This document shows positions 1-49,303 of a stretch of DNA of 49,303 nucleotides, in pieces. How positions within the stretch are numbered: position 1 is the first letter of the stretch; each line of letters begins with the position of its first letter. Position numbers and translations under genes: made by a program. The notes below the pieces were generated by a model, which did not search any database, was not told the origin of the DNA, and was given only the letters and a program-made list of their open reading frames with translations. Source of the stretch: an uncultured Pelagibacteraceae bacterium (GTDB lineage Bacteria; Pseudomonadota; Alphaproteobacteria; Pelagibacterales; Pelagibacteraceae); assembly GCA_902572695.1 (NCBI GenBank), contig CACGGZ010000003.1:1-49303 (forward strand), given 5' to 3'.

Positions 1-203
1 TTTTTATTTAAGGCATTAAACTCTGCATGAGGTCTGCCTTTTATTGATGTGTAGCCAGAGGATAAAACAGATCCATTTCTCTCAACTATACAACCTACTG
101 AAGGATTAGTTCCGGTAGATCCAAGATTGATTTTAGCTTTTTCAAAAGCAAGACTAATAAAATATTTTTCTAAACTATTAAATTTATTTTTGCGGTTTGC
201 CAT
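1..203 (-). CDS. ribD: RibD deaminase domain, 5' part only (cut by window edge)
   Basis: Reading the minus strand from an ATG at 203 gives an open frame that runs off the left edge after 67 residues; the ORF track does not list it. The peptide contains TNPSVGCIV followed by [10 protein letters not shown]. This is the conserved PNPxVG and zinc-binding HAE signature of the pyrimidine deaminase domain of bifunctional riboflavin enzyme RibD, which deaminates the GTP-derived pyrimidine in riboflavin synthesis. The start lies inside the nrdR 3' end (20-nt overlap), and nrdR-ribD order is common in proteobacteria. Whether the C-terminal reductase domain follows cannot be seen here. Confidence 0.85.
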
Positions 204-648
204 CCAGTTTTTCAATATATTCACCAAATTCCTCTACTTCTCTAAAATTTGTGTATACTGAAGCAAATCTAACATAAGCAATTTTGTCTAGTTCTTTTAA
301 ATTTTCCATTACTTTTTTGCCAATAACATTAGATTGAATTTCAGATTGTCCCATCTCTTCAAGTTCTCTTGAAATTTTGGTTACATGTCTTTCTATAGTG
401 TTTGAGTCAATTGGTCTTTTTTTTAAGGCTGTAAATAGTGATTTGGCAAGTTTTTCTCTATCAAACGGTACTCTTCTACCGTTTTTTTTTATTACTGATA
501 GCTCTCTGAACTGAACTCTTTCAAATGTTGTAAATCTTTGACCGCCATTACACGTGCAGTATCTTCTTCTTCGAATAGCTGATCCATCTTCACAAGGTCT
601 CGAGTCAACGACCGAAGTATCTTTTTCTCTGCAAAATGGACATATCAT
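184..648 (-). CDS. nrdR: Transcriptional repressor NrdR
   Basis: NrdR represses ribonucleotide reductase genes in response to ATP/dATP. The 154-residue protein has the usual length and layout: an N-terminal zinc ribbon (MICPFC, then [15 protein letters not shown]), followed by an ATP-cone from about residue 48 ([16 protein letters not shown]) to about 138 ([13 protein letters not shown]). One oddity is that the second zinc knuckle reads CTCNGGQRF, with CxC spacing and an extra residue, where the family normally has CxxC (E. coli CLVCNERF). The reading frame is intact on both sides. It is last but one in the visible operon, 15 nt after glyA and overlapping ribD. Family assignment is secure; the metal site is uncertain. 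Confidence 0.93.
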
Positions 649-663
649 AGTAATTAAATATTA

Positions 664-1965
664 TTAAGCACTATATATAGGGAATGCACTACAAAGATCA
701 ATAATCTCTTTTTTTACTTCTTCCTCTATTTTTGAATTATCTGAAGTATTTTTGGATAAACCTTGTACTACTTTTGTAATTAAATCTGCAACTAGTTTGA
801 ATTCTTTCTCTTTAAATCCTCTTGTTGTACAAGCTGGAGTTCCAAGGCGTATTCCAGATGTAATCATAGGACTTTGAGTGTCAAAAGGTATTCCATTTTT
901 ATTGCATGTTATATTTGCTCTACCAAGACTGGCTTCTGCGTCTCTGCCTGTTACATTATAAGGCCTTAGGTCTACAAGCATAAGGTGAGTGTCTGTTCCA
1001 CCTGAAAAGATTTTAAAATTATTTTGAATTAATTTTTCAGAAAGAGATCTTGCATTATTAACGACCTGCTTTGTATATCTTTTAAAACTTGGATCAAGAG
1101 CTTCTTTAAAACAAACTGCTTTGGCTGCAATAACGTGCATGAGAGGTCCCCCTTGTAATCCAGGAAACATAGCGCTATTAAATTTTTTAATTAAATTTTC
1201 ATCATTAGTTAAAATAATACCTCCCCTTGGACCTCTTAAAACTTTGTGAGTAGTTGAAGTAACTACATCTGCGTAATCAGTCGGATTTGGATAAGCGCCT
1301 CCTGCAACCAGACCAGAAAAATGAGCCATGTCGACAAGTAAATAGGCTTTAACTTTATCTGCAATTGACCTAAATTTTTTGAAGTCAATTACTCTTGAGT
1401 AAGCGCTCCCACCAGCTATCAATATTTTAGGTTTATGTTCTAAGGCTAATCTTTCTACACTTTCATAATCAATTAAACCAGTACTTTTGTCTACATCATA
1501 ATGAATTGCATTAAACCATTTCCCTGATTGAGCTGGTTTCGCTCCATGAGTTAAATGACCACCTGAATTTAAACTCATTGCTAATATTGTATCACCCGGT
1601 TTGATAAGAGCTAAATAAACTCCTCCGTTTGCTTGAGCCCCGGAGTGCGGTTGAACATTTGCAAATTTACATTTAAATAATTTTTTTGCTCGCTCAATTG
1701 CCAGTTTCTCAGCTTCATCAACAAATTCACATCCTCCATAATATCTTTTACCTGGATAGCCTTCGGCATATTTATTAGTTAATACTGAACCTTGTGCTTC
1801 AAGAACAGCTTTTGAAACAATATTTTCTGAAGCTATAAGCTCAATATGATTTTTTTGCCTATCATATTCTTTGCTAATTGATTTAAATATTTCTTTATCT
1901 GAAAATTCTAAATCATCCTCAAAAAAAGGATTTTTGATATCAGTAATCTTTTTTAATATTGACAT
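664..1965 (-). CDS. glyA: Serine hydroxymethyltransferase
   Basis: This PLP enzyme interconverts serine and glycine and charges tetrahydrofolate with a one-carbon unit. At 433 residues it has full family length. Family motifs run in order: [11 protein letters not shown] near 41, [13 protein letters not shown] near 67-78, [13 protein letters not shown] near 211-223, and the PLP-binding segment [14 protein letters not shown] with the Schiff-base lysine at K241. The N-terminus carries about 20 extra polar residues before the conserved core. The start codon shares one base with the rpiB stop (TAATG), so translation is probably coupled. Downstream is nrdR. The rpiB-glyA-nrdR-ribD order is typical of alphaproteobacteria. 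Confidence 0.97.
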
Positions 1966-2402
1966 TATATTTTTCTTATTCTCCTTTGGTGCCTTCCACC
2001 TTCAAATTTAGTTTTAAGAAACACACTAACAATTTTTCCTATACTATTTTTTTTTGTCAATCTTGCTCCTATACATAATATATTAGCATTATTATGTGAT
2101 CTACACAAATAAGTAGATGTTTTATTATAACATACTGCCGCTCTAACACCTCTAATTTTATTGGCTGAAATAGCCATACCCGTACCTGAGCCGCATACCA
2201 ATATACCAAAATCACTTTTTTTACCCTTTATTCTTTTGGCAACTTTTTTTGCATAATCAGGATAATCTACTGATTTGTCGTTATGTGGACCTAAGTCAAT
2301 TAAGGATATTTTTTTCTTGTAAAGTAAAGCTTTAATATATTCTTTGATTTTATAGCCGGCGTGATCTGAAGAGATGCAGATTTTTTTGTTAAATGATTTC
2401 AA
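1965..2402 (-). CDS. rpiB: Ribose-5-phosphate isomerase B
   Basis: RpiB interconverts ribose 5-phosphate and ribulose 5-phosphate in the non-oxidative pentose phosphate pathway. Conserved RpiB/LacAB motifs are visible: [11 protein letters not shown] near the N-terminus, the catalytic-cysteine segment [15 protein letters not shown], and [13 protein letters not shown]. The 145-residue length is normal. The first codon is TTG, one base after the stop of the upstream gene (TAA-A-TTG); no ATG exists ahead of the conserved SSDHAG block, so TTG is the likely start, with translation coupled to the upstream dioxygenase. It overlaps glyA by one base. Confidence in family is high, in start codon moderate. 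Confidence 0.93.
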
Positions 2403-2403
2403 T

Positions 2404-3000
2404 TTAATTAAAACGGTTCTCTAACATACAGGCTACTATATGTATTCTGTCCTGTTCTCCACCATTAAAAAAATTATGATATCTAGTGTTATTAGTTATC
2501 CAAACTTTACCATCAGCAGGCATATGTTTAGCAATATCTTCTATTACCATTCGACAACCCGGATTTGTGATAATTGGTATATGTAATCTAGGTTCGGGAT
2601 CTTTATGCCAACTCAAAGTTGACCTTGGTTGTTTCAATAGTATCCTTACTCTACCTAGTTTAAATTTTTTTCTAAGTTTATTATAAACTTCTTCAAAATA
2701 AGTATTCTTAAACTCATCTAATAATTCAGTATATTTTTCTTCTTCGATAGGTTTGTCTCTAGCAACTTCTTTTCCTGACTCATCAGGTTTTGTCCAGTAG
2801 ACACCCCTAACATTATGTCCTTTTATCGAGTCATCGTCTCCAGGAATTTTGTTTAAAGGAATTGCAGCAAAATTTGTTATACCTAATGTTTGATACTTTG
2901 AATTTTTTAAAACATCTTCAAGTGCCGATCTAAGCTTAGCAATATCAAATCTTAAATCAGGAACTTGGTAAAAATCGTTGGAGTTTGGGCTATTTGACAT
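2404..3000 (-). CDS. Aspartyl/asparaginyl beta-hydroxylase-like 2OG-Fe(II) dioxygenase
   Basis: The 198-residue soluble protein looks like a cupin-fold 2-oxoglutarate/Fe(II) oxygenase of the aspartyl/asparaginyl beta-hydroxylase type. Visible elements are an iron-binding HxD in LSWHKDPEPRLHIPI (H132, D134), a strand ending GKVWITNNTRYHNFF that supplies the distal histidine (H175), and a DRIHIV segment whose arginine (R185) would bind the 2-oxoglutarate carboxylate. The substrate cannot be read from the sequence; peptide side chains or free small molecules are both possible. It is the first gene of the rpiB-glyA-nrdR-ribD unit, one base upstream of rpiB, and diverges from hemB. A hydroxylase role is inferred from the motifs; the biological target is unknown. 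Confidence 0.75.
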   Translation of the reverse strand: MSNSPNSNDFYQVPDLRFDIAKLRSALEDVLKNSKYQTLGITNFAAIPLNKIPGDDDSIKGHNVRGVYWTKPDESGKEVARDKPIEEEKYTELLDEFKNTYFEEVYNKLRKKFKLGRVRILLKQPRSTLSWHKDPEPRLHIPIITNPGCRMVIEDIAKHMPADGKVWITNNTRYHNFFNGGEQDRIHIVACMLENRFN

Positions 3001-3038
3001 ATTTAATAAATTTAAACACTTTAATAAGTTATCATAAT

Positions 3039-3067
3039 ATTATATTTGTCGCATTAAACAATATTAA
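3039..3067 (-). promoter_or_regulatory. Putative sigma70-type promoter for the dioxygenase-rpiB-glyA operon
   Basis: On the minus strand TTAATA (3062-3067) and a perfect TATAAT (3039-3044) are separated by 17 bases, with transcription predicted to start near 3032, about 30 bases ahead of the ATG at 3000. The 78-bp divergent gap also has to carry hemB control; no equally good plus-strand promoter is evident. AT-richness makes chance matches likely. Confidence 0.45.
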
Positions 3068-3078
3068 AGTTATTAAAA

Positions 3079-4077
3079 ATGAAGATTTTAGGAAACTATC
3101 CAACCACAAGATTGCGAAGAGTTCGCAATACAAATTGGGTCAGACGACTCGTTAGTGAAAATAATTTATCAGTGAATGATTTGATATTGCCTATTTTTTT
3201 GACAGAAGGAAAAAATAAAATCGAAAATATAAAAAATATGCCTGGGGTAAAAAGATATTCGTTGGATAAACTCAATACAATTTTACGAAAATGTAAACAT
3301 TATAAAATACCTATGGTTGCACTTTTTCCTTATACAAAAAAAAATAAAAGAGATCCATTGGGAAAAGAAGCACTCAACGAAAATAATCTAGTTTGTAAAG
3401 CAATAAATTCAATAAAAAAAAATTTTAAAGATATTGGAATTATGTGTGATATAGCACTTGATCCATATACCTCTCATGGTCATGATGGCATATTAAAAAA
3501 TAATGAAATAGATAATGATGAAACCATTAAAATATTATCAAAACAAGCACTCATACATGCTAAAGCTGGTTGTGATGTAATTGCTCCATCTGACATGATG
3601 GATGGTAGAATTGGTTTAATTAGAAAAAAACTTGATCAATTTAATTTCAAAAATGTAAAAATTTTATCCTATGCTGTTAAATATGCATCAAATTTTTATG
3701 GACCATTTAGAGAAGCAGTGGGATCAAAAAATATTTTAAAGGGTGATAAAAAAACCTATCAAATGGATTATAGAAATTCTGATGAAGCCTTAAGAGAAGT
3801 TGGTTTAGATATTAAGGAAGGTGCAGATTTTATAATGGTTAAACCTGGTTTACCCTATTTAGATATCATTAGAAAAATAAAAGACAATTTTAAAGTTCCA
3901 GTTTTTTCTTACCAAGTTTCTGGCGAATATAGCCTGTTGAAAAATGGTATTAAGCAAAAAATTATTAGTGGAGATGCTGTTAAAGAAAGTCTTGTATCTC
4001 TCAAAAGAGCTGGTTCTTCCGCTATTGTTACCTATTTTGCGCTTGAAATTGCAGAAAAGTTAAAAAATCTTAAGTAA
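3079..4077 (+). CDS. hemB: Delta-aminolevulinic acid dehydratase (porphobilinogen synthase)
   Basis: HemB condenses two 5-aminolevulinates to porphobilinogen in haem synthesis. The 332-residue protein has both active-site lysines: K201 in LSYAVKYASNFYGPFREA and K255 in FIMVKPGLPY. The PSDMMDGRIG block near 170-178 is also present. The metal-loop segment reads CDIALDPYTSHGHDG, the aspartate-rich form found in magnesium-dependent alphaproteobacterial enzymes, rather than the cysteine-rich zinc form. It stands alone on the plus strand, divergent from the dioxygenase operon, and its 3' end overlaps recO tail-to-tail by 8 bases. Confidence 0.97.
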   Translation: MKILGNYPTTRLRRVRNTNWVRRLVSENNLSVNDLILPIFLTEGKNKIENIKNMPGVKRYSLDKLNTILRKCKHYKIPMVALFPYTKKNKRDPLGKEALNENNLVCKAINSIKKNFKDIGIMCDIALDPYTSHGHDGILKNNEIDNDETIKILSKQALIHAKAGCDVIAPSDMMDGRIGLIRKKLDQFNFKNVKILSYAVKYASNFYGPFREAVGSKNILKGDKKTYQMDYRNSDEALREVGLDIKEGADFIMVKPGLPYLDIIRKIKDNFKVPVFSYQVSGEYSLLKNGIKQKIISGDAVKESLVSLKRAGSSAIVTYFALEIAEKLKNLK

Positions 4078-4750
4078 AATATTTTTCTAATAAATTTCGT
4101 GAAATTGGAAATTTTAAATTATTTTGATTATAAAATTTTTCTATCAAAACTTTTTTTGTAAATTCTAAAGATCTTTTTATTAATTCGTTTGATATTTCTA
4201 ATGGAATTTCCCTTTTAATTAAAAAATATGGAATATCATAAGATGTATTATCAATTTTTACACTTATAAATTTACCTTCAACGTTTTGGTGTTTTTGATA
4301 TTTTTCGAGTTCTGTATCATAACCTAGCTCTTTGATTAAATTAAGTTCCCAAAAAATATATAAAATTATCCATTGATCTAAATCTAATTTACTAAAAAGA
4401 TTACCTAGTGACTGATATATAGCTTTATTTTTTTGTGACTCAGGTAGCAAAGTATTTAATAAGGTCGTTATGCTAATTATCGCTGTTGTTCTCTTTCTAT
4501 CATTAAAATATTTTGCTGATATGGGTTCTATAATTTCTGTTTTGAAATATCCAATTTTATTGGGATTTTTCGATGTGTTTACAAGGTGAATTTTATTTCC
4601 AATTTGTAAAAAATTTTTTATTTTTCTGGAGTTCCCCCCGTAAACAATGCCACTTACTTTACCATGTAAATTTGTAAATACATTTATAATTGAAGCATTT
4701 TCTCTAAACTTATTCTTAGATAATAAGTATCCCTCGCTCTCCCAATTCAT
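4070..4750 (-). CDS. recO: DNA repair protein RecO
   Basis: RecO helps load RecA onto SSB-coated single-stranded DNA in RecF-pathway recombination. The 226-residue length fits the family. The N-terminal OB-fold segment is recognisable: GYLLSKNKFRENASIINVFT then GKVSGIVYGG. A helical C-terminal part follows with LELTKEL-like character (FWELNLIKELGYD). The zinc-binding cysteines of many RecO proteins are not seen, as in some short variants. It is last in the dapA-to-recO unit and directly follows rnc with an ATGA overlap; the usual intervening gene era is absent. Sequence conservation is moderate, and position supports the call. Confidence 0.85.
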   Translation of the reverse strand: MNWESEGYLLSKNKFRENASIINVFTNLHGKVSGIVYGGNSRKIKNFLQIGNKIHLVNTSKNPNKIGYFKTEIIEPISAKYFNDRKRTTAIISITTLLNTLLPESQKNKAIYQSLGNLFSKLDLDQWIILYIFWELNLIKELGYDTELEKYQKHQNVEGKFISVKIDNTSYDIPYFLIKREIPLEISNELIKRSLEFTKKVLIEKFYNQNNLKFPISRNLLEKYFT

Positions 4751-5418
4751 ATTATTTTCATATCATATAATAAATTTTTTGCAGCATTTTGTTGCGCTAT
4801 TTTTTTGGAATTTCCAAATCCAATATATTTTTTTGACGTTTTAATTTGAACAGTCGCTTTAAAATTTGGATTGTGATGAGGCCCAGAAATCTTTTGCAAT
4901 TTGTACTTGGGTAATAATTTAAATTTTTTTAAACTATACTCTTGTAAAGTTGTTTTAGAGTCAATTACAGTTGTTTTCGATGATTTGAGATAAATTTCCC
5001 AATTTTTAATAATAAATTTTTCAGTAGTATTATAACCAAGTTCTAAATATATTGCACCGATAACTGCCTCTAAACAATCACTAAGTATTTTATCATCTGA
5101 TCTCTTAAGATTCTTAAAGCTTTCACCTAAGAACATGTATTTTCTTAAATTTAGTTTTTTTGCTATTGAAGCACAGGTTTTTCTATTAACTAAGTTTGAA
5201 AATTTTTTATCAATAATACCTTCAGACTCTTCTGGATAAATTTCTAAAAGCTTTTTAGAAATTACTAAGGCTAAAACTCTATCGCCAAGAAATTCTAATT
5301 TTTCATAATTATCTTTGGAATTATAACTTTTATGAGTCAAGCTTTTCTCTACTAAAGTTAAATCTTTAAATTTAACCTCAAGTATATTTTCAAATTTTTC
5401 TAATTTTAATTGTTTCAT
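4747..5418 (-). CDS. rnc: Ribonuclease III
   Basis: RNase III cleaves double-stranded RNA in rRNA processing and mRNA turnover. The catalytic-domain signature YEKLEFLGDRVLALV lies near residues 39-53, and the second acidic helix DCLEAVIGAIYLE near 114-126. A C-terminal double-stranded-RNA-binding domain covers about 155-223, ending with the basic KKIAQQNAAKNLL helix. The 223-residue length is standard. The start overlaps the lepB stop as ATGA, and its own stop overlaps recO the same way, so these genes are very likely co-translated. Confidence 0.96.
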   Translation of the reverse strand: MKQLKLEKFENILEVKFKDLTLVEKSLTHKSYNSKDNYEKLEFLGDRVLALVISKKLLEIYPEESEGIIDKKFSNLVNRKTCASIAKKLNLRKYMFLGESFKNLKRSDDKILSDCLEAVIGAIYLELGYNTTEKFIIKNWEIYLKSSKTTVIDSKTTLQEYSLKKFKLLPKYKLQKISGPHHNPNFKATVQIKTSKKYIGFGNSKKIAQQNAAKNLLYDMKII

Positions 5419-6158
5419 AGAGACTTAAATAATCTTTCTAATCTAAAAGATTTATCTAAATTCCAAAATTTTAAGACACTTCCTTCTAATGTATCATTAG
5501 AAAAAAAAATATATTTTGCTTTTCCAACTAAATTAATATTTTGCACATAACCAACACTTGATAAAAATCTGCTGTCTTTAGAGCAATCTCTATTATCGCC
5601 CATCAAGAAATAATGATTTTGAGGCACAACATATTTATCGCTATTTTGCAATGTACCTTCTTTATTGTAAGCAGCTAGATATTTTTTTCCATTAGGTAAT
5701 GTTTCTTCATAAATAATATTTTCCAACTCGTAAGAACCACATCTTATAGAATATTTTTTTTTAATTATTTTTCTTTTTATTTTTTCTTTATTAATAAATA
5801 TTTCACCATTTATAAATTGAATTTCATCTCCTGGTAAACCTATCAAGCGTTTAATATAGTCGGTTCTATTATCTGCTGGTGTTTTAAAAACAACTAAATC
5901 TCCCTGATTAGGTTCAACCCTTATAAAACGATTATTTGATAAAAAAAAGGGACTGAAAGGAAAAGAGTGTTTGCTATAACCATAAGACATCTTAGAAACA
6001 AAAATTCTATCACCTATTAGTAAATTAGGCTCCATTGATGATGAGGGTATATAAAAAGGCTGGACAATTAATGAACGTATTAAAATTGCAATTATTAATG
6101 CATAAAAAATTGTTTTGATATTATCAATTAATATTATTTTAAATTTTTTGCTTATCAT
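5415..6158 (-). CDS. lepB: Signal peptidase I
   Basis: LepB is the inner-membrane protease that removes signal peptides from exported proteins. Numbering from the ATG at 6158 (247 residues), a single hydrophobic segment (about 15-33) precedes the nucleophile motif PSSSMEP (S41). The general-base lysine is in DYIKRLIGLPGD (K103), and the box MGDNRDCSKDSRF follows. I prefer the start at 6158 over the track start at 6176 because it forms an ATGA overlap with the acpS stop, the pattern used by its neighbours rnc and recO. Only one clear N-terminal membrane segment is seen. Confidence 0.95.
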   Translation of the reverse strand: MISKKFKIILIDNIKTIFYALIIAILIRSLIVQPFYIPSSSMEPNLLIGDRIFVSKMSYGYSKHSFPFSPFFLSNNRFIRVEPNQGDLVVFKTPADNRTDYIKRLIGLPGDEIQFINGEIFINKEKIKRKIIKKKYSIRCGSYELENIIYEETLPNGKKYLAAYNKEGTLQNSDKYVVPQNHYFLMGDNRDCSKDSRFLSSVGYVQNINLVGKAKYIFFSNDTLEGSVLKFWNLDKSFRLERLFKSL

Positions 6159-6538
6159 TGATATATAAAAACACAAGCAATAGCATAATTACTTTCATCA
6201 GATAAAGATAAAAAAACTTTAATTTTTTTTTTGTACAATTTATTCACATTTTTTAAACTTTTTCCCTTTAAATTTATATGTGGTTTACCTTTTTTATTAT
6301 TTAAAACTTCTATTTCATTAAAACTTAAGCCTGTAGAAATACCTATACCCAGAGCTTTAGAAAATGACTCTTTTGCGGCAAATCTTTTTGCAAAGCAATT
6401 AAATTTTGTTTTTTTTTTTGAACAATATTTTATTTCATTTTTTGAGAAGACTCTTTTTAAAAATTTTTTATTTTTTTTTATACTTTTTGTAAGTCTTTTT
6501 ACATTTACTATATCTGTTCCAATCCCTAACAATTTCAT
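6155..6538 (-). CDS. acpS: Holo-[acyl-carrier-protein] synthase
   Basis: AcpS transfers 4'-phosphopantetheine from CoA to acyl carrier protein, activating fatty-acid synthesis. The 127-residue size is standard. The magnesium-binding aspartate is in LLGIGTDIVNVKRL (D9), and the second signature FAAKESFSKALG supplies the conserved glutamate (E57). The sequence is very lysine-rich, in keeping with the low-GC genome. It lies between pdxJ and lepB with ATGA-type overlaps on both sides, the usual alphaproteobacterial order. Confidence 0.95.
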   Translation of the reverse strand: MKLLGIGTDIVNVKRLTKSIKKNKKFLKRVFSKNEIKYCSKKKTKFNCFAKRFAAKESFSKALGIGISTGLSFNEIEVLNNKKGKPHINLKGKSLKNVNKLYKKKIKVFLSLSDESNYAIACVFIYQ

Positions 6539-7263
6539 TGGTTGATAATTTTTTTAAAATTTTTAATAGATCTACCAATTCCAACAAAGATAGAGTCCCC
6601 TATAAGAAAATGACCAATGTTAAATTCTTTTATATTTATTATTTTTGATAATATTCTTGCAGATTTGTAAGTTATCCCATGGCCAGCATGAATTTCTAGC
6701 CCAATTGACACTCCAAAATCTATAGCTTTTTTTATTTTGCGGAATTCATTTTGGTAATTTTTTTTATTATTTATTAATCTGCATATTTTACCAGTATGTA
6801 TTTCTACACAATCTGCATTAAAATAAAATTTTGCTAATTTAAGATCTCTTATTTTGGGCTCTATAAAAAGGCTTATTCTTGAACCATTTTTTTTTAATTT
6901 TGTAATTATCTTTTTTAAAAATTGTTTATTGTAATCTAAGTTTAAACCGCCCTCAGTCGTAATCTCTTTTCTTTTTTCGGGAACAAAACAAATAAAATCA
7001 GGTTTATATTTCATTGCAATCCTAAACATTTCATTTGTAGCAGCAATTTCCAAATTAATTGGTATTTTACTTTTTTTTTTTAAAACCTTAAGATCATTAT
7101 CATTTATATGTCTTCTGTCTTCACGAAGATGAATGGTCACAGAGTCTGCACCGTGAGTTTTTGCAAAATTTGCAGCTCTTAAAGGATCTGGGTAATTTTC
7201 ACCTCTTGCATTTCTAACTGTAGCGACATGATCTATATTAACTCCTAATCTTTTTTTTTTCAT
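6535..7263 (-). CDS. pdxJ: Pyridoxine 5'-phosphate synthase
   Basis: PdxJ condenses 3-amino-2-oxopropyl phosphate with deoxyxylulose 5-phosphate to make pyridoxine 5'-phosphate (vitamin B6). The 242-residue TIM-barrel protein opens with the signature LGVNIDHVATVRNARG. It then has HGADSVTIHLREDRRHI, NLEIAATNEM, and the C-terminal phosphate-binding stretch FNIGHFLIGDSIFVG. Its ATG shares one base with the pyrE stop (TAATG). Its presence implies the deoxyxylulose-phosphate-dependent B6 route. Confidence 0.97.
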   Translation of the reverse strand: MKKKRLGVNIDHVATVRNARGENYPDPLRAANFAKTHGADSVTIHLREDRRHINDNDLKVLKKKSKIPINLEIAATNEMFRIAMKYKPDFICFVPEKRKEITTEGGLNLDYNKQFLKKIITKLKKNGSRISLFIEPKIRDLKLAKFYFNADCVEIHTGKICRLINNKKNYQNEFRKIKKAIDFGVSIGLEIHAGHGITYKSARILSKIINIKEFNIGHFLIGDSIFVGIGRSIKNFKKIINQ

Positions 7264-7844
7264 TAGAGATTCCTGCTTCCAGGTTTTATGGCCTTGATTT
7301 TTTTTAACTCATGGGGCAATTCATTTTGATTATATGTGGGGATATCTATTTTTACTTGTGAAATAATATTTTCTTTAATGAGTGATGATCCCTTTGACCT
7401 ATCAATTAAACATGCATAACCAGCAATTATAGCATTAGATTTTTTAATAAGTTCAGAACATTCTAAACTAGATTTACCAGTTGTAATGACATCTTCAACA
7501 ATAAGAACTTTTAAATTTTTTGGAATTTTAAAATTTCTCCTTAACTCAAAAGAATTATTTACTCTTTCAGAAAAAATAGTATCTTTATTAAGAATTTTAC
7601 CAATTTCATAACCAACTATAATACCACCCATTGCCGGAGAAAGGATTAAGTCAAAGTCAGGCACAGCTTTTTTTATTTTTTCTGCTAAAGAATTGCAAAA
7701 TTTAACAGCAAATTTTGGCTTACTCATTAATTGAGCACATTGAATATATTTACTACTATGTAAACCAGAGGATAGTATAAAATGACCTTCTATAAGTGCC
7801 TTAGTTTCCTTTAAAATTTTCAAAGATTCTTCGTAAGAAAGCAT
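7263..7844 (-). CDS. pyrE: Orotate phosphoribosyltransferase
   Basis: PyrE transfers phosphoribosyl from PRPP to orotate, giving OMP in de novo pyrimidine synthesis. The PRPP-binding motif VLIVEDVITTGKSS and the N-terminal ILSSGLHSSKYI identify it. I choose the ATG at 7844 (193 residues) over the TTG at 7868 used in the track. Even so, the gene begins 44 bases inside the rsh reading frame, an unusually long same-strand overlap for this window. pyrB and a pseudo-dihydroorotase partner lie elsewhere in the window (26.2-28.4 kb). Confidence 0.94.
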   Translation of the reverse strand: MLSYEESLKILKETKALIEGHFILSSGLHSSKYIQCAQLMSKPKFAVKFCNSLAEKIKKAVPDFDLILSPAMGGIIVGYEIGKILNKDTIFSERVNNSFELRRNFKIPKNLKVLIVEDVITTGKSSLECSELIKKSNAIIAGYACLIDRSKGSSLIKENIISQVKIDIPTYNQNELPHELKKIKAIKPGSRNL

Positions 7845-9549
7845 TTTTTTTCTGTTTGTGTCTAACAATTTTAAAATTTAAATTTTTTTGTTTAATCTGA
7901 CTTATCAAGTTTGTAAATTTTTTCAAATCATTTATTTGTAAATCAAATGAAAATTGAAGAAAATCTTGTTTTTTTTTTAATAATTCTACATTAATAATAT
8001 TTCCTTTATTTAGTCCAATAATTGTACTTATCTCACCTAATACTCCTGGTTTATGAGGGAGATCAACTATTAATGTTGAATGGTAAATTTTATTACTTTT
8101 TTCCTCTGATTGAAAAGATCTATCTTGCCAATATTTTCTTATAGACGCTCTGGCCTTTCCTGTTTTAGAGGAGGACAACCAGTGCAATGAAGGTGAAACT
8201 TTTTTTGAATTCAAAATTTGTATCATATCACCATTTCTAAGTTCAGTTTGCAAAGGAGACTCCCGCCCATTTATCTTACAGCCTATAGCGGTATCTCCTA
8301 TTTTTGTATGAACAGCATACGCAAAATCAATTGCTGTAGCTGCTTTTGGTAATTTTATAACTGCCCCTTTAGGTGTAAAGCAAAAAACATTATCTTGAAA
8401 CATTTGCAATTTTGTAAATTCATAATAATGTTCGGGACTATTACCGGTTTCTATAATTTCCACTAAGTCTCTTAACCAATCATATTCTTTCCAAGATATC
8501 TCTGAAAATTTTTCTGATGATTTATATTTCCAGTGAGATGCTATACCTCTTTCAGCAAATTCATGCATTTCTCCAGTTCTTATTTGAATTTCTATTCTTT
8601 GCCTATGAGGACCTATTACAGCCGTGTGTATTGATTTGTATCCATTTATTTTTGGTGTAGATATGTAATCTTTAAATCTTCCTGGTATTGCTGGGTATTC
8701 AGAATGAAAAATACCTAATGTCTTATAGCAATCATCAATATTACTTAAAATAATTCTAAAACCTACAATATCTGTTAATTGTTCTAGGGAAATTTTTTTA
8801 TTTTGTATTTTTCTCCAAATTGAAAAAGGGGTTTTTTCTCTACCGGCGATTTCTGCATAAATTCCATTTTTATTTAGTAAACTGATTAAGTCAGCAGAAA
8901 TTATTTTAAAACTATCCTCTCTGTTATTCTTAATAAATTTCAACCTTTCCTGAATTAAATCTCTTGCTTTTTTGTTTAAAATTTCGAAAGATAAATCCTC
9001 TAGCTCATCTCTTATTCTATTCATTCCCATTCTGTCCGCTAAAGGGGCATATATTTCCATAGTTTCTTTAGCAATTTTTTGTTTTTTCTCTTCAGATTTG
9101 AACGCTTTAATCGTTCTCATGTTGTGCAATCTATCTGCAATTTTTACTAGAAGCACTCGTATATCCTTTGAAGTTGCTAAAATAAGTTTTCTAAAATTTT
9201 CTGCTTTTGAATTGTCAACAACTTTATTTTCTAAAGCTGATATTTTGGTTACGCCATCAACTAAATCGGCAACTTCTTTGCCAAATTCTTTTAGTACTAA
9301 TTCATATGTCGCTGATGTGTCCTCAATAGTATCATGAAGCAATCCTGTGACTATTGTGGCACTATCTAATTTTAGATCACTAAGAATATTTGCAACAGCT
9401 AAAGGATGAATTACAAAAGGATCGCCTGATTTTCTTTTTTGGTTTTTATGAGCGGTCATAGCAAAATCGAAGGCTTTATTTAAAGATTTGGAGTTCAAAA
9501 ATCTATTGTAAGATTTGATTTTACTAATTAATTCATTATTACTAATCAT
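7801..9549 (-). CDS. Bifunctional (p)ppGpp synthetase/hydrolase, RSH family
   Basis: This is the stringent-response enzyme that makes and degrades (p)ppGpp. The HD hydrolase domain is intact (VIHPLAVANIL; GLLHDTIEDT, H72/D73). The synthetase domain carries GRFKDYISTPKINGYKSIHT (about 290-309), including the RxKD form typical of bifunctional enzymes. A TGS domain follows at about 386-450 and a C-terminal ACT domain at about 490-562. At 582 residues it is clearly shorter than the usual 700-plus. The helical and zinc-finger region between TGS and ACT is reduced to roughly 40 residues. It sits between folK and pyrE, overlapping both. Confidence 0.94.
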   Translation of the reverse strand: MISNNELISKIKSYNRFLNSKSLNKAFDFAMTAHKNQKRKSGDPFVIHPLAVANILSDLKLDSATIVTGLLHDTIEDTSATYELVLKEFGKEVADLVDGVTKISALENKVVDNSKAENFRKLILATSKDIRVLLVKIADRLHNMRTIKAFKSEEKKQKIAKETMEIYAPLADRMGMNRIRDELEDLSFEILNKKARDLIQERLKFIKNNREDSFKIISADLISLLNKNGIYAEIAGREKTPFSIWRKIQNKKISLEQLTDIVGFRIILSNIDDCYKTLGIFHSEYPAIPGRFKDYISTPKINGYKSIHTAVIGPHRQRIEIQIRTGEMHEFAERGIASHWKYKSSEKFSEISWKEYDWLRDLVEIIETGNSPEHYYEFTKLQMFQDNVFCFTPKGAVIKLPKAATAIDFAYAVHTKIGDTAIGCKINGRESPLQTELRNGDMIQILNSKKVSPSLHWLSSSKTGKARASIRKYWQDRSFQSEEKSNKIYHSTLIVDLPHKPGVLGEISTIIGLNKGNIINVELLKKKQDFLQFSFDLQINDLKKFTNLISQIKQKNLNFKIVRHKQKKNAFLRRIFENFKGN

Positions 9550-10061
9550 TAATTAATTATATCACTTTTAGCTAATCTTGTAATCTGAATACGTAAATTT
9601 AAATTTAGATCTGATATTAAATCATTTATTTTTTTATTAGTTATTGGGTGTCTCCATTCAGGATTAAGATCTCTCATTGGAAAAAGAACAAAATTTCTTA
9701 TATGTAATCTAGGATGGGGTATGTTAATTTGCTTAGTCTTTTTTACTATTCCTTTAAAATCGATTATATCAATATCACACACCCTGGGAAAATTCGTAAC
9801 TTTTTTAACTCTACCTATTCTTTTTTCAATATACTTTATCCTATTTAATAAGTCCTCAGGCGTTAATTTGCTCTTAACTTTAATACCTATATTTAGAAAT
9901 TTTGGGAAAACTGAGTTTGGATATGAGGGTGTTTCATAAATAGATGATGTTTTAAGAATAATTATTCCATATTTTTTTATTGATTGAATTGCATATTTTA
10001 TATTATCTATTCTTTTCCCTAATCTTGAGTCTAAGTTTGAACCAATATTCAAATAAATCAT
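9549..10061 (-). CDS. folK: 2-amino-4-hydroxy-6-hydroxymethyldihydropteridine pyrophosphokinase
   Basis: FolK pyrophosphorylates hydroxymethyl-dihydropterin in folate synthesis. The 170-residue protein starts with the family signature [11 protein letters not shown]. It has [10 protein letters not shown], then RPRDIDID-like [10 protein letters not shown] (magnesium-binding aspartates) and the [17 protein letters not shown] block. Its location between smpB and rsh is where many alphaproteobacteria keep rpoZ. It overlaps smpB by 4 bases and rsh by one, so it is part of the dapA-recO transcription unit. Confidence 0.94.
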
Positions 10062-10531
10062 TTTTGTCTATCTCTAAAAATCTTGGCTTTTTCTCTATAC
10101 CAGTCCCTCTTCTTTTTTACTTGTCTCTTATCATAAAGTTTTTTTCCTTTAGCCACAGCAATTTGAATTTTTGCTTTACCTTTTGAAAAATAAAGTTTGG
10201 TTGGCACTAATGTTAACCCATCTTGATTTATCCTGCCTATCAATTTATTAATCTCTTTTTTTTTTAATAATAATTTCCTATCTCCTCTCGGATCATGGTT
10301 GTTGTATGATGATTGTTTATATAGAGGGATATGAGAATTGATTAAGAATATTTCTCCATTTTTATCTAAAGCAAAAGACTCGGAAATATTTGCTTTCCCA
10401 TCTCTTAATGATTTTACTTCAGAGCCTTTCAAGCATATTCCAGCTTCAATTAATTCTTTAAAAAAATAATTAAAACTTGCTTTTCTGTTAAGACAAATAA
10501 TTTTTTGACCAAAAGATCTATTTTTAATCAT
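10058..10531 (-). CDS. smpB: SsrA-binding protein SmpB
   Basis: SmpB binds tmRNA and delivers it to stalled ribosomes for trans-translation. The 157-residue protein shows the OB-fold hallmarks [48 protein letters not shown] and [10 protein letters not shown], followed by a lysine-rich C-terminal tail that normally contacts the decoding centre. I take the ATG at 10531, which shares a base with the dapA stop (TGATG), rather than the TTG one codon upstream in the track. The tmRNA gene itself is not in the window. Confidence 0.96.
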
Positions 10532-11415
10532 CAAAGCAGTTTCGCGACTTCAAGTGCTTTTTGAACTTCTTTCTTAGTACTTTCCATAACCTCAACTAAA
10601 GGCAGTCTAACAGTAGGTGGAGATAATTTTAATAAAGATGCAGCATATTTGACGGGAGAGGGATTGCTCTCAATGAATAATGCTTTATGAAGTGGTGATA
10701 ATAATTTATTTATTTCATTTGCTCTAGTTAAGTTTTTGTTGTCATTTAAATTAAGAGAACAAGATTGAAACTCCGCGCACATTTTTGCAGCTACATTTGC
10801 TGTTACGCTAATACAACCAGAGCCACCTCTTTTATTGAACTCTAAAGCATTATGATCCTCGCCAGTTAATTGTAAAAACTCTTTTCCCATAAATTTAATT
10901 GACTGATCAACACGTTCTAAATTCCCTGTTGCGTCTTTGACCCCTATGATATTTTTTAATTCAAACAACTTACTCATAGTTTCAACTGACATATCTATAA
11001 CAGATCTTGAAGGAATATTATAAATGATGATTGGTATACCTACATTGTCATTAATTTTTTTGTAATGTTGGTAAAGACCTTCTTGTGTGGGTTTATTATA
11101 ATATGGAGTTACAATAAGCAATCCGTTGGCTTTAGATTTTTCTGCGTACTTGGATAACTCTATAGCTTCTTCTGTAGAGTTTGAACCTGTGCCAGCTATA
11201 ACCGGTATTTTGCCCTTACACTCTTTCACGGCTATCTCTATAACTTTCTTATGTTCATTATGAGATAAAGTTGGTGATTCACCGGTCGTTCCAGCTGGGA
11301 CTATGCCATTCGTGCCATTTTGTATGTGATGTTGAATTAAATCTGCATAATTACCTTCATCTAATTGATCATCTTTAAATGGAGTTATTAATGCTACGAT
11401 TGAACCTTTGAACAT
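10531..11415 (-). CDS. dapA: 4-hydroxy-tetrahydrodipicolinate synthase
   Basis: DapA condenses pyruvate with aspartate semialdehyde, the first committed step to lysine and diaminopimelate. The 294-residue TIM barrel has [10 protein letters not shown] (about 42-51), the catalytic tyrosine in [10 protein letters not shown] (Y132) and the Schiff-base lysine in [10 protein letters not shown] (K160). It is the first gene of the minus-strand unit continuing to recO and is divergent from slt, with only 32 bp between the two start codons. Promoters for both must therefore overlap coding sequence. Confidence 0.97.
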
Positions 11416-11428
11416 AAGTTAATATAAG
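11400..11428 (+). promoter_or_regulatory. Putative promoter for slt, overlapping the dapA start
   Basis: TTGAAC (11400-11405) and TATAAG (11423-11428) are spaced by 17 bases, placing transcription initiation near 11435, just ahead of the slt ATG at 11448. The -35 element lies within the first codons of dapA on the opposite strand, so the two genes would compete for the same stretch. Confidence 0.5.
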
Positions 11429-11447
11429 AATATTTATAGTTTAATTT

Positions 11448-13691
11448 ATGCTTAAAAGATTAATTAGTCTAGTTATATTATTAAGTTTAATAATAAATTT
11501 TGAGATAAGCTCTGAAGAAACTCGATTTTTATTACCAAAAGATAAACCTTCGGTATTTAAAAAAATTGATAATATTAAAAAAAATACCGAGGTTATAACA
11601 CCGTCAAAAAAACCAGAAATATTTGAGAAAAAAAAGGCTATTGAAAAGGTTGCAAAAGAAAAAGAGAAAACAATAGTTAAAGATAATGTAATAAAAAAAC
11701 AGCTCAAAACCAAACAAATAAGCACTTTTTTGGTGCCTAAAAAAAAACCAAAATCTTATAAAGTAGTTTCTTCTTCTAAAAGATCAAAATATTTAAACCA
11801 AAAAGATTTTGATAGAGCAAAATTAGTTTTTGAACAATTTAAAGCAAGGAAATGGATAACGGGATATCAAACATCTACTAAAATTAAAGATAAAGAATTT
11901 AAAAATTTTATTAGGTACCTATATTTGATTAAAGTTGGAAATAACGCAACATTCAATGATTATCAAATATTTATAGATAGAAACTCAGATTATCCTAGAA
12001 TAGGACGTCTTCGGTATTTAGCTGAGAAAAAAATTTATTTAAAAAATACAACACCAAATAATGTTATTAATTGGTTTGAAAAATATCCTCCCGTAAGCGG
12101 TACTGGGAAATTAAAACTTGCAGAGGCAATGATGAAAAAAAATAATAACTCGGAAATATCTGTCTTAATAAAAGATGGTTGGGTTAATGCAGACTTAAAT
12201 AAAAGTGAATTAAGATATTTTAGAAATAAATTTAAATCGATTTTAACTTCAGAAGATCACATTAAAAGGGCCGATCATTTAGCGTGGGAAAAAAAATATT
12301 GGGATTTGAAAAGAATGTTAAAATATTTACCAAAAGATTATAAAGCGCTTTATAACGCTAGACAAATATTAATGAGTAATTCTTATGGTGTTGACAATGC
12401 TATTGCAAAAGTGCCAACAAGATTTAAGAAAGATATAGGTTTGCAATATGATAGACTTAAATGGAGAAATAGACGAGGTAGACTGGAGTCTTCATTGCAA
12501 ATTTTATATGACAATTCAAATAAATCGGAGGAAGAATTAATAAGAGCCGATCTTTGGTGGATTCAAAGGGAAAGTATTGTAAGAAGTTTAATTTATAAAA
12601 AAAGATATAAAACAGCATACAAAGTAGCTAGCGAGCATGGTCTATCTTCAGGTCCTGAATTTGCCGATGCTGAATGGCTCTCTGGTTGGATAGCACATAC
12701 GTTTTTAAAGTCTCAAGAATATGCCATAGATCATTTTCTTAATTTTTATGATAACGTGAGTTACCCAATAAGTGTTGCAAGAGGCGCGTATTGGTTAGGT
12801 AAATCATATCAGGCATTAGGTGACAAAAAGAATTCTGAAAAATATTTTTCAGAAGGTTCAGAGTTTTTAACAACTTATTATGGTCAACTTGCATTGAAAG
12901 AACTAAATTCTCAAAACGAAATGACATTAATAGATGAAAGTAAATTTTCTAGTGAATATGAAAAAAAATTTAATAAAAATAGGCTTATAAGAATTGTAAA
13001 AATTCTTAAAGAATTAGATGAAACTAAATATTCAAAATCAATCATAAAACATTTAGCTGATTTAGATATAGAAAATGGTAGTGAAATTCTTGCAGCAAAA
13101 TTGGCTACAGATATTGAAAGATATGATTACGCAATTCAAATTTCAAAAAAAGCCTCTTACGAAAAGAGATTTTATTTAAAATATAATTATCCAATAATTA
13201 CGACTCCGAGAAAAATAAATAATAAAATCATGCCTCCTCCCGAAATGATATTAGCTATAATTAGACAAGAAAGTGAATTTGATAGAAGAGCAAATAGTTA
13301 TGTAGGTGCAAGGGGAATGATGCAACTTATGAAATACACTGCAAAAATCGTTGCCAAACAAGCAAAACTTCCTTACAGTATAAGCGGATTAACTAGGGAC
13401 CCAGAGTATAATATTAAATTAGGATCATATTACTTCAATTCTTTATTAAGTGATTATAATAACGTTTTTCCGTTTGCTATTGCAGCATATAACGCTGGGC
13501 CAAATAGAGTAAAAACTTGGAGGAGAGTAAACGGTGATCCATCAAAGAACCAGCTAAGCTATATTGATTGGATAGAGTTAATAAGATTTAAAGAAACTAG
13601 GAATTATGTTCAAAGAGTCATTGAAAATATTAATGTTTATAGATTTATGATAAGTCAACAACCTGAAAAAATAAGTGGATTTTATAAATAA
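11448..13691 (+). CDS. slt: Soluble lytic murein transglycosylase
   Basis: Slt cleaves peptidoglycan glycan strands in the periplasm, forming 1,6-anhydromuramic ends. The 747-residue protein starts with a signal-peptide-like segment (MLKRLISLVILLSLI). A lysine-rich low-complexity stretch follows to about residue 110, then a long helical superhelix, then a C-terminal catalytic SLT domain. Catalytic E608 lies in ILAIIRQESEFD; GARGMMQLM and the substrate motif PFAIAAYNAGPNRVKTW follow. It is transcribed divergently from dapA and ends two bases before a tRNA gene on the other strand. The Lys/Pro-rich linker is unusual but readable in one frame. Confidence 0.94.
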   Translation: MLKRLISLVILLSLIINFEISSEETRFLLPKDKPSVFKKIDNIKKNTEVITPSKKPEIFEKKKAIEKVAKEKEKTIVKDNVIKKQLKTKQISTFLVPKKKPKSYKVVSSSKRSKYLNQKDFDRAKLVFEQFKARKWITGYQTSTKIKDKEFKNFIRYLYLIKVGNNATFNDYQIFIDRNSDYPRIGRLRYLAEKKIYLKNTTPNNVINWFEKYPPVSGTGKLKLAEAMMKKNNNSEISVLIKDGWVNADLNKSELRYFRNKFKSILTSEDHIKRADHLAWEKKYWDLKRMLKYLPKDYKALYNARQILMSNSYGVDNAIAKVPTRFKKDIGLQYDRLKWRNRRGRLESSLQILYDNSNKSEEELIRADLWWIQRESIVRSLIYKKRYKTAYKVASEHGLSSGPEFADAEWLSGWIAHTFLKSQEYAIDHFLNFYDNVSYPISVARGAYWLGKSYQALGDKKNSEKYFSEGSEFLTTYYGQLALKELNSQNEMTLIDESKFSSEYEKKFNKNRLIRIVKILKELDETKYSKSIIKHLADLDIENGSEILAAKLATDIERYDYAIQISKKASYEKRFYLKYNYPIITTPRKINNKIMPPPEMILAIIRQESEFDRRANSYVGARGMMQLMKYTAKIVAKQAKLPYSISGLTRDPEYNIKLGSYYFNSLLSDYNNVFPFAIAAYNAGPNRVKTWRRVNGDPSKNQLSYIDWIELIRFKETRNYVQRVIENINVYRFMISQQPEKISGFYK

Positions 13692-13693
13692 AC

Positions 13694-13788
13694 TGGCGGT
13701 GAGAGAGGGATTCGAACCCTCGGTACGGCTTTTCAACCGTACGTCGGTTTAGCAAACCGATGGTTTAAACCAACTCACCCATCTCACC
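13694..13788 (-). tRNA. tRNA-Ser (anticodon GCU)
   Basis: On the minus strand the sequence opens GGTGAGA and closes TCTCACC-G-CCA, forming a perfect 7-bp acceptor stem with an encoded CCA. The anticodon arm TCGGT-TTGCTAA-ACCGA has anticodon GCT, reading AGC/AGU serine codons. A long class II variable arm (GTACGGTTGAAAAGCCGTAC) and a T arm (GAGGG TTCGAAT CCCTC) complete the fold. It lies antisense between slt and the RarD-like gene. A TATACT box (13794-13799 on plus as agtata) ends only 5 bases before the mature 5' end, suggesting a very short or absent leader. Confidence 0.97.
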
Positions 13789-13840
13789 AAATTAGTATAT
13801 TTATATAAAAATTTTATCTATATTGCATCAGATTTAATTA

Positions 13841-14714
13841 ATGAAGCAGCATCAATTAAAAGGAGTCATATCTACTATTTCCGCGTCTTTATGGTGGGGA
13901 ATAATAGGTGTCATTTATTTTAAATTCGTATCATTTGCCTCACCATTGGAATTAACAATACATAGAACTATTTGGACAGCATTTTTACTTATTTTGATTA
14001 CCTTTTACTACTCTAAATGGGATGAATTTTTTAAAATTGTAAAAAAAACCCTACAATATAATCATATTATTTATAAGTGGTCTTTTGGTTACAATAAATT
14101 GGTTTACTTGGTTATATGCAGTAAGCACAGAAAAATTATTAGATGCAAGTTTAGGTTATTATATTTTTCCTTTGTTAAGTGTATTTCTTGGGGCATTATT
14201 TCTTAATGAAAAACTAAACAAATACAAAATTATTGCTGTCATTTTGGTGGCCATTTCACTAATTTATTTGCTTATTAAACTTAATGAAATTCCTTGGATT
14301 GGAATATTAGTTGCTATTACCTTCAGTCTATATGGACTAATTAGAAAAAAAATTAAAATTTCATCTGATATTGGTTTACTTATTGAAACATTATTAATAT
14401 CTCCGATTGCAATATTTCTATTCATTTATTTAATGAAAAATAATCTAAATATTTTTTCTATGAAAGAGCCATTACTGTCTTTTTATTTATTTTGGGCTGG
14501 ATTTATGACTTTAGTACCTTTGTTTTTGTACACTATAGGTTTTAATATAGTTGGAATAGGACCAGCCAGTATGATATTTTTTTTAACTCCTACTGCACAA
14601 TTTATTTTAGGTTTAATGTACTTTAATGAACCTTTGGTTTTTGATAAACTTATTGGGTTCGTTTTGATTTGGATTTCAGTAATAATTTATTTAAATGAAT
14701 TACGTAAAGAGTAA
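13841..14714 (+). pseudogene. rarD: RarD-like EamA/DMT permease, apparent single-base frameshift
   Basis: Two adjacent ORFs (13841-14206 and 14085-14714) are the two parts of one RarD-family drug/metabolite transporter. The first gives GVISTISASLWWGIIGVIYFKF and HRTIWTAFLL. The second gives INWFTWLYAVSTEKLLDASLGYYIFPLLSVFLG, matching the start and middle of RarD. The frame changes inside or next to AAAAAAAA at 14041-14048. Removing one A gives a continuous frame KIVKKPYNIIILFISGLLVTINWF and a protein of about 290 residues with 10 membrane segments, the normal RarD length. It could be a true pseudogene, a sequencing or assembly indel, or an expressed gene using poly-A slippage. The 3' end overlaps thiV tail-to-tail by 28 bases. 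Confidence 0.8.
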
Positions 14715-16138
14715 ATAAGGAGAATTAATAGTGGAATTAAAATTGCTACCATAAATGAAATAAAAAGTAAATTTGATAAGATAAAATTGTTAATATAATT
14801 TTCTGAAATTATATTTCCTATTAGAATACTACTTTTAAAATTTTGATTAGGAAAAAAAAGTACACCAGATATTAGTCCTGAAGTTATAGAGACTGTAGCT
14901 ATTTTTGTATTAATCGATTTGTTAAAAAATCCGTAAAATATTGTTATTACTGCTGCACAACAAAATAAGTCTGCAAGTAGAAAAAGGTATAAAATACTGA
15001 GTCCTTTAGAAGAAATGATAAAAGTTATTAAACAAATAATAATAATTATATAATTTGATTTTATCTTAATATTTTTTTTATTAATGTTTTTATTTAGGTC
15101 CCTGCCATTTATTATGAAAACACTCGATATAGCATTTATAAGAGTATCAATAGTGCTTAGCGTTAATGATATTGCTAAAATTAAAATTGCCAGCACAATT
15201 ACTAAGTTTTGATTTTTAAGCATTATTTCGAAAAAAGCTAAATCAGGGACAATTTCAGAATTTATTGAAATTGATATTAGACCTGTATAACCAAACCAAA
15301 AAACAATGGCAAAGGTTATTATAGAAGAATAAATTAAACTTGTTTTTAATATATTATTATTTTTAGCTGAAAAAACTCGCTGCCAATTTCCTTGGTGAAA
15401 TAAATTAGTTGCTGCAACAGCAATAAAAAATGTTAAGAATGCAGTATAGTTTGGTATATAGTCTTTATCGATTAAATTAGAAGATTTATTTTTAATTAAA
15501 TCCCAACTAGATGATCCAAGGTTACCTAAAATAAAATAAATAGATAAAATAATAATAATAGATAAAAAGATAAATTGATACTTATCAGTTTCAATTGATA
15601 ATTTAAATCCACCTTTCAATATATAAGTTAAACAAATTAACAATGTTAAAGCTGATGTTTTCCATAAAGGAGTGTTTGATATATATTTTAGTAAAGAAGA
15701 TATAGCTGTAATTTCTGCTATTAGAAATATTGTTAAATAAAATATTATTAAAAATAAGCATATTTTCAAAACTATCTTACCAAATCGTTTGTCTATAAAT
15801 TCAGTTAAAGAAAGTCCCTTTGGCAATTCTTTTCTAATTTTAGGTCCAAAATTATATAAAAATAACATTGGTGCTGCAGTTCCTAATGCATAACCGGTTA
15901 CAGCGCCTATTCCACCCCATGTGGCTGCTGAGGCGGGTCCAAATAAAATCCAGGCTCCTAAAGCGGACGCTGAAATACTTGATGTTAAAGCAAATGTATT
16001 TTCATTTCTATCGCCTACAATATAATATGAATTATCTAATTTTTTTTTTCTATTAAAATGACCTAAAACTATGAAAATTAGACCCATTAATAAAATTACT
16101 GTCAATGAAGAATTTGAAGATAAATATACTTTTTCCAT
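14687..16138 (-). CDS. thiV: Sodium:solute symporter, TPP-riboswitch-controlled (ThiV-type, thiamine-precursor uptake)
   Basis: The 483-residue protein is a polytopic membrane carrier of the sodium/solute symporter (SSS) family, with about 13 hydrophobic segments. SSS features include YYIVGDRNENTFALTSSISASALGAW, WGGIGAVTGYALG, and LSLTEFIDKRFG-like GLSLTEFIDKRFG. Substrate is inferred from control: a TPP riboswitch lies immediately upstream and its conserved 3' core AAGGGA is the ribosome-binding site. In SAR11 an SSS gene with this arrangement, thiV, has been proposed as the importer of the thiamine pyrimidine precursor HMP. The family and riboswitch are seen; the exact substrate is inference. 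Its 3' end overlaps the RarD-like gene. Confidence 0.85.
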   Translation of the reverse strand: MEKVYLSSNSSLTVILLMGLIFIVLGHFNRKKKLDNSYYIVGDRNENTFALTSSISASALGAWILFGPASAATWGGIGAVTGYALGTAAPMLFLYNFGPKIRKELPKGLSLTEFIDKRFGKIVLKICLFLIIFYLTIFLIAEITAISSLLKYISNTPLWKTSALTLLICLTYILKGGFKLSIETDKYQFIFLSIIIILSIYFILGNLGSSSWDLIKNKSSNLIDKDYIPNYTAFLTFFIAVAATNLFHQGNWQRVFSAKNNNILKTSLIYSSIITFAIVFWFGYTGLISISINSEIVPDLAFFEIMLKNQNLVIVLAILILAISLTLSTIDTLINAISSVFIINGRDLNKNINKKNIKIKSNYIIIIICLITFIISSKGLSILYLFLLADLFCCAAVITIFYGFFNKSINTKIATVSITSGLISGVLFFPNQNFKSSILIGNIISENYINNFILSNLLFISFMVAILIPLLILLIYSLRNSFK

Positions 16139-16203
16139 TTTTCCCTTACTGAATTACCGGTCAGGTTCTTCGGGTATGATCTCAGTCTTTTAGACACCCC
16201 GTT
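16139..16203 (-). promoter_or_regulatory. TPP riboswitch (thi box), compact form
   Basis: The minus strand reads GGGGTGTC, a 4-bp P3 hairpin (GTCT-AAA-AGAC), the thi-box TGAGA, then ACCC closing P2. GAACCTGACC follows with a short CTGA/TCAG hairpin, and then AGTAAGGGA. These are the conserved TPP-aptamer segments in the right order. P3 is minimal, P5 is shortened, and I see no convincing P1. The terminal AAGGG is four bases from the thiV ATG and serves as Shine-Dalgarno, so ligand binding would hide it directly. The element starts right after the umuC stop. Confidence 0.9.
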
Positions 16204-16208
16204 TATTT

Positions 16209-16238
16209 ATCATACACCTATTATTGGAAGTGAGTCAA
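16209..16238 (-). promoter_or_regulatory. Promoter for TPP riboswitch-thiV, inside the umuC 3' end
   Basis: On the minus strand TTGACT (16233-16238) and TATGAT (16209-16214) are separated by 18 bases. The -35 lies in the last umuC codons and the -10 overlaps its TGA stop. The predicted start site is near 16202, at the very first base of the riboswitch, which agrees with the lack of a P1 helix. Confidence 0.65.
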
Positions 16239-17493
16239 ATGATGCTGTATCTATTCTAGATGAATGTTCTCTTCTCATTTTCCAACCTTTGCTTAAACCT
16301 GCATGAGCAATACTAATTGCATATCTTCCATATTTTGAATTTGTGTAATCTATAGCTCTCATTAATTTTTTTGATTTATTCTCTAATAAAGGTGTAAGGA
16401 GATTACGATCATTTTGTTTTGCATCTTTTAAATTTGATAATATTATTCCTGCTTTTTGATATGAATATCCATATTTATATATATCATTTAAAGCCTTAAC
16501 TGCATTCTTTATTAACTCGATGCTGTTGCTAGAAGGAATTGCCAAATCTATTGTTTTTGAATTTGAATAATACTTTTTGTTCTTATCAAATGGACTAGTT
16601 CTGATAAATACAGTTATTGTTTTTGCTAATTGATCGTCTGCTCTGATTTTTTCTGCTGCATTTAAACAATGTGTGACAACTGACTCTTCTAATTCTTCTA
16701 TATTTTTTACTTTTCGCCCGAATGATCTTGAAACACAGCAATTTTTTCTCTTTTCTTGCTCCATTTGTAAATTAATACAAGGTATTCCTCTTAACTCCAT
16801 TGCTGTTTTAGCGCCTAAAACATTTGTCCCCTTTTTTACCCAGGTGTTTGAAACATTTTTTAAGTCATAAGCATTACGAATATTATTCTTATAATAAAAC
16901 TTAGATAATTGCTTTCCAACTCCCCAGACTTTTTCAATAGGAAATTTTTTTAGTTTTTCATCTATATCTTTTTTTAAATACACAACTCCTGTTTTTTCTT
17001 TTTTTGCTATGTGGTTTGCCACCTTGCTTAAGGTTTTAGTAGAGGCTATACCCACACTTGTTGGTATCCCTGTCCATCTAAGTATTCTTGATCTAATTTG
17101 TCTTCCATATTCTTCTATTCCTTCGTGATCCATAAAAGATAGGTCTATAAAAGCTTCATCGATAGAATATATTTCAACTTTAGGTGAAAAGGTTTTTAAT
17201 ACCTTCATTACTCTTCTAGAGATGTCTCCGTATAATGCATAGTTCGAAGAATAGACTTCTATTTTGTTTCTAGTTATTAATTTTTTTACTTTAAAATAAG
17301 GTTCGCCCATTTTTATACCCATATCTTTTGCCTCTTGTGATCTAGATATTACGCAACCATCGTTATTCGACAAAACAACTACAGCTCTTTTTTGTATTTT
17401 TGGTTTAAAAAGCCTTTCACAGGAAACATAGAATGAGTTGCAATCTATGAGGGCTATTATATTTTTTTTAGTGGTGTACTTGATGGATGACAT
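16210..17493 (-). CDS. umuC: DNA polymerase V catalytic subunit UmuC (Y-family)
   Basis: UmuC is the error-prone translesion polymerase activated by cleaved UmuD. The 427-residue protein begins its palm with IIALIDCNSFYVSCERLFKP (catalytic D17), followed by NNDGCVISRSQEAKDMGIKMGEP. The second catalytic pair is in EIYSIDEAFIDLS (D112, E113), then PTSVGIASTKTLSKVANHIAKK. A little-finger domain and the UmuC-specific C-terminus follow (IMRAIDYTNSKYG-like RAIDYTNSKYGR). It overlaps the end of umuD by 26 bases, so the pair is co-translated under the LexA box upstream. Its 3' end hosts the promoter of thiV. Confidence 0.96.
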   Translation of the reverse strand: MSSIKYTTKKNIIALIDCNSFYVSCERLFKPKIQKRAVVVLSNNDGCVISRSQEAKDMGIKMGEPYFKVKKLITRNKIEVYSSNYALYGDISRRVMKVLKTFSPKVEIYSIDEAFIDLSFMDHEGIEEYGRQIRSRILRWTGIPTSVGIASTKTLSKVANHIAKKEKTGVVYLKKDIDEKLKKFPIEKVWGVGKQLSKFYYKNNIRNAYDLKNVSNTWVKKGTNVLGAKTAMELRGIPCINLQMEQEKRKNCCVSRSFGRKVKNIEELEESVVTHCLNAAEKIRADDQLAKTITVFIRTSPFDKNKKYYSNSKTIDLAIPSSNSIELIKNAVKALNDIYKYGYSYQKAGIILSNLKDAKQNDRNLLTPLLENKSKKLMRAIDYTNSKYGRYAISIAHAGLSKGWKMRREHSSRIDTASFDSLPIIGV

Positions 17494-17866
17494 AAGTTAC
17501 AACTCCCCAAATAATTACTTCTTGATCATTTGCTAGATATATTTTTTCTGACGATTTATCCGATCCAGATGTTAAGAATGTTTTTCCTTTCTCTTTCAAG
17601 ATGGTTTTGACTACGAGTTCGTCATTAACATTAGCAATTACTGTTGAAAAGTTTTTAGGATTGATGCTCCTATCTACTATTAACAAATCACCGTCGTATA
17701 TTCCCACATTGTTCATAGATTTTCCTTGAACTCTAATTATAAATGTTGCGGGTGAATTTTTTATTAAGTGATTGTTCAAATCTACATCATCTTCGATATA
17801 GTCTGTGGCAGGAGAAGGAAAACCAGCTCCTACTTTGTGTATATAAAAGGGTATTTTAATATCCAT
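17468..17866 (-). CDS. umuD: SOS mutagenesis protein UmuD (LexA-like autopeptidase)
   Basis: UmuD is cleaved by itself on RecA filaments and then joins UmuC. The 132-residue protein has the cleavage site in GAGFPSPATDY (A14-G15), the nucleophile serine in VQGKSMNNVGI (S50) and the lysine of the Ser-Lys dyad in ELVVKTIL (K87). The part removed by cleavage is only about 14 residues, compared with 24 in E. coli. It is first in the umuDC operon, just 4 bases downstream of a LexA box and diverging from the ABC binding-protein gene. Confidence 0.94.
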   Translation of the reverse strand: MDIKIPFYIHKVGAGFPSPATDYIEDDVDLNNHLIKNSPATFIIRVQGKSMNNVGIYDGDLLIVDRSINPKNFSTVIANVNDELVVKTILKEKGKTFLTSGSDKSSEKIYLANDQEVIIWGVVTYVIHQVHH

Positions 17867-17870
17867 AAAT

Positions 17871-17885
17871 GTTCTTATTTTGTTC
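17871..17885. promoter_or_regulatory. LexA (SOS) box, GTTC-N7-GTTC
   Basis: GTTC TTATTTT GTTC is an exact match to the alphaproteobacterial LexA operator, a direct repeat rather than the E. coli palindrome. It lies 4 bases upstream of the umuD ATG and just downstream of the predicted -10, so bound LexA would block initiation. Confidence 0.85.
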
Positions 17886-17886
17886 T

Positions 17887-17916
17887 TTTATACATTATAA
17901 AGTTCTCAAAGGTCAA
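17887..17916 (-). promoter_or_regulatory. Putative umuDC promoter
   Basis: On the minus strand TTGACC (17911-17916) and TATAAA (17887-17892) are spaced by 18 bases, with the start site predicted inside the LexA box. An alternative TATAAT lies in the spacer, only 11 bases from the -35. Confidence 0.6.
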
Positions 17917-17976
17917 GATATTAATTGGGTCAAAATGCACAAAGATAAAAAAACAAAATTATAATAAAAGAGAAAA

Positions 17977-18756
17977 ATGAGAAAAATATTTGTAGTATTA
18001 GTTCTATCTTTAATAACAACAGCAAGTTTCGCTGATGGCCATGGGAATTCAAAACTAACAGCAATTAAAAAAAGCGGTGAATTACGTGTAGGAACCACTG
18101 GTGATTGGGATCCTATGTCAATGAAAGATCCTGCAACTAATAAATACAAAGGTTTTGATATTGATGTAATGAAAGAACTTGCAAAAGATCTTGGGGTGAA
18201 AGTAAAATTTGTACCAGCAGAGTGGAAAACAATAGTAGCAGGAATAACTGCTGACAGATATGACATTTCAACAAGTGTGACTAAAACTCCCAAAAGAGCA
18301 GAAGTGGCAGGATTTACTGCTACATATTACAAATATGCAACAGTGCCGATTGTTTTAAAAAAGAATTTAAAAAAATTTCCTACTTGGGAGTCTTTGAACA
18401 ATAGCAACGTAAAAATAGCGACAACCTTAGGCACATCTCAAGAGGAAAAAGCGAAAGAATTTTTTCCAAAATCAAAACTTCAATCTGTTGAAGCACCAGC
18501 TAGAGATTTTCAAGAAGTTCTTGCAGGAAGAGCGGATGGAAACATTACAAGTTCAACTGAGGCAAACAAGTTAGTTATAAAATATCCTCAATTAGCCATA
18601 GTTCCTGATGGAGGAAAAAACCCAGCATTTTTAGCAATGATGGTTCCAAAGGGAGACAAAATTTGGAATGATTATGTGAGTAATTGGATTAAAAAGAAAC
18701 AGGCATCGGGTTTTTTCAAGAAATTACTATCTAAGTATAATTTAAAAAGCTTATAA
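17977..18756 (+). CDS. ABC transporter periplasmic solute-binding protein, family 3 (amino-acid type)
   Basis: The 259-residue protein has a clear signal peptide ([19 protein letters not shown], cleavage likely before DG). It has the family-3 core: [15 protein letters not shown], the signature [18 protein letters not shown], and [16 protein letters not shown]. Such proteins capture polar amino acids or related solutes for import. The GTTGD opening also resembles the related periplasmic PheC cyclohexadienyl dehydratases, so an enzymatic role cannot be excluded, but the permease gene 41 bases downstream favours transport. No ATPase gene adjoins. It diverges from umuD across a 110-bp gap that carries the LexA box. 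Confidence 0.88.
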
Positions 18757-18797
18757 TTTAAGTTCCAATACCTTTCGTTAACAAATATAGTCAAGTA

Positions 18798-19532
18798 GTG
18801 AAATTTTTAAAATTAATTTCTATATTATTTTTACTTCAGGGATGTGGTTCAAACTATGAATGGGGTTGGTATATATTAAGTCCTGATAATTTAGAAGGTC
18901 TGACAAATATAAAATTTTTAATAAGCGGTATCACAACGACTATTTATATTTCAGTAGTATCTATAGTTCTGGCTATGATTATAGGGTTGATTGTTGCCCT
19001 CCCATCACTATCTAATAATAAATTTCTGAGTTATTTTAATATAACTTATGTAGAAATCGTCAGAGCAGTTCCCTTGTTAGTTTTAATTCTTTGGATATAT
19101 TATGGTCTTCCAATTATGTTGGGAGTAAGTTTCTCACCATTTGTATCGGGTATAATAGCTTTGACTATTAGCGAAAGTGCATTTCAAGCAGAAATTTTTA
19201 GGGCTGGTATAAATTCTATTTCTAAAGGACAGCATGAAGTATCTGAGTCACTTGGAATGACTTTCTGGAAAAAAATGAGATTTGTAATCTTGCCGCAAGC
19301 AATTAAAGTTGTATTGCCTGCGATGGGAAATCAATTTGTCTATGTTTTAAAAATGTCCTCTCTAGTATCTATTATAGGGATTGGAGATTTAACAAGAAAG
19401 GCAAATGAACTTGTGACAACTACCTACAGACCATTAGAAATATATACTTTTTTAATCCTAGAATACTTAGTATTAATATTAGTAGTCTCCTACTTTGTGA
19501 GAAAATTAGAGAATAGACTAAAATACAAATAA
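18798..19532 (+). CDS. Amino-acid-type ABC transporter permease
   Basis: The 244-residue protein is a HisM/GltK-type inner-membrane permease with about five membrane segments. The cytoplasmic EAA loop that contacts the ATPase is visible as ESLGMTFWKKMRFVILPQAIKVVLPA. The start is GTG. The N-terminus MKFLKLISILFLLQGCGSNYEW looks like a lipoprotein signal with a lipobox (LQGC) ahead of the usual permease core, an odd feature. It follows the binding-protein gene and overlaps the MATE gene tail-to-tail by 15 bases. The partner ATPase must be encoded elsewhere or shared. Confidence 0.9.
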   Translation: MKFLKLISILFLLQGCGSNYEWGWYILSPDNLEGLTNIKFLISGITTTIYISVVSIVLAMIIGLIVALPSLSNNKFLSYFNITYVEIVRAVPLLVLILWIYYGLPIMLGVSFSPFVSGIIALTISESAFQAEIFRAGINSISKGQHEVSESLGMTFWKKMRFVILPQAIKVVLPAMGNQFVYVLKMSSLVSIIGIGDLTRKANELVTTTYRPLEIYTFLILEYLVLILVVSYFVRKLENRLKYK

Positions 19533-20879
19533 CTTTTTAAAAGAAACTCTAAATACTCTCTTCAAAAAAAATGGAACAAAAGTTAAAACGACTAAACCCA
19601 TCATCCAATTTGTTACCAAGATTGTGTAGAAAATATCTTGGTATTCACCATTTCTTATGTTAATTACATACCAGAGAGACATAAATGGTATTAACGTAAG
19701 TCTAAGTATCGTCATATATAAACTATAAATTGGTCTTTTAAGCGCTTGGAATAAAGCAGAAGTAATAAAAAATACAGGATAAACGGGCCCGATAAGAGCA
19801 GCGACTTGTAAGTAAAGCGCCCCTCTTTGAATGACCTCAAGGTCATTTGTAAAAAAAGAAATTATAATTTCAGATGTTAAATAAACAAAAATACCAGCTA
19901 ACACCATAAACCCGGAACCAAACATTAATGCTTTTCCATAAACTTCTTTTACTCTGAAATGCATTTTTGCTCCGTAATTTTGACCGGCAATTGATAAAAC
20001 GGCAGTGTTTAAACCTATAACAGGTAGTAATAAAACTTGTTCTATTCTAACTGCTGTACCATAACCTGCTGTTGCTAGCTCACCAAATTGACCAACAAAA
20101 TAGAAAATATTAAATACTCCAAACATTATCATTAACATGGTAAACATTATTGGAACTGATTGTTTAAAAAGTGTACTGATATAATCAAACTTTGGTTTAA
20201 AGCATTCTAGATACAAGTATTTTTTTAATTTACAGCAGTAAACTTTGTTGGCTAGATATATTAAGCCTACACACTGGGAAACTAATGTAGCTATTGCTAA
20301 ACCAGCAATTCCGAATGCTGGTATAAACCCATAACCAAAAATAAATAAAGGATTAAGAAATATATTCAAGAAGAAAGTGAATATTAAAACGTTTCTATAA
20401 CTTTTCGTATCACCTTGCGCATTCAGAGTTCCATTTAAAGATAACTGAGCTAATACAATTATTGCACCAAAAAATATTATATCTAAGTATTCACGCGTTA
20501 AAATTATACTTTCTTCAGTAGAACCCATAATTCTTAAAAGTTCATCGGAAAAATTTAAACCAAACAAAGTTACAAAAATCGAGATAACAATCGCTAGTAC
20601 TATAGACTGAGCAACATACATAGAAGCTTTTCTATCCTCTTTAGCCCCAATAGAGTTACTTATTAAAGCTGTTGTACCAGCTCCAATACCAACAGCTACA
20701 GCTATTGCTATAAAATAAATTGGCCAAGATTTTGCTATTGCTGCTAGTGCTTCTGGAGAAATTCTTCCTGCAAAATAAGTATCAACAAGATTATAAAAAG
20801 TTTGAAAAAGAGATCCAGTGCTAGCGGGTATAGTTACTTTTCTTAAAAGTTGCCAAATTGAACCTTTTGTTAAATCCAT
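19518..20879 (-). CDS. MATE-family multidrug/cation efflux transporter
   Basis: The 453-residue protein has about 12 hydrophobic segments in two halves, as expected for MATE exporters that use sodium or proton gradients. The N-terminus LLRKVTIPASTGSLFQTFYNLVDTYFAGR is typical of the DinF/NorM fold, and the second half begins with PIMFTMLMIMFGVFNIF. It comes last in the gatCAB-methyltransferase-trhO series, two bases after trhO, so it is probably co-transcribed. Substrate unknown. Confidence 0.92.
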   Translation of the reverse strand: MDLTKGSIWQLLRKVTIPASTGSLFQTFYNLVDTYFAGRISPEALAAIAKSWPIYFIAIAVAVGIGAGTTALISNSIGAKEDRKASMYVAQSIVLAIVISIFVTLFGLNFSDELLRIMGSTEESIILTREYLDIIFFGAIIVLAQLSLNGTLNAQGDTKSYRNVLIFTFFLNIFLNPLFIFGYGFIPAFGIAGLAIATLVSQCVGLIYLANKVYCCKLKKYLYLECFKPKFDYISTLFKQSVPIMFTMLMIMFGVFNIFYFVGQFGELATAGYGTAVRIEQVLLLPVIGLNTAVLSIAGQNYGAKMHFRVKEVYGKALMFGSGFMVLAGIFVYLTSEIIISFFTNDLEVIQRGALYLQVAALIGPVYPVFFITSALFQALKRPIYSLYMTILRLTLIPFMSLWYVINIRNGEYQDIFYTILVTNWMMGLVVLTFVPFFLKRVFRVSFKKLFVF

Positions 20880-20881
20880 AT

Positions 20882-21787
20882 TTAATATTCCTTTTGAAAC
20901 TTATGCTTCTTTCCCGCTTTTTTGGCAAGATTAATTTGATTTTGCCTCATTCGAAATCTTGACTTTTGCAAACTTGATAGTGTGTCATAACATCTTTCAC
21001 AAGAAACGCCCTCTTCATATTTTTTTGATTTCTTATCTTTTGTTGATATAGGTTTTCGACAACCTCCACAAATTGAAAAAGTTCCTTGTTTTAATTTATG
21101 TTTTAAAGAAACTCTATTATCAAAAACAAAACATTCGCCTTTCCATAAACTATCTTTTTTTTTAGTTTTGTTGAGATAATTAATTATTCCACCTTTTAAC
21201 TGAAAAACGTTTTTGAAACCCTTTTGTTTTAAAAAAATTGATGCCTTTTCACATCTAATACCTCCGGTGCAGAACATCGCAACAGGTTTGGTCTTTTCGA
21301 TTTTATTTAAAAATTTAGGAAAATCTCGAAAATTTTGTATATTTGGATTCATTGCATTCTTAAAAGTGCCAACGTTATATTCAAAGGGTTTTCTTACGTC
21401 AATCAAAAGAGTTTCTTTTTTTACAATTAACTTGTTCCAAGAATTTCCAGACAAATACCTATTACGTCTTTTGCTTTCACCCTTAATTTTAAAGCCAAGT
21501 GGTACAACTTCTTTTTTTACTTTCACTTTTGCTTTGTGAAATGGTTGAAAACGACTAGTAGAAATATTGCTACTATCAAATTCTGTGAATTTAAATTTTT
21601 TTTTTAGTAATTTTAAAATTTTAAAAATATCTTTGCTATTGCCTGCAAGAGATCCATTAATACCTTCTGAAGAGATTATAATTGATCCTCTAATACTGGT
21701 ATTTGATATTTCGTTTTCAAGATAAGTTTTGTGTTTTTTTAAGAAATTAATCCTTTTAAACTTGTAAAATCCAGAAATAGTGAACAT
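20882..21787 (-). CDS. trhO: tRNA uridine-34 hydroxylase TrhO (rhodanese family, YceA)
   Basis: TrhO uses a rhodanese fold to hydroxylate uridine 34 of tRNAs. The 301-residue protein has an N-terminal acylphosphatase-like part (RGSIIISSEGINGSLAG). The rhodanese domain follows, with LLIDVRKPFEYNVGTFKNA and the catalytic cysteine in MFCTGGIRCEKAS (C173). A C-terminal cysteine cluster (CGGC at 240-243, CERC at 263-266) looks metal-binding. Length and motif order match the family. Its ATG shares one base with the upstream methyltransferase stop. Confidence 0.92.
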   Translation of the reverse strand: MFTISGFYKFKRINFLKKHKTYLENEISNTSIRGSIIISSEGINGSLAGNSKDIFKILKLLKKKFKFTEFDSSNISTSRFQPFHKAKVKVKKEVVPLGFKIKGESKRRNRYLSGNSWNKLIVKKETLLIDVRKPFEYNVGTFKNAMNPNIQNFRDFPKFLNKIEKTKPVAMFCTGGIRCEKASIFLKQKGFKNVFQLKGGIINYLNKTKKKDSLWKGECFVFDNRVSLKHKLKQGTFSICGGCRKPISTKDKKSKKYEEGVSCERCYDTLSSLQKSRFRMRQNQINLAKKAGKKHKFQKEY

Positions 21788-22440
21788 TATTTTTTAATAC
21801 AAATAGTTAACCCATCTCCAATAGGAACTATATTCTTTGTAATCCTTTTATCTTGTTTAACATGAATATTAAAATCCCTTATAATATTTGTAAATTTATC
21901 GTTATTTGCATTGTCGGCAACTTCACCGTGCCATAATACATTATCAATAACTATAAGACCCTTTTTATCTATCAAATTCATACAAGATTCATAATAATTT
22001 AAGTAATTTTCTTTATCAGCGTCAATAAAAATTAAATCAAATAACTTTTTTGTATCTTTTAATTCTTTCAAACTCTCTATAGCTGGTTTGATAATTTGTT
22101 TAATCCTGTTTTCTTTGGCTTTGTCATAAAAGTATTTAGCCTTATTGCTAAATTCGGGATTTTTATCTAAGCTAATTAAAATTCCATCAGCAGGAAGTGC
22201 CATAGCCATAGATAAAGCACTAAATCCAGTAAAACTACCAATCTCTAAAATTTTTTTTACATTTGAAACTTTTATTAATGTTTGTAGAAATTGAGCTTGT
22301 GATATAGATATTTGTAATCTTTGCTTATCTCCTAGACTTTTGTTGTGCTGAATTATTTCATTCTGAACATCAGACAAAGTTTCTGAATGATCAATAATAT
22401 ATTTTTCAAGATTATCAGTTAAATCTAATTTTTTAGGCAT
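21787..22440 (-). CDS. SAM-dependent O-methyltransferase, family 3
   Basis: The 217-residue protein matches the small cation-dependent O-methyltransferase family (caffeoyl-CoA type and bacterial relatives). The SAM-binding glycine motif is KKILEIGSFTGFSALSMA. The metal-binding aspartates are in LIFIDADKENYLNYY, followed by LIVIDNVLWHGEVAD, all at expected spacing. The natural substrate is not evident. It starts 2 bases after gatB and overlaps trhO by one base, so it is co-expressed with tRNA amidation and tRNA modification genes, though that does not prove a shared role. Confidence 0.9.
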   Translation of the reverse strand: MPKKLDLTDNLEKYIIDHSETLSDVQNEIIQHNKSLGDKQRLQISISQAQFLQTLIKVSNVKKILEIGSFTGFSALSMAMALPADGILISLDKNPEFSNKAKYFYDKAKENRIKQIIKPAIESLKELKDTKKLFDLIFIDADKENYLNYYESCMNLIDKKGLIVIDNVLWHGEVADNANNDKFTNIIRDFNIHVKQDKRITKNIVPIGDGLTICIKK

Positions 22441-22442
22441 AA

Positions 22443-23912
22443 TTAGCCTTTTAAAAGTTTTTTTAAGATATCGTTTGTTAACTGTGGATTAGCTTTACCA
22501 CCTGATTGTTTCATAACTTGACCAACAAAAAAGCCAAATAATTTTTCTTTACCGGACTTATACTGGTCAACTTTATCTTTGTTCTTAGTTAATATTTCAT
22601 TGATAATTTTTTCTAATTCTTTGGGATCACTTTGCTGTTTCAGGCCTTTTGACTCGATAATTTTTTTTGGATTATCACCGCTCTCTACCATTAATTCAAA
22701 AACTTCTTTTGCTATTCTACCAGAAATTTCCCCTGACTTTATTGATTGAATCAATTCAGCAAAATTTTTAGCAGAGATAGGTGACTTAGATATATTGAGT
22801 CCTTTGTCATTTAACATTGCAAATAAATCTCCCATCATCCATGTTGCGGCAAGTTTTTTATCAGATAATTTTGCAACCTCTTCATAATAATTTGAAATTT
22901 CTTTTTCAGAAACTAGCACATTAGCTTCATAAGAATTAAGTCCGTAATCGCTCATGAATCTTTCTTTTTTATTATCAGGTAACTCGGGTAAAGTTTTTTT
23001 TAAATCATCTATTAATTTTTGTTCAATTTTAAGAGGCAAAAGATCCGGATCTGGAAAATATCTGTAATCATGAGCATCCTCTTTTGATCTCATGGATCTT
23101 GTCTCATTTTTTTTTGTATCAAAAAGTCTTGTTTCCTGCTCAATCTTTTTCCCTTCATCTAATAATTCAACCTGCCTTTTGGCCTCGTATTCTATTGCCA
23201 TTTGCATAAATTTTATTGAATTTACATTTTTTATTTCACATCTTGTTCCAAAATTTTTATCTCCTACTTGTCTTACCGATACATTAACATCAGCCCTTAA
23301 TGAACCCTCTTGCATATTACCGTCACAAGTTCCTAGATATCTCATTATAGTTCTAAGTTTTTTTATATAAGCATTAACTTCCTCTGGAGATCGAAGATCT
23401 GGTTTGCTTACAATTTCCATTAGTGCAATTCCTGAACGATTTAAATCGACATAAGTACTTGATGGATCCATATCGTGAATACTTTTACCTGCATCTTGTT
23501 CTAGATGAAGTCTCTCAATGCCAATCTCTTTTGAACCATATGGCATATCTAATAAAACTTTTCCTTCGCCAACTATAGGATTTTTATACTGTGAGATCTG
23601 ATAGCCTTGAGGAAGGTCTGCATAAAAATAATTTTTTCTATCAAAAACAGAATTATTATTAATTTTAGCATTTAATCCTAAACCAGTCCTAATGGCTTGG
23701 TTTATGCACTCTTTATTTATAACTGGAAGCATACCAGGAAAAGCAGAGTCTATAAGACTTACTTGGCTATTAGGTTCAGCTCCAAATTTAGTTGCAGAAC
23801 CAGAGAAAAGTTTTGAGTTTGAAGATACTTGAGCATGAACTTCCAAGCCAATTATTACCTCATAATTGTTTTTCTCCCCTTTTATAAAATAATCAAATTT
23901 ATCTTTGCTCAT
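22443..23912 (-). CDS. gatB: Asp-tRNA(Asn)/Glu-tRNA(Gln) amidotransferase subunit B
   Basis: GatB is the kinase and tRNA-binding subunit of GatCAB, which converts Glu-tRNA(Gln) and/or Asp-tRNA(Asn) to the amide form. The family signature [22 protein letters not shown] is at the N-terminus. [19 protein letters not shown] and [20 protein letters not shown] follow, with a helical tail domain at the C-terminus ([22 protein letters not shown]). I start at the ATG at 23912, forming ATGA with the gatA stop, not the TTG at 23921 in the track. Confidence 0.97.
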
Positions 23913-25366
23913 AACCACCAATTTTTTATTTCATTTTTAAAATTACAATTTTTTTCAAAAGCATAGGCCACATTCAATATATTTTGCTCATCTAAAGTCT
24001 TCCCAATTAACTGCAATCCTAGTGGATAGCCCTTTTTATCTAAGCCTGCGGGTACGGATATTGCAGGTAAACCAGCTAAATTTACTGGTACAGTGAATAT
24101 ATCATTGAGATACATAGAAATAGGGTCATTAGTCTTTTCACCAATTTTAAATGCAGAACTTGGTGTTGAAGGTGTCAAAATAGCATCTACCTTAGCAAAA
24201 TTTTCATCAAAATCTTTTTTAATAAGCTGTCTAACTTTTTGAGCTTTAAGATAGTAAGCGTCATAATACCCTGATGACAAAACATAAGTACCAATTAAAA
24301 TTCTTCTCTTTACCTCGTCTCCAAATCCTTCAGATCTTGTATTCTCATACATTTCAATTAAATCATTTCCTTTTGATGATCTAAAACCATACTTTACTCC
24401 ATCATATCTAGCCAAATTTGAAGAAGCTTCAGCTGGTGCAACTATATAATATGTTGGCAGTGCATACTTTGTATGAGGGAGTGAGATGTCAATTATATCA
24501 GCGCCTAAGTCTTTTAAAATACTTTTTCCCTTGTTCCATAATTCGTCAATTTCTTTTGGCATATTTTCAACTCTATATTCCTTAGGTATACCAATTTTCA
24601 GACCTTTAATATCTGTTTTCAAATTTTTTGAATAATTTTCTTTTTCCTTTTCTATAGATGTAGAATCTTTTTTATCAAAACCAGCCATAGCCTCTAACAT
24701 AATAGAGCAATCTTTGACAGATTTAGTCATCGGACCAGCTTGATCGAGTGATGAGGCGAAGGCGACTATTCCCCAGCGTGAACACAGTCCATAGGTTGGT
24801 TTTAGTCCGACAGTTCCGGTGAAGGACGCAGGCTGTCTTATTGATCCACCTGTATCCGTGCCTATTGTTGCAGGAGTTAAATCAGCTGCAAGTGCAGATG
24901 CAGAGCCACCGGATGATCCCCCAGGAACAGTATCCTTAGCTATTGGATTTATAACATTTCCAAAATAACTTGTTTCATTAGATGACCCCATTGCATATTC
25001 ATCACAATTCAATTTACCTAGTAGGATTGCTCCCTCTTTCCATAAATTCTCTGTAACAGTGGACTCATATTGAGGTATAAAATTTTCAAGCATTTTACTA
25101 CCGGCTGTAGTTTTAAATCCATTAGTACAAAAAAGATCTTTAACAGCTAATGGTATTCCTGGGAGTAAAGAGTTTAAATTTGGTTTTTTATCGAACTCTT
25201 TTGATTTTTGAATTGTATGTTCAAAACAGGTAGTTATATAAGAATTAAGTTTTTTGCCTTTATTTACTTTATCTATGTAGAGATTAGCAAGTTCTTCAGA
25301 CTTAATCTCTTTTTTTTTTATTAAATCTATTATATCCGATAAGTTTTTTTTTATAATTTCTGACAT
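23909..25366 (-). CDS. gatA: Asp-tRNA(Asn)/Glu-tRNA(Gln) amidotransferase subunit A
   Basis: GatA is the glutaminase subunit that supplies ammonia. It is an amidase-signature protein of 485 residues. The Ser-cisSer-Lys triad is visible: the lysine in [11 protein letters not shown], the serine-rich [15 protein letters not shown], and the nucleophile segment [14 protein letters not shown]. The substrate loop [23 protein letters not shown] follows. It is flanked by gatC and gatB with overlaps of 1 and 4 bases. The complete CAB operon suggests at least glutaminyl-tRNA is made indirectly. Confidence 0.97.
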
Positions 25367-25653
25367 TATTCAATTACCTTTGGAACAACAAAAAATTCCT
25401 CATTTTTTTTTGGCGAATTTTTAAGAATTTTATCTCTTATTTTTCCATCATTTATTTTATCTTCTCTTGATCTGAGCGGTGAATTTAAAATTGAGGATAA
25501 TGGTTCTACTTTATCAGTATTTAACTCATTTAATTGCTCTATAAATTTGAATATAGAAGTCAAATCTTTAGCTAATGAGTCAGATTTATTTGAATCTATA
25601 GAAATTCTAGCTAACTTACTTATATGTTTAATTTTATCTTTATCTATGGACAT
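25366..25653 (-). CDS. gatC: Asp-tRNA(Asn)/Glu-tRNA(Gln) amidotransferase subunit C
   Basis: GatC is a small chaperone-like subunit that wraps around GatA. The 95-residue protein has the usual features: [13 protein letters not shown] near the N-terminus, a middle helix [19 protein letters not shown], and the conserved [11 protein letters not shown] segment with the C-terminal [11 protein letters not shown]. It is first in the operon and diverges from ruvX across a 54-bp gap, where I could not pick a confident promoter. Confidence 0.95.
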
Positions 25654-25707
25654 ATGTGATTTAAGTTATTTATATAGGAAATTAATATCATAAAATATAA
25701 TAAATAA

Positions 25708-26172
25708 ATGTTGGATATAGAGGAATTTAAGAAAAAACTAGACAAAAAATCGAGGCTTATTGGCATTGATCCTGGAAAAAAGCGTATAGGGATAGCTATT
25801 TCGGATGAAGATAAAATAGTTGCCACACCATACAAAACGGTTATTAAAAAAGATTATTCTAATTTTTTGGCTGAAATAAAGAAAATAGTCCTGGAAAATA
25901 ATATTAAAGGTATCATAGTTGGTAATCCAGTAAATATGGACGGATCCTTAGGTCCCTCGGCTCAATCGGCAAAAGATTTAGCTTTAAACTTATCAAAAGA
26001 TGTTACACAAAATATCACTATGTGGGATGAAAGACTCTCAAGTGAGGGTGCTTTTAATTTATCTAGTAATTTAGATATAAATGTAAGTAAAAAGGTGCAA
26101 AAATTGGACGAAAATGCAGCACAATTCATTCTGCAAGGTGCTTTGGATTATCTATCTAAAAATAATACTTGA
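25708..26172 (+). CDS. ruvX: RuvX/YqgF-type Holliday-junction resolvase-like nuclease
   Basis: YqgF/RuvX proteins are RNase H-fold nucleases linked to 16S rRNA 5'-end maturation and resolvase-like activity. The 154-residue protein has the hallmark LIGIDPGKKRIGIAISDEDKIVATP. It also has GIIVGNPVNMDGSLGPSAQSA and MWDERLSSEGA; the aspartates at the start, in WDER and near the C-terminus (KLDENAAQFILQGALD) form the expected acidic site. It begins a plus-strand run followed by pyrB, with a 35-base gap to the pyrB ATG. Confidence 0.95.
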   Translation: MLDIEEFKKKLDKKSRLIGIDPGKKRIGIAISDEDKIVATPYKTVIKKDYSNFLAEIKKIVLENNIKGIIVGNPVNMDGSLGPSAQSAKDLALNLSKDVTQNITMWDERLSSEGAFNLSSNLDINVSKKVQKLDENAAQFILQGALDYLSKNNT

Positions 26173-26207
26173 TATGATCTTGCAAAAGGCCTATAGAGTT
26201 GATTTTA

Positions 26208-27152
26208 ATGGCAGTAATAAAAAAGACTTCAGCTATTAAAAATTCACCCAAACATCTTTTAGGTATCCAAAACTTATCAATTTTAGAGGCACAAAAAATT
26301 CTAGATGAGGCAAAAGCTTTTATTAAATTAAATAGGAGTAATACCAAGAAATTGGATACTTTAAGAGGAAAAACTCAAATCAATTTATTTTTTGAACCAT
26401 CGACCAGAACACAAAGTTCTTTTGACTTAGCTGGCAAAAGATTAGGTGCCGATGTTATGACTATGAATATGAGTAACTCTGCATTAAAAAAAGGTGAAAC
26501 ACTTATTGATACAGCAATGACACTTAATGCTATGCATCCAGATTTAATTGTTGTTAGACATCAAGACTCTGGCGCACCAAATCTTCTATCACAAAAAGTT
26601 AATTGTGCTGTGATTAACGCAGGGGACGGAAGAAGAGAGCACCCTACTCAAGCATTACTTGACGCGCTAACGATTATTAATCGAAAAGGAAAAATTGAAG
26701 GACTTAAAATTGCAATTTGCGGTGACATAAAACACTCAAGAGTGGCTAGATCAAATATTTACTTGATGAATATGTTAGGTGCAGAAGTAAATGTAATTGC
26801 CCCGAAAACTTTAATGCCAGAGTCAATTGAACAACTTGGTGTTAAAGCATTCACGAGTATGAAAAAAGGATTGGAGTCATGTGATATTGTTATGATGCTT
26901 AGATTACAAAATGAAAGAATGAAGGGATCTTTTTTGCCATCCAAAAGAGAGTACTACGAATATTTTGGACTTACTCCTGAAAAATTAAAATTTGCAAGCA
27001 AAGATGCATTAGTAATGCACCCTGGTCCAATGAATAGAGGTGTAGAAATAGATACTAAATTAGCTGATGATATTAATGTTAGTTTAGTTAAAGAACAAGT
27101 CGAACTTGGAGTGGCAGTTAGAATGGCTTGCCTTAAATTATATTGTAAATGA
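26208..27152 (+). CDS. pyrB: Aspartate carbamoyltransferase catalytic subunit
   Basis: PyrB condenses carbamoyl phosphate with aspartate, the second step of pyrimidine synthesis. The 314-residue protein shows the carbamoyl-phosphate site [47 protein letters not shown] and the C-terminal [13 protein letters not shown] prefer the ATG at 26208 over the TTG at 26199. It overlaps the next gene by ATGA. That gene encodes a dihydroorotase-like protein lacking metal ligands, which in related bacteria is needed to assemble the active transcarbamoylase. Confidence 0.96.
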
Positions 27153-28435
27153 AAGAAAAAATATTAAAAAATTGTAGAATAATTGATCCATCACAAAAGA
27201 TTAATGAAATAGGCGGTATTCTTATCGATGATAATGGTAAAATAAAAGATCTAGGAAAAAATGTTAAAATTTCAAAATCATCAAACAAAACCGAAGAATT
27301 TGATTGTGATAAAAGAATTGCGATACCTGGAATAATTGATATGAATGTTTTTGTTGGAGAGCCTGGATTTGAATATAAAGAGAATTTTAGAACTTTAACT
27401 CAGGCGGCTCTGGCCGGAGGAGTAACTTCTGTTGTTACTATGCCTAATACAAAGCCATTAATTGACAACGTATCTATGGTAGATTTTATTATTAGGAGAG
27501 GAAGAGATAAATCAAACCTAAATATTTTTCCAGCAGCTTGTTTAACAAGAGAAATGGCTGGAAGAGAGATGGTTGAATTTGGATTGCTTAATTCTAGAGG
27601 AATTGTTGCTTTTACAGATCCTTACCAAGCAATACAAAATACGGAAATTATGTCGCGAATTATGGACTACGCATCTGATATGGGTGTCCTAATAATGCAA
27701 CATGTTGAAGATTATGAATTATCAAAAAATGGATGTATTAACGAAGGAGAAATGGCTACTAGATTAGGATTACAAAGTATTCCATCGATTGCAGAAAAAA
27801 TAATTATTGAAAGAGATCTGACTTTACTTGAAGAATTTCCTTGTAGATATCACATAAATCAAATTTCATCTCAGAAATCTGTTGAGGTTATAAAAAAAAA
27901 TAAAAATAATGGAAAAAAATTTACTACTGGGGTATCTATTAATCATTTGTCTTTGAATGATAACGATATTGGTGACTTTAAAACTTTCTTAAAATTTGCA
28001 CCTCCTCTAAGATCCGAAAATGATAGAAAATCTTTAATAAATGCAATCAACTCTGATCTTATCGATGTTATTGTATCTGCTCATAAACCTGAGGATGAGG
28101 AAAGTAAACGGCTTCCTTTTGCTCAGGCAGCCTCTGGCTCTATTGGGGTTGAAACACTGCTTCCTTTAGCCCTTGAACTTTATCATAATAAGTCTGTTGA
28201 TCTTTTAAAATTGATAGAACTGATTACAGCTAATCCTGCTAAGATACTTAAAATTGATAAAGGCACCTTAAAAGTTGGATCCGATGCAGATATTTGTATT
28301 TTTGATCCAGATAAACCATGGAAAGTTGATGCTAATAAACTTAAGTCAAAATCAAAAAATGCAGCTATTGAAAATAAATCTCTTCAAGGAAAAGTATTAA
28401 TGACATTTTTAAAAGGTCAGTTGGTATATAGTTAA
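27149..28435 (+). CDS. pyrX: Dihydroorotase-like protein PyrC' (probably non-catalytic ATCase partner)
   Basis: The 428-residue amidohydrolase-fold protein aligns with dihydroorotase ([54 protein letters not shown]). The metal ligands are lost, however. The HxH motif after the first strand is NVF ([10 protein letters not shown]), the later histidine segment reads HINQISS in place of HxSHxS, and the catalytic DHAPH is replaced by SAHKPED. This is the pattern of PyrC'/PyrX proteins in Pseudomonas and alphaproteobacteria, which support aspartate transcarbamoylase structurally. It is directly coupled to pyrB, agreeing with that role. An active PyrC must be elsewhere. Confidence 0.88.
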
Positions 28436-29014
28436 ATGCAAGAGATCATTATCATCGGCATTTACTCTTATTTATTAGGATCTATTCCTTTTGGATTAAT
28501 TCTTTCTAAAATATTTCTTAAAAAAGATATTAGGCAGTCTGGATCAGGAAATATTGGAGCCACTAATGTCTTAAGATCTGGCGGTAGGATCCTCGGTTTT
28601 TTTACCCTAATACTGGACGGGCTAAAAAGTTATTTAGCTGTTATTATTACAATCGGATTTTTTTCAGATTATTTTTTTCTATCATCCGTATTAGTATTTC
28701 TCGGTCATTTATTTCCAATATGGTTGAAATTTAAAGGTGGAAAGGGTGTCGCTACATACTTAGGAATTTTATTTGCTTTGAATTTTTATTATGCAGTAAT
28801 ATTTATTTTAAGTTGGTTAATTATAATATTTATAACTAAATATGTGTCGCTAGGGTCTTTAGTCTCATCATTAATAGTTCTATTGTTTAATGTTTATTTT
28901 GAAGGGTTCAATGAGTCAATTATGTTATTTATATTTTTGGTACTTATTATTTACAGTCATAGAACTAACATTGGGCGATTGAAAGCAGGCATTGAAAATA
29001 AAATTAATCTTTAA
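28436..29014 (+). CDS. plsY: Acyl-phosphate:glycerol-3-phosphate acyltransferase PlsY
   Basis: PlsY makes lysophosphatidic acid from acyl-phosphate and glycerol 3-phosphate at the inner membrane, starting phospholipid synthesis. The 192-residue protein has about five membrane segments and the three family motifs: YLLGSIPFGLILSK, the phosphate-binding SGSGNIGATNVLRSGG, and GHLFPIWLKFKGGKGVATYLG. It begins immediately after the PyrC' stop codon. In many proteobacteria a dprA gene lies between plsY and topA; here there are only 73 non-coding bases. Confidence 0.96.
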   Translation: MQEIIIIGIYSYLLGSIPFGLILSKIFLKKDIRQSGSGNIGATNVLRSGGRILGFFTLILDGLKSYLAVIITIGFFSDYFFLSSVLVFLGHLFPIWLKFKGGKGVATYLGILFALNFYYAVIFILSWLIIIFITKYVSLGSLVSSLIVLLFNVYFEGFNESIMLFIFLVLIIYSHRTNIGRLKAGIENKINL

Positions 29015-29049
29015 ATTCAAGGTTTTTTTATACATCTAATTAAATACAT

Positions 29050-29077
29050 TTGACAAATCTTGGTTTATTCAAATAAA
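29050..29077 (+). promoter_or_regulatory. Putative promoter for topA
   Basis: A perfect TTGACA (29050-29055) is followed after 16 bases by AATAAA (29072-29077), 10 bases ahead of the topA ATG. The -35 is convincing; the -10 matches only four of six bases and the leader would be very short. Confidence 0.4.
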
Positions 29078-29087
29078 GATATAAATC

Positions 29088-31655
29088 ATGAATCTAGTAG
29101 TCGTTGAAAGTCCTGCAAAAGCTAAAACTATAAATAAATACTTAGGTAAAGATTATATAGTTTTGGCAAGTTATGGTCATATACGAGACTTACCTTCTAA
29201 AAACGGATCTGTGGATCCTGAAAAGAATTTTGAAATGCAATGGGAACTAGATGCATTTTCAAAAAAATACTTAAAAGAAATTACCGATGCAGCTAAAGAA
29301 AGCGATAAAATAATATTAGCAACAGATCCTGATAGAGAGGGAGAGGCAATAGCTTGGCATGTAAAAAAAGTATTGGAAGATAAAAAGTTACTAAAGGGAA
29401 AAAAATTAGAGAGGGTCGTATTTAATGAGATTACTAAAAATGCTGTATTAAATGGCATTAACAATCCAAGAGAAATTGAAAATACATTAGTCAATGCTTA
29501 CCTTGCGAGAAGAGCGCTTGATTATTTAGTTGGATTTAATATTTCCCCAATTTTATGGACAAAGCTTCCTGGTTCTAAATCAGCCGGTCGTGTTCAATCT
29601 GTTGCTTTAAAATTAATTACAGAAAGAGAGCACGAGATAGAGTCTTTTAAGCCAGAAGAATATTGGAGTTTAAATATTCATTTTCAAGACTCTAAATCAA
29701 ATTTAATTAACTCTAAAATTAACTTTTTTAAAAATAATAAGGTAGAAAGATTTACTTTTAGGAACAAAGACTCAATAAATAAAGCTAGCGAAGAAATAAA
29801 AAATAAAAAATACAATATTAAAGATGTAGTAAGTAAAGTTTTTAAACGTAACCCTCTGGCTCCTTTTACTACTTCTACTCTACAACAAACAGCCTCAGGT
29901 AAATATGGATTTGGTGCCTCTAGGACTATGCAAATTGCTCAAAGGCTTTATCAGGGTATAGATATTGAGGGAGATACAGTTGGTCTAATCACCTATATGC
30001 GGACTGATGGAACAAACATATCAAAAGAAGCTGTATCTGATTTCAGAAATTTTATCGAAAAAAATCACGGTGCAAAATATTTACCTACTACACCAAATAG
30101 TTATGCTGGAAAAAAAGCTAAAAATGCTCAAGAAGCTCACGAGGCTATCCGACCAACCGATATTAAAAAAAAACCAAACGATTTAAAAAAATATTTAAGT
30201 ACTGATCAATTGAAATTATACGATTTGATTTGGTCTCGTGCCCTTTCATCTCAAATGAACCCAGCTGAATTTGACAGAAACTCAATACAAATCGCCTCTG
30301 AAGATGGTTCAATTATATTTAATGCTAGTGGATCAGTATTGAAATTTGATGGTTTTCTAAAAATATATTCAGCACCTGAAAATGACGATGATGTGAAAAA
30401 TATTTTACCCATTGTCAAAATTGGTGACAGTGTAAATATAAAAGAAATAATTGATGAGCAACACTTTACAAATCCACCTCCGAGGTATTCTGAGGCAAGC
30501 TTAGTTAAGAAGTTAGAAGAACTTGGTATTGGTAGGCCGTCAACATATGCCAGCATAATTTCTGTATTATCTACAAGAAATTATGTTGAACTGATGAATA
30601 AAAGGTTTCATCCAACAGATAGGGGGAAATTATTATCTGCATTTTTAGAAAAACTTTTTGCAAAATATGTTGATTACAATTTTACGGCAGATTTAGAAAA
30701 TCAATTAGACGATATTACCAGTGGAAAAGCAGATTATATCAAAGTTTTAGAAAATTTTTGGAAAGATTTTTACTCTAATGTAGGTTCAGTCAAAGAAATA
30801 AGAACACGCGAAGTTTTAGATATGTTAAATGAAAGCTTAGGTGATTTAGTTTTTGAAAAAGACAAGAATGATGAAATTGATAGGGATTGTAAAGCTTGTG
30901 GAAGTGGAAAATTAAGTTTAAAAAATAGTTTCAGAGGTGGTGCATTTATTGGTTGCTCTAATTATCCTGAATGTAAATTTACAAGACCATTATCAAAAAC
31001 TAAAGCTTCGCAGATGATAAATTTGTCGGAACCAAAATTAATAGGTCAAAATTCTGACGGCAAAGATATTTATTTAAAAAATGGTAGATTTGGACCTTAT
31101 TTACAATTTGAAATTGAAATAAATGAAAATGAAGAAAAACCTAAGAAAAAATCAAAAAAGAAAAAAGAAAACGAAAATTTAAAAAATGTTTCTATTCCAA
31201 AAGGGTTAAATATCGAAGATGTAGATTTAGAAAAAGCAAAATATTTGTGCTCATTACCCAAAATTTTAGGAGAGCATCCTGACCTAAAAGAAAATATTAC
31301 GGTTAATATTGGAAGATTTGGTCCATATTTAAAATGTTCTAATAAATCAGCCAGACTTGAAACAGTAGAAGATCTATTCACCATAGGACTTAATCGAGCT
31401 ATTACTCTTATCTCCGAGGCTAAACCAGGAAGAATTTCTTCTTCTGAAATTAAAAACTTAGGTGAACATCCAGAAGATAAAAAACCTGTTAAAGTTATGA
31501 AAGGACAATATGGACCTTACATCAAATACAAATCACTTAATGCAACTATCCCAGAAGATAAAGATCCTAATGAACTAACCATGGATGAAGCATTAATATT
31601 AATAGAAAAAAGAAAGGAATACGATAAAACAAAAAAGAAAGGTAAAAGAAAATGA
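29088..31655 (+). CDS. topA: DNA topoisomerase I
   Basis: TopA relaxes negative supercoils by transient single-strand breaks. The 855-residue protein opens with the TOPRIM domain (NLVVVESPAKAKTINKYLG; acidic triad in ATDPDREGEAIAW at 80-84). It has AGRVQSVALKLI and the active-site tyrosine in LITYMRTDGT (Y303). After the core comes one four-cysteine zinc finger (CKACGSGK ... CSNYPECKF). Three topoisomerase C-terminal repeats follow, each with GRFGPY or GQYGPY. A very lysine-rich linker (around 680-690) separates them. It overlaps the next gene by ATGA. Confidence 0.97.
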   Translation: MNLVVVESPAKAKTINKYLGKDYIVLASYGHIRDLPSKNGSVDPEKNFEMQWELDAFSKKYLKEITDAAKESDKIILATDPDREGEAIAWHVKKVLEDKKLLKGKKLERVVFNEITKNAVLNGINNPREIENTLVNAYLARRALDYLVGFNISPILWTKLPGSKSAGRVQSVALKLITEREHEIESFKPEEYWSLNIHFQDSKSNLINSKINFFKNNKVERFTFRNKDSINKASEEIKNKKYNIKDVVSKVFKRNPLAPFTTSTLQQTASGKYGFGASRTMQIAQRLYQGIDIEGDTVGLITYMRTDGTNISKEAVSDFRNFIEKNHGAKYLPTTPNSYAGKKAKNAQEAHEAIRPTDIKKKPNDLKKYLSTDQLKLYDLIWSRALSSQMNPAEFDRNSIQIASEDGSIIFNASGSVLKFDGFLKIYSAPENDDDVKNILPIVKIGDSVNIKEIIDEQHFTNPPPRYSEASLVKKLEELGIGRPSTYASIISVLSTRNYVELMNKRFHPTDRGKLLSAFLEKLFAKYVDYNFTADLENQLDDITSGKADYIKVLENFWKDFYSNVGSVKEIRTREVLDMLNESLGDLVFEKDKNDEIDRDCKACGSGKLSLKNSFRGGAFIGCSNYPECKFTRPLSKTKASQMINLSEPKLIGQNSDGKDIYLKNGRFGPYLQFEIEINENEEKPKKKSKKKKENENLKNVSIPKGLNIEDVDLEKAKYLCSLPKILGEHPDLKENITVNIGRFGPYLKCSNKSARLETVEDLFTIGLNRAITLISEAKPGRISSSEIKNLGEHPEDKKPVKVMKGQYGPYIKYKSLNATIPEDKDPNELTMDEALILIEKRKEYDKTKKKGKRK

Positions 31656-32116
31656 GTTCGATTAATGAAAAAATTAAAAGTTTGAATATTAAATTACCAG
31701 AACCTAAAGCACCAGTTGGAGCCTATGTAGCAACTAAGATAACAGGAAAATTATTGTTTATATCAGGTCAAATATCTTTAGATGAAAATGCAAAATTGAT
31801 AACTGGAAAAATTGGAAAAGATTTAAATTTAGATGAAGGATACAAAGCTGCTGAGCGATGTGGGCTTTCCTTAGTTGCACATGCTAAAAAGGCATGTCAG
31901 GGAGATTTAGATAAAATTAAATCTTGTGTAAAATTGACCGGATATGTTAATTCAACAGATGATTTTAAAGATCAACCAAAAATAATTAATGGAGCTTCTG
32001 ATATCATCGCTAAAATATTTGAGAAAAAAGGCGAACATACTAGAGCAGCTGTAAGTGTAAATAGTTTACCTTTAGGTGTTGCTGTTGAAGTTGATGCAAT
32101 CTTTGAGCTTAATTAA
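31652..32116 (+). CDS. RidA-family (YjgF/UK114) protein
   Basis: The 154-residue single-domain protein belongs to the RidA superfamily, whose archetype hydrolyses reactive enamine/imine intermediates from PLP enzymes. It has LLFISGQISLDENAKLITGKIGKDL, DLDKIKSCVKLTGYVNS, and the conserved arginine within EHTRAAVSVNSLPLGVAVEVDAIFEL (R131). The length exceeds that of classical RidA (about 130) and matches the longer subfamily, so imine deaminase activity is plausible but not certain. It is translationally coupled to topA and ends 17 bases from ugd on the opposite strand. Confidence 0.88.
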   Translation: MSSINEKIKSLNIKLPEPKAPVGAYVATKITGKLLFISGQISLDENAKLITGKIGKDLNLDEGYKAAERCGLSLVAHAKKACQGDLDKIKSCVKLTGYVNSTDDFKDQPKIINGASDIIAKIFEKKGEHTRAAVSVNSLPLGVAVEVDAIFELN

Positions 32117-32133
32117 TTTTTCACACTATACTG

Positions 32134-33438
32134 TTAAATGATGTCAGGTCTACCAACGGAATAATAATTTACCTTATTTTTTTTCATTTCATCTGCAGAA
32201 TAAAGATTTCTTAGGTCGTATACCTTACAATTTCTTTTTTTAATAATTTTTTTGAAGTCTAAAGATTTAAATTCATCCCATTCAGTGAGTAAAATTACTA
32301 AATCTGCGTTATTGCAATTAGATTTTATATTATTTCTGTAATTACAATTTTTTATTTTTCTAAATTCACTCTTTTCTCCAGAGGGATCATAGTAATTAAC
32401 TTTTGCTCCTTTTTTGCATAGATAAGGTATCATTTTGAGACTAGTAGAATCTCTCATATCATCAGTATTTGGTTTAAATGTAACACCTAAAAAAGAAATT
32501 TTTTTATTTTTTATATTTGAACCCAAAATTTTATGAATTCTTTGAGTTAGTAAATTTACTCTTTCTTGATTAGATTTAATAACTGATTTAACGACTGAAA
32601 GATTTATCTTATATTTATCAGCAGCTGATACGAGTCCTTTAGTATCTTTTGGAAAACATGAGCCCCCATAAGCTGGACCAGCACGCAAAAATCTACCACC
32701 TATTCTACTGTCAGAACCCATGCCTAATGAAATATCTTCTATGTTTACACCAGATTTTTCACACAAGTTAGCAAGTTCATTAATAAAAGTAATTTTGGTT
32801 GCAAGAAAAGCATTTGATGCATACTTTATTAACTCAGCTCCTCTTCTCGATGTGATAAAAAATTTTGAACCCTTATTAGTTAATGGTGCATAAAGTTTTC
32901 TCATAATATTGAAGATTTTTTTTTCATTAGATCCTATTACAATCCTATCAGGATATCTAAAATCACGAATAGCTTCACCTTCTCTTAAAAATTCAGGATT
33001 AGAGATTACTGTAAAAAGTTTTTTCTTTTTTTTTAAAATTTTTTCAATCTCATCGCCTGTTCCTACTGGGACTGTTGACTTAGTAACTACAATTTTTTTC
33101 TTTTTTGAATATTTTAATATTTCTTTAGTACATTTATTTACAAAAGATAAATCAACTTTAATTGATCCTTTTTTTGTTGGGGTTCCCACGCATATAAAAA
33201 TTATATTTGATGAGTTTATGGCTTTGTCGATATTTGTAGTGAATGAGAGACGTTTACTTATGAAATTTTTTTTTATTAATTCATCTAATCCCGGTTCGTA
33301 GATTGGAGAAATACCAGCATTAAGTTTGTCTATTTTATTTTTATCTTTATCAACACAAATAACCTGATTTCCTATATCAGCAAAACATACCCCGCTAACT
33401 AATCCAACATAACCAGTCCCTATCATGCAAAGTTTCAT
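32134..33438 (-). CDS. ugd: UDP-glucose 6-dehydrogenase
   Basis: Ugd oxidises UDP-glucose to UDP-glucuronate using NAD. The Rossmann fingerprint MIGTGYVGLVSGVCFA is at the N-terminus. FICVGTPTKK, VTKSTVPVGTGDEIE and NPEFLREGEAIRDF follow, and the catalytic cysteine is in GPAYGGSCFPKDTKGL (C261). Length 434 is typical. It is coupled to galU by an ATGA overlap, so UDP-glucose made by GalU would be passed to it for polysaccharide or glycolipid sugar synthesis. Confidence 0.96.
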   Translation of the reverse strand: MKLCMIGTGYVGLVSGVCFADIGNQVICVDKDKNKIDKLNAGISPIYEPGLDELIKKNFISKRLSFTTNIDKAINSSNIIFICVGTPTKKGSIKVDLSFVNKCTKEILKYSKKKKIVVTKSTVPVGTGDEIEKILKKKKKLFTVISNPEFLREGEAIRDFRYPDRIVIGSNEKKIFNIMRKLYAPLTNKGSKFFITSRRGAELIKYASNAFLATKITFINELANLCEKSGVNIEDISLGMGSDSRIGGRFLRAGPAYGGSCFPKDTKGLVSAADKYKINLSVVKSVIKSNQERVNLLTQRIHKILGSNIKNKKISFLGVTFKPNTDDMRDSTSLKMIPYLCKKGAKVNYYDPSGEKSEFRKIKNCNYRNNIKSNCNNADLVILLTEWDEFKSLDFKKIIKKRNCKVYDLRNLYSADEMKKNKVNYYSVGRPDII

Positions 33439-34253
33439 TTTTTTTCCTTAAATATTTGAATTTCTGAATTAATATATCCGCTTAAGGTTCCACAATCTAA
33501 ATATTTACCTGTAAATATATTTCCGTAAAATTTATTTTCCTTCTTAATTAAACTTTTAATTGCGTCAGTAATATGTATCTCTTTCCCTTGACCAGGTTTT
33601 AATTTTTTAATTTCACTAAATATTTTAGTAGGCAATATATATCTTCCTATAATTGCAAAATTTGATGGCGCTTTTTTGATGCTAGGTTTTTCTATAACAT
33701 CTTTAATTTGAAAATAATTTTTTTTTTTATTTTTAATTGATAAAATTCCCCATCTTGACAGTGTTTTTCTTTCTACTCTTTTAGTGGCAATTATAGAAGC
33801 ATTGGTTTTTTTATGTAATCGTATCATTTCCTTCGAACAATTATTTTTTATTATTAAATCGTCAGGTAGAAGCATCAAAAAGTATTTATTTTTTATTAAT
33901 TTTTGGCATTTTAAAACTGCATCACCTGTGCCTTTTGGTTTATTTTGATAAACAAATTTTATCATTTTTTGATATCTTTTTATTCTTTTAAATTCCTCAA
34001 ATATTCTTTTATCTTTCTTTTTTTTTAATATTTTTTTATAAAAATTGTCGTTAAAAAAATACTTTTTTATTGATAATTTTTTTTTTGAGATTATAAATAT
34101 GAATTCTTTTATACCCGCATCAATACACTCGTCTAATATATATTGTAAATTTGGTTTACCATTGATAGGCATTAACTCTTTTGGCATTACACTTGTTAGT
34201 GGAAGCATTCTAGTACCTAATCCTGCTAGTGGAATTATTGCTTGTTTTATCAT
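33435..34253 (-). CDS. galU: UTP-glucose-1-phosphate uridylyltransferase
   Basis: GalU makes UDP-glucose from UTP and glucose 1-phosphate. The nucleotidyltransferase signature IIPLAGLGTRMLPLTSVMPKELMPI starts close to the N-terminus, followed by FVYQNKPKGTGDAVLKCQ, LLPDDLII and DVIEKPSIKKAPSNFAIIGRYILP. I use the ATG at 34253 (272 residues); the longer track start at 34286 is a GTG followed by residues not typical of the family. It diverges from panC across 42 bp and precedes ugd. Confidence 0.94.
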   Translation of the reverse strand: MIKQAIIPLAGLGTRMLPLTSVMPKELMPINGKPNLQYILDECIDAGIKEFIFIISKKKLSIKKYFFNDNFYKKILKKKKDKRIFEEFKRIKRYQKMIKFVYQNKPKGTGDAVLKCQKLIKNKYFLMLLPDDLIIKNNCSKEMIRLHKKTNASIIATKRVERKTLSRWGILSIKNKKKNYFQIKDVIEKPSIKKAPSNFAIIGRYILPTKIFSEIKKLKPGQGKEIHITDAIKSLIKKENKFYGNIFTGKYLDCGTLSGYINSEIQIFKEKK

Positions 34254-34295
34254 ATGATTCTTTTTATTAATAATTAATATCATCACATAAAATAA

Positions 34296-35105
34296 ATGAA
34301 AGTAATTAAAAATACAAAAATAATTAAAAGAATTTTAAAAGGTTCTAGATCACTTTCATTTATACCAACTATGGGGTCATTACATAATGGTCATATAAGT
34401 TTAATAAAAAAAGCAAAAAGGGATAAAAACAAAATAGTTGTCAGTATTTTTGTTAATCCAAAACAATTTGAAAACAATAAAGATTATAAGTCCTATCCAA
34501 GAAACTTAGGTAAAGACCTGAATATACTGAAAAAACAAAAAATAGATTTTGTTTTTTTGCCTAGGGTCAAAGATATTTACTTATATAAGACTAAAAATAA
34601 AATTTATCTTGATAAATTTAGTAAAAATTTGTGCGGTAAATATAGATCTGGTCACTTTAAAGGTGTTATTGATATAGTAAACAGGCTTGTTGAGATAGTT
34701 CGTCCAAAGAAAATTTATCTAGGAAAAAAAGATTATCAACAACTGATATTAATTAAAAAACATTTTTCTAAAAATAATTTTAAAATTAAAATAATTGAGT
34801 GCAATACTTATAGAGATGCTTTTGGTTTAGCCGAGTCTTCAAGAAATAAAAGTTTAAATGAAAATCAATTAAATGTGGCTAGAAATGTGTACCGAATTTT
34901 AAAAAAAAATAAATTATTTATAAAGCGAAATTTAAAAAATTACAGATTAAATAATTTAAAGAAACAAATTATATCTCTTGGATTAAAAATAGAATATATT
35001 AAACTATTAAATTTAAAAACATTAAAATATCCAAAAATTAATGAAAATTTTAATATTTTTATTGCTTACTATTTAGGAAAAACAAGATTGATAGACAACA
35101 TTTAA
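34296..35105 (+). CDS. panC: Pantothenate synthetase
   Basis: PanC ligates pantoate and beta-alanine using ATP, giving pantothenate for CoA. The 269-residue protein has the nucleotidyltransferase HxGH motif in FIPTMGSLHNGHISLIKKA. It also has VSIFVNPKQFENNKD, FKGVIDIVNRLVEIVRPKKIYLGKKDYQQL (usual form GEKDYQQ or GQKDYQQ) and GLAESSRNKSL. The C-terminal lid half is lysine-rich and diverged. panB is not in the window. The 3' end overlaps mgtE tail-to-tail by 4 bases. Confidence 0.93.
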   Translation: MKVIKNTKIIKRILKGSRSLSFIPTMGSLHNGHISLIKKAKRDKNKIVVSIFVNPKQFENNKDYKSYPRNLGKDLNILKKQKIDFVFLPRVKDIYLYKTKNKIYLDKFSKNLCGKYRSGHFKGVIDIVNRLVEIVRPKKIYLGKKDYQQLILIKKHFSKNNFKIKIIECNTYRDAFGLAESSRNKSLNENQLNVARNVYRILKKNKLFIKRNLKNYRLNNLKKQIISLGLKIEYIKLLNLKTLKYPKINENFNIFIAYYLGKTRLIDNI

Positions 35106-36481
35106 CTTAAAAAAAAGTATGACCCAATACCTAAAAACGATAAAAATCCTATTACATCAGTTATTGTTGTAACAAAAACACTTGACGCCAATGCTGGATC
35201 AATATTTACTTTTTTTAAAGAAACAGGCACTAAAATTCCAAATAAACCTGCTACAATCATATTTAAAATCATTGATATTCCTATTAGTAATGACAATTTA
35301 AATTCTTGAAACCACAATTGAACAATTATTGCTGTAATAATTGCAAAAATAATACCATTTAATATTCCTATTAAGAATTCTTTACCAACAATTGTATTAA
35401 AATTGCTAGAGGAAAGTTCTTTAGTGGCAATAGCTCTAATAGTTACCGCTAGCGTTTGCATACCTGCATTTCCACCCATTGAAGCAACAATTGGCATTAA
35501 AAATGCGAGAGCTACCATTTGTTCAATTGATGCACCAAATTTACTTATTACCCAAGTCGCTAGTAAGGCAGTAAATAAATTTAACAATAGCCAATTAAAT
35601 CTCCTTTTTGTTTTGATTACAACGCTGTCTGTTATCTCTTCATCTCCCACACCTGCTAATCTTAACACATCTTCTTCTGCCTCTTCTTGTACCACCGTTA
35701 CGATATCATCAGCAGTAATCATGCCAACAAGTTTATTTTCTTTATTGACTACGCCTGCTGATACTAAATTATAATTCTCAAATGCAAGTCCAACCTCTTC
35801 TTTGTCCATATTAGCTGAAATTAGTACAGGCATTTCTCTCATTATTTTACTCATCTTTGTTTCCCTAGATGTTCTTAAAACTCTAGACGAAGGTACTATA
35901 CCTATTGGTTTAAATTCGTTATTTACAATAAAAATTTCTAAAAATTCTTCTGGTAAATCTTTGCTCTCTCTTAGATAATCAATTGTCTGACCAACTGACC
36001 AATCACTGGGCACTGCTGTAAATTCTCTTTGCATTATTCTAGCAGCAGAGTCCTCTGGATAGCTTAATCCCTCCTCTAACAAGAATCTGTCTTTTGGTGG
36101 CAGCTTATCTAGAACTTCTAACTTTTTTTGAGTATCTAAATTTTCCAATATTTTAATTGAATTATCAGACTCTAATCTTTTTAAAATTTTTGATATTGAT
36201 TCTGTGCTTAACTCTTTTAAAATTTCTGTTTGAACCGACTCGTTTATTTCAATAAATATATCGGGATCAATATTAAACTCTTCAATTTCAATTAATTTTG
36301 ATCTTTTTTCTGAAGATAAATTTTCAATTAGATTAGCAACATCAGAAGGGTGTAGATCTTTTAGAGTCTGATTTATAAATTGAATATCAGATGATTTTAT
36401 TTTATCGCTTAAAACATTAATAAAGTCTTTGTTGAAATCAAAATTGACTTTTTTTCCACCTATTGATTTAATATTACTCAT
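35102..36481 (-). CDS. mgtE: Magnesium transporter MgtE
   Basis: MgtE is a magnesium-gated Mg2+ channel. The 459-residue protein has the full layout. An acidic N-terminal helical domain (LHPSDVANLIENLSSEKRSKL, about 40-60) is followed by a CBS-domain pair (about 145-265, FIVNNEFKPIGIVPSS and VVNKENKLVGMITADDIV). Five membrane segments start at RFNWLLLNLFTALLATWVI and include the pore signature ASMGGNAGMQTLAVTIRAIA. The CBS pair suggests intact Mg2+ sensing. It diverges from lipB across 59 bp. Confidence 0.96.
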   Translation of the reverse strand: MSNIKSIGGKKVNFDFNKDFINVLSDKIKSSDIQFINQTLKDLHPSDVANLIENLSSEKRSKLIEIEEFNIDPDIFIEINESVQTEILKELSTESISKILKRLESDNSIKILENLDTQKKLEVLDKLPPKDRFLLEEGLSYPEDSAARIMQREFTAVPSDWSVGQTIDYLRESKDLPEEFLEIFIVNNEFKPIGIVPSSRVLRTSRETKMSKIMREMPVLISANMDKEEVGLAFENYNLVSAGVVNKENKLVGMITADDIVTVVQEEAEEDVLRLAGVGDEEITDSVVIKTKRRFNWLLLNLFTALLATWVISKFGASIEQMVALAFLMPIVASMGGNAGMQTLAVTIRAIATKELSSSNFNTIVGKEFLIGILNGIIFAIITAIIVQLWFQEFKLSLLIGISMILNMIVAGLFGILVPVSLKKVNIDPALASSVFVTTITDVIGFLSFLGIGSYFFLS

Positions 36482-36540
36482 ATATTCCTTAATTTCTTTT
36501 TTGAGACTATTAGTTCATAAAGTGGTAAAATTCAATTTAA

Positions 36541-37152
36541 ATGAGTATAGAAATCAAAATAAGCAAAACCCCAATAAAATATAAATATGCAATGAAATTA
36601 CTTGAAAAAAGAGTAAATGATATAAAAAATAGGAAGGCATCAGATTTATTGTGGTTGCTAGAGCATCCTAAAATTTATACCAAAGGAATCAGAGGTTCCG
36701 ATAATGATATTATTGATAAAAATATCGAAGTAATCTCTACAAATCGTGGTGGAAAAATTACCCTTCATAATCCAGGTCAAAAAATTATATATTTTGTCAT
36801 TGACCTTAATAAAAAGAAAAAAGATATTAGAAATTTCGTTCAAATTATTGAGAAAAGTATTATTCAATTTTTAAAGTTATACGATATTAAGGGCAAACCA
36901 AATAGAAAAAATATTGGTATTTGGGTAGATAAAAAAAAAATTGCTGCAATTGGTATTAAAGTAAAAAAATGGATTGCTTACCATGGGTGTTCAATTAATA
37001 TAAACAATAATCTTGAGGATTATTTAAAGATAAATCCTTGCGGTTTAAAAAATCAAGATGTTACGTCCGTCTCAAAAATTTCAAAAAAAAAAATTAAAAA
37101 TTTAAACGATAAACTAATAAAAATATTTATTAAAAATCTAAGTAATATCTAG
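36541..37152 (+). CDS. lipB: Octanoyl-(ACP) protein transferase LipB
   Basis: LipB moves octanoyl from ACP to lipoyl-domain lysines, the first step of lipoate synthesis. The 203-residue protein has the family block STNRGGKITLHNPGQKIIY (canonical RGGxxTYHGPGQ). The lysine segment KKIAAIGIKVKKWIAYHGCSINI follows, and the catalytic cysteine is in INPCGLKNQDVTSV (C167). Two usually conserved residues of the first block differ (Y to L, G to N), but the catalytic Lys/Cys pair is intact. Overlaps the following minus-strand gene tail-to-tail by 4 bases. Confidence 0.92.
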   Translation: MSIEIKISKTPIKYKYAMKLLEKRVNDIKNRKASDLLWLLEHPKIYTKGIRGSDNDIIDKNIEVISTNRGGKITLHNPGQKIIYFVIDLNKKKKDIRNFVQIIEKSIIQFLKLYDIKGKPNRKNIGIWVDKKKIAAIGIKVKKWIAYHGCSININNNLEDYLKINPCGLKNQDVTSVSKISKKKIKNLNDKLIKIFIKNLSNI

Positions 37153-38045
37153 ATATTTTTTTTTATAAATTCCTCAAATGATTTATCGTATGGTGCTTTA
37201 AAATTATATTTAATATCATTTATTTTAAATTTCAATTTATAAGCGTGTAACATTAATCTTTGTTTTGAACTGTTTCTTTTGGTAATATTATATTTAGCAT
37301 CACCCACAACTGAGTTGCCAATATTAAAAAGCTGTTTTCTTAATTGATGTTTTCTACCAGTGATAGGATTTAACTCGCTTAAAGTATATTTTTCATTTTT
37401 TTTTAATATCTTTATATTAGTGAATGCGCTCTGGGAAAATTTTTTTTTATTTTCGTAGTAAATAAGTTCGTCTTTTAAATTTTTTATTGAATTATCTATG
37501 CTACCATTTGAAATTGCTAAATAGGTTTTGTGTATTTTTCTTAAACGAAATAGTGATGTTAAAAGTTGAGCGTACTCTCGATTTTTTGCTATCATTAATA
37601 AACCAGACGTATCTTTATCTATTCTATGTACGATAAAAGGTTTTTGGTTATCAAAAAATTTAGTATTTTTCAGTATATCTATTAAATTTTTTGGTGATTT
37701 CGTTCCTGATTGAACAGCTAAACCGCAAGGCTTGTTAATTACAATAAAATTTTCATTATCCTCTAATACTAAACTTGAAAGACTAGATTTCTCTTTTTTG
37801 CTTGCCTTATATTGAAATTTTTCATCTTTAACTTTATTCTTAAACTTATCAATATCATAAACTTCAACCAAATCACCATCTTTGAGTCTATAAGATGATT
37901 TAACTTTTTTTCTGTTAACTTTTATTTTATTTTTTCTAATTAATTTCTCAATTAAAGATTGGGGTAGATTTTTTACAGTAAATTTAAACCACTTGTCTAA
38001 TCTACTGTTCGAATAATCGCTATCTATTAGAAATTTCTTTTCCAT
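37149..38045 (-). CDS. RluA/RluC-family 23S rRNA pseudouridine synthase
   Basis: The 298-residue protein has an N-terminal S4 RNA-binding domain (SRLDKWFKFTVKNLPQSLIEKLIRKNKIKVN) and the RluA-type catalytic signature PFIVHRIDKDTSGLLMIAKN with its aspartate. LNPITGRKHQLRKQL follows. The S4 domain and length fit RluC or RluD; I cannot decide which. I use the ATG at 38045 rather than the GTG one codon upstream. It sits 11 bases after rplQ and so may be read from the ribosomal operon, which would match ribosomal supply with rRNA modification. Confidence 0.9.
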   Translation of the reverse strand: MEKKFLIDSDYSNSRLDKWFKFTVKNLPQSLIEKLIRKNKIKVNRKKVKSSYRLKDGDLVEVYDIDKFKNKVKDEKFQYKASKKEKSSLSSLVLEDNENFIVINKPCGLAVQSGTKSPKNLIDILKNTKFFDNQKPFIVHRIDKDTSGLLMIAKNREYAQLLTSLFRLRKIHKTYLAISNGSIDNSIKNLKDELIYYENKKKFSQSAFTNIKILKKNEKYTLSELNPITGRKHQLRKQLFNIGNSVVGDAKYNITKRNSSKQRLMLHAYKLKFKINDIKYNFKAPYDKSFEEFIKKNI

Positions 38046-38056
38046 CACAGCTTAAT

Positions 38057-38497
38057 TTATTTTATAGCTGCTTTTTCCTCGGTTTGATCTTTTTTTTTAT
38101 TTTGAATTTTTTTTGGTTTATCAATCTTTTTTGCTTCAATATTTCTGTCTACCAATTCTATAACTGCCATAGGCGCATCATCTCCAGTTCTAAAACCTGC
38201 TTTTAAAACTCTGCAGTAGCCACCTTTTCTATTGCTATATCTTTTTGACAATTCACCAAAAACTTTTTTTACAGAGTCATCATTTTGTAATTGTGAAAAA
38301 AGCCTCTTTTTATTACTTAAAAGATTTTTTTTTCCTATCGTAATAACTTTGTCGATTTTTGGTTTTAGTTCTTTAGCTTTTGGCAAAGTAGTTATTAATT
38401 GCTCATATTTTATTAAAGAATTGAGCATATTTTTAAAAAGAGCTTTTCTATGTTCAGATGTTCTATTAAGTTTTCGATATCCTAGATTGTGTCTCAT
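38057..38497 (-). CDS. rplQ: 50S ribosomal protein L17
   Basis: L17 lies near the peptide exit tunnel. The protein begins MRHNLGYRKLNRTSEHRKALFKNML, the L17 signature, and has LITTLPKAKELKPKIDKVITIGKK. At 146 residues it exceeds E. coli L17 (127) by a C-terminal basic/charged tail (KKIDKPKKIQNKKKDQTEEKAAIK). Last ribosomal gene of the rpsM-rpsK-rpoA-rplQ group, directly after rpoA. Confidence 0.97.
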   Translation of the reverse strand: MRHNLGYRKLNRTSEHRKALFKNMLNSLIKYEQLITTLPKAKELKPKIDKVITIGKKNLLSNKKRLFSQLQNDDSVKKVFGELSKRYSNRKGGYCRVLKAGFRTGDDAPMAVIELVDRNIEAKKIDKPKKIQNKKKDQTEEKAAIK

Positions 38498-39532
38498 TTA
38501 ATAATTGCTTTCCTCAAGTTTTTTTGACATTTCAGCTATATTGTCTGGTGGCCAATTTGGTATCTCCATACCTAAATAAAGAGACATTGTGCTTAAAACC
38601 TCTTTAATCTCATTGAGTGATTTTCTCCCAAAATTTGGTGTTCTTAACATTTCTGGCTCTGTCTTTTGAACAAGATCTCCAATGTAAATAATATTATCAT
38701 TTTTTAAACAATTCATTGATCTTACAGATAATTCAAGTTCCTCAACTCTTTTTAATAGATTTTTATTAAACTCTGGTTCCGCTGATTTAACTTCTTGTTT
38801 TATTTCTTTAGGATCCTCAAAATTTATAAACATAGACAGCTGATCTTGAAAAATTCTTGCAGAATATGCGATTGCATCCTCTGCATTTATTGTTCCATTA
38901 GTTTCAACGGTCATAATAAGTTTATCATAATCAAGAGCACTTCCAGCCCTTGTATTTTCTACTGAAAAAGAAACTTTTTTTACAGGACTAAAAAGAGAGT
39001 CAACTGTTATTAAACCAAGAGGACTGTCCTCTTTTTTGTTTTGTTCGGATGGGACATATCCTTTTCCAGTATTAACAAATAACTCCATATGAAAATTTGT
39101 ATTTTCATCTACGTTGCAAATAGTTTGCTCAGGATTTATAATTTCTATTTCTGGTACTAAAGTAATATCTTTTGCTTTAACCTCTTTAGGACCTTTGGCA
39201 TCTAAAATTATCTTTTTAGGAGAATTTGTTGAAGATTTAAGTGCTAAATTTTTTACATTTAAAACAATATCAGTTACATCTTCTCTAACACCTTTGATAG
39301 ATGAAAATTCATGAAGAACACCGTCAATTTGGATTCCCGTTACTGCTGCGCCCTGTATTGACGATAAAAGAATTCTTCTTAAAGTGTTTCCAATAGTTTG
39401 GCCAAACCCTTTTTCTAGAGGTTCAGCAATCACTTTTGCAATAGATTTATTTTCATTACTTGTAATGTTAAGTTTATTGGGTTTAATTAGTGCTTTCCAA
39501 TTTTTATCTATATTTGTTTGACCAGTTTGCAT
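38498..39532 (-). CDS. rpoA: RNA polymerase alpha subunit
   Basis: RpoA scaffolds RNA polymerase assembly and contacts promoter UP elements. The 344-residue protein has the N-terminal dimerisation domain ([43 protein letters not shown]). The C-terminal domain carries the DNA-binding helix-hairpin-helix ([38 protein letters not shown]). Both domains are complete. No rpoZ (omega subunit) gene is found in the window. Lies between rpsK and rplQ, as in most bacteria. Confidence 0.98.
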
Positions 39533-39988
39533 TTATACTCTCCTTTTTTTTGGTGGCCTGGTACCATTATGTGGCATTGGCGTGGTATCTTTAATTGATA
39601 AAATTTTAAAACCTTTCGATTGTAAAGCTCTTAAAGCTGTTTCTCTTCCTGATCCAGGGCCTTTAACCTGAACTACTAATGTTCTTAGACCTTGCTCATA
39701 AGCTTTAGAACCAGCATCTTCAGCTGCAATTTGAGCAGCATAAGGAGTCGATTTTCTCGATCCTTTAAAACCTTTCGAACCCGCAGAGGACCAAGAAACA
39801 ACATTCCCATTATCATCTGCGATAGAAACTATAGTATTATTAAAAGTTGAATTTACAAAAGCTATCCCTGAACTTATTTCTCTTTTTATTTTCTTTTTTT
39901 TTGGTTTGGTAAACTTTTTCTCTTCAGCGGAAGTCTCTATATTATCAACTTTTTTTTTAATATTATCTTTATTTTCTTTTTTCGTCAT
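39533..39988 (-). CDS. rpsK: 30S ribosomal protein S11
   Basis: S11 forms part of the 30S platform. The core [40 protein letters not shown] and the C-terminal [16 protein letters not shown] are fully conserved. At 151 residues it carries a lysine-rich N-terminal extension of about 25 residues ([18 protein letters not shown]...) compared with the usual 129. One base separates it from rpsM. Confidence 0.98.
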
Positions 39989-40372
39989 TTATTTCTTAAG
40001 TGGTGTAAGTTTTTTTCCAGCTATAGCTATTGCTTTACCTTTTCTTGTTCTTGCATTGCAATGCGTTCTTTGACCTCTCACTGGTAGTTTTTTTTTATGC
40101 CTTGAGCCTCTGTAACTAGCTAAATCAACTAAACGTTTAATGTTCATAGATGTTTCTCGTCTAAGATCTCCCTCAACTTTATAATTACCATCTATAAATT
40201 CTCTGATTTTTAAAACTTGTTCCTCTGTCAGCTCATTCACTCTTAATTCATTTTTTATATTTAATTCTTTACAAATTTTTTTAGCTGTGAATAACCCTAT
40301 GCCATGGATGTATGTTAAAGCTACGGGCACTACTTTATTTTGTGGAATGTTTATTCCTGCTATACGAGCCAT
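39989..40372 (-). CDS. rpsM: 30S ribosomal protein S13
   Basis: S13 sits in the 30S head and contacts the P-site t[29 protein letters not shown] and the basic C-terminus [19 protein letters not shown] are the family marks; 127 residues is close to normal. It starts a new transcription unit 60 bp after adk, with its own predicted promoter. Confidence 0.98.
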
Positions 40373-40402
40373 AATTTAAGGGTCTTTTAATTTTTAGCGC
40401 TA

Positions 40403-40430
40403 TTTATATGTTCTTATTATGTTAAGTCAA
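40403..40430 (-). promoter_or_regulatory. Predicted promoter for rpsM-rpsK-rpoA-rplQ
   Basis: On the minus strand TTGACT (40425-40430) and TATAAA (40403-40408) are spaced by 16 bases, in the only gap of note (60 bp) of the ribosomal block. The predicted start near 40396 leaves a leader of about 25 bases with AGACC but no strong Shine-Dalgarno. Read-through from adk remains possible because no terminator hairpin is visible. Confidence 0.6.
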
Positions 40431-40432
40431 CC

Positions 40433-40999
40433 CTATTTAACGTCAATAATATCGCTAATTTCTTTATTTATTTGATCTATCGACCTCTCTCCATCTATCT
40501 CTTTTAAGATATTCAATTTTTTATAATATTCAATTACTGGCTCTGTTGAGTCTTCATAAGTTTTGTATCTCTTTACAGCTGTTGCTTCATTGTCATCAGC
40601 TCTTTTTTCTAAGGTTTGTCGCTCTAAAATTCTTTTTTTTATAGTTTCGAGAGATACAGATAATTTTAATACTAAATCAATTTTTTGTTTATCGTCGCTT
40701 AGAATTTTTTCCAAAATCTTAACTTGAGATAAATTTCTTGGATAACCATCAAATATGATACGTTTTTTGTATTCACTCATTGTAACAATATTTTTAATCA
40801 AAGTGCTCACTATATCATCTGAAACTAAAGACCCTTTATTAACAATTGCTGATATTTTTTCGCCAAGTGGCGACTTTTTTTCAATTTCACTTCTTAAAAG
40901 ATTACCAGTTGATAAATGAAAAAGATTATATCTTTTTACAATAAAATCTGACTGAGTACCTTTTCCAGCTCCAGGTGGACCAAAAATTATAATATTCAT
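40433..40999 (-). CDS. adk: Adenylate kinase
   Basis: Adk equilibrates AMP, ADP and ATP. The P-loop IIIFGPPGAGKGTQSDFIVKRY begins the protein; LSTGNLLRSEI and the AMP/lid marker IIFDGYPRNLSQVKIL follow. At 188 residues it is the short form: the lid is a brief RADDN-containing loop without zinc-binding cysteines. Its position directly after secY is the standard arrangement. Confidence 0.97.
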   Translation of the reverse strand: MNIIIFGPPGAGKGTQSDFIVKRYNLFHLSTGNLLRSEIEKKSPLGEKISAIVNKGSLVSDDIVSTLIKNIVTMSEYKKRIIFDGYPRNLSQVKILEKILSDDKQKIDLVLKLSVSLETIKKRILERQTLEKRADDNEATAVKRYKTYEDSTEPVIEYYKKLNILKEIDGERSIDQINKEISDIIDVK

Positions 41000-41001
41000 T
41001 A

Positions 41002-42303
41002 TTACTTATTGAATTTAGTTTTTCTTATTAATGATTCGTATTGAGAGCTCATTAATCTTGTTTGTACTTGGGTAACTGTATCCATAGCCACAACAACAAC
41101 AATCAATATTGAAGTACCACCTAAATAGAAAGGTATAGGATATTTCGCAATCAAAAATTCTGGTAGAAGACAAACAAATGTTAAATACATAGAACCAATT
41201 GTAGTGAGCCTAATAAGAATAGTCTCTATATATTCTGCACTTCTCTCACCAGGTCTAATTCCAGGTATGTATCCTCCGTATTTCCTTAAATTTTCCGCTG
41301 TCTCTTTAGGATTAAAAACTATTGAGGTATAAAAAAAAGAAAAGAATATTATTCCACTGGCGTAGAGGAGCATGTATAAAGGTTGTCCTTGTGTAAACAT
41401 GGATGAAATTTTCAAAAAATTATCTGAGTCGGAAAAACCAAAATTTGAAAGAGTAATAGGTAACAATAAAAGAGCGGAAGCAAATATCGCTGGAATAACA
41501 CCTGCAGTGTTTATTTTTAAAGGTAAATGGGAAGACTCTCCACCATAAATTTTATTGCCAACTTGTCTTTTGGGATAATTTATAAGAATTTTTCTAAATG
41601 CTCTTTCAAAAAAAACTATGAAAAGGACTGTCAATATTACTAATATAAAAATCCCTACTATCATAGTTGCTGATAAAGCCCCTGTTCGACCTAATTCGAA
41701 AGTAGAGGCTAAAGCTCTAGGAATCTCAGCAACAATACCTGAGAAAATTATAAGGGATATTCCGTTTCCAACTCCTCTTAAGGTAATTTGCTCACCTAAC
41801 CACATTAAAAAAGTTGTTCCAGCAGTCAATGAAACCATTGTTATAAGTCTAAAATTTAAACCTGGGTCTACAACAATATTCCCTGCATTTTCCAAACCAA
41901 CTGCTACACCATAAGACTGAAAGATAGCAATTAAAACCGTTCCGTATCTTGTTATTTGAGTAATTTTTTTTCTTCCTATTTCACCTTGTTCTTTGAGGTT
42001 TTTGAAATATTGAGAAACTCCAGTCAATAATTGTACTATAATTGATGCTGATATATATGGCATGATACCTAAAGCAAAAATAGCCATTCTCGTAACAGCT
42101 CCGCCTGAAAACATATTAAACATTCCAAGCAAGCCTTGTTGAGAGGTTGACATTATGTTTTTAAGAGCCTCAGGATCTATACCATTTAGGGGTATATAAG
42201 TCCCTATTCGATAAATAATTAAAATACCTATAGTGAAAAAAATTCTGTTTTTAAGATCTGATGCTTGGCTAAATGCTCCTGGAGCTATACTTTCACTAGA
42301 CAT
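41002..42303 (-). CDS. secY: Protein translocase subunit SecY
   Basis: SecY is the channel of the general secretion pathway. The 433-residue protein has ten membrane segments. Family marks include FMLNMFSGGA-like GLLGMFNMFSGGAVTRMAIFALGIMPYISASIIVQLL, the cytoplasmic loop ending PKRQVGNKIYGGESSHLPLKINTAGVIPAIFAS, and GGYIPGIRPGERSAEYIETILIRLT. All are in the order expected. It lies between rplO and adk in the spc-type operon. Confidence 0.98.
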   Translation of the reverse strand: MSSESIAPGAFSQASDLKNRIFFTIGILIIYRIGTYIPLNGIDPEALKNIMSTSQQGLLGMFNMFSGGAVTRMAIFALGIMPYISASIIVQLLTGVSQYFKNLKEQGEIGRKKITQITRYGTVLIAIFQSYGVAVGLENAGNIVVDPGLNFRLITMVSLTAGTTFLMWLGEQITLRGVGNGISLIIFSGIVAEIPRALASTFELGRTGALSATMIVGIFILVILTVLFIVFFERAFRKILINYPKRQVGNKIYGGESSHLPLKINTAGVIPAIFASALLLLPITLSNFGFSDSDNFLKISSMFTQGQPLYMLLYASGIIFFSFFYTSIVFNPKETAENLRKYGGYIPGIRPGERSAEYIETILIRLTTIGSMYLTFVCLLPEFLIAKYPIPFYLGGTSILIVVVVAMDTVTQVQTRLMSSQYESLIRKTKFNK

Positions 42304-42308
42304 AATAA

Positions 42309-42761
42309 TTAATCTTTAACTAAAGTAAGTTTACCACCAATTTTTTCAATCTTGCTTTTTGCGTTTTTTGAAACGTAATTAGTAGAAATATCAACCTTTG
42401 TTTTCAAATCTCCAGATCCTAAAATTTTTAATTTTGAATACTTTTTATTTATAATTTTCTTAGATATTAAAGACTTAAGATCCAAAGGTTTTTTGGGATC
42501 AATTTTACTTTTTTCACAAAATTTTTGAATATTTGATAAATTTATAGTTGCAATCTTGGACTTAAAAAAATTCTTGAAGCCTCTTTTTGGTAATCTTCTA
42601 TATAAAGGCATTTGACCACCTTCAAAACTTTTAACAGCAACTCCTCTCCTTGATTTTTGTCCTTTGTGTCCTCTTCCAGATGTTTTCCCTTTTGTTGATC
42701 CAATTCCTCTTCCAACTCTTTGTTTTTTTTGATTAGTTTTTACAAGTTCATTAAGTCTCAT
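42309..42761 (-). CDS. rplO: 50S ribosomal protein L15
   Basis: L15 is an early-to-mid assembly protein of the large subunit. KKQRVGRGIGSTKGKTSGRGHKGQKSRRG at the N-terminus and GGQMPLYRRLPKRGFKNFF are diagnostic. Length 150 is normal. It overlaps the rpsE stop by one base; the gene rpmD (L30), usually located between rpsE and rplO, is absent. Confidence 0.97.
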   Translation of the reverse strand: MRLNELVKTNQKKQRVGRGIGSTKGKTSGRGHKGQKSRRGVAVKSFEGGQMPLYRRLPKRGFKNFFKSKIATINLSNIQKFCEKSKIDPKKPLDLKSLISKKIINKKYSKLKILGSGDLKTKVDISTNYVSKNAKSKIEKIGGKLTLVKD

Positions 42762-43264
42762 TATTTACTCTCTCTCTTAGATATAATTTCAGAAATTTTT
42801 TTTCCTCTTATAGTAGAAATTAATTTAGGTGAAGTTTGAGATCTTAAACCTTTAATACATGCTTTTAAAACATTATGTGGATTAGCTGAACCAAGAGATT
42901 TAGCAACTACGTCTTGAATTCCTAAAACTTCACAAGCTGATCTTATCGGTCCACCAGCAATTATACCGGTTCCTGAAGGTGCGGCTCTCATGAATACTTT
43001 GCCAGAGCCATTTTTACCTGTTACATCATGGTGTAGTGTTCTTCCCTCTTTTAACGGAATTTTTATTTGATTCTTTTTAGCTACATCAGTCGCTTTTTTA
43101 ATCGCGTCAGGCACTTGCTTTGATTTTCCTTGTCCTATGCCAATTGAACCTTTTTGGTTTCCAACCACAACTAAAGCAGCAAAACCAAAACGCCTTCCGC
43201 CTTTTACAACTTTGGTAATTCTATTAATTGCAACTAATTTCTCTTTAAATTCACTCTCAGCCAT
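42761..43264 (-). CDS. rpsE: 30S ribosomal protein S5
   Basis: S5 affects decoding accuracy and mRNA entry. [29 protein letters not shown] and VGVGKGKAKEV-like [18 protein letters not shown] identify the RNA-binding domain, followed by [30 protein letters not shown]. Length 167 is standard. It directly precedes rplO with a one-base overlap. Confidence 0.98.
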
Positions 43265-43265
43265 A

Positions 43266-43616
43266 TTAGAATTTCATCCCGTTTTTTCTCAGCGAGTCAG
43301 CAAAAGCTTTTATTCTTCCATGATATTTATAACCACCTCTATCAAAATAAACTTTGTCGATCTTTAGATCTTTTGCTCTTTTTGCTAACATTTCTCCAAT
43401 TATATTTGATAACTCCATCTTTTTTTTGTTCTTTGCAACATCTTTTTCGATTGAGGAGGCAGATACAACTGTTTTCATTGATTTATCATCAATAATTTGT
43501 GCTGAAATATTTTTTGATGTTTTAAAAACAGAAATTCTAAATTTTCCAATTTTATTAAATTTTTTAAGTCTTTTTCTATTTCTAATTTTCCTTTTAATTG
43601 TTTTTGATACAGACAT
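43266..43616 (-). CDS. rplR: 50S ribosomal protein L18
   Basis: L18 binds 5S rRNA. The 116-residue protein has a basic N-terminus ([37 protein letters not shown]) and ends with the invariant [27 protein letters not shown]. It is one base after rplF and before rpsE, the canonical position. Confidence 0.97.
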
Positions 43617-43617
43617 C

Positions 43618-44163
43618 TTATTTTTTCTTTCCTTCTTTTCTGAGCACGTATTGATCTCTCTCTTTTATACCTTTTCCCTTGTAAGGTTCAACAGACTTAA
43701 GAGATTTTATTTCTGCTGCAATTTTTGAAACAAGTTCCTTATCTACCCCAGAGATTTTAATAACGGTTTGTTTTTCTACACTAATTTTAATTTCTTTTGG
43801 AATTTTAAAGTTTACATCATGACTAAAACCAAGTTGTAAATTCAAATTTTCACCCTTCAAATTTGCTCTAAATCCAACGCCTGTTAGCTCTAAAGTTTTC
43901 TCGTGTCCTTTTGAAACCCCGTTTACAGCATTATTAATAAGACTTCTGTAGGTGCCCCAAAGAACCGAAGTTTCTTTGTCAACTTTTTTACTAAGTGGAG
44001 AAATTTCAAATTCATTTTTTTCATTAACTTTAGACGAAAAAATTTTATCATCTATTGAAAGCATCTTAGATCCTTTTGGACCCTTCACTGTAATACTAGC
44101 TCCCGCTATGTTAATAGTTGAGTCTTTTGGCAATAATATACTTTTTTTTCCAATTTTAGACAT
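43618..44163 (-). CDS. rplF: 50S ribosomal protein L6
   Basis: L6 lies near the sarcin-ricin loop and the factor-binding site. MSKIGKKSILLPKDSTINIAG and ITVKGPKGS open the protein. The C-terminal RNA-binding signature appears as IKSLKSVEPYKGKGIKERDQYVLRKEGKKK. Length 181 is close to normal. Its ATG shares a base with the rpsH stop. Confidence 0.97.
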   Translation of the reverse strand: MSKIGKKSILLPKDSTINIAGASITVKGPKGSKMLSIDDKIFSSKVNEKNEFEISPLSKKVDKETSVLWGTYRSLINNAVNGVSKGHEKTLELTGVGFRANLKGENLNLQLGFSHDVNFKIPKEIKISVEKQTVIKISGVDKELVSKIAAEIKSLKSVEPYKGKGIKERDQYVLRKEGKKK

Positions 44164-44558
44164 TAAAATACCCTACAAATGATTTCTCCACCTAAATTAT
44201 TTTTTCTCGCCTCTGCGTCCGACATTACGCCCTTCGAAGTAGATAAAATAGCTAATCCAAGGCCATTTTGGATTTTTGGTACACTTAATGCTCTTGAATA
44301 AACTCTTCTTCCAGGTTTTGAAATTCTTTTAATTTCTTTAATAACAGGTAAACCTTCATAATATTTTAAATCAATCTTTAGAGATTGCTTATTATCTTTT
44401 TTATCAATATGATAATTATTAATGTAACCCTCGATTTTTAGAATTTCTAAAATATTTATTCTAAATTTTGAATGAGGTACAACAATAGTATCTAAATTTC
44501 TCATCTGCCCGTTTCTAATTCTCGTAAACATATCTCCAATTGGATCAATCAAACTCAT
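44163..44558 (-). CDS. rpsH: 30S ribosomal protein S8
   Basis: S8 binds the central domain of 16S rRNA and, in E. coli, represses its own operon. DPIGDMFTRIRNGQMRN at the start and KGVMSDAEARKNNLGGEIICRVF at the end are diagnostic; 131 residues is normal. It is 7 bases after rpsN. Confidence 0.97.
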   Translation of the reverse strand: MSLIDPIGDMFTRIRNGQMRNLDTIVVPHSKFRINILEILKIEGYINNYHIDKKDNKQSLKIDLKYYEGLPVIKEIKRISKPGRRVYSRALSVPKIQNGLGLAILSTSKGVMSDAEARKNNLGGEIICRVF

Positions 44559-44565
44559 ATTCCTC

Positions 44566-44871
44566 CTACCAGCTAGATTTTATAATACCAGGTATTTTTC
44601 CTGCTGAAGCCATATCTCTTAAAGCTATCCTGGATATTTTTAATTTTCTGTAAACACCATGGGGTCTACCAGTAATTTCACATCTATTTCTTATTCTAAT
44701 TTTTGATGAATTTTTTGGCAATTTGTTAAGTTTTAATTGCGCTTCAAATCTCTCTGATAACTCCAGTTTTTTATTATTTATTATTTTTTTTAGTGCTTGC
44801 CTTTTTTTCTCGTATCTTTTAGCAAGCTTTATTCTTTTTAAATTTCTCTGTATTGCACTTGTTTTTGCCAT
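44566..44871 (-). CDS. rpsN: 30S ribosomal protein S14 (zinc-free form)
   Basis: S14 is part of the 30S head. The 101-residue length and the absence of CxxC pairs show the long, zinc-independent form. The signature [42 protein letters not shown] is intact. A Shine-Dalgarno-like AGGAG precedes the ATG. Position between rplE and rpsH is standard. Confidence 0.97.
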
Positions 44872-44877
44872 ATCTCC

Positions 44878-45429
44878 TCAATTATTTTTTGTTTTTAAAG
44901 GAAAATTAAATTCTTTTAAAAGTTCTAATGTTCCTTCTTTTGATTTACTGTTAGTTACTATAGTTATATCTAAACCTCTTATTTTTTCGACTTTATCAAA
45001 GTTAACCTCGGGAAAAATGATATGTTCTTTAATACCAAAACTATAATTTCCTGAATTATCTATTCCAGAAGATTTTAATCCTCGAAAATCTTTTATTCTT
45101 GGCAACGCTATATTAACTAATCTGTCAATAAACTCATACATTTTGTCTGATCTTAAAGTCACTTTTAAACCAGCATTTGCTCCCTTTCTAGTTTTAAAAT
45201 TAGAAATTGATTTCTTGAACTTAGTTATTATTGGTCTTTGACCAGCTATCAATGATAAATCTTCTAAACAAACTTTTAATTTTTTACTGTCAAGAGCATC
45301 TTCTCCTAAACCCATATTTAATATAACCTTAATTAACTTTGGAACCTGATGTTTGTTTTTAAAATTAAGTTTACTCATTAATTTAGTAATAATTTCTTTA
45401 TCGTAATTATTTTTTAATCTTGCGGGCAT
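44878..45429 (-). CDS. rplE: 50S ribosomal protein L5
   Basis: L5 binds 5S rRNA and forms an intersubunit bridge. VPKLIKVILNMGLGEDALDSKKL, ITGQRPIITKAK-like IAGQRPIITKFKKSISNFKTRKGANAGLKVTLR, and NYSFGIKEHIIFPEVNFDKVEKIRGLDITIVT are conserved. Length 183 is normal. Overlaps the rplX stop by one base. Confidence 0.98.
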   Translation of the reverse strand: MPARLKNNYDKEIITKLMSKLNFKNKHQVPKLIKVILNMGLGEDALDSKKLKVCLEDLSLIAGQRPIITKFKKSISNFKTRKGANAGLKVTLRSDKMYEFIDRLVNIALPRIKDFRGLKSSGIDNSGNYSFGIKEHIIFPEVNFDKVEKIRGLDITIVTNSKSKEGTLELLKEFNFPLKTKNN

Positions 45430-45671
45430 TATTTTTTAACTTCCTTTTTTTGTACTTTTTTATCAACGTTTTTTATATTTGAAATATGTATAAAATTTTC
45501 TTTAGATATAATTCCTCCCTTATTCTCTTTTGTAGGCTTAAGGTGTTTTTTTATCATGTTGATTGATTTTATTTTTACCGTATTCAACTTTCTGTTTATC
45601 TCTAAAACTTCACCTGTTTTACCTTTATCCTTACCTGTAATAACTTTAACTTGTGTTCCTTTTTTTATCAT
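45429..45671 (-). CDS. rplX: 50S ribosomal protein L24, short form
   Basis: L24 initiates large-subunit assembly. The KOW motif is clear ([32 protein letters not shown]), followed by [30 protein letters not shown]. The protein stops at 80 residues, about 20-25 shorter than usual. It lacks the C-terminal strand (normally RVGFRxxDGKKVR...) and ends in a lysine tail ([11 protein letters not shown]). The next gene starts on the stop codon, so the end is real in this sequence. Confidence 0.95.
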
Positions 45672-46040
45672 TTAGATAACCTCCGGTGCTAATGATATAA
45701 TTTTTGTATGTCCTTTAAATCTTAATTCTCTTGTAACTGGACCAAATATTCTTGTTCCAATTGGCTCACCTTTCTCATCAGTTAATACAACAGCATTGCT
45801 ATCGAATTGAACTTTAGATCCATCATCTCTAAAAATTTCTTTTTTTGTTCTAACCACTACTGCTTTATGAACTGCACCTTTTTTAACTTTACCCTTTGGT
45901 ATTGCATCCTTTACACTGATAACTATTAAATCTCCGACAGAAGCGTATCTTCGTTTTGATCCTCCTAAAACTTTAATACACTCTACTCTTCTTGCTCCAG
46001 TATTGTCAGCCACCATTAATTCTGTTTGTATTTGTATCAT
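45672..46040 (-). CDS. rplN: 50S ribosomal protein L14
   Basis: L14 forms an intersubunit bridge. [55 protein letters not shown] and [10 protein letters not shown]...[10 protein letters not shown] are strongly conserved. Length 122 is standard. It overlaps rpsQ by an ATGA-type junction and sits before rplX. Confidence 0.98.
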
Positions 46041-46264
46041 GTTTTAACCTGCCAAGTTTTCTTTTTTGAATATGGTTTACATTCTATGATTTTTACAATT
46101 TGACCCTCTTTGAGCTTATCACTTTCGTCATGGGCATGGTACTTTTTAGATCTTGTGATTACTTTTCCATAAAAAGGGTGACGATATTTTCTAGTAACTT
46201 CTACTACAACTGTTTTTTTATTTTTGGCACTAGTAATTTTTCCTTTTAATATTTTTTTTGTCAT
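46037..46264 (-). CDS. rpsQ: 30S ribosomal protein S17
   Basis: S17 is a primary 16S-binding OB-fold protein. [44 protein letters not shown] contains the S17 signature; 75 residues is at the short end of the family. It overlaps rpmC by ATGA upstream and rplN by 4 bases downstream. Confidence 0.97.
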
Positions 46265-46437
46265 TTGATATTCCTCAAATTAGTGTAAATTCTAGCAATA
46301 TTTTTTTTTATTTCACTATATTCCGCTGAGTTTTGTATCTGGTTGTTTACTTTTTTAAATCTTATGTTAAATAAATCTTTTTTTAAAGATGCAATTTTTT
46401 TAATTGATTGATCTTTTGTAAGTTTTTTATTTTTCAT
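46261..46437 (-). CDS. rpmC: 50S ribosomal protein L29 (below the ORF-track size limit)
   Basis: The ORF track leaves 46265-46438 empty, but the minus strand from an ATG at 46437 encodes 58 residues: [20 protein letters not shown], then [20 protein letters not shown], then a helix [13 protein letters not shown]. This is the two-helix L29 pattern (KxDLFNLRFQ...GQLEN, then IARIxT). The stop overlaps the rpsQ start as ATGA, and the gene falls exactly in the conserved rplP-rpmC-rpsQ position. Confidence 0.95.
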
Positions 46438-46438
46438 A

Positions 46439-46843
46439 TCACCTACTAATAAATTTCGTTTTTATTGGGAGTTTTGCGCTAGCTTTATATAATGCTTCTC
46501 TTGCAATTTCTTCGGAAACACCGTCAACTTCAAAAATAATTCTTCCTGGTTTTACTCTACAAGCATAGTATTCTGGTGAACCCTTTCCTTTTCCCATCCT
46601 TACTTCTGTCGGTTTTTTTGAAACTGGAATGTTGGGAAAAATTCTAGTCCAAACCTTACCAGTTCTCTTCATATATCTTGTTAGGGCTACTCTTGCAGCT
46701 TCGATTTGTTTACCTATGATTCTCTCCGGTTCCATGGCTTTTAGACCGTATTGTCCATAATTTAATTTTACTGCTCTTGAGGCTTTACCATGGATTCTTC
46801 CTTTAAAAGCTTTTCTAAATTTAGTTCTTGTTGGTTGTAACAT
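46439..46843 (-). CDS. rplP: 50S ribosomal protein L16
   Basis: L16 helps shape the A-site. [78 protein letters not shown] are diagnostic. Length 134 is a little under E. coli (136). Its start lies 23 bases inside the 3' end of rpsC, so translation is coupled. Confidence 0.98.
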
Positions 46844-47507
46844 TTTTTACCTTTTGTATTTTTTCTTTTTGAACATCCTTTTCAAATAGTTCACCTTTAT
46901 ATATCCAAACTTTTACTCCTATAATTCCATATGTTGTTAATGCCTCAGCAAATCCGTAATCTATATCTGCTCTTAATGTATGAGAAGGTATACTTCCTTC
47001 TCTTAACCACTCAGTTCTTGCTATTTCATTTCCAGCTAAACGACCGCTGACCATAACCTTGATGCCTCTAGCGTTTAATCTCATTGCTGACTGCATAGCT
47101 CTTTTCATAGCTCTTCTATATGCTATCCTTTTAACTAATTGCTGAGATATATTTTCAGCAACTAAATTTGCATTCAACTCTGGTTTTTTAATTTCTTTGA
47201 TGTTTATATTTACTTCACTACTTGTAATCTTTGAAAGTTTGCCTTTAATTTTTTCAATATCTGAACCTTTTTTTCCAATAACAAAACCTGGTCGAGAAGT
47301 GTGAATTGTAACTGTACATTTTTTTGATGATCTTTCAATTACAACTTCAGAAACACCTGAATTAATAATATTTTTTTTAATATAATTTCTAATTTTAAAA
47401 TCTTCGATTAAGTATTTTCCAAATTCTCTTTTTTTGGCAAACCAAGTGGAGTCCCATCCACGATTAATACCTAATCTCATTCCAATAGGATTAATTTTTT
47501 GGCCCAT
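46821..47507 (-). CDS. rpsC: 30S ribosomal protein S3
   Basis: S3 lines the mRNA entry channel. The start is the ATG at 47507 ([20 protein letters not shown], 228 residues), preceded by AGGAG at good spacing; the track start 30 bases earlier is not needed. A KH domain carries [26 protein letters not shown]. The C-terminal domain has [37 protein letters not shown]. It overlaps rplV by 17 and rplP by 23 bases. Confidence 0.98.
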
Positions 47508-47865
47508 TTTTTTTCTCCTGTTTTTCTTGCAATACAATTGTGATATTGCTAAAGGGTTTCTTAATACCGCTAGCTCTGCCTTTTGCCCTTGGTCTAAACC
47601 TTTTCATTACTAACGATTTTCCAACAAAGGCTTCTTTGATATATAAATTATCAATATCAAATTGATTGTTGTTCTCAGCATTTGCCACAGCCGATTTCAC
47701 AGTTTTGCTTATATCCCTTGCTACTTTTTTTCTTACAAAATCAAGATCTTTTAAAGCAATTTCAGCTTTTTTTCCTCTAATATAATCCAGAACTAACCCT
47801 ATTTTTCTGGGACTACACCTAACGTTTTTATTTATTGCTTTTACAGTATTGTTATTTTTTTGCAT
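47491..47865 (-). CDS. rplV: 50S ribosomal protein L22
   Basis: L22 lines the exit tunnel. The real start is the ATG at 47865 (124 residues), with AGGAG 7 bases ahead; conserved [24 protein letters not shown] begins shortly after, and the hairpin end [25 protein letters not shown] follows. The track ORF extends 44 codons upstream in a frame overlapping rpsS that has no L22 similarity. The gene start overlaps the rpsS tail by 14 bases. Confidence 0.97.
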
Positions 47866-48208
47866 TAGTATCTCCTGGTTTAGAAGTAGCCGCTGGTGAA
47901 GGCTTAGCATCAGATTTTGATGTTGCGGCTTCTGCTGCAGCTTTTTTATCAGCCGGCGTATGTCCTTTAAATGTTCTAGTAGGTGCAAATTCTCCAAGTT
48001 TATGACCTACCATTTCTTCTGAAATAGTAATTGGTATAAAACTTTTTCCATTATGAATCATAAAACTATGACCAACAAAATCTGGTATAATTGTGGAATT
48101 TCTAGACCAAGTTTTTATTGGTTTTTTATTTGTGGAACTTTTAAGTTTATCGATCTTTTTTAATAAACTTGGATGCACGAATGGTCCTTTCCAAATTGAT
48201 CTAGTCAT
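47852..48208 (-). CDS. rpsS: 30S ribosomal protein S19 with C-terminal extension
   Basis: S19 sits in the 30S head with S13. The core [61 protein letters not shown] is fully conserved. The usual protein is about 92 residues; here 118, due to an Ala/Lys/Ser/Pro-rich tail ([20 protein letters not shown]...). This tail is encoded by DNA richer in G and C than the surroundings, and it contains the rplV ribosome-binding site. Confidence 0.97.
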
Positions 48209-48210
48209 AT

Positions 48211-49041
48211 TTACTTCCTTTTCTTCCTTCTTGATATTATAAATTTATCACTTCTTTTAGGTTTTCTTGTCTTAAGTCCCTTAGCAGATTGCCCCCATGG
48301 TGAAACTGGTGACCGACCGCCAGAAGTTTTTCCTTCACCTCCTCCATGCGGATGATCAACTGGATTCATCGCTACACCTCTAGACTGAGGCCTTATACCT
48401 CTCCATCTATTTCTTCCAGCCTTACCGATTTTTATGTTTTTTTGATCTGGGTTAGAAACTACACCAATAGTTGCTGAACAGTCACTTCTTATTTTTCTTG
48501 TTTCACCCGATGATAATTTAATGATTGCATAATCCCCATCGTAACCAGATAAAACTACCGAGGCGCCAGCAGATCTTGCAAGTTTACCACCGCCACCTGG
48601 AGTTAATTCAACATTATGCACTGATGTACCTACTGGTATATCTCTTAATTTTAAGTTATTTCCAATTTTAATCTCGATATTGCTTCCAGACTCTATAATA
48701 TCTCCTTTTTTCAATCCTTGAGGACATAAAATATAATTTTTAATGTTATTTTCGTAATTAATTAGAGCTATGTGAGCTGTTCGATTAGGATCGTATTCTA
48801 TACGTTCGACTGTTGCCTTGGTATTCATTTTATTTCTATAAAAATCAATTATTCTATATTTGTGCTTTGCTCCACCGCCTCTATGTCTTGAAGTAATTCT
48901 TCCATAATTATTTCTTCCGCCTGTAGATGATTGGCCGGTAGTAAGAGGCTTGTAAGGTTTACCTTGCCACAATTTTTCTCTGTTAACAATAACTGTTCCA
49001 CGTGTGGATTTAGTATAGGGTTTGAAATTTTTTAGTGCCAT
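48211..49041 (-). CDS. rplB: 50S ribosomal protein L2
   Basis: L2 is essential for peptidyl-transferase centre formation. The 276-residue protein has [46 protein letters not shown], and the signature [29 protein letters not shown] with the conserved histidine. Length is normal. Two bases follow the rplW stop, and rpsS follows after 2 bases. Confidence 0.98.
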
Positions 49042-49043
49042 AA

Positions 49044-49303
49044 TTATAAGCTTGCAGTTAAATCAATAGTCTGTCCTTTTTTAAGTGTAACTATTGCTTT
49101 TTTGTAACCAGTTTTTTTTGAAACCTTACCTTGTCTCATTTTTATTTTGGTTTTTTTATTAATAATGTTTACTTTTATCACTTTTACTTTAAATAGTTTC
49201 TCTATATTTTTTTTTATTATCTTTTTATTTGCGTTTTTATGAACTTTAAAAACTGTTTTGTTTTGCTCCGACAATACTGTCGCTTTTTCTGTGATAATTG
49301 GGA
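49044..49303 (-). CDS. rplW: 50S ribosomal protein L23, 3' part (cut by window edge)
   Basis: The track shows a 76-residue ORF from an internal TTG, but the frame stays open to the right edge. The additional upstream residues read PIITEKATVL, the L23 N-terminal signature, followed by SEQNKTVFKVHKNANKKIIKKNIEKLF. The true start is therefore beyond the window. The C-terminus is shortish and ends RQGKVSKKTGYKKAIVTLKKGQTIDL, as in L23. Confidence 0.95.
   Translation of the reverse strand, partial: PIITEKATVLSEQNKTVFKVHKNANKKIIKKNIEKLFKVKVIKVNIINKKTKIKMRQGKVSKKTGYKKAIVTLKKGQTIDLTASL

Follow-up and report, generated by a model that had tools for sequence, protein, structure and literature searches.

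Which compound is sensed by the short thi-box leader in front of a thiV-like symporter gene in SAR11 bacteria, and how could so small an element control that gene? The leader analysed here lies on the minus strand of a 49,303-nt stretch of DNA from an uncultured Pelagibacteraceae bacterium (the window), between umuC and the symporter gene (Table 1). Such leaders are annotated in print as TPP riboswitches in the passages of PMC2704228 and PMC11452348 that deal with them, with PMC11452348 asking for confirmation there, and no demonstration of TPP binding by SAR11 leaders was found in the literature.

Results

Identity and anatomy of the leader

The Rfam TPP riboswitch model (RF00059) matched the window at 16211-16125 on the minus strand with 41.9 bits (E 8.9e-7), which is under the gathering cut-off of 54.3 bits. 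In its own genome, a partial assembly (59% complete), this was the sole match (E 1.8e-7). Within the window's genus (g1), 138/169 genomes carried a match at E <= 1, nearly all of them one such element, and none of the 169 scored over the cut-off; for the family the numbers were 209/247 with a match and 16/247 over the cut-off, and in a sample of the class 190/289 genomes scored over it. As the match recurs so widely in the genus, the thiV-leader element is real and a chance match is excluded. The sequence-only reading that preceded this work had recognised a thi-box core upstream of the symporter, which the E value of about 1e-6 bears out, and had proposed an Infernal search with RF00059; that search gave a significant E value together with a score under the cut-off and P1 columns that were mostly mismatched. 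At E up to 1, the region 15800-16500 returned RF00059 and one chance snoRNA match only, and the covariance model of the HMP-PP riboswitch (thiS motif) gave no match there. Carriage of the element by phages was considered and rejected, as viral contigs contained no match to it.

Table 1. Positions of the leader, its promoter and the flanking genes in the window.
Feature	Position	Strand	Remark
-35 box TTGACT, within umuC 3' end	16233..16238	-	
-10 box TATGAT, containing umuC stop TGA (16212-16210)	16209..16214	-	ends 8 nt before P2 GGGG
umuC, upstream neighbour, promoter in its 3' end	16210..17493	-	PRK03609 E 4e-120, under curated cut-off
Predicted transcription start	16202	-	7 nt 3' of -10 box; inferred from -10 position
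P2 5' strand (C GGG)	16198..16201	-	pairs with 16174-16171
P3 hairpin GUCU-AAA-AGAC (4 bp)	16185..16195	-	
J3/2 UGAGA, aminopyrimidine pocket	16180..16184	-	role from PMC3764141, PMC7824784
P2 3' strand (CCC G)	16171..16174	-	Rfam alignment and core parse
P4 5' strand CCU	16163..16165	-	pairs with AGG of Shine-Dalgarno
Collapsed J4/5 (G 16162 opposite A 16147) around P5 ACCGG-UAAU-UCAGU	16147..16162	-	
Thi-box AGGGA, P4 3' strand and Shine-Dalgarno	16142..16146	-	
Sodium:solute symporter, thiV-like, 483 aa, proposed HMP importer	14687..16138	-	Pfam SSF E 3e-9

For the anatomy, 160 SAR11 loci were parsed, and covariation was assessed from 166 distinct cores. The three-way core of P2, P3 and P4 with a UGAGA J3/2 was present; UGAGA occurred in every parsed core, a constancy that is partly by construction because the parser demanded it, and L5 UAAU and G60 were also retained across the parsed cores. 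The first P2 pair was standard in 130/166 distinct cores compared with 47% in shuffled sequences, and the second P3 pair was U-A, C-G or U-G in 163/163 compared with 84%. At the outer P5 pair, U-A was found 85 times, A-U 72 times and G-U three times with none unpaired (160/160, compared with 50% shuffled). The predicted core fold and the collapsed P4-P5 helix are therefore backed by covariation, and the P3 of 4 bp (GUCU/AGAC) that had been read from the window alone was confirmed.

A start codon lay 2-8 nt (mode 3) downstream of AGG[G/A]A in all 160 loci, which makes the thi-box the Shine-Dalgarno sequence throughout, as had been proposed for the window. The spacing given at that time, four bases, needs correction, since AGGGA (16146-16142) is 3 nt upstream of the symporter ATG (16138).

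Collapse of J4/5

Three highly conserved J4/5 nucleotides of the E. coli thiM riboswitch, G60, C77 and G78, recognise the pyrophosphate together with its metal (PMC3764141), C77 and G78 hydrogen-bonding the TPP pyrophosphate directly (PMC7824784). The arm of the window element reads CCU-G-ACCGG-UAAU-UCAGU-A-AGG: the J4/5 internal loop has shrunk from 3x3 to 1x1, leaving one nucleotide on each side and no CG, so that the counterpart of C77-G78 is deleted beside an unaltered UGAGA pyrimidine pocket and L5 UAAU. The shortened P5 noted in the sequence-only reading was indeed seen; what that reading missed was that the actual loss is the J4/5 loop.

The loss extends well beyond the window. CG was absent from 88/91 elements of g1 and from all those of g3 (28), g225 (9), g226 (5), g227 (7), g228 (3), g230 and g232, giving 0/142 derived SAR11 elements with C77-G78, compared with 18/18 of the other SAR11 elements, namely all 15 of g2, g229 and g233 and three g1 outliers (L003, L004 and L034). 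The 1x1 position invariably held a G, facing A in 124 cases and G in 36. The arm of g227 differs in detail (CCUGG-AUUG-GUAAUU-CAAU-U-AGG), likewise without CG.

Common drift as the cause of the C77-G78 loss was rejected, as CG was kept in 54/56 elements of other alphaproteobacteria (read by eye) and the collapsed arm was confined to SAR11 in the genomes of the class that were searched. When about 85,000 species genomes were scanned, the collapsed arm turned up in at least 120 stretches, and all 80 among the matches listed were Pelagibacterales. A pattern search of 385 genomes of the class found it in SAR11 only; among 399 genomes of the phylum it returned the window and one chance match outside the class, which lacked ACCC.

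On a ThiV protein tree of 64 rows, the two J4/5 states separated in a single step with support of 100/100. The loss should therefore be counted as one evolutionary event and not 142, and the high counts above are not independent. The depth of this join is unsure because long branches meet at the split.

Three further observations were made on aptamer types. The g1 outliers L003, L004 and L034 carry the CG-type aptamer together with a different ThiV lineage. Genome G018 also carries a g3-like copy (L088), perhaps a contamination of the assembly. The TPP elements L332 and L333, from the alphaproteobacterial family f19, have GCTGCAGGGA at J5/4 and not CGNAGGGA, possibly another change of the pocket.

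P1 and the promoter within umuC

In the Rfam alignment of the window, the P1 positions were mostly mismatched. Across the window's genus, pairing of the P1 flanks (56 distinct loci, Rfam register) was 2.16 of 5 compared with 2.14 +/- 0.10 after shuffling. A P1 formed by slippage or farther upstream was also looked for and rejected, as slips of up to 3 nt gave no excess pairing in the genus, and the three CG-type loci of the genus showed no P1 either. The SAR11 genera g2, g229 and g233 retain P1 (GUUUUC/GAAAAC or GUUC/GAAC), with 4.60 pairs compared with 4.12 +/- 0.15, and other alphaproteobacteria had 3.00 compared with 2.29 +/- 0.13; the detection of P1 in these groups indicates that the test has power. 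Genus g227 may retain a U-A-rich P1. P1 is thus absent from the window's genus, in agreement with the first reading of the window.

The promoter TTGACT-N18-TATGAT, which had been placed inside the end of umuC, scored 10.7 in the window compared with 4.1 for shuffled sequence, and its position is conserved: TTGACT was the best -35 box in 82/91 genus loci, the spacer was 18 in 76/91, and the -10 box ended exactly 8 nt before GGGG in 60/91. The UmuC protein sequence (ASFDS) may account for some of the conservation at -35, yet loci L067 and L072, which fail the protein motif test for the umuC tail, share both boxes. From the position of the promoter, we infer that the transcript begins at the base of P2, near 16202.

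Downstream genes and the thiamin pathway

The symporter of the window also matched TIGR00813 (E 2e-21, under its curated cut-off). The gene after the element in the 160 loci was a symporter in 148, an NMT1/THI5-like binding protein (thiY-like) in seven, a short-chain dehydrogenase in two and a Gcw_chp protein in two, and one locus was cut by a contig end. The seven are g225 loci from seven genomes (L146, L148, L151, L152, L167, L177 and L186) with the collapsed aptamer, so the switch has been transferred between two candidate systems for HMP import. Separately, L124, L130, L133 and L141 of g2 and g233 have P1-bearing CG-type aptamers in front of the short-chain dehydrogenase or Gcw_chp genes, which are unusual targets for a TPP riboswitch.

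No thiC was found in 40 SAR11 genomes, and thiD and thiE were present, fitting HMP users. Among the window's genome and 39 related SAR11 genomes, thiL scored over the cut-off in genus g3 only (6/6); the window's genus and five others gave weak thiL hits only, to proteins of about 342 and 730 aa that resemble PurM and PurL paralogues, and no thiamine pyrophosphokinase (0/27), so that no recognised enzyme accounts for the step from TMP to TPP there. The same loss has been reported in subclade IIIa (PMC10030771). The idea that aptamer type goes with loss of thiL was rejected, because thiL is absent in genera with and without the J4/5 collapse, which makes the gene uninformative on the ligand.

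Discussion

Proposed mechanism

Since both P1 and C77-G78 were looked for and neither was found, the element is filed as a TPP-riboswitch-derived variant and not as a canonical TPP riboswitch. Its most satisfactory explanation, which we regard as probable, is a direct translational OFF switch on the import of a pyrimidine precursor, with TPP as a putative ligand. Transcription would begin where P2 begins, about 64 nt 5' of the ATG, and no P1 would be made. P2, P3, UGAGA and the P4-P5 arm then fold, as covariation shows, with the Shine-Dalgarno AGGGA as the 3' strand of the arm; as the thi-box is itself the Shine-Dalgarno sequence, folding of the aptamer would be enough to conceal the ribosome site. 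A thiamin vitamer bearing the aminopyrimidine would dock in the UGAGA pocket and keep the weak P4-P5 arm shut, denying the ribosome access and thereby blocking uptake of HMP as precursor.

At 20 C, a folding energy of -4.7 kcal/mol is predicted for the P4-P5 arm, compared with -10 to -12 kcal/mol for canonical arms. Without ligand, release of the Shine-Dalgarno sequence is predicted to cost about 3 kcal/mol, so the binding energy of a ligand could decide whether the ribosome gains access. The predicted ligand-free fold mostly pairs the Shine-Dalgarno sequence (probability of being unpaired about 0.3-0.4), and in folding calculations the leader was not more stable than shuffled sequence; for these two reasons no clear ON structure is predicted, and a stable ON structure from folding alone was not convincing.

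The mechanism is plausible and of a known type. In direct translation attenuation, a mode of control known from TPP riboswitches (Barrick and Breaker 2007, PMC2258182), the ribosome-binding site lies within the aptamer core without a separate expression platform, and the same arrangement, with the Shine-Dalgarno sequence in the core, was found in 160/160 SAR11 loci. Unlike the cases in PMC2258182, the window element also lacks P1, and the arrangement is the rule across the clade. The stripped-down translational switch of the sequence-only reading thus survives in its missing P1, its umuC promoter and its thi-box Shine-Dalgarno, but not as a plain TPP riboswitch, because C77-G78 is gone.

The ligand and competing explanations

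The absence of C77-G78 across the clade makes the ligand uncertain. Binding with the geometry of E. coli thiM is unlikely because the J4/5 that reads the pyrophosphate has collapsed; either TPP may bind in an altered way, or the signal may be a smaller vitamer (thiamin, TMP, HMP or its phosphates). Both are sub-cases of the OFF switch set out above. For TPP as ligand, which we consider about an even chance, the element would be an ordinary TPP riboswitch shortened by genome streamlining, in which G60, a purine at the old J5/4 position and Mg2+ suffice for useful binding. UGAGA, L5 UAAU and G60 are all retained, a cell with thiD and thiE must hold TPP, and the passages on SAR11 leaders in PMC2704228 and PMC11452348 carry this annotation. 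However, C77 and G78 are deleted here while 54/56 controls keep both, and in E. coli thiM the pyrophosphate is described as mandatory, with a KD of 50 uM for thiamine compared with 50 nM for TPP, about 1000-fold (PMC4112796). A variant of changed specificity, with thiamin, TMP, HMP or HMP-P/HMP-PP as its putative ligand instead of TPP, is a more tentative possibility. It could explain why the pyrimidine sensor is invariant and the pyrophosphate sensor collapsed, why the element precedes two unrelated candidate HMP import systems and why the change in the aptamer falls at a single split of the transporter tree, although that split may reflect the history of the clade alone.

Two explanations outside the OFF switch were also weighed. 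Nearly all SAR11 elements score under the Rfam cut-off (all but the 16/247 genomes above it) and several leaders are weakly folded, as would be expected of a decayed aptamer that no longer binds a ligand and is retained for its Shine-Dalgarno sequence only; we consider this improbable, as UGAGA and L5 are kept and compensatory changes occur in P2, P3 and P5 over 166 distinct cores. Slightly less probable again is read-through from umuDC, in which a longer transcript would make the usual P1 and an expression platform. The position of umuC directly upstream on the same strand would allow it, but the P1 flanks of the genus pair at the shuffled level, also when slips of up to 3 nt are allowed, and the promoter is fixed 8 nt before P2.

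Relation to known riboswitches

With the E. coli thiM-type TPP riboswitch, the window element shares P2, P3, UGAGA, P4, P5, UAAU, AGGGA and a position before a thiamin-precursor gene; it differs in having no P1, a 1x1 J4/5 with C77-G78 deleted, a much weaker P4-P5 arm and a score under the family cut-off. Like the HMP-PP riboswitch (thiS motif, PMC6478431), it would be a compact sensor of the pyrimidine branch of thiamin, here putative, but the fold of that riboswitch differs, being embedded in a terminator.

A TPP riboswitch before a SAR11 transporter was reported in 2009, in a part of the paper that describes the structured RNAs of Pelagibacter, this one included, as tending to be short (Meyer 2009, PMC2704228). 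The TPP riboswitch of SAR11_0811 (PMC2704228; McRose 2014, PMC4260697) belongs to the same element class, clade and transporter, and the passages of the two papers that concern it do not mention loss of P1 or of pyrophosphate contacts, both of which were found in the window element. A literature search over sources other than Carini 2014 and Rodionov 2002 found no TPP riboswitch without P1 or without C77-G78. The presence of a TPP riboswitch before SAR11 thiV and the burial of the ribosome site within a TPP aptamer are therefore already published, and what is added here is the loss of the pyrophosphate contacts (J4/5 collapse, C77-G78).

The J4/5 loss gives a concrete sequence reason to doubt plain TPP sensing, and natural controls exist in close relatives, where homologous transporters follow elements that retain both P1 and J4/5. 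A changed ligand would call for revision of models in which TPP feeds back on HMP uptake, and the element would then be a TPP-riboswitch variant of new specificity in a bacterial group that ranks among the most abundant of the ocean. If TPP still binds, pyrophosphate contacts thought to be essential would be dispensable.

Additional observations at the locus

At 13841-14714 on the plus strand of the window, two overlapping frames resemble a single EamA/RarD-type transporter gene split by a frameshift, the end of which overlaps the end of the convergent symporter gene by 28 bases. A tRNA-Ser (GCT) gene (13694-13788, minus strand) lies between a transglycosylase gene and this split transporter gene.
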